Source: a virus. Taken from it: 21,424 nt of DNA. The notes below the pieces were generated by a model. It was not told the DNA's origin, searched no databases, and saw nothing but the letters and a program-made list of their open reading frames with translations. This document shows positions 1 through 21,424 of this stretch, piece by piece. How positions within the stretch are numbered: position 1 is the stretch's first letter; each line of letters begins with the position of its first letter. A program made the position numbers and the translations under genes. Location of the stretch: the IMG/VR virus record IMGVR_UViG_3300046451_000802, positions 1-21,424 of that record, one strand, 5' to 3'.

Positions 1-447
1 CGAAACAACGCTCGCAAGATCATTCGTAAGGATGCTCCCGCGAGACAAGCTTGGATCAAGGAACGCACTAGCTCTGACCAGCAAGCCATCCAGACCTTTG
101 AGTTCTTAGGAGAACCTGAGAGCGAGGATTATGCGATGTTCATGCAGGTCAAGAATAGCGCACTCTACAAACCTTTGGTAGACCACTTACCTAACTCCAA
201 CTTCGCGTTGGGACTCATGGTGAAAGGTCTACGTTCCGTACAAGCTGAACAAGCGGCTGCGGGAAAGCCTAAGAAGACGAATAAGCCTACTGCGCCATCC
301 GCAATCACGGAAGCTGCACCGGGAAGATCGTTAGGGCCGAAGGGAGAAACGAAAGCACGGAAGTCACTGGAAGCGGCTCATGCGCGATTTCAGAAGTCAG
401 GCAACATGGCGGACTACACCGATTACCTAAAGCTCAAGCGAGGGTAG
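1..447 (+). CDS. Scaffold-like capsid assembly protein, 5' truncated
   Basis: The frame is open from the first base of the window, so the gene begins upstream; the visible 148 residues are its C-terminal part. An internal ATG at 136 exists but is not needed, since the frame continues without a stop before it. The visible part is hydrophilic, rich in Lys, Ala, Glu and Gln, with a flexible Ala/Pro/Lys middle (AAAGKPKKTNKPTAPSAITE) and a basic helical end (RFQKSGNMADYTDYLKLKRG). This composition, with a short basic C-terminal helix and a position directly before the major capsid gene, is what phage scaffolding proteins show. Scaffolds guide procapsid assembly inside the cell and leave before DNA packaging. 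The assignment rests on position and composition, not on a recognised domain; another head-associated protein is possible. Confidence 0.6.
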   Translation, partial: RNNARKIIRKDAPARQAWIKERTSSDQQAIQTFEFLGEPESEDYAMFMQVKNSALYKPLVDHLPNSNFALGLMVKGLRSVQAEQAAAGKPKKTNKPTAPSAITEAAPGRSLGPKGETKARKSLEAAHARFQKSGNMADYTDYLKLKRG

Positions 448-489
448 CATAATTTAATAATCATCAAAATATAAGGAGGGCCACCTAAA

Positions 490-1458
490 ATGGCATCAAG
501 CACAACTTACAATACTAGTGGGAATCGTGAAGACCTCACCGACATCTTAACAATCCTAGAGCCGGAGGCATGTCCACTGACATCACTTGCTTCAAAGAAG
601 AAAGCCACTGGCACTTACTTTGAATGGCAGGTAGATGATCTCAGTACCGCAAGCTTTGACGGAGTTAGCGAAGGTGAAGATGTTACGTCATTCACAAATC
701 AAGCTGCTAACCGCACTCGCCTAGCAAATTATGTCCAGAAATTCCGCCGGAGTTTTATGGTTTCGGACATCCAACAATTGGTAAATACCGCTGGAGTCTC
801 CAACGAGTTTGCCAATGCTGAAAGTAAAGCAATACGGGAACTGAAACGTGATTTTGAAGCTGCAATTTGCTCTGCTCAGGATCAACAAATAGAATCCGGT
901 GCCGGAAGTCCGTATAAGACTCGCGGCATGTTCAAGTGGCTAGGAGTAGGTGGTCAACCCGCCGACGTTCCTGCGGCTTTTCAGAATGTTGCCAACGATA
1001 CCAACGGTACGCCTGTCACTGAATCTGAGTTCAATACAGTTCTTGAAACGCTCTACTCAGCCAACGGGATGCCAGGTGGTCAGCTTACTCTGATAGCTGG
1101 GCCAACGTTAAAGGGCGACATCTCAGACTTCAGTCGCGCAGTTGCCGCTACGCAATCAACTTACCAAGTTACCCAAACTGCTGAGTCCAAGAAGATCACG
1201 CTATCCGTGAATCTTTACGAGGGCGATTTTGGGAACGTAGCCATTATACCATCCGTGTTTTTGAATAGAACTAGCGGGGTTTCCACCGTGGATGCCAATG
1301 CTGGACTACTCATTGATCCGGAATACGTGTCTATCTTCACGCTCAAAGCGGAATCCCGCAGCGAGTTGGAAGACCAAGGAGGTGGCCAACGAGGCTTTGC
1401 GGATTTGATAGCGGGAATATCCTGCGACTCGCCTAAAGCGCACGGTTACTTCAACTAA
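490..1458 (+). CDS. Major capsid protein, SU10 family (DUF5309-like)
   Basis: A 322-residue protein forming the icosahedral shell. It resembles the SU10 major capsid family (formerly DUF5309): an N-terminal region ending in a 'T.FEW..D' type segment (TYFEWQVDDL), then the conserved middle RTRLANYVQKFRRSFMVSD followed by the helix with IRELKRDFEAAI, typical of this HK97-fold family. The C-terminal part has the beta-rich EGDFGNVAIIP segment and LEDQGGGQRGFADLIAG. A strong Shine-Dalgarno (AAGGAGG, 473-479) sits 10 bases before the ATG, in an A/T-rich leader, fitting a highly expressed gene. It follows the scaffold-like gene and is followed by a small probable decoration protein and a terminator, the usual order of a capsid cassette. 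Length fits the family. Confidence 0.85.
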   Translation: MASSTTYNTSGNREDLTDILTILEPEACPLTSLASKKKATGTYFEWQVDDLSTASFDGVSEGEDVTSFTNQAANRTRLANYVQKFRRSFMVSDIQQLVNTAGVSNEFANAESKAIRELKRDFEAAICSAQDQQIESGAGSPYKTRGMFKWLGVGGQPADVPAAFQNVANDTNGTPVTESEFNTVLETLYSANGMPGGQLTLIAGPTLKGDISDFSRAVAATQSTYQVTQTAESKKITLSVNLYEGDFGNVAIIPSVFLNRTSGVSTVDANAGLLIDPEYVSIFTLKAESRSELEDQGGGQRGFADLIAGISCDSPKAHGYFN

Positions 1459-1488
1459 TCTTAAATCTTAACAAGGAGAAATAATACA

Positions 1489-1941
1489 ATGCCAGAATTA
1501 AGCAACAATGCAGCGGGTCGCGGGTTTACGCACGTTTACACCGCAACCTATGAAGACCTACAAACAATCGGCAATGGCGGACAAGTCACTATCGCAACCA
1601 TCCCCGCCGGGGGTGCGGTTGAGTTGGTAGGGGTTCACAAGTCCGCCGCATTTGTCGGCACTACGTCTCTAGTCATTGACATTGGAACGACTGCGGGAGA
1701 CCCGGACGAGTTCATTGACATTCTTGACGCAGATGCCATGACCGTGCCTGTCTTCAATACTGGAGACCTGTGCGTAAAAAGCGCGGCGACCACTACCTTC
1801 CTTGGTGGTGCTTTCCCCGTAAAGGCAGTAGCAACGGCTACGCCAATTCTACTGGAAGTTACGGATGCAGCAATTGCGGATGCTACCGCCGGTGAGATTG
1901 TAGTGGGAATGCGCATACTAGACCTCAGTTCATTCGCTTAG
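1489..1941 (+). CDS. Small head protein, probable capsid decoration protein
   Basis: A 150-residue, beta-rich, acidic protein without signal peptide or membrane segment. It has alternating hydrophobic strands (QVTIATIPAGGAVELVGVHK, TSLVIDIGTTAGDPDEFID) and many Ala, Thr, Val and Gly, like phage virion surface proteins. A good Shine-Dalgarno (AAGGAG, 1473-1478) lies 10 bases before the ATG. It is placed between the major capsid gene and an intrinsic terminator, so the two are probably made at similar high levels. In many phages this slot holds a capsid-stabilising decoration or head-fibre protein; that is the basis of the call. I do not recognise a named family, so minor head protein is an alternative. 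Confidence 0.55.
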   Translation: MPELSNNAAGRGFTHVYTATYEDLQTIGNGGQVTIATIPAGGAVELVGVHKSAAFVGTTSLVIDIGTTAGDPDEFIDILDADAMTVPVFNTGDLCVKSAATTTFLGGAFPVKAVATATPILLEVTDAAIADATAGEIVVGMRILDLSSFA

Positions 1942-1961
1942 AGTTTTACTCATATTGGGTT

Positions 1962-1998
1962 GCCGCAGTGCGTTTGGGGAAGCGTACTGCGGCTTTTT
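1962..1998 (+). terminator. Intrinsic terminator after capsid cassette
   Basis: An 11-bp stem (GCCGCAGTGCG, 1962-1972, with CGTACTGCGGC, 1983-1993, one G-T wobble) closes a 10-base loop and is followed directly by TTTTT. It sits 20 bases after the stop of the decoration-like gene and ends the capsid transcript, or reduces read-through into the neck genes. Confidence 0.85.
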
Positions 1999-2028
1999 CC
2001 CAACTACGAAAACAGACGATAAACCACA

Positions 2029-2340
2029 ATGTCAGACGTATTTATCCCAAAGTGGAAAGAGGGTAACGGTTCAAGCTTCATGAAGAACATGGAGAAATAC
2101 TTGAAATATGAAGTTGACCTTGAGAAGTCTGAAGCCGCCATGCGAGATGCATTGGTGCGTAAAGAGAACCGCGATATGGGTTCTGCCAGGTCAGACGGCT
2201 TGGGGCAACTGAAGGCGACTATTCCTGCCAGAGAATACTTCCGTTGGCATCAGCAGGAGAGAGGCTGTTGGGGGGATAAGCAATTTATCAAGGAATGGGT
2301 CAGAGACAATCCATGTCACAAAGCCCAAGGTAATAAGTGA
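2029..2340 (+). CDS. Conserved small phage protein of unknown function
   Basis: A 103-residue soluble protein, first gene after the capsid terminator. N-terminal half is charged and helical (SSFMKNMEKYLKYEVDLEKS); the C-terminal half is aromatic and looks strongly constrained: IPAREYFRWHQQERGCWGDK, then FIKEWVRDNP. The pattern I-P-A-R-x-Y-x-R-W with a later G-C-W-x-D looks like a real folded domain, but I do not recognise a family with known function. No strong Shine-Dalgarno precedes the ATG. Its stop overlaps the GTG start of the next gene (GTGA at 2337-2340), suggesting translational coupling and a shared role in head-tail assembly. The function is open. Confidence 0.7.
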   Translation: MSDVFIPKWKEGNGSSFMKNMEKYLKYEVDLEKSEAAMRDALVRKENRDMGSARSDGLGQLKATIPAREYFRWHQQERGCWGDKQFIKEWVRDNPCHKAQGNK

Positions 2341-3158
2341 GAGTATCTGCGGTATCTTTCCTATCCGGAAACGTAGCGGCGTTAGCGGGTGTAGATGCCT
2401 TCATAACGACCGAAGCTGCGGCAGTAGTCACTAGCCTCAACCGCTTCGGCAAACTGGCATGGGAGCGTACGGCGTGGCCCTTCACTAGCGTACTAAAGCA
2501 AGTAGTGCCTGACATACGGGTACGGAGCATAGACGTAGGAGATGGTGGCAGTAGTTACTCTTCCGCCCCTACGGTAGCAGTCGCAGGAGCGGCAACCGCC
2601 ACAAGCACTATAAACAGCGATGGCGAGGTAAATGGCATAGCAGTAACGGCGGGAGGCACGGCATACGTGTCAGCACCCGCAGTGACCTTCAGTGGGGGAG
2701 GTGGAAGCGGAGCAGTGGCAACCGCAAACATCATCAGCCTAATTGACATGGGTCAGACGATGGATCTCATCTACAGGATCACGGACGTAGACCCATACGG
2801 CAGTACCCAACCGACAGACTTGGCATACCGCATAGATGCGGAGTCAGGGGCAACTGAATACGGGTTGGCAATTTTAGAGAACCGCAGTAGCACAGCCCCC
2901 GTCTGGGTACATTACCGCACACCGTGGCCGGGATACGCCAGTGGAAGCGCGGTCTTCCCATACATATTTGGCGAGTACGCAACAATGGGCAGTTATGGCG
3001 ATTGGCTACAAGCAGACGGGCAGGGTACGATGGCTCAATCAATTTGGGCGCAAGCCGAAGCAATTTTACAGACGGAGTTTGACCAACTTGAGCGCCAACA
3101 GCGCCAAATGACTCCACTACTAATCAACACCTACGGCACTACCGCCGCACAACCATAA
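2337..3158 (+). CDS. Probable head-tail connector/neck protein with inserted beta-repeat domain
   Basis: 273 residues, GTG start overlapping the previous stop by four bases. The two ends look like one structural core: an N-terminal helical part (residues 1-60, with FGKLAWERTAWPF) and a C-terminal part (135-260) with YRITDVDPYG, WVHYRTPWPGY and a Gln-rich final helix (about 233-257) such as found in tail adaptor or neck proteins. Between them, residues about 66-131 hold two related units, each with the pattern G-G-x-x-Y-x-(S)-A-P-x-V followed by a Gly/Ala stretch; the second also has SGGGGSGAVATA. This looks like an inserted glycine-rich beta-domain, a repeat type common in phage and bacterial surface proteins. 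Position between capsid and fibre genes supports a neck role. Exact part (adaptor, tail completion) is inferred. Confidence 0.55.
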   Translation: MRVSAVSFLSGNVAALAGVDAFITTEAAAVVTSLNRFGKLAWERTAWPFTSVLKQVVPDIRVRSIDVGDGGSSYSSAPTVAVAGAATATSTINSDGEVNGIAVTAGGTAYVSAPAVTFSGGGGSGAVATANIISLIDMGQTMDLIYRITDVDPYGSTQPTDLAYRIDAESGATEYGLAILENRSSTAPVWVHYRTPWPGYASGSAVFPYIFGEYATMGSYGDWLQADGQGTMAQSIWAQAEAILQTEFDQLERQQRQMTPLLINTYGTTAAQP

Positions 3159-3164
3159 TTCATC

Positions 3165-3428
3165 ATGGCAGGATCAGTAAGCGAATATAGAGGACTAGGA
3201 CTAAACGGGGGAGAGTACATCAATGATACTGCCGTACACACAGGCACTTGGTTTGCCATTCAAGCTACGGAAGCAACCGTGCTCGCCGCCCAAGCAAGCA
3301 ACATCACCAACTTGGATGACATCTGCACGGGACAGGACGCAACGGAACTCGCCGCCGGAACAGTGCTATACGGAAATTATACCAGCATTGATCTGACTTC
3401 CGGAGCAGTAATCGCCTACAACATTTAA
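3165..3428 (+). CDS. Small virion-associated protein of unknown function
   Basis: 87 residues, acidic, no signal peptide or TM segment. Sequence is rich in Ala, Thr, Gly and Asn with short beta strands (GTVLYGNYTSIDLTSGAVIA at the end) and an Ala/Thr helix in the middle (WFAIQATEATVLAAQASNIT). The end resembles the tip of a beta-structured fibre or decoration subunit. It starts 6 bases after the connector-like gene and ends 2 bases before the next start, so it is within the structural operon. There is no clear Shine-Dalgarno; the leader is A/T-rich. I do not recognise a family; a virion role is inferred from position and composition. Confidence 0.6.
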   Translation: MAGSVSEYRGLGLNGGEYINDTAVHTGTWFAIQATEATVLAAQASNITNLDDICTGQDATELAAGTVLYGNYTSIDLTSGAVIAYNI

Positions 3429-3430
3429 GC

Positions 3431-3667
3431 GTGTCGCACTCAATCATATCGCTAGGTCTGGGACTTGGCGGCGGGAAATCCGCGACCAGCAGCGGCGCGG
3501 CGGGTGGTGGTGGTGGTGGTGCGTTCGTCGTAGGTATCCTTCTTCTTCAGTCCGCCATCTTGTTGAGAACTGGCGACCCCGCCGGCACTATAGCCTACGG
3601 AACGGATACGGAGAATTTCTACGTATTTGATGGCTCGCTTTGGTTTAACTATCCGGAACAACAATAA
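3431..3667 (+). CDS. Small tail-fibre-associated protein with polyglycine linker
   Basis: 78 residues, GTG start two bases after the previous stop. It has a Gly/Leu-rich head (ISLGLGLGGGKSATSS), a run of six glycines encoded by six identical GGT codons (residues 25-30), then a hydrophobic segment (FVVGILLLQ) and a compact C-terminal motif: GDPAGTIAYGTDTENFYVFD, ending DGS-x-W-x-x-Y. The same G-x-IAY-x-T-x-T ... DGS-x-W-x-x-Y pattern is present at residues 17-40 of the next gene, so the two are related and probably belong to one fibre structure. The motif is of the type found near ends of receptor-binding proteins. Function as fibre adaptor is inferred. Confidence 0.6.
   Translation: MSHSIISLGLGLGGGKSATSSGAAGGGGGGAFVVGILLLQSAILLRTGDPAGTIAYGTDTENFYVFDGSLWFNYPEQQ
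3503..3520 (+). repeat. (GGT)6 trinucleotide microsatellite
   Basis: Six perfect GGT units in the reading frame of the small fibre gene, coding glycines 25-30. Length changes by slippage would only lengthen or shorten a glycine hinge, without a frameshift. Confidence 0.85.
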
Positions 3668-3672
3668 TTATT

Positions 3673-4662
3673 ATGTCAACGTTACAAACATGTACTTCGG
3701 GTAGTCGCCCTTCACACGGGGCGGGAGTTATCGCTTACGAGACGAACACAACCAGAACAATAATCTCGGACGGCTCAAGTTGGCATCTGTACATGCCCTC
3801 TTTGTTTTCACGCGCAAATTGCGCATTTTCGTTCCGTCAAATCGTTCCGGATTACACCGGCAAATGCGTCAAGGTGCGGCGGTCTAGCGACAACGGTGAG
3901 GTGGATATAGGTTTTACTTCCGCCGGGGTACTGAATCAAGCGGCCCTTCTATCTCATACCGGCACCGACCCAAGCAGTGCGGGTTACGCCGTTACATGGT
4001 ACGATCAAGGACCACATAGTATGGATGCTACTCAGGCCACGGCGGCCAACCAACCAGCCATCGTCTTATCGGGTGCGGTTGTAGTTTCCAATTCTAAACC
4101 TTCGCTTCAGTTTGGCGGGAGTTACATACTATACATGCCGGAGTGGGCAACCTACCGCCCGGATACACAGTGCTGGCTAAGTACCGCAGGAGCGCCGACG
4201 GCTGGCGTAGTGGTGTGTGAATTGACGTCGGTTGGAGGTGGGACTAATCAAATGGCTATTTGGGGTACGGGGGCAAACGCAAATGGGTATTCTAACACGT
4301 ATGGCGATAATATCGGGATTTACGGGACGAGCGGCGCTGCTCATTTTCATCGGACACAAGCACAAGGTGGGGCATTACAATTAAGCGACACGGCTGCGTT
4401 ATCTAATACTACTCAAGCCATAGGATGGTGGAATTACGATGGCACGACGATGGGCATTTCAACCAACGGCGGCTCTGAACAAACCACTACTGCCACGCCA
4501 AACCCGTGGGCTTACACAAAACAGACTATCGGGGCAGGACAAGTTCACAGCGCGGACGAATTTACCGGAAAGATTTCGGAGCTAATTTCCTATAAGGTAA
4601 GTAGGGCTTCGGAAAAAACCGCCATACTCGCCAACGTTAATGGCTTCTACGAGACATATTAA
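3673..4662 (+). CDS. Tail fibre with concanavalin-A-like (arabinofuranosidase-B/LamG-like) lectin domain
   Basis: 329 residues. Residues 1-40 carry the G-VIAY-x-T-x-T ... ISDGSSWHLY motif shared with the preceding small protein. From about residue 49 it follows the pattern of a concanavalin-A-like jelly-roll seen in the alpha-L-arabinofuranosidase-B catalytic family and phage fibres: YTGKCVKVRRSSDNGEVDIG (61-80), then AVTWYDQG (106-113), the ATQATAANQPAIV stretch (119-131) and KPSLQFGGS (142-150). The remaining part (beta strands with TNGGSEQTT and FTGKISELISY) completes the fold. It probably binds host surface sugar; whether it has glycosidase activity cannot be decided. The next gene begins one base after its stop. 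No Shine-Dalgarno is evident. Confidence 0.7.
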   Translation: MSTLQTCTSGSRPSHGAGVIAYETNTTRTIISDGSSWHLYMPSLFSRANCAFSFRQIVPDYTGKCVKVRRSSDNGEVDIGFTSAGVLNQAALLSHTGTDPSSAGYAVTWYDQGPHSMDATQATAANQPAIVLSGAVVVSNSKPSLQFGGSYILYMPEWATYRPDTQCWLSTAGAPTAGVVVCELTSVGGGTNQMAIWGTGANANGYSNTYGDNIGIYGTSGAAHFHRTQAQGGALQLSDTAALSNTTQAIGWWNYDGTTMGISTNGGSEQTTTATPNPWAYTKQTIGAGQVHSADEFTGKISELISYKVSRASEKTAILANVNGFYETY

Positions 4663-4663
4663 G

Positions 4664-4885
4664 ATGATAATAAAAGGCTATAGGTACTTAACGAAAACAG
4701 CGGCAACGGCTGCGCAGTCCGGGTTAAACGAACAATTTGGTTTCCCGGACTACGGAGATACGGAACGGGCGGTGGATGTGGAAAATCACGGGGGGAAATG
4801 GTATATTCGTTGGGACGCTACCTATGCCTCACAGTTAGGTAAACCTACCAACTACGAGTTGCCTGACCCGCCGCCGACTGAATGA
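4664..4885 (+). CDS. Small conserved fibre-adjacent protein
   Basis: 73 residues from the ATG at 4664, one base after the fibre stop. A longer reading from ATG 4640 would overlap the end of the fibre gene by 23 bases and add MASTRHIK; the shorter form begins with the more usual IIKGYRYLT and is preferred. The protein is aromatic and acidic (FGFPDYGDTERAVDVENHGG, KWYIRWDATYASQLGKP) and ends with a Pro-rich tail. Proteins of this size and pattern, 'GxRYLT...A' followed by 'W.I.WD....LG.P..', occur in phage fibre neighbourhoods; a fibre chaperone or attachment role is possible but not shown. Its stop overlaps the next start (ATGA). Confidence 0.65.
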   Translation: MIIKGYRYLTKTAATAAQSGLNEQFGFPDYGDTERAVDVENHGGKWYIRWDATYASQLGKPTNYELPDPPPTE

Positions 4886-5295
4886 GGCTACTCGCCATAA
4901 TGACTATCGCCACACTCACCGGCTGCTCCATGAAATCGTTCGTCACACCGGCGGCGGTTGTATCGGGAGCGGCGGTGGGCAGTATTGCGGGGCCGGGAGG
5001 GGCTGCCCTCGGAGCGGGAGTGGCATATGCAGGTGCGGAACTCTGGACTTTGGAAGACGAGAACAAACAACTCGTGACCGCCATCACCACCGGTGACGTT
5101 CAAGGCATAGTAGCCGCCCAAATGCGAGGACAGGAGGGTAAGATCCAAGAAGTCACCAGCGGCATTTGGACTACTCTGAAATACGCCGCACTAGTAGTGC
5201 TGGGCATCATGAGCATCCCGCTCTTCATCACCCGTTCAAACGCCAAGAAAATAAACAAGATTTGCGAGGAAACGAAACATGCACAAACTGATTGA
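4882..5295 (+). CDS. u-spanin-like lipoprotein with C-terminal transmembrane segment
   Basis: 137 residues, ATGA overlap with the previous gene. Residues 1-14 are a short lipoprotein signal with a classical lipobox LTG-C (Cys15). After it comes a glycine-zipper-like stretch (about 27-50, VSGAAVGSIAGPGGAALGAG), a soluble acidic part (52-96), then a hydrophobic segment at about 101-117 (YAALVVLGIMSIPLFIT) followed by basic residues (RSNAKKINK). An outer-membrane lipid anchor at the N-terminus plus an inner-membrane span at the C-terminus with a basic cytoplasmic tail is the layout of unimolecular spanins such as phage T1 gp11, similar in length, which fuse the two membranes in the last step of lysis. 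It is followed by two more nested small membrane genes. A virion or entry lipoprotein is the alternative. Confidence 0.6.
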   Translation: MRLLAIMTIATLTGCSMKSFVTPAAVVSGAAVGSIAGPGGAALGAGVAYAGAELWTLEDENKQLVTAITTGDVQGIVAAQMRGQEGKIQEVTSGIWTTLKYAALVVLGIMSIPLFITRSNAKKINKICEETKHAQTD

Positions 5296-5425
5296 AATTT
5301 ATAACGGTCTGAGCAAGCGTGGGAAAATCCTAGCTGGCTTCGCGGCTATTATAGTAGTCATAGCAGTCGTTGAATTATTCACGGGGTGCTCAAGCATGGA
5401 GCTAACAAAGACGTGGAGCTTCTAG
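5279..5425 (+). CDS. 48-residue membrane peptide nested between lysis genes
   Basis: ATG at 5279, TAG ending at 5425. It overlaps the end of the u-spanin-like gene by 17 bases and the start of the holin-like gene in another frame. Reading: a basic N-terminus (MHKLIEIYNGLSKRGK), one hydrophobic helix (residues about 18-35, LAGFAAIIVVIAVVELF), then TGCSSM and a short polar tail ending TKTWSF. Cys37 follows Phe-Thr-Gly; this resembles a lipobox but Phe at -3 is unusual, so lipidation is uncertain. It may be an antiholin/holin partner or a spanin helper. Evidence for coding is the tight overlap on both sides, the intact start and stop, and the sensible membrane topology. Confidence 0.6.
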   Translation: MHKLIEIYNGLSKRGKILAGFAAIIVVIAVVELFTGCSSMELTKTWSF

Positions 5426-5568
5426 CGGACAGGACTATTTGGGGTGGCATAGGAGGACTTGCCACTAGCATGGGGTTGGCTCAATGGAGTCACCTAGCAT
5501 CACTGTTCGCCGCTCTTTTAACCTGCGTATTCGTTTGCATTCGCATCTACCAGATACTTAAAAAGTAA
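5386..5568 (+). CDS. Holin-like small membrane protein
   Basis: 60 residues from GTG 5386. A second GTG at 5413 (giving 51 residues, starting ELLADRT) has GGAG at 5398-5401 eleven bases before it and may be the true start; it would also shorten the overlap with the 48-residue gene. Two hydrophobic segments are seen: about 18-33 (TIWGGIGGLATSMGLA) and 37-57 (HLASLFAALLTCVFVCIRIY), followed by a basic end (QILKK). This size and two-TM layout fit a class II holin that permeabilises the inner membrane at lysis. The TAA overlaps the ATG of the nozzle-like gene by one base. With the two genes upstream it forms the candidate lysis cassette. Another small membrane protein is possible. Confidence 0.6.
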   Translation: MLKHGANKDVELLADRTIWGGIGGLATSMGLAQWSHLASLFAALLTCVFVCIRIYQILKK

Positions 5569-7226
5569 TGCCTCGGTACACATCATATGGTCAACTTGAC
5601 ACACCTGCGATTACCGAAGGTGACGTTGGATTTGTTGGCATGAACTCGTACTTAGAGCCTACCTCATTGCCGCCCGGCATGGTAGCTGACAGTAGGAATA
5701 TGGTACTGGCAGGAGACACGGCGACAGTCCGTCAGGGGATAGACTTCTTGGCAGGTGGGGTAACACTCACCTACTCCGGCACGGATATGGTATTCGCTAC
5801 CACGCTCTTCTCTGATCCCTTCACGGGCGAGGAGTTCCTAGCAGTCGCAACCAAGGACAAGGTAATCCTGTACAACGATGCTAACGCGAGCGGTCTGTAC
5901 GTGGACTACGATACTAGCGCTGGTGCGGAAGTAGTAGCTACGGCGGATGGAGCATCCTTTGTCCAGAACTTTGAAAGGCTAATTCTATTTCGGGGGAAAA
6001 ACAAAAGGCCGCTTGAGTGGGACGGAAGCTTAACGGATACGGACGGCAATGACACCCTTGACTCTAAGTTTGCTCCCAAGACCGCAAGCGCTAGTGGTGG
6101 TGGCATCGCTTGCCCGAACACCGACTACGGAATAAGCTTCCGTAATCGGCTAATCATCCCCCAGCCAACGGACTCAAATTACACCGTGCTGATGAGTGAC
6201 TTGCTGGACAGTAACAACTTTACCGCAGCCGACTCACAATTTAGAATAAACAAGGGCAGTGCAGATTTCCTCGTGGGATATATTCCTTACCAAGAAGATC
6301 AGTTAATTTGCTTTTTCCGCAATAGCATTCATTTAATCAATAATGTTGCAACCACTTCAGCGGCTGGCGTTTACGAAATCACCCGCCAACACGGTTGCGT
6401 AGCTCGCAAGAGCATAGCCCAATCAGGCCCACAAACATTCTTTCTATCCGACAGCGGCGTAATAGTTCTAAGTCCCGGCACAGACCCCGCAAAGGGATTG
6501 GGGGTGGCGATCAGTAAAGTACAGGGTGAGACCGTACCTATGACTGCCCCGATCCAAGACCAATTTTCGGAGGTGAATTATGCGGCGGCTGACAAGGCGT
6601 GCGGCGTAGTATTTGACAATAAATATTTCCTAGCTTGCCCCACCCTGAGTAGCGCGGTGGCAAATAAGATATTTGTCTTTGACTTACTTACCTCACAATG
6701 GACTAGCGTAGACAGCTACCCCGCCATGAGCGGCAGTCTGGCGTTCCACGTGGACGATTGGGTAGTATGCTCCCACGGAAGCAATCCTACGCGCCGTAGG
6801 CTCTTTGCATGTAACGATACGGGTTGGTATCTGATGAATGAAAACCTCACCGATGACAGCAACCGAAAAATCGGAAGCACGGCAGAGTCCGACGTGACCG
6901 CAATCGCCGCCAAGCTGAAGACGAGAGATTACCTATTCGGTGAGCAAGGCATAAAAAGTTTCAAGCGTGGTCAATTGGGCGTGAGCTTCGTGGCTTCGGA
7001 TGCATTCACCATCAAGCTTAACACCACCGATCCCGATACCAGCGACACCGTACTCAGCTACACGGGTGGCAGTACGGAAGAAGCCTTACTGCGTTTCAGC
7101 GGGGCGAGAAAGCGCGGCTATTCGGCAAACATTGAACTGGACGTTACAGCGGGTAGACCAAAATTTCGCCACGTTCAGCTAGAAGCAGTGGGGCAGGGGC
7201 TTAACGCCCGAAGGGAGGTGGCATAG
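5568..7226 (+). CDS. Tail nozzle/stabilisation-like beta-propeller virion protein
   Basis: 552 residues, no signal or TM segment. The N-terminus has the pattern seen in podovirus nozzle or DNA-stabilisation proteins: GFVGMNSYLEPTSLPPGMVA followed by SRNMVLAGDTATVRQGIDFL (residues about 21-62). The middle consists of repeated short beta blades with motifs such as LILFRGKNKRPLEWDG, FRNRLIIPQP, QLICFFRNSIHLI and FFLSDSGVIVLSPG, then FVFDLLTSQWTSVD; this is the look of a beta-propeller. The last 100 residues are a beta-sandwich-like tail (LKTRDYLFGEQGIKSF onward). Related proteins (T7 gp12-like, P22 gp10-like, SU10 nozzle) close the tail tip. The family role is inferred from this pattern and from its place between fibre/lysis genes and internal virion proteins. 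Confidence 0.65.
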   Translation: MPRYTSYGQLDTPAITEGDVGFVGMNSYLEPTSLPPGMVADSRNMVLAGDTATVRQGIDFLAGGVTLTYSGTDMVFATTLFSDPFTGEEFLAVATKDKVILYNDANASGLYVDYDTSAGAEVVATADGASFVQNFERLILFRGKNKRPLEWDGSLTDTDGNDTLDSKFAPKTASASGGGIACPNTDYGISFRNRLIIPQPTDSNYTVLMSDLLDSNNFTAADSQFRINKGSADFLVGYIPYQEDQLICFFRNSIHLINNVATTSAAGVYEITRQHGCVARKSIAQSGPQTFFLSDSGVIVLSPGTDPAKGLGVAISKVQGETVPMTAPIQDQFSEVNYAAADKACGVVFDNKYFLACPTLSSAVANKIFVFDLLTSQWTSVDSYPAMSGSLAFHVDDWVVCSHGSNPTRRRLFACNDTGWYLMNENLTDDSNRKIGSTAESDVTAIAAKLKTRDYLFGEQGIKSFKRGQLGVSFVASDAFTIKLNTTDPDTSDTVLSYTGGSTEEALLRFSGARKRGYSANIELDVTAGRPKFRHVQLEAVGQGLNARREVA

Positions 7227-7504
7227 TGGCTATCACCGCAACCGTCACGAGGGGGTATACTTTCGCCACCGGCGTTGAGGTAACTGCCGCAAATTTAAAC
7301 GAGCTAGGCGAACCCGGCGTAACCGTGGCGGCAGTAAGCGATACTCCCATCACCCTCCAGAGTTTTTCCGTAGCAACCGCCCCTGCGGCAACGCTCGGCA
7401 GACTAATACACGTGACGAATGGTGATGGCGGGAATGAATGCGCGGCTATTGGTGACGGCACTTATTTTCGGGTCATAGCGATGGGGAGTACTATCAGCAC
7501 GTGA
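7226..7504 (+). CDS. Small structural protein of unknown function
   Basis: 92 residues, GTG start overlapping the TAG of the nozzle gene by one base, with a good Shine-Dalgarno (GGGAGGTG, 7213-7220) inside the upstream coding end. Beta-rich and Ala/Thr/Val-rich: TATVTRGYTFATGVEVTAAN, then LNELGEPGV, and a hydrophobic-polar alternating end (GTYFRVIAMGSTIST). The motif with 'GYTFATGVEVTAANLNELGEP' resembles the spacer region in phage fibre and tail proteins where a short helix 'TAANLNxLxxP' precedes a beta region. Stop overlaps the next GTG (GTGA). Likely a tail or fibre component; no named family recognised. Confidence 0.65.
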   Translation: MAITATVTRGYTFATGVEVTAANLNELGEPGVTVAAVSDTPITLQSFSVATAPAATLGRLIHVTNGDGGNECAAIGDGTYFRVIAMGSTIST

Positions 7505-7839
7505 AACCATTTGAGGAAGCATTGGCGTTCTACGCGAAGACGGGTGACGATCTGATGAAAGACATCTCCGCTTATTCCACCCTCGGTGGGTACGTGTTCA
7601 TCACGCCTCACAGCCTAATGTTTGGCAAAGCGGTAAGAACGGACGGCGGAAAGCCTGACGAGCAATGGGGAGCAGTAGCCCCCGATGCATGGTATGTCCG
7701 CTTCGCAGTAGGGACAGATGCAGTTTCAGAGTTTATATCGCGGATACCTTATCCGCTGCCGAAAGTAGGTTGGTCAAGGATTAGTAAAGACCGCGCCGTA
7801 AATTGGTTTGATTTTAACACAGTTCTTAGGAGGAAATAA
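7501..7839 (+). CDS. Conserved small phage protein of unknown function
   Basis: 112 residues, GTG start with a GTGA overlap. The start MKPFEEALAFYAKTGDD is a helix; then come aromatic beta strands: GGYVFITPHSLMFGKAVRTD, AWYVRFAVGTDAVSEFISRI and the ending VNWFDFNTVLRRK. The layout, a helix followed by 'GGYVFxTPxxLxxxKAV', 'WYVxxAxG' and a basic-aromatic end, looks like a compact alpha/beta domain that recurs next to structural genes in phages, but function is unknown to me. It is not a lysozyme, amidase or peptidase by any motif I can see. It ends 3 bases before the large virion protein, whose Shine-Dalgarno (AGGAGG, 7828-7833) lies within the end of this gene. Confidence 0.65.
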   Translation: MKPFEEALAFYAKTGDDLMKDISAYSTLGGYVFITPHSLMFGKAVRTDGGKPDEQWGAVAPDAWYVRFAVGTDAVSEFISRIPYPLPKVGWSRISKDRAVNWFDFNTVLRRK

Positions 7840-7842
7840 GTT

Positions 7843-10431
7843 ATGGGAGGAGGTAATAGTTACACACCGCCGATTCAGCCAGGATATGGAGATTCAATGA
7901 AAGAGGCACTGCTCGCCCAGATGCAGCAATTGACCGGAGTAGGGGGAGGTTACGATGAAATATATAACAAGGCACTCGGATATGAGGGTGGTGACCTTGG
8001 TGATATTTTGCAAAATGTGGAATCGCCAATCCGTCAGAAAGCAGCGCAGGTGGACACCGACGTTATGCGTCAGACACTCATGGGGGATAGCACTGACGCA
8101 AGGTCTATTCGTTATGACGACCAAGGTAGAGCAGTAAAAGGGACAGAAGACGTTGGTTATAGAATTGTCCGCGAAGGCACGGGTACATTCCTAGATCCAA
8201 GTGTAAACTCCGGTAATTTGACTATTAGTATAGTGGACGCAAAAGGGAAGGTTTTGGCTACCGGAAAAGACGGTTCAAGTTACAGTAACAGTGGTCAAAG
8301 AGCCAGTCATATAGCATCTGACATTGATGGGGCTTATAAGGCTTTGTTAGCTGATGTGGAAAGTAATAAAGAAAAATTTCCCATTCTTGAAGAAGCAGGT
8401 TCTACCCTAAAGAGAAACCATGCCAAAAGCGGCCGGAGTTACGTTATGGGTTTGGCGGAAGGTGGTACTCTTGAAACCGGTACAGTCAACTCTGGTAAAG
8501 ACCTATACAAGGTGATGGATGAGGAGATGGTGAGTCAACCGGTTTATGAGAAAGACCAGTTTGGTGAAACCTTAATTGACGCTACGAAGGCCGGACAAAC
8601 TGTTGATATTGCCGCGACCCGCACGGGTGACGGCATGATAGACCTCGTGGGCGATAGCCGCGCGGTACAGGAGCAAACCCAAAGCGAGGACTACGAAAGT
8701 TATGTCCGTAATGACGATGCTCGGATGGCGAACTGGGAGGCTGATAATGCGCAAAGGGCGAAACAAGGAGTAGTGCAACGGACTATAGAGGAGTGGGGGC
8801 AAGCCCACTATGAAGAGCGAGGAAAAGCCGCTGGTGACGAAATGCCCACTTCCTACTCCCTGCAAGATGCCGGTCGCCAAGCGGGGTTTAATAAGCAGAA
8901 CGAGTTCATGGGCTTATCCGCCCTCTCGGAAGACATAGGTAGGGGCGGTCAACAACGAGCCAGAGAAGCGGACATCGCGGACGTGGAGCGCCTTGGCGGA
9001 AGAGCTACTGACGCATATCGTGCGCAGGGCGACCTGAGTGGGGCCTTAGCGACAGCCCGGAATATGGGTGCTGGTGGCAGTGACATGGAATCCGCAATTC
9101 CTGTGGATAACTTATTTGGCGTTCCTAACCCGCTCAAGTCTTTAGGGGCGCGGACAGCACTGGAGAACGCGAAAATAGACGCAATAACCAGCGGGGGCGT
9201 TGGTGCTTTGAAGGCACGAGGAGCTACCCCGCTCACCGCCGAAACCGGCTACACACCTTCTGCTAGTATTTCCGGCGGTCGCATGGGAGACTACGACACT
9301 ACCTCGGCGCAAGGATTTCCTACCGGCGGAACGGACGCTTTCCGTTCAGCCCTAATGAAAGAGGGGATGGGTGCATTAGATCAAGGACTTTCGGAGCGGG
9401 AGAACCGTGCGGTACAGGAAGCGGCACGGGCGAGGTCTACAAATATGGGGAGAACCTTTGACCAGACCGCCTCCATTGAGGAATCAAGGGCGGTAATTGA
9501 AGAGGATAACGCCAGACGGATGCAAAACCGCGCATTTGCCCAGAGTGCTCTTGGGCAGGAAGTGGGCATCCAGCAAGCGGACATGGGTCGTGGGCTACAA
9601 GCATCCTTGGCAAACCAACAAGCTACCAACCAAGCCGCTCAATTCGGCGTGGGGGCGGGACTACAGCAAGAGCAACTTGGTGCCCAGATGGGGCAACAGG
9701 TGAACCTCGCTGAGTTTGCTCAAGCTTCGGATGCAGCGCAATATTCGGCCCAAGAAAAGATGCAAGCCCAGCAGATGGAACTGGGTCGCCAATCCGCAGG
9801 AGTTGATCGCCAATTGACCGCTGAGGAAAAGGACATTGAGCGGATCATGCGCCAGCAAGCGATGGAAGAGCAGTACCGCCAGCAGGGACTGGGCGCTGAA
9901 CGAGCAAACGCCGCCCAAATGGTGGGGCTTGAACAAGCTACGAGTGCAGACCCATTCCAAGCAATCCTTCAACGCCAAGGGCAGAATAATTTAGCATCCG
10001 GCGGAGCGGTATTCGGGCAAGCCGGATACGGGTTGGATTCCGGGCCACAATACTTAAACCCAGAGTCGGGGCTAGGATTCATACAGAACCAGTCTACTAA
10101 TGCCGCTAACATGTATAACGCACAAGTTGGAGCAGACGCTACGAGATCGGCGGGAATGTGGAGTGGGTTAGGAAGTTTGGCGGGAGGAGTCGCCCAAGGT
10201 GCTGGCGCGGCGGGTAGTATTGGAGCACTCTTCTGCTGGGTAGCGCGCGAAGTCTACGGCGCACACAATCCCGCATGGTTGGACTTCCGACACTGGATGT
10301 TCAGTTCCGCTCCCAAGTGGTTCTTCAACCTATACCTGACCTTCGGGGAACGCTTCGCGAACTTCATTAGCAACAAGCCAAGACTCAAGGCTCGCATCCG
10401 CCTATGGATGGACTCAAAAATCGGGAGATAA
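7843..10431 (+). CDS. Large virion protein, Gln-rich helical, with Cys-Trp C-terminal domain
   Basis: 862 residues. N-terminus is a short tag (MGGGNSYTPPIQPGYGDSMK) followed by a helix (ALLAQMQQLTG) and IRQKAAQVDTDVMRQTLMGD. Residues about 100-280 are a beta/charged region. The middle to late part (about 505-710) is a long Ala/Gln/Glu-rich helical region (e.g. ENRAVQEAARARSTNMGRTF, QQATNQAAQFGVGAGLQQEQ), typical of internal virion or ejection proteins. A glycine-rich hydrophobic segment (SGLGSLAGGVAQGAGAAGSI) precedes a separate C-terminal domain, residues 798-862: CWVAREVYG, then NPAWLDFRHWMFSSAPKWFF and a Lys/Arg-rich end with LWMD. This short domain is conserved at the end of many phage tail proteins. 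Strong Shine-Dalgarno at 7828-7833. Its next neighbours are two further large virion proteins. Confidence 0.65.
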   Translation: MGGGNSYTPPIQPGYGDSMKEALLAQMQQLTGVGGGYDEIYNKALGYEGGDLGDILQNVESPIRQKAAQVDTDVMRQTLMGDSTDARSIRYDDQGRAVKGTEDVGYRIVREGTGTFLDPSVNSGNLTISIVDAKGKVLATGKDGSSYSNSGQRASHIASDIDGAYKALLADVESNKEKFPILEEAGSTLKRNHAKSGRSYVMGLAEGGTLETGTVNSGKDLYKVMDEEMVSQPVYEKDQFGETLIDATKAGQTVDIAATRTGDGMIDLVGDSRAVQEQTQSEDYESYVRNDDARMANWEADNAQRAKQGVVQRTIEEWGQAHYEERGKAAGDEMPTSYSLQDAGRQAGFNKQNEFMGLSALSEDIGRGGQQRAREADIADVERLGGRATDAYRAQGDLSGALATARNMGAGGSDMESAIPVDNLFGVPNPLKSLGARTALENAKIDAITSGGVGALKARGATPLTAETGYTPSASISGGRMGDYDTTSAQGFPTGGTDAFRSALMKEGMGALDQGLSERENRAVQEAARARSTNMGRTFDQTASIEESRAVIEEDNARRMQNRAFAQSALGQEVGIQQADMGRGLQASLANQQATNQAAQFGVGAGLQQEQLGAQMGQQVNLAEFAQASDAAQYSAQEKMQAQQMELGRQSAGVDRQLTAEEKDIERIMRQQAMEEQYRQQGLGAERANAAQMVGLEQATSADPFQAILQRQGQNNLASGGAVFGQAGYGLDSGPQYLNPESGLGFIQNQSTNAANMYNAQVGADATRSAGMWSGLGSLAGGVAQGAGAAGSIGALFCWVAREVYGAHNPAWLDFRHWMFSSAPKWFFNLYLTFGERFANFISNKPRLKARIRLWMDSKIGR

Positions 10432-10435
10432 CACA

Positions 10436-12010
10436 ATGGCAAGACAACCTTACTTTTCAGGCAATTACGGAAGCGCACTAGCGCAGGTGGACACCCGCCC
10501 AATCATGCAGGGCGCGGCGGCGCAAGCGGCAATGTACCAGGGTATCGGGCAGAATATTGGCGGGGCTATTGAGAAGTATCAATTGAATAAGGTTAAACGA
10601 GCAAAACTGACGGGTGACATTGAGGCATATCTAGAGGAGAATCCTGACTATGCGAATAAGTCAACGATGACGGGCGATGAAGCGGTTGACAAAAAGAACA
10701 TGACCGAAAATGAGAAATTTCTTTCCGGTGATTTGAATATGGCTGGGCTTGAAGGGCTTGCCGGTAAGTTGGCAAGAGGGGATACACTGCGTAAAAATAA
10801 GCTTTTGGAGGAATCACAAAGAACCTTAAATGAGGCAGGGAGATTTAATTTAGGTTTAGCTAAAAAGCTGGAGGAGTCTAAATTGAGCGTAGCAAAGAGT
10901 GACGCTGATCTAAAAGAATTCCAGACGACAGTGGCAAAGTTTGATCTTGAAGACTTGCAGAAGCTTAGACCTCCTGAGCAACTTCTCCGACTCCAAGATC
11001 TGAAGAACAAGCTTTCTAGTGCGAATTTTGAGGGCAAAATGCAACCCTATACGCAATCCCTTGAGAAAAGCAATATTGCCGCACAAGAACGCGAGCGAGA
11101 CATCAACGAGGAAGTGCTTGCTAAGCGGGGCGGAACTTCCGGTGTGGCGGCGGATCGGTTCAATGAGATTGAACAGAAAAAGGCAGCTATTGAAGACGCT
11201 ACGGCTACCCGAAAACGAAATAAAAAGATTGCTAATGCTTTATTTGATGCAAGTGGCGGCGCAGCAGGGATGGCGAAAATGAGCATGGAGGACAGAGAAC
11301 TTAGGAAGGATCAGATTCTTTTGGGCATGGAGGGAGTGAGGTCACAAATGAAAGCAAATCAATGGAGTGCATTGTTAAAGTTCGCCCCAGCCAGCGTTAA
11401 ACAGCAAACCGGTGATTTAGCCGCTGAGCAAGGACGCTTGCTAGGGCTTATGGTAAAAGATCCAATCACCCAAGGACAAATCACCTTCAAGAAGTATCTG
11501 GAATTGAATAACACCAAAGGTGATGACCAGTATCCCCTAAAAGGGGATAAAGCCGGTACGGCTGCCACTTATCACGGCCAGTATGTGACCGGCCAAAGGC
11601 AACTACAGGATCTTTATAACGGTGTGCAGGTTCAAGCGAACGATACTAGCGGGGGTGGTAGCACGGGTGGTGGCACGGGAGGTGGAACAGGTGGCGGTGT
11701 GCTACCTTCCGTCATAGACTCAGGCAAGATGACTCAGGAACAGGCGAATACAGCCGTATTTGATCGCAAGACAGAAATCTCCAATCAGATTTATAATTTA
11801 CAAACTAAACTTAGGAATATAGGAACTCCTGGCGCGACGATGCCAGCACCCGTCCCAATTGCTTCTACATGGCGGGGCTACGGGGGAGCGCCAGGTTCTT
11901 ACGGCCCTCAACCTGCGACACTCGGATACGAAAACCGGCAACGGCAGGAACTTACCACGAACATTCAGGCGTTGGAGGCAGAACTTAAAGAGTTAGAGAG
12001 TTACCGCTGA
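10436..12010 (+). CDS. Coiled-coil internal virion protein
   Basis: 524 residues, four bases after the preceding stop. The N-terminus (RQPYFSGNYGSALAQVDTRP) is followed by an Ala/Gln helix (GAAAQAAMYQGIGQNIGGAI) of the kind found at the start of phage internal proteins. Residues about 100-300 are highly charged, Lys/Glu/Leu-rich helices with heptad character (e.g. LLEESQRTLNEAGRF, KLEESKLSVAKSDADLKEF). A Gly/Thr linker (residues 406-421) separates a C-terminal helical domain (STWRGYGG..., then RQRQELTTNIQALEAELKEL). No enzyme motif was found. Position between two giant virion proteins and overlap of its TGA with the next ATG (TGATG) suggest it belongs to the ejected or internal-core set. Confidence 0.6.
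   Translation: MARQPYFSGNYGSALAQVDTRPIMQGAAAQAAMYQGIGQNIGGAIEKYQLNKVKRAKLTGDIEAYLEENPDYANKSTMTGDEAVDKKNMTENEKFLSGDLNMAGLEGLAGKLARGDTLRKNKLLEESQRTLNEAGRFNLGLAKKLEESKLSVAKSDADLKEFQTTVAKFDLEDLQKLRPPEQLLRLQDLKNKLSSANFEGKMQPYTQSLEKSNIAAQERERDINEEVLAKRGGTSGVAADRFNEIEQKKAAIEDATATRKRNKKIANALFDASGGAAGMAKMSMEDRELRKDQILLGMEGVRSQMKANQWSALLKFAPASVKQQTGDLAAEQGRLLGLMVKDPITQGQITFKKYLELNNTKGDDQYPLKGDKAGTAATYHGQYVTGQRQLQDLYNGVQVQANDTSGGGSTGGGTGGGTGGGVLPSVIDSGKMTQEQANTAVFDRKTEISNQIYNLQTKLRNIGTPGATMPAPVPIASTWRGYGGAPGSYGPQPATLGYENRQRQELTTNIQALEAELKELESYR
11651..11698 (+). repeat. Gly-Ser/Thr linker repeat inside virion gene
   Basis: Four GGG units separated by Ser-Thr, Thr and Thr (residues 406-421), encoded by near-repeated GGT/GGA/GGC-ACG units. 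It is a flexible hinge between the coiled-coil part and the C-terminal helical domain. Confidence 0.8.
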
Positions 12011-15000
12011 TGCCTATCGTAACCATGTCATTGGGGGAGGCTCTTGAGAAAGGGTATGAAATTGTTGGGGCGCAGCAACCTTATCGCGAGGAAGCTACCG
12101 CATGGGAAACCGCCAATATAATCGGGCGTGAAGTAATTCCCGCCATTGGGGGTGCTATGCTGGGCAGTATTGGTGGCCCTTGGGGTGCGGCTGGAGGTGG
12201 TGCTGCGGGAAGTTCATGGGGGAATTATCTAAGTCAACAGTACCGCGTTGATCGCGGTTTGCAGTCCGGAATAAATCCCGGCGAAATGGTGGCGGCGACA
12301 GTAGCGGGTGCTATTCCCTTCGGGGCATTACCCGGCAAGGGGGCATTGGCGAGAACTGCCATTCGCGGGGCGCAAGGCGCAACGGTTGCCGCTGCTGAGA
12401 CAACCGGAAGGACGCTCATTGACGAGGGTAGAGCGCCAACCCAAGACGAGCTTCTTACTTCAGTTTTATTTGGCGGTACGATTGGCGGCGTAATGGGTGC
12501 AGGTGAAGCGGCTTTTGCCAAGTGGAAGTCGGGAGCGCCGTTTGAGGGTGGAGAGAACCAGAGCGGCGCGTTAGCCCTCATAGAAAAGGAATTCACCGAA
12601 GCCACTCCATTCACCCCGCCGGGACTCGCGAGAGGAGAACGATGGACTTGGACACCGCAAGAAAGGTTGGATGATAAACCCATAGTCAATTCCCTCGCAT
12701 TGGAGACCGCCGGAGACGGCAACATCTTGGTCTTGGAAGACAAGATAATATTGCCACCCGTGCGTGGATCGGGCGGTGAAGTCATCTCACTTGACGATGC
12801 ACCCGATTGGGTAAACATCGGCGGGAAGCAGACACGTGATATTTCGGCATTACAAAAGAAGCTGGATGCCTTGGTGGATGAAGGCAAAATGACCAAGAAG
12901 GAGCGCGCCAAGTTAATTAGAAACGCGCGTAAGCGTGAATTCGGTACTGATCGCGTTTTCACAAGTGTCCCCGAAGGCGAGCAAGCTTTTGACCCACGAT
13001 TCTACGACCTCATAAACGGGGAGTACGTACAGAAAGCCATTCGCCAAACTACCGCCATACAGCTTGCTCAAGACGTTCTGGACGTAACGCAAGCGGACTT
13101 GGCGAACGACGTATCGGGATACGTTAAGCGCATTGCTCAAGCTCAAGCGGGTTCATTATCTGAGCAAGACGAAGGGCTGCGCAACTTACTTGAAAGCGGA
13201 CTGACTCAACCCGACCTCACTAGAACGCTCAATGCATCCACGCAAGATCCGGTCACCGGCAAGTTGCAGAAGCTGGAAAACGAAACCCGACCCGGCTCCG
13301 TTGTCGGAGAGGAAGAACGTTTGGCACGAGTGGCCGCAGGTGAGCAGCAACCATCCGCCGCCGCCGGACTAACGGGAATGCTGGACACCCGTCAGGCAGC
13401 AAGCGAAATACCCGGACACTTTAGCATAGTTGACCCTACCGGCCCAACCACGCGCAAGAACCAAACACTGCGCGCTAGGTTGGCGCAAAACGGTACGGAA
13501 GTATCTCAGCCCTTAGAGATAGGTCACACTGAACTCTTGGCTTCACCCGCTCCTCGCCGGGAAAGATTGACGGAGTTTCGTAAAATAGTGGATGACAGTT
13601 CCGGACTAGATATAGATGCGGACAAAATGCTCAAGCGCCTTAATGACGAAATTGAGGTGACTGAAGGGTCTTCTGCTGTAGGAGATTTTGCTTTCGGGAG
13701 TCACTTTAGAAATACTCAACATAAAAATACAAAGTTAGAAAACCTTGAACGGCAAAAGGCTCGTCTGATGTCACCGGCGGTGGTCTTGACTGAGGCTAAT
13801 AGAACCCTGTGGAATGATTTAGTCAGAGGAAATGAGAAAGTTCAACGCAATGCGTTCCTCACAACCACCGCCCGGCTGCTTAATGCAGACACCCAGTTGA
13901 CTTTGGAGGCAATTAAAGCAGCGGATAACGCGACAATCATTGGGAATGGTAGGAACAGGCGAATACAGATAACGCGCAATGGCAAAACGGAGTTGCTTCC
14001 CACTTTCCGCCCTGCAAGTGGGGGTGGAATGCAACCCCTTGCCGACCTAATTGCGCCTAGGGGACAAATCCAAACTAAAACGCTTGTTGATTGGTTGCGG
14101 ACTAAGTGGGTCAATGAAAACAGAGCGATACAAGCGATGGGCGAACTTGTTCAGTCGCCCGGTAGGAATGGAGTAATTATTAAGCCCCTGACCCCAAGGA
14201 CGGCACTGAAGGTAGGGAAGGAGATTTCGCCAGACCTTAACAGGTTGGTTGCCAAACAAAAAAGTATAGTCAGAACTGTAAAGGACGGAAGGGAACTACT
14301 GGCTAATGAGTTGACCTTGGGCGCAAACCGCGCGCTGGTCACGGCGCGAAATATAAACAGTGAATCCGTTCCCGCCACATTGATAAGCGACATGCACTTG
14401 GATGCTTTGCGGAAGAGAGTGGCCTCCATTAAAGAACTGAACCTTCCTGACGAATTGGAGTTGGCGTTGATTGCCGGAGAATCTGAGACCGCTACCGCCA
14501 TTTTGAATGCTTGGGAAAAATCGCTGTTGGGTCACTTGATAAAGGTGGGACTAAATTCCGGTGAGGCGCTACATGGCGTGGGGAGACTTTCCCCCACGGG
14601 TTTATTTCCGAAGGGATATATTGATCCCGCAACGAACAAACGGATTACACAAGGAGCACTGGTTAAAATCACCGAAAGAAAACTTGGCAACGACGAGCTT
14701 AAGCACCTCTTGCCAGGTCTCGGCGCAAAAAACAAAATCGCAAGATCTTGGCTGAAAGTGGGTCAAAGCAACAAAGGCGACGCCGGAACAGTTGCGGTTA
14801 ATGAATCCGGCCTTCCAGACCCTATTGACCTCTCCTCAGATAGTACCGCATCCCCGAAGTTTGCTAATATGGCTCTCAAAGTCGGTGAAGCAAACGCCCT
14901 TCTGAACGCGCTGAAGTCCCCCGGACTTAGCCCCGGCAACCTAACCGCAAGCGCCGCAATCGCAGGTGCTGGTATATCTCAGATGTCTGCCGATGAGCGC

Positions 15001-17535
15001 GATGAACTTTTAGGGAAGGTATCCCGTGGTGACATTAGTATTTTCTTAGCTCTTGGGGGTTTATTACTTTTGGGGACAGCCGGAAGGCAGGGAATACGCA
15101 CAGCGTTTCGCCGCTCGGATGTTTACAAGGCTGCGACCAACCCCAAGACCCAAGCAAGGATGGTGGAGCAACAGCCCAATAGCCCTAACAGTCCCAACAC
15201 AGGGTATGAGAGCACGATAAATGCCACACTGAACCCCAATTCAGTGGTAGCAAACATGCAGCGCATGGTCGCCGCAGCCACTCGGCAAGTGGCAGACCTG
15301 GCAGAACCGTTGTCTCGCACTCTGAAGTCAGTTGGCCGTAAGTGGGACGAGAAATCGGGAACGCTAAAAATAAACAAATACTTTGCGGCAATGATGCGAG
15401 CCGTGGAACAGGATGCCTCCACGACAAAAGTGCGCTTCCGTGAAAAGCTAATACCTATCGTCAGTCAAATGTACACGAAGACTGGCAAGGTTCACCATGA
15501 GGCAATCACGGACGCTCTACTGCACACCACTCAAGACACCTACGCAACAGTGCTGAGAATTTTGGAAGGCGCGAACGAGAACGTTGAGTGGAACGTTGTG
15601 GTGACAAAGTTGCGCGAGGGACTTGCGGAAGTACGGGCGTTTGGGCGAGAGCAGGGAGGCTTAGATATTGGCGAGTTAAAAGACTTCTTCCCGCGCCAAG
15701 TCCTGAATCGCTTGACCCGAAACCCCAAGGAATTGCGGCGAGAGTTGAGAGACGCAGTAGATGACGAAGGAGTTCCTTTACTCAATGATGATTCGGATTT
15801 GACCAGAGCGCTAAACGCCGAAGCGAAGATGCAGGATCGCACGGGGTGGGAAAAGCTCAGTAATGAAGACATCGCTGCGGTGACTCAGAAATATCTTCAA
15901 GAGAATTTACACAGAAGAGCCGGAGGGTTACCGGGTGGGGCGAAAGAAAGGCGAGTGGGAAGAATCCATAAGATCGTCAGTAAGTACTATGCCGACCCCA
16001 TAGACGGGCTGGAAGCCTACATAGACGGCATCGTAGAAAAGTCGGTGTGGAATCGCTTCCGGAATGAAAACCCGAAGGTAGATTTAGAGCGTGATAAACT
16101 GGACAACATAAGGTTCACCGAAGAACGGAAGACCACCTTACTCCAGCAGATGGACACCGGTGAAGCATCCATTAAGAAAGTGGGTGGCGGAAAATTTCGG
16201 GTAAGCTACGTGGATAGCGCGGGGCAGCAAAGAACTGCCAACCTAAATACCAAAGTCCCAGTCACTGACGGTATCGCCAAGGTGACTGCGGTAAATAAGA
16301 TTGCGGATTTGGACTTGGATATAATCAAAAACGCCAGGAAAAAACAGCGTCAGGATTTGGGTTCAAAAAGGGATGAAAGAAAGTTTCAAAAAAATCAAGA
16401 AGTGGAGTTCATGCGAAAGCACGGTGCTCTATCCGCTGAAGATCGGGACATAGTGGATAAAGTCTTTGAATCGCGGATGGAATCCAATAGCGGGATGAAT
16501 CCCGTGCTCAAGGAGATCAAGGACTTGGGATACCTCATGGTACTGTCTAATCTCGGTAGCGTGATGACCCAGTTCGCTGACGTCGCATTTAGTCTCCACC
16601 GAAACGGACTTAATGCCACCATGCAAGCTGCCGTCCGCAGGGAATACGACCTTGCCAAGAAGCTTGGTATATCTACCTATGAGTTGAACAACATGAGTAG
16701 CTCCGGTGGTGGAGTGGCGAAGGTACTGAACTGGACTTTTGACAAGATAAAGTTCTCACAAGTGGACAAGTTTGGTGCTAATACTTTTCTAAATGCACGC
16801 TATATAAAGATGAAGAACCAGGCTAGAGCTGGTGGCGCTGCCGAAGCAAAGCTGCGCTCGGAGCTAGACGAGTATGGAGGGTTCTTGGATACCAACCAAG
16901 TCATCTACGATCTAAAGACCAACAAGTTGACCGACAGCGTGGAAGCGGTTCTCTACAATGAGATTTTAGACGTTCGTCCCGCAAACCTTTCAGAAATGTC
17001 CGGTGCTTACGTACGAAACCCTAACGGGCGAATCTTTTACATGCTGAAATCATATCAGTTAAAACAGATAGATTACTTCCGCGAGCATTCTGAAAACCAA
17101 ATCCTAGAAGGCAAACTAATGATGCAGCAGGGGAATACCGGCGGTGCTAAACGAATGGCTGAAGGTATTATGCAGTTGGCTGGACTTGGCGCAATTTTCG
17201 TAGGAGTGAGCGGGAGTATGGACGTAGCGAAAGACGTGGTTTACGGACGTCCGATTGATATGGACGACAAGATGTCGGATGCGGGATGGCGCTTATTCGG
17301 TTTATCTAGGTACTTCCCGTATCAAGTGAGACGCGAAGGGCCAATTTCCGCCGCTGCGGATTGGGCGCTTCCGCCGCTCAGTGCATACAGCAGACCTTTT
17401 AAAGATATTATAGCCATAGAGGATGGGTTTGCCGGTGAAACCACAAGAGGCTTGCCCGGTGGAGACTTTTACTACTGGTACTTCGGCGGAGGTCGCGATA
17501 AGATCAAGCGCGATCTGGAACGCAAGAGTGACTAA
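12010..17535 (+). CDS. Giant (1841-residue) ejection/internal virion protein
   Basis: The largest gene in the window, overlapping the previous stop by one base. The N-terminal 170 residues hold glycine-zipper hydrophobic stretches (about 43-69, VIPAIGGAMLGSIGGPWGAA; 92-108; 148-166) that could enter membranes. The centre (about 250-1000) is mostly charged helices. A single strong TM-like segment lies at about 1009-1025 (ISIFLALGGLLLLGTAG). From about 1100 the chain is again helical and basic; residues 1512-1533 (LSNLGSVMTQFADVAFSLHR) and 1673 onward (RIFYMLKSYQLKQID) resemble the C-terminal helical region of phage large polyvalent or ejection proteins. Another hydrophobic stretch is at 1721-1735. 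I saw no clear transglycosylase or protease motif. The likely role is passage of DNA through the host envelope. It ends the late block. Confidence 0.6.
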   Translation: MPIVTMSLGEALEKGYEIVGAQQPYREEATAWETANIIGREVIPAIGGAMLGSIGGPWGAAGGGAAGSSWGNYLSQQYRVDRGLQSGINPGEMVAATVAGAIPFGALPGKGALARTAIRGAQGATVAAAETTGRTLIDEGRAPTQDELLTSVLFGGTIGGVMGAGEAAFAKWKSGAPFEGGENQSGALALIEKEFTEATPFTPPGLARGERWTWTPQERLDDKPIVNSLALETAGDGNILVLEDKIILPPVRGSGGEVISLDDAPDWVNIGGKQTRDISALQKKLDALVDEGKMTKKERAKLIRNARKREFGTDRVFTSVPEGEQAFDPRFYDLINGEYVQKAIRQTTAIQLAQDVLDVTQADLANDVSGYVKRIAQAQAGSLSEQDEGLRNLLESGLTQPDLTRTLNASTQDPVTGKLQKLENETRPGSVVGEEERLARVAAGEQQPSAAAGLTGMLDTRQAASEIPGHFSIVDPTGPTTRKNQTLRARLAQNGTEVSQPLEIGHTELLASPAPRRERLTEFRKIVDDSSGLDIDADKMLKRLNDEIEVTEGSSAVGDFAFGSHFRNTQHKNTKLENLERQKARLMSPAVVLTEANRTLWNDLVRGNEKVQRNAFLTTTARLLNADTQLTLEAIKAADNATIIGNGRNRRIQITRNGKTELLPTFRPASGGGMQPLADLIAPRGQIQTKTLVDWLRTKWVNENRAIQAMGELVQSPGRNGVIIKPLTPRTALKVGKEISPDLNRLVAKQKSIVRTVKDGRELLANELTLGANRALVTARNINSESVPATLISDMHLDALRKRVASIKELNLPDELELALIAGESETATAILNAWEKSLLGHLIKVGLNSGEALHGVGRLSPTGLFPKGYIDPATNKRITQGALVKITERKLGNDELKHLLPGLGAKNKIARSWLKVGQSNKGDAGTVAVNESGLPDPIDLSSDSTASPKFANMALKVGEANALLNALKSPGLSPGNLTASAAIAGAGISQMSADERDELLGKVSRGDISIFLALGGLLLLGTAGRQGIRTAFRRSDVYKAATNPKTQARMVEQQPNSPNSPNTGYESTINATLNPNSVVANMQRMVAAATRQVADLAEPLSRTLKSVGRKWDEKSGTLKINKYFAAMMRAVEQDASTTKVRFREKLIPIVSQMYTKTGKVHHEAITDALLHTTQDTYATVLRILEGANENVEWNVVVTKLREGLAEVRAFGREQGGLDIGELKDFFPRQVLNRLTRNPKELRRELRDAVDDEGVPLLNDDSDLTRALNAEAKMQDRTGWEKLSNEDIAAVTQKYLQENLHRRAGGLPGGAKERRVGRIHKIVSKYYADPIDGLEAYIDGIVEKSVWNRFRNENPKVDLERDKLDNIRFTEERKTTLLQQMDTGEASIKKVGGGKFRVSYVDSAGQQRTANLNTKVPVTDGIAKVTAVNKIADLDLDIIKNARKKQRQDLGSKRDERKFQKNQEVEFMRKHGALSAEDRDIVDKVFESRMESNSGMNPVLKEIKDLGYLMVLSNLGSVMTQFADVAFSLHRNGLNATMQAAVRREYDLAKKLGISTYELNNMSSSGGGVAKVLNWTFDKIKFSQVDKFGANTFLNARYIKMKNQARAGGAAEAKLRSELDEYGGFLDTNQVIYDLKTNKLTDSVEAVLYNEILDVRPANLSEMSGAYVRNPNGRIFYMLKSYQLKQIDYFREHSENQILEGKLMMQQGNTGGAKRMAEGIMQLAGLGAIFVGVSGSMDVAKDVVYGRPIDMDDKMSDAGWRLFGLSRYFPYQVRREGPISAAADWALPPLSAYSRPFKDIIAIEDGFAGETTRGLPGGDFYYWYFGGGRDKIKRDLERKSD

Positions 17536-17546
17536 CCACCTTGACT

Positions 17547-17573
17547 CCCCCCACCCCCACCCCATAAAACCCC
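17547..17573 (-). other. G-quadruplex motif on - strand (C-rich tract on + strand)
   Basis: Four C-runs of 6, 5, 4 and 4 bases separated by A, A and ATAAAA, beginning 12 bases after the stop of the giant virion gene. The - strand therefore carries four G-runs with loops of 6, 1 and 1, a canonical quadruplex pattern. The C-runs can alternatively pair with the G-run at 17587-17592. Confidence 0.6.
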
Positions 17574-17589
17574 ACTTATTCCTTTAGGG

Positions 17590-17626
17590 GGGTAGGGTCT
17601 GTCGTGATTCCTGCCCTCCCTTTTTT
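17590..17626 (+). terminator. Probable terminator at late/early junction
   Basis: GGG-t-AGGG (17590-17597) can pair with CCCTCCC (17614-17620), 7 bp with one bulged T, followed directly by six Ts (17621-17626). It lies 54 bases after the last late gene. The stem is short and the loop long (16 bases), so strength is uncertain; the preceding C-rich tract may compete for the G-run. Confidence 0.6.
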
Positions 17627-17690
17627 GTGGGCATTTGGTTTTTTAAAGATAGTTATTGACGGTTTTTACGGATTATGCATTCTCGGCAAA

Positions 17691-17697
17691 CATAACT
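17691..17697 (+). promoter_or_regulatory. CATAACT leader element, copy 1
   Basis: A CATAACT heptamer preceded by AAA, 23 bases before the start of the small winged-HTH gene. The same heptamer lies in two other early-gene leaders (17919 and 19925). No sigma-70 pair fits it well, so its role (phage promoter part, operator or leader element) is inferred only. Confidence 0.35.
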
Positions 17698-17720
17698 TTT
17701 AATCATCCAACAGACAATTT

Positions 17721-17915
17721 ATGAAACCAAAGAAGCCCAAATCCACCAAACCGCAAGTGGAACTCATACTTATCAGCGAAGCATTTGAGCGCCTTGGCAT
17801 GAAGCGGGACGCATTTCAAGCACTCCGTAAAAACCTAGGTATTCCAAGACTAGGTTACCGCGTGAATTGGCCCACGGTCATCCAGCGAATAGAAGAATCT
17901 CAGAACAAAACATAA
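17721..17915 (+). CDS. Small winged-HTH (excisionase/MerR-like) DNA-binding protein
   Basis: 64 residues. A basic tail (MKPKKPKSTKPQ) is followed by a predicted helix-turn-helix: LISEAFERLGMKRDAFQALR, then KNLGIPRLGYRVNWPTVIQR. The arrangement, helix, recognition helix, then a short hairpin with 'GYRVNW' and a final helix, is that of small winged-HTH proteins such as excisionase or MerR-like adaptors. It is the first gene after the late/early terminator and heads the replication block, so a role in transcription control of early genes or in DNA replication/packaging choice is possible. There is no integrase in view, so excision is not supported. No Shine-Dalgarno; the leader is A/T-rich and has CATAACT at 17691. 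Confidence 0.65.
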   Translation: MKPKKPKSTKPQVELILISEAFERLGMKRDAFQALRKNLGIPRLGYRVNWPTVIQRIEESQNKT

Positions 17916-17918
17916 AAC

Positions 17919-17925
17919 CATAACT
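17919..17925 (+). promoter_or_regulatory. CATAACT leader element, copy 2
   Basis: Second CATAACT, 11 bases before the ATG of the single-strand binding protein and immediately followed by AGAAAA; the 9-mer ACTAGAAAA (17923-17931) recurs at 19916-19924. There is no Shine-Dalgarno between it and the start codon. Confidence 0.35.
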
Positions 17926-17936
17926 AGAAAATAAAC

Positions 17937-18479
17937 ATGTCATTTCTACCAGAAAACTATAAGCCTCTTGCCCCAGCCGGTGGCGGGTACATGAAATTAA
18001 CGCCCGGTGAAAACCGAATCCGCATACTAGGTTCAATGAACGAGTCTCCACCTACCGCCATTCGCGGCATGGTTGGATGGGGTACGGACTCCGAAGGCAA
18101 TCGCAAACCAGACCGCACGCCAGCCGGTGAAAAGGTGGACGCTTCCAAATATGAGGACAAGCCCAAGGAGTTCTTTGCGATGATCGTGTGGAACTATGCG
18201 GCGGAACAAATCAGCATCCTTGAGGTGACGCAAGCGAGCATCATTGGGGAGATAGTCTCATTAGCTAATGATGAAGATTGGGGCGACCCCAAGGAATACG
18301 ACATCTCTATAGTGAAGACAGGCGAGGGCATGGAGACCCGATACAACACCGTACCGAAGCCCAAGAAGGTTCAGACCGGTGAGATTAAGAAGGCATTCGC
18401 AGACGCTGAGATAAACTTGATGGCGCTATTCAGTGGTGACGATCCGTTCGCCCCCGTAGCCAAGAAAGATCCCTTCTGA
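17937..18479 (+). CDS. ssb: Single-stranded DNA-binding protein, gp32/gp2.5-like
   Basis: 180 residues. The N-terminus has the hallmark GGGYMKLTPGENRIRIL (15-31), followed by the first strands of an OB-fold (IRGMVGW); the middle has FFAMIVWNYAAEQISILEVT (79-98), IGEIVSLANDEDWGDPKEYD (103-122) and the 'GEGMETRYNTVPKP' strand (129-142), all typical of phage gp32-like binding proteins. The end is acidic and finishes in Asp-Pro-Phe (SGDDPFAPVAKKDPF), like the acidic-aromatic C-tails of SSBs that recruit partner enzymes. It coats single strands at forks and recombination intermediates. TGATG overlap couples it to the exonuclease gene, and it may serve as the annealing partner for that enzyme. No Shine-Dalgarno is seen. 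Confidence 0.8.
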   Translation: MSFLPENYKPLAPAGGGYMKLTPGENRIRILGSMNESPPTAIRGMVGWGTDSEGNRKPDRTPAGEKVDASKYEDKPKEFFAMIVWNYAAEQISILEVTQASIIGEIVSLANDEDWGDPKEYDISIVKTGEGMETRYNTVPKPKKVQTGEIKKAFADAEINLMALFSGDDPFAPVAKKDPF

Positions 18480-19462
18480 TGGAAGGTTTAACGAAAGGCA
18501 TCCCGAACGCTGATTATCATGGAAGTGATGAACTCAGCAGAAGCACGGCATCCTCCCTCCTCACCACTTCACCTGCAAAGGTGAGGTGGGAGCGGGACAA
18601 CCATCGTCCATCATCCCTGCCGTTCATTATGGGTGGTTGCTTCCACGGCATGGTGCTAGAGCCGGAGTGTCTGGACGATGAGTATGCAGTAAAGCCCCCC
18701 GATATTGACGGTAAGAGTCCCCTGACTAAGCACTACAAGGAGACCTTTGCGGAAATGCAGGAGGAGCGACCGGATGCACAGTGGCTTAAAGCTGACGAGT
18801 GGAAGACGTGCTTGGGCATGGCTGAAGCAATCATGAGCAATCCCGTGTACACTCACTACGCAAGCGACGTGGAAGCGATAGCGGAAGGGAGCGGATACTT
18901 TGACTACAACGGTGCTAAGTGCAAAGTACGACCAGACCTCTATGCCTCTGATGGAACGATCATTGATCTGAAGTCCACGCAAGACGCTTCCGAAGCTGGA
19001 TTCCGTAAAAGTTGCCGCAATTTTGGGTACGATTTTCAGGCCGCGTGGTACTTAGAAGCGATGCGAGCAATGGGACTACCGGCTCGCCAATTCATATTCT
19101 GTGTGGTGGAAAAAGTAGCCCCTTTTAGTGTAGCTACCTATACCCTCACGGAAAGCGAGATAGACCGCCACAAGCCGCGTATGCAAAGGGCATGTGACTT
19201 GTGGGCTACCTGCATGGACACCGGTGTGTGGCCAGGATACCCCGAAGAAGTGGTGACCTTGGATCTCAGCCGATTTGGGGACAACCACAAGCTGTCGCTG
19301 TCTCAAGTGGCTGAGAAGTTTGGGGTAAGCAGGACATTCGTCTACACGATCATCAAGGAATACGAATTAGAAACAACCAACGTAGGGAATCAGCGGCGAG
19401 TGGATCTCACCGCTTTTAGTAATGCCCTACGAAACCACAATGAAGGAAAGAATGCGACATGA
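18479..19462 (+). CDS. RecE-like PD-(D/E)XK exonuclease with C-terminal HTH
   Basis: 327 residues; ATG overlaps the SSB stop (TGATG). Residues about 1-255 are a RecE/exodeoxyribonuclease-VIII-like nuclease of the PD-(D/E)XK fold: LSRSTASSLLTTSPAKVRW (19-37), GGCFHGMVLEP with His56 (52-62), the KVRPDLY motif with Asp153 (149-155), IIDLKST with Asp163 and Lys165 (161-167), and FGYDFQAAWYLEAM with Gln187 (182-195). The active-site residues look intact. Residues about 271-318 form an extra helix-turn-helix (LSQVAEKFGVSRTFVYTIIK, then NVGNQRRVDL), an unusual addition. The enzyme probably resects duplex ends to make 3' single strands for annealing. It is in an operon with SSB and RusA-like resolvase. 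No RecT or Erf gene is seen nearby. Confidence 0.8.
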   Translation: MEGLTKGIPNADYHGSDELSRSTASSLLTTSPAKVRWERDNHRPSSLPFIMGGCFHGMVLEPECLDDEYAVKPPDIDGKSPLTKHYKETFAEMQEERPDAQWLKADEWKTCLGMAEAIMSNPVYTHYASDVEAIAEGSGYFDYNGAKCKVRPDLYASDGTIIDLKSTQDASEAGFRKSCRNFGYDFQAAWYLEAMRAMGLPARQFIFCVVEKVAPFSVATYTLTESEIDRHKPRMQRACDLWATCMDTGVWPGYPEEVVTLDLSRFGDNHKLSLSQVAEKFGVSRTFVYTIIKEYELETTNVGNQRRVDLTAFSNALRNHNEGKNAT

Positions 19463-19911
19463 GATTCTGGATAAGCTGTAACCCGCCCCGCTCCACTGCC
19501 CAATCGCAAAGGCGTATCGGAATGCGGGGGAAGATTCCAATGATGTACACCACTGCCAAAGGGAAGGCGCAAGAAGCCGACTTCATGAGCCTCCTCCATC
19601 CCTTCCGCCCTGTGAAGCCATACGATGGGTCGCTACGCCTTGGCATCAGCTACTGCCTACCCCTACTTGGGACGGAGAAGAAAGCAATCCGGGAAAAAGG
19701 CTGGACTACGCACGCAAAGCGCCCTGATTTGGATAATATTTCTAAGATGTTTTGCGATTGTATGGGAAAGCTCCTGTTCTTTTCGGAGGACTCACGCATC
19801 GTCCATCTAAGCCTCAAGAAGTACCGCTCGGAGAGTCCTGGCATTGGCGTGACGCTTGAGGTCGTTACGGACGAGCAGGTGGGAGATCCACGACAGTTTA
19901 TACAGGGCTAA
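19459..19911 (+). CDS. rusA: RusA-family Holliday-junction resolvase
   Basis: 150 residues; ATGA overlap with the exonuclease. The RusA signature is present: KRPDLDNISK (87-96), with Asp90, Asp92, Asn93 and Lys96, then a Asp100 helix (MFCDCMGKLL) and FFSEDSRIV with Asp111, followed by a Lys-Lys strand (HLSLKKYRSESPGIGVTLEV). In E. coli RusA the matching acidic residues bind the metal ion and the Lys helps cleavage. The N-terminal part has PPRSTAQSQRRI and GISYCLPLL, the strand before the active site. It cuts four-way junctions during phage recombination or before packaging. It closes the recombination set and is followed by a 69-base leader before the initiator gene. Confidence 0.8.
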   Translation: MRFWISCNPPRSTAQSQRRIGMRGKIPMMYTTAKGKAQEADFMSLLHPFRPVKPYDGSLRLGISYCLPLLGTEKKAIREKGWTTHAKRPDLDNISKMFCDCMGKLLFFSEDSRIVHLSLKKYRSESPGIGVTLEVVTDEQVGDPRQFIQG

Positions 19912-19924
19912 TTACACTAGAAAA

Positions 19925-19931
19925 CATAACT
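19925..19931 (+). promoter_or_regulatory. CATAACT leader element, copy 3
   Basis: Third copy, directly after ACTAGAAAA and one base before the hairpin at 19932-19960. It lies in the only non-coding stretch of any length inside the replication block. Confidence 0.35.
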
Positions 19932-19960
19932 GCATTCGTCCTCCAGGTGGTGGACGATGC
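19932..19960 (+). promoter_or_regulatory. Hairpin/inverted repeat in initiator leader
   Basis: GCATTCGTCC (19932-19941) pairs with GGACGATGC (19952-19960), 9 bp with one bulged T, around a 10-base loop. No T-tract follows, so it is not an intrinsic terminator. It covers an alternative ATG at 19957, so it would hide that start. It may be an RNA translation control element or an operator for the ribbon-helix-helix-like N-terminus of the next protein. Confidence 0.55.
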
Positions 19961-19970
19961 TACCGCATGA

Positions 19971-19975
19971 AAGGA
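19971..19975 (+). promoter_or_regulatory. Shine-Dalgarno that decides the initiator start
   Basis: AAGGA, five bases before the ATG at 19981. The competing ATG at 19957 sits within the right arm of the hairpin and has only AGGTGG in the hairpin loop before it. Confidence 0.65.
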
Positions 19976-19980
19976 AATCT

Positions 19981-20562
19981 ATGAACGAAAAACTACGAGT
20001 ATCTCTGAACGAAGAAAGCTATGAAATGTTGCAACGCCGCAGGTCTGAGCTTGCCCAAACCGGCAACCAGATTTCATGGTCACATGCTCTCAACGACTGC
20101 ATGAAAACTCTTAACGAATTGACCGAAAAGCACAGCACTTTAGTGCAACAACATGAGGATTTAATGCGCCACTTCCATGCCACTCCTGCGCCACTTTCTG
20201 GCCTCTCCTCACGTACACGGGAGACAGTAGACTTAAAATATAAAGAAAAAAAATGTATAAAAAAAGAAATTGCACCACCGAAGAAACGTGGACTCCATCT
20301 TTTACCCAAAGATTTCGCCCCACCACGATCCATAGCTTCGGAAGCCGGAGTAGATTATGAAGGAGCATTGGAGTGCTTCGCCGACTGGGCAAACTCTCGT
20401 GGAAAAAAATACACGGACTGGACTGCGACGTTTCGCAACGCCTGCCGTTCATGGCTCAAGGAGAAGTTTCCTCATCTTCGCCGTGTCCCAATCAAATCTC
20501 ATGGCGATTCCCAAATCCTGCGTAATGAGGACATGAACGATACCAGACCGCCCCTCGCATGA
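19981..20562 (+). CDS. Replication initiator/helicase loader: RHH-like N-terminus, DnaT-like C-terminus
   Basis: 193 residues from ATG 19981 (201 from ATG 19957). Residues 2-45 look like a ribbon-helix-helix: a strand (EKLRVSL), helix (YEMLQRRRSELA) and second helix (WSHALNDCMKTL). A short coiled coil follows (LNELTEKHSTLVQQHEDLM), then a Lys-rich linker (about 84-104) and a C-terminal domain of DnaT/phage replication-protein type: ALECFADWANSRGKKYTDW, then ATFRNACRSWLKEKF. That domain type binds ssDNA and helps load the DnaB helicase in E. coli DnaT and related phage proteins. The next gene is DnaB-like and starts in an ATGA overlap. The overall plan resembles lambda O: DNA-binding N-terminus, linker, helicase-interacting C-terminus. 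The RHH call is from the pattern only. Confidence 0.65.
   Translation: MNEKLRVSLNEESYEMLQRRRSELAQTGNQISWSHALNDCMKTLNELTEKHSTLVQQHEDLMRHFHATPAPLSGLSSRTRETVDLKYKEKKCIKKEIAPPKKRGLHLLPKDFAPPRSIASEAGVDYEGALECFADWANSRGKKYTDWTATFRNACRSWLKEKFPHLRRVPIKSHGDSQILRNEDMNDTRPPLA
20165..20271 (+). other. Candidate replication origin inside initiator gene
   Basis: TGCGCCACTT occurs at 20165-20174 and 20187-20196, 22 bases (two helical turns) apart, with a shortened TGCCACT at 20178-20184 between them. 34 bases later a 41-base stretch (20231-20271) is nearly all A/T with long A-runs. Iteron-like repeats followed by an A/T-rich region within an initiator gene, in the part coding the linker, is the layout of the lambda origin. 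Confidence 0.5.
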
Positions 20563-21424
20563 CGGAATCACCACTGGCAGAGACTGCGGTACTCGCAGGG
20601 ATCATGGCGGATGAAACCTCAAGGTCTTCAGCACTAGCAATGGAGCATCTGACCGTTGATGATTTCACCAACGACACTAACAGGACTCTCTTTGAGGCGT
20701 GCCGCACGCTAACTGCCCCGTTCAACGAGATAGACGTGGCGATTGAATCAGGTCTGAATGCCGACTGCATGGAAATATCCAGCCGCCACGGTGGAGGCGA
20801 CATCATGCGGTACATTGATTTGCTCATTGCCTCCAGACAAACCACCCAAGTGCGTGCCGCATTGCTACGAGCAACCGACTCACTGGCAGAGGGAGATCCG
20901 CAAGAAGTAGCTTCAGCTTTCATAGCAAGTTGCTCCGGCGCTTTAGCGTCACGACGTCACGCCATCTCATGTGGGATCGCTGTAAAATCCGCACTTGCCG
21001 ATTTCTTAGCGACTAACGAAGGAGGTGCAAACGCGCTGCCGACCGGCTTCAACTGCATGGATGAACTTCTTGGTGGCGGCTTCAAAGCTGGCACGGTTAC
21101 GATAGTGGCCGCAAGACCTGGGGTGGGTAAATCCGCTCTCGCTTTATGGTTCACGCTTCAGACTGCAAAGCATGGCAAGAACACAGCCTTCGTGAGTTTG
21201 GAAATGAGTGCTACGGAATGCGCCGGTCGCATTTTGTGCGCTCAATCCGGGCAACGCAGGGTGTACTCCAAAGGTGGGTACTCACCCCAAAGCATTTCTG
21301 AATTGCACGACACCGCCACGTCCATGAGGTCTTGGCCAATCCGATTCAAGGACGATGCGGAAGACTCAATTGATTCCATCGTAGCGTTTGTGCAAAGAGA
21401 GTCCATTGAGCGCGGAGTGGATCT
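20559..21424 (+). CDS. dnaB: DnaB-type replicative helicase, 3' truncated by window end
   Basis: ATG overlaps the previous stop (ATGA); the frame runs open to the last base, so 288 residues are seen and the C-terminal part is missing. Residues about 4-50 follow the DnaB N-terminal domain (AETAVLAGIMADE, LTVDDFTNDTNRTLFEACRT). The RecA-like ATPase domain starts at about 160: LPTGFNCMDELLGGGFKAG, then Walker A ARPGVGKSA (185-193, Lys191 and Ser192), AFVSLEMSATE (210-220) with the catalytic Glu215, and LCAQSGQRR. This is the hexameric fork helicase. Directly after a DnaT/O-like protein, it is the expected loader-helicase pair. The N-terminal domain is shorter than in E. coli DnaB. Confidence 0.88.
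   Translation, partial: MTESPLAETAVLAGIMADETSRSSALAMEHLTVDDFTNDTNRTLFEACRTLTAPFNEIDVAIESGLNADCMEISSRHGGGDIMRYIDLLIASRQTTQVRAALLRATDSLAEGDPQEVASAFIASCSGALASRRHAISCGIAVKSALADFLATNEGGANALPTGFNCMDELLGGGFKAGTVTIVAARPGVGKSALALWFTLQTAKHGKNTAFVSLEMSATECAGRILCAQSGQRRVYSKGGYSPQSISELHDTATSMRSWPIRFKDDAEDSIDSIVAFVQRESIERGVD

Follow-up and report, generated by a model that had tools for sequence, protein, structure and literature searches.

A candidate replication origin of 11-bp iterons within the initiator gene of a tailed phage, probably read by a ribbon-helix-helix-like domain

Findings

We analysed the linear virus record IMGVR_UViG_3300046451_000802 (21,424 bases, here termed the window) and found that the segment 20161-20274 is very probably a phage replication origin located inside the gene for its own initiator, in which iterons are followed by a presumed unwinding element and an N-terminal domain resembling the ribbon-helix-helix (RHH) fold would read the iteron boxes. 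Judged from its sequence, the window comes from a tailed phage whose capsid protein is of the SU10 type. The + strand carries a replication and recombination block with the following genes:

17937-18479, + strand: gene for a single-strand-binding-like protein (ORF list; Pfam/PHROG profile searches)
18479-19462, + strand: gene for an exonuclease VIII-like protein (ORF list; profile searches)
19459-19911, + strand: RusA gene (ORF list; profile searches)
19981-20562, + strand: initiator gene, 193 aa (ORF list; starts aligned with those of the relatives L002, L003 and L176; phrog_1032)
20559-21424, + strand: gene for a DnaB-type replicative helicase (Pfam DnaB_C, E 8e-19, and DnaB N-terminal domain, E 8e-6; phrog_19)

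Alignment with the relatives places the initiator start at ATG 19981, another in-frame ATG lying upstream at 19957. The helicase gene overlaps the initiator stop codon, and its 3' end lies beyond the contig. Between the structural genes and this block, 12010-17535 encodes a 1,841-aa protein for which no credible Pfam match was obtained, and the exonuclease VIII-like protein has an additional C-terminal helix-turn-helix segment (residues about 270-315, below the cut-off).

The layout proposed in an earlier sequence-only reading of this DNA, namely lambda-style iterons and then A-rich DNA where the initiator gene encodes its linker, was borne out and is conserved beyond coding; a helicase-related gene lies next, as the lambda-style arrangement has it. 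The features within the initiator gene are:

19981-20181, + strand: N-terminal domain (AlphaFold2, mean pLDDT 82.6 for the domain alone; the equivalent domain of a distant branch passes the RepB-RCR_reg cut-off)
20168-20173, + strand: iteron box 1, GCCACT
20179-20184, + strand: iteron box 2, GCCACT
20190-20195, + strand: iteron box 3, GCCACT
20201-20206, + strand: iteron box 4, GCCTCT (GCCGCT in L003; absent in L002 and L176)
20182-20286, + strand: segment coding for the linker, residues 68-102 (pLDDT < 50)
20218-20232, + strand: conserved spacer CGGGAGACAGTAGAC (identical across the four genomes at 13 of its 15 columns)
20231-20271, + strand: A-rich presumed DNA unwinding element (A8 at 20246, A7 at 20259)
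20287-20490, + strand: C-terminal O/DnaT-like domain (phrog_1032; Foldseek; weak tblastn match to 'primosomal protein I')

The iteron array

The sequence-only reading had reported an exact 22-base repeat with TGCCACT between its copies, and its coordinates were verified: TGCGCCACTT occurs in exact form just twice in the window, at 20165-20174 and 20187-20196, with TGCCACT at 20178-20184, and this 22-bp tandem is the top-scoring tandem repeat of the entire window (TRF score 62). The repeat is therefore real, but the reading had taken two steps as one, the real period being 11 bp: four hexamers begin at exact 11-bp intervals, at 20168, 20179, 20190 and 20201. We looked in the gene for the highest-scoring set of four evenly spaced 6-mers, allowing all periods between 8 and 30, and used as the null synonymous recodings drawn with the codon usage of the phage. 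The best array of the initiator gene was that of period 11 at 20168-20206, with 23 of 24 matches, a score reached by none of 10,000 synonymous recodings of the window protein. Likewise, the pattern GCCRCY-N5-GCCRCY has two overlapping matches at the boxes and none elsewhere in the window, against 0.10 expected. As 11 is not a multiple of 3, a repeat in the protein cannot be the cause of this periodicity. Tandem iterons within the initiator gene, as in an intragenic origin of the lambda type, are present here in the form of four boxes with an 11-bp period. The 5-bp inverted repeat GCACT-TT-AGTGC, which had been noted just upstream, does lie at 20135-20146, but it fails on conservation, its left arm being absent in L002 and L176; we accordingly dropped it as a part of the origin, and it looks incidental from this comparison.

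Conservation in relatives

The comparison set consisted of four independent genomes, namely the window, L002, L003 and L176, of which the latter three share the gene order of the window and encode complete initiator homologues (61% identical to the window protein in L003 and 63% in L002). In all three the search over periods 8-30 also selected period 11, at the position homologous to the window array. All four boxes of L003 are perfect copies of GCCGCT (24/24; 2 of 10,000 synonymous recodings were equally good), while the boxes read GCCGCT, GCCGCT and GCCGCC in L002 and GCCGCC, GCCGCT and GCCACC in L176, the fourth being gone in both; the L002 and L176 arrays, each taken alone, are not above chance by the 4-box score. 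The window and L003 differ by the identical A/G exchange (GCCACT versus GCCGCT) in boxes 1, 2 and 3, where it falls on codon positions 2, 1 and 3 and results in His/Arg, Thr/Ala and a silent difference in Pro, respectively. The same change at three codon positions, two of them amino-acid changing, is as one would expect if the DNA motif rather than the protein has been kept uniform.

A codon alignment of the exonuclease, RusA, initiator and helicase genes of the four phages, scored in windows of 38 codons, gave the top synonymous identity of the block at 20161-20274 (120/138, 87%), as against a mean of 55.5% (sd 7.5, maximum 81.5%) for the 654 windows in the other three genes. The elevation over this segment is seen in 6/6 genome pairs and is hence not due to one recent recombination. 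These silent sites, the recoding test and the A/G co-variation together show that the repeats and the A/T stretch persist in relatives beyond coding need; the sequence-only reading had named loss of the repeats in close relatives that keep the protein as an outcome that would speak against it, and this is not what is seen. The second-highest silent-site conservation of the block (81.5%) is at 18488-18601, the start of the exonuclease gene; this signal comes mostly from the near-identical L002-L003 pair (35/37), so recent recombination is possible there. A collection scan with GCCRCT-N5-GCCRCT-N5-GCCRCY returned many chance matches, and among the loci fetched the protein was found only in the already known relatives; the genome collection yielded false matches only (L171, L172).

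The A-rich stretch and the spacer

The claim of a 41-base A/T stretch located 34 bases past 20196 was right as to position, but the stretch is 37/41 A+T and not pure A/T. By nearest-neighbour energies 20231-20271 has a dG of -40.1, the lowest stability among all 41-mers of the window, and the A-rich 41-mer is likewise the least stable at the L002, L003 and L176 loci. An AT-rich region adjacent to the iterons is thus present, beginning 25 bp past the last box, with a predicted capacity for unwinding. Its lysine codons are AAA and AAG in a ratio of 24:2, versus 20:39 in the remaining parts of these genes (Fisher p 3e-7, a nominal value since the sequences are related), and the strong AAA preference is confined to the A-rich part. 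Box 1 and the A8 tract lie 78 bp apart in the window, L003 and L002, where in L002 one codon has been lost and one gained for a net change of zero, and 75 bp in L176. The conserved spacer leading from the iterons to the A-rich stretch could, from its sequence, be another protein site of the origin.

The initiator protein and its distant relatives

The AlphaFold2 model of the N-terminal domain has a presumed unpaired strand at about residues 4-10, a helix at 11-25 and a long helix at 33-67; an unpaired strand followed by two helices is the RHH order as a monomer model would show it, and we presume the domain to be RHH-like with a coiled-coil extension. Residues 68-102 are probably disordered according to the model, and the DNA encoding them holds most of the putative origin. 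The C-terminal domain is modelled as helical and has a weak match to phrog_1032 'replication initiation protein' in 20/20 family members; its Foldseek matches are phage replication, HTH, DUF1376 and DnaT-domain proteins (top match 39% identity over 76 columns). Neither the window protein nor any of the 20 family members matched Phage_rep_O (PF04492) at E values up to 1, whereas lambda O and P22 gp18, as positive controls, matched it in that library with E values of 1e-35 or lower. On these profile searches the initiator is placed outside the Phage_rep_O family.

Searches of the PDB for the fold of the full model and of the N-domain alone gave no significant match, PDB sequence searches with family profiles gave no credible one, and comparison of the window N-domain with RHH families gave no significant match in sequence or fold. 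A distant branch of the family (L005-L051) provides a link: its proteins are 38-45% identical, and their genes neighbour exonuclease and DnaB-type genes of the same kind, in an unchanged gene order. The N-domain of L011 passes the cut-off of Pfam RepB-RCR_reg (22.3 bits versus 21), which we take to be a family of the RHH type, and the N-domain of this branch weakly resembles ParG, Arc-like repressors and RepA regulators. The N-domain profiles of the window group and the distant branch align weakly (E 0.0018, probability 15%). From the topology, the sequence pattern LRVSLNEESYEML...ISWSHALNDCM and this weak profile match, the window N-domain is likely to be an RHH domain; the RHH fold is well supported for the distant relatives and only indirectly for the window protein. 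The suggestion of an RHH-like domain rather than a winged helix therefore agrees with the strand-helix-helix topology and with the RepB-RCR_reg match of the distant branch, while the window N-domain itself lacks an RHH profile match.

The linker-coding segment of the distant branch also shows raised silent-site conservation, and the least or second-least stable DNA of the locus lies within it. In 18/18 sequences it contains an inverted repeat whose 8-bp arms match perfectly around a loop of 4 bases (e.g. L006:3276-3295 and L005:2856-2875); this repeat occurs in two forms, GGTATTTC..GAAATACC and ACATATTC..GAATATGT, five compensated pairs apart; the N-domain is nearly unchanged between members with different forms. 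The inverted repeat may be the origin element of this branch, or a hairpin.

GC skew

Cumulative GC skew turns at or just before the boxes in the four genomes (at 20031, 5153, 5025 and 2408, with boxes at 20168, 5155, 5206 and 2589). In each genome the turning point is a maximum, the + strand being G-rich leftward and C-rich rightward. A minimum at the origin, which is usual though not strictly defining, is hence not what is seen; in the lambda control the cumulative skew has its minimum at 38383, near the lambda origin, although skew is confounded with gene direction in both the window and lambda. In L002 and L003 the genes switch to the - strand some 1.5-2 kb to the right of this point, so gene direction contributes to the turn, but the + strand helicase gene is already slightly C-rich. 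The expected skew change thus occurs at the site, but its polarity is the reverse of the one at the lambda origin; because of this the skew gives no independent support, and as evidence for an origin it is neutral to mildly adverse.

Comparison with known origins and a proposed mechanism

Judged by sequence layout, the site shares its architecture with the origins of lambda and P22 and, above all, with that of Salmonella phage L. Within gene 18 of phage L (MW013502; PMC8022706), as within the window gene, there are 11-bp direct repeats (TGTCCAACGGA, in six imprecise copies) with an AT-rich run after them, and the next gene encodes a DnaB-type helicase; the intragenic origin of this phage is itself a proposal (PMC8022706). 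Phage L differs in its O-type initiator (phrog_345) and in its other repeat sequence, which is split into two clusters. The 11-bp repeats accompanying an O-type initiator led us to drop the 11-bp period as proof of an RHH reader. P22 gp18/gp12 resembles the window in having an annotated origin inside the initiator gene with a DnaB-like helicase gene next, but differs in its Phage_rep_O N-domain and its repeats of about 20 bp (PMC8022706). Lambdoid origins are located in the middle of gene O, and lambda has four iterons and an AT-rich region there (PMC7466680); in NC_001416 the iterons lie at 39034-39118 in steps of 20-24 bp. Unlike the boxes of the window, those of lambda are 18-19 bp inverted-repeat iterons binding O dimers (PMC5043065), the O protein has a Phage_rep_O N-domain, and the next gene encodes the helicase loader P, which acts on host DnaB, in place of a phage DnaB-type protein. 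The initiator of lambda, when on the iterons of supercoiled DNA, opens the adjacent A+T-rich region of about 40 bp (PMC5043065).

Binding of 10-11 bp direct repeats by an RHH protein has parallels in ParR/parC of plasmid R1 and other RHH adaptors (PMC9426499, PMC5016525), although these serve segregation rather than replication and their site is outside the gene. The antitoxin PrpA (PMC7848731) is an RHH protein that binds the origin iterons of a plasmid, but rather than serving as the initiator it acts as a competitor of it and so blocks replication (PMC7848731).

The array and its period, the conservation and co-variation beyond coding, the extreme instability of the A-rich DNA, the order of the predicted domains and the identity of the neighbouring genes are direct results. 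We infer the order of events at the site from lambda, where iteron binding is followed by A+T-rich opening, with a phage DnaB-type partner as in P22 and L. In this model dimers of the RHH-like N-domain would bind the GCCRCY boxes; lying 11 bp or one helical turn apart, the boxes would present one DNA face and allow a cooperative nucleoprotein array, which would strain and open the adjoining A-rich element. The O/DnaT-like C-domains, on their flexible Lys-rich linker, might then hold the single strand and/or recruit the DnaB-type helicase of the phage, and this helicase, encoded directly downstream, would be loaded at the site.

Alternative explanations

The boxes could instead be an internal operator or a centromere-like site, with the RHH-like protein repressing the operon or segregating the genome and the A-rich stretch being merely linker coding. 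RHH proteins are indeed mostly repressors or partition adaptors, ParR of plasmid R1 requires at least two 11-bp repeats (PMC9426499), and the N-domain of the distant branch matches the replication regulators RepB/RepA. However, 19850-20650 has no sigma-70-like promoter site, the search of window genes identified no partner ATPase or filament gene, conservation at the DNA level extends to the A-rich stretch as well as the boxes, and the C-domain is of the replication-initiator type; we therefore consider this explanation unlikely.

That the segment reflects coding alone, i.e. a low-complexity linker and chance repeats common by ancestry, is very unlikely. In its favour are the partial conservation of the residues encoded around the boxes and the degenerate arrays of L002 and L176. 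Against it, each genome pair shows much higher conservation at silent sites here than across the remaining gene block, the 11-bp spacing does not follow the codons, and the A/G exchange shared by several boxes alters amino acids in some of them. The A-tracts might also be slippery sites for programmed frameshifting or transcriptional slippage, yielding a short product with only the N-domain, the repeats being a leftover of local duplication. Although in-frame A AAA AAA heptamers occur in the A-rich stretch (A AAA AAG in L002), stops are reached within about 25-40 codons in the shifted frames, and slippage leaves the 11-bp boxes, their co-variation and the conserved spacer unexplained, which makes this account hardly probable at all.

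Implications

What differs here is the initiator, which lies outside Phage_rep_O and probably carries an RHH domain, the architecture itself being already known. RHH domains are otherwise known in repressors, antitoxins and partition adaptors. In the literature, as far as our partial coverage of it goes, we found no RHH protein acting as a replication initiator, RHH proteins being known there as inhibitors acting on iterons and as partition adaptors. It is an evenly balanced question whether the origins of these phages form a lineage of their own, with an RHH domain turned into the origin-recognition domain of a lambda-O-like initiator that builds a nucleoprotein array at one-turn spacing over boxes in its own linker codons, with boxes and initiator diverging together between phages, and with a palindrome taking the place of the boxes in the linker of the distant branch. 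If the origin is as proposed, the intragenic iteron origin would be a recurrent solution that is not bound to the DNA-binding domain of the O family, and the family would offer a case for following how the specificity of an initiator and its target sites diverge together. The segment provides a compact (about 110 bp) and directly testable candidate origin in an uncultured phage group. Should the RHH assignment be true, this would be, as far as the partly covered literature shows, the first RHH-type domain proposed as a positive initiator of phage replication.
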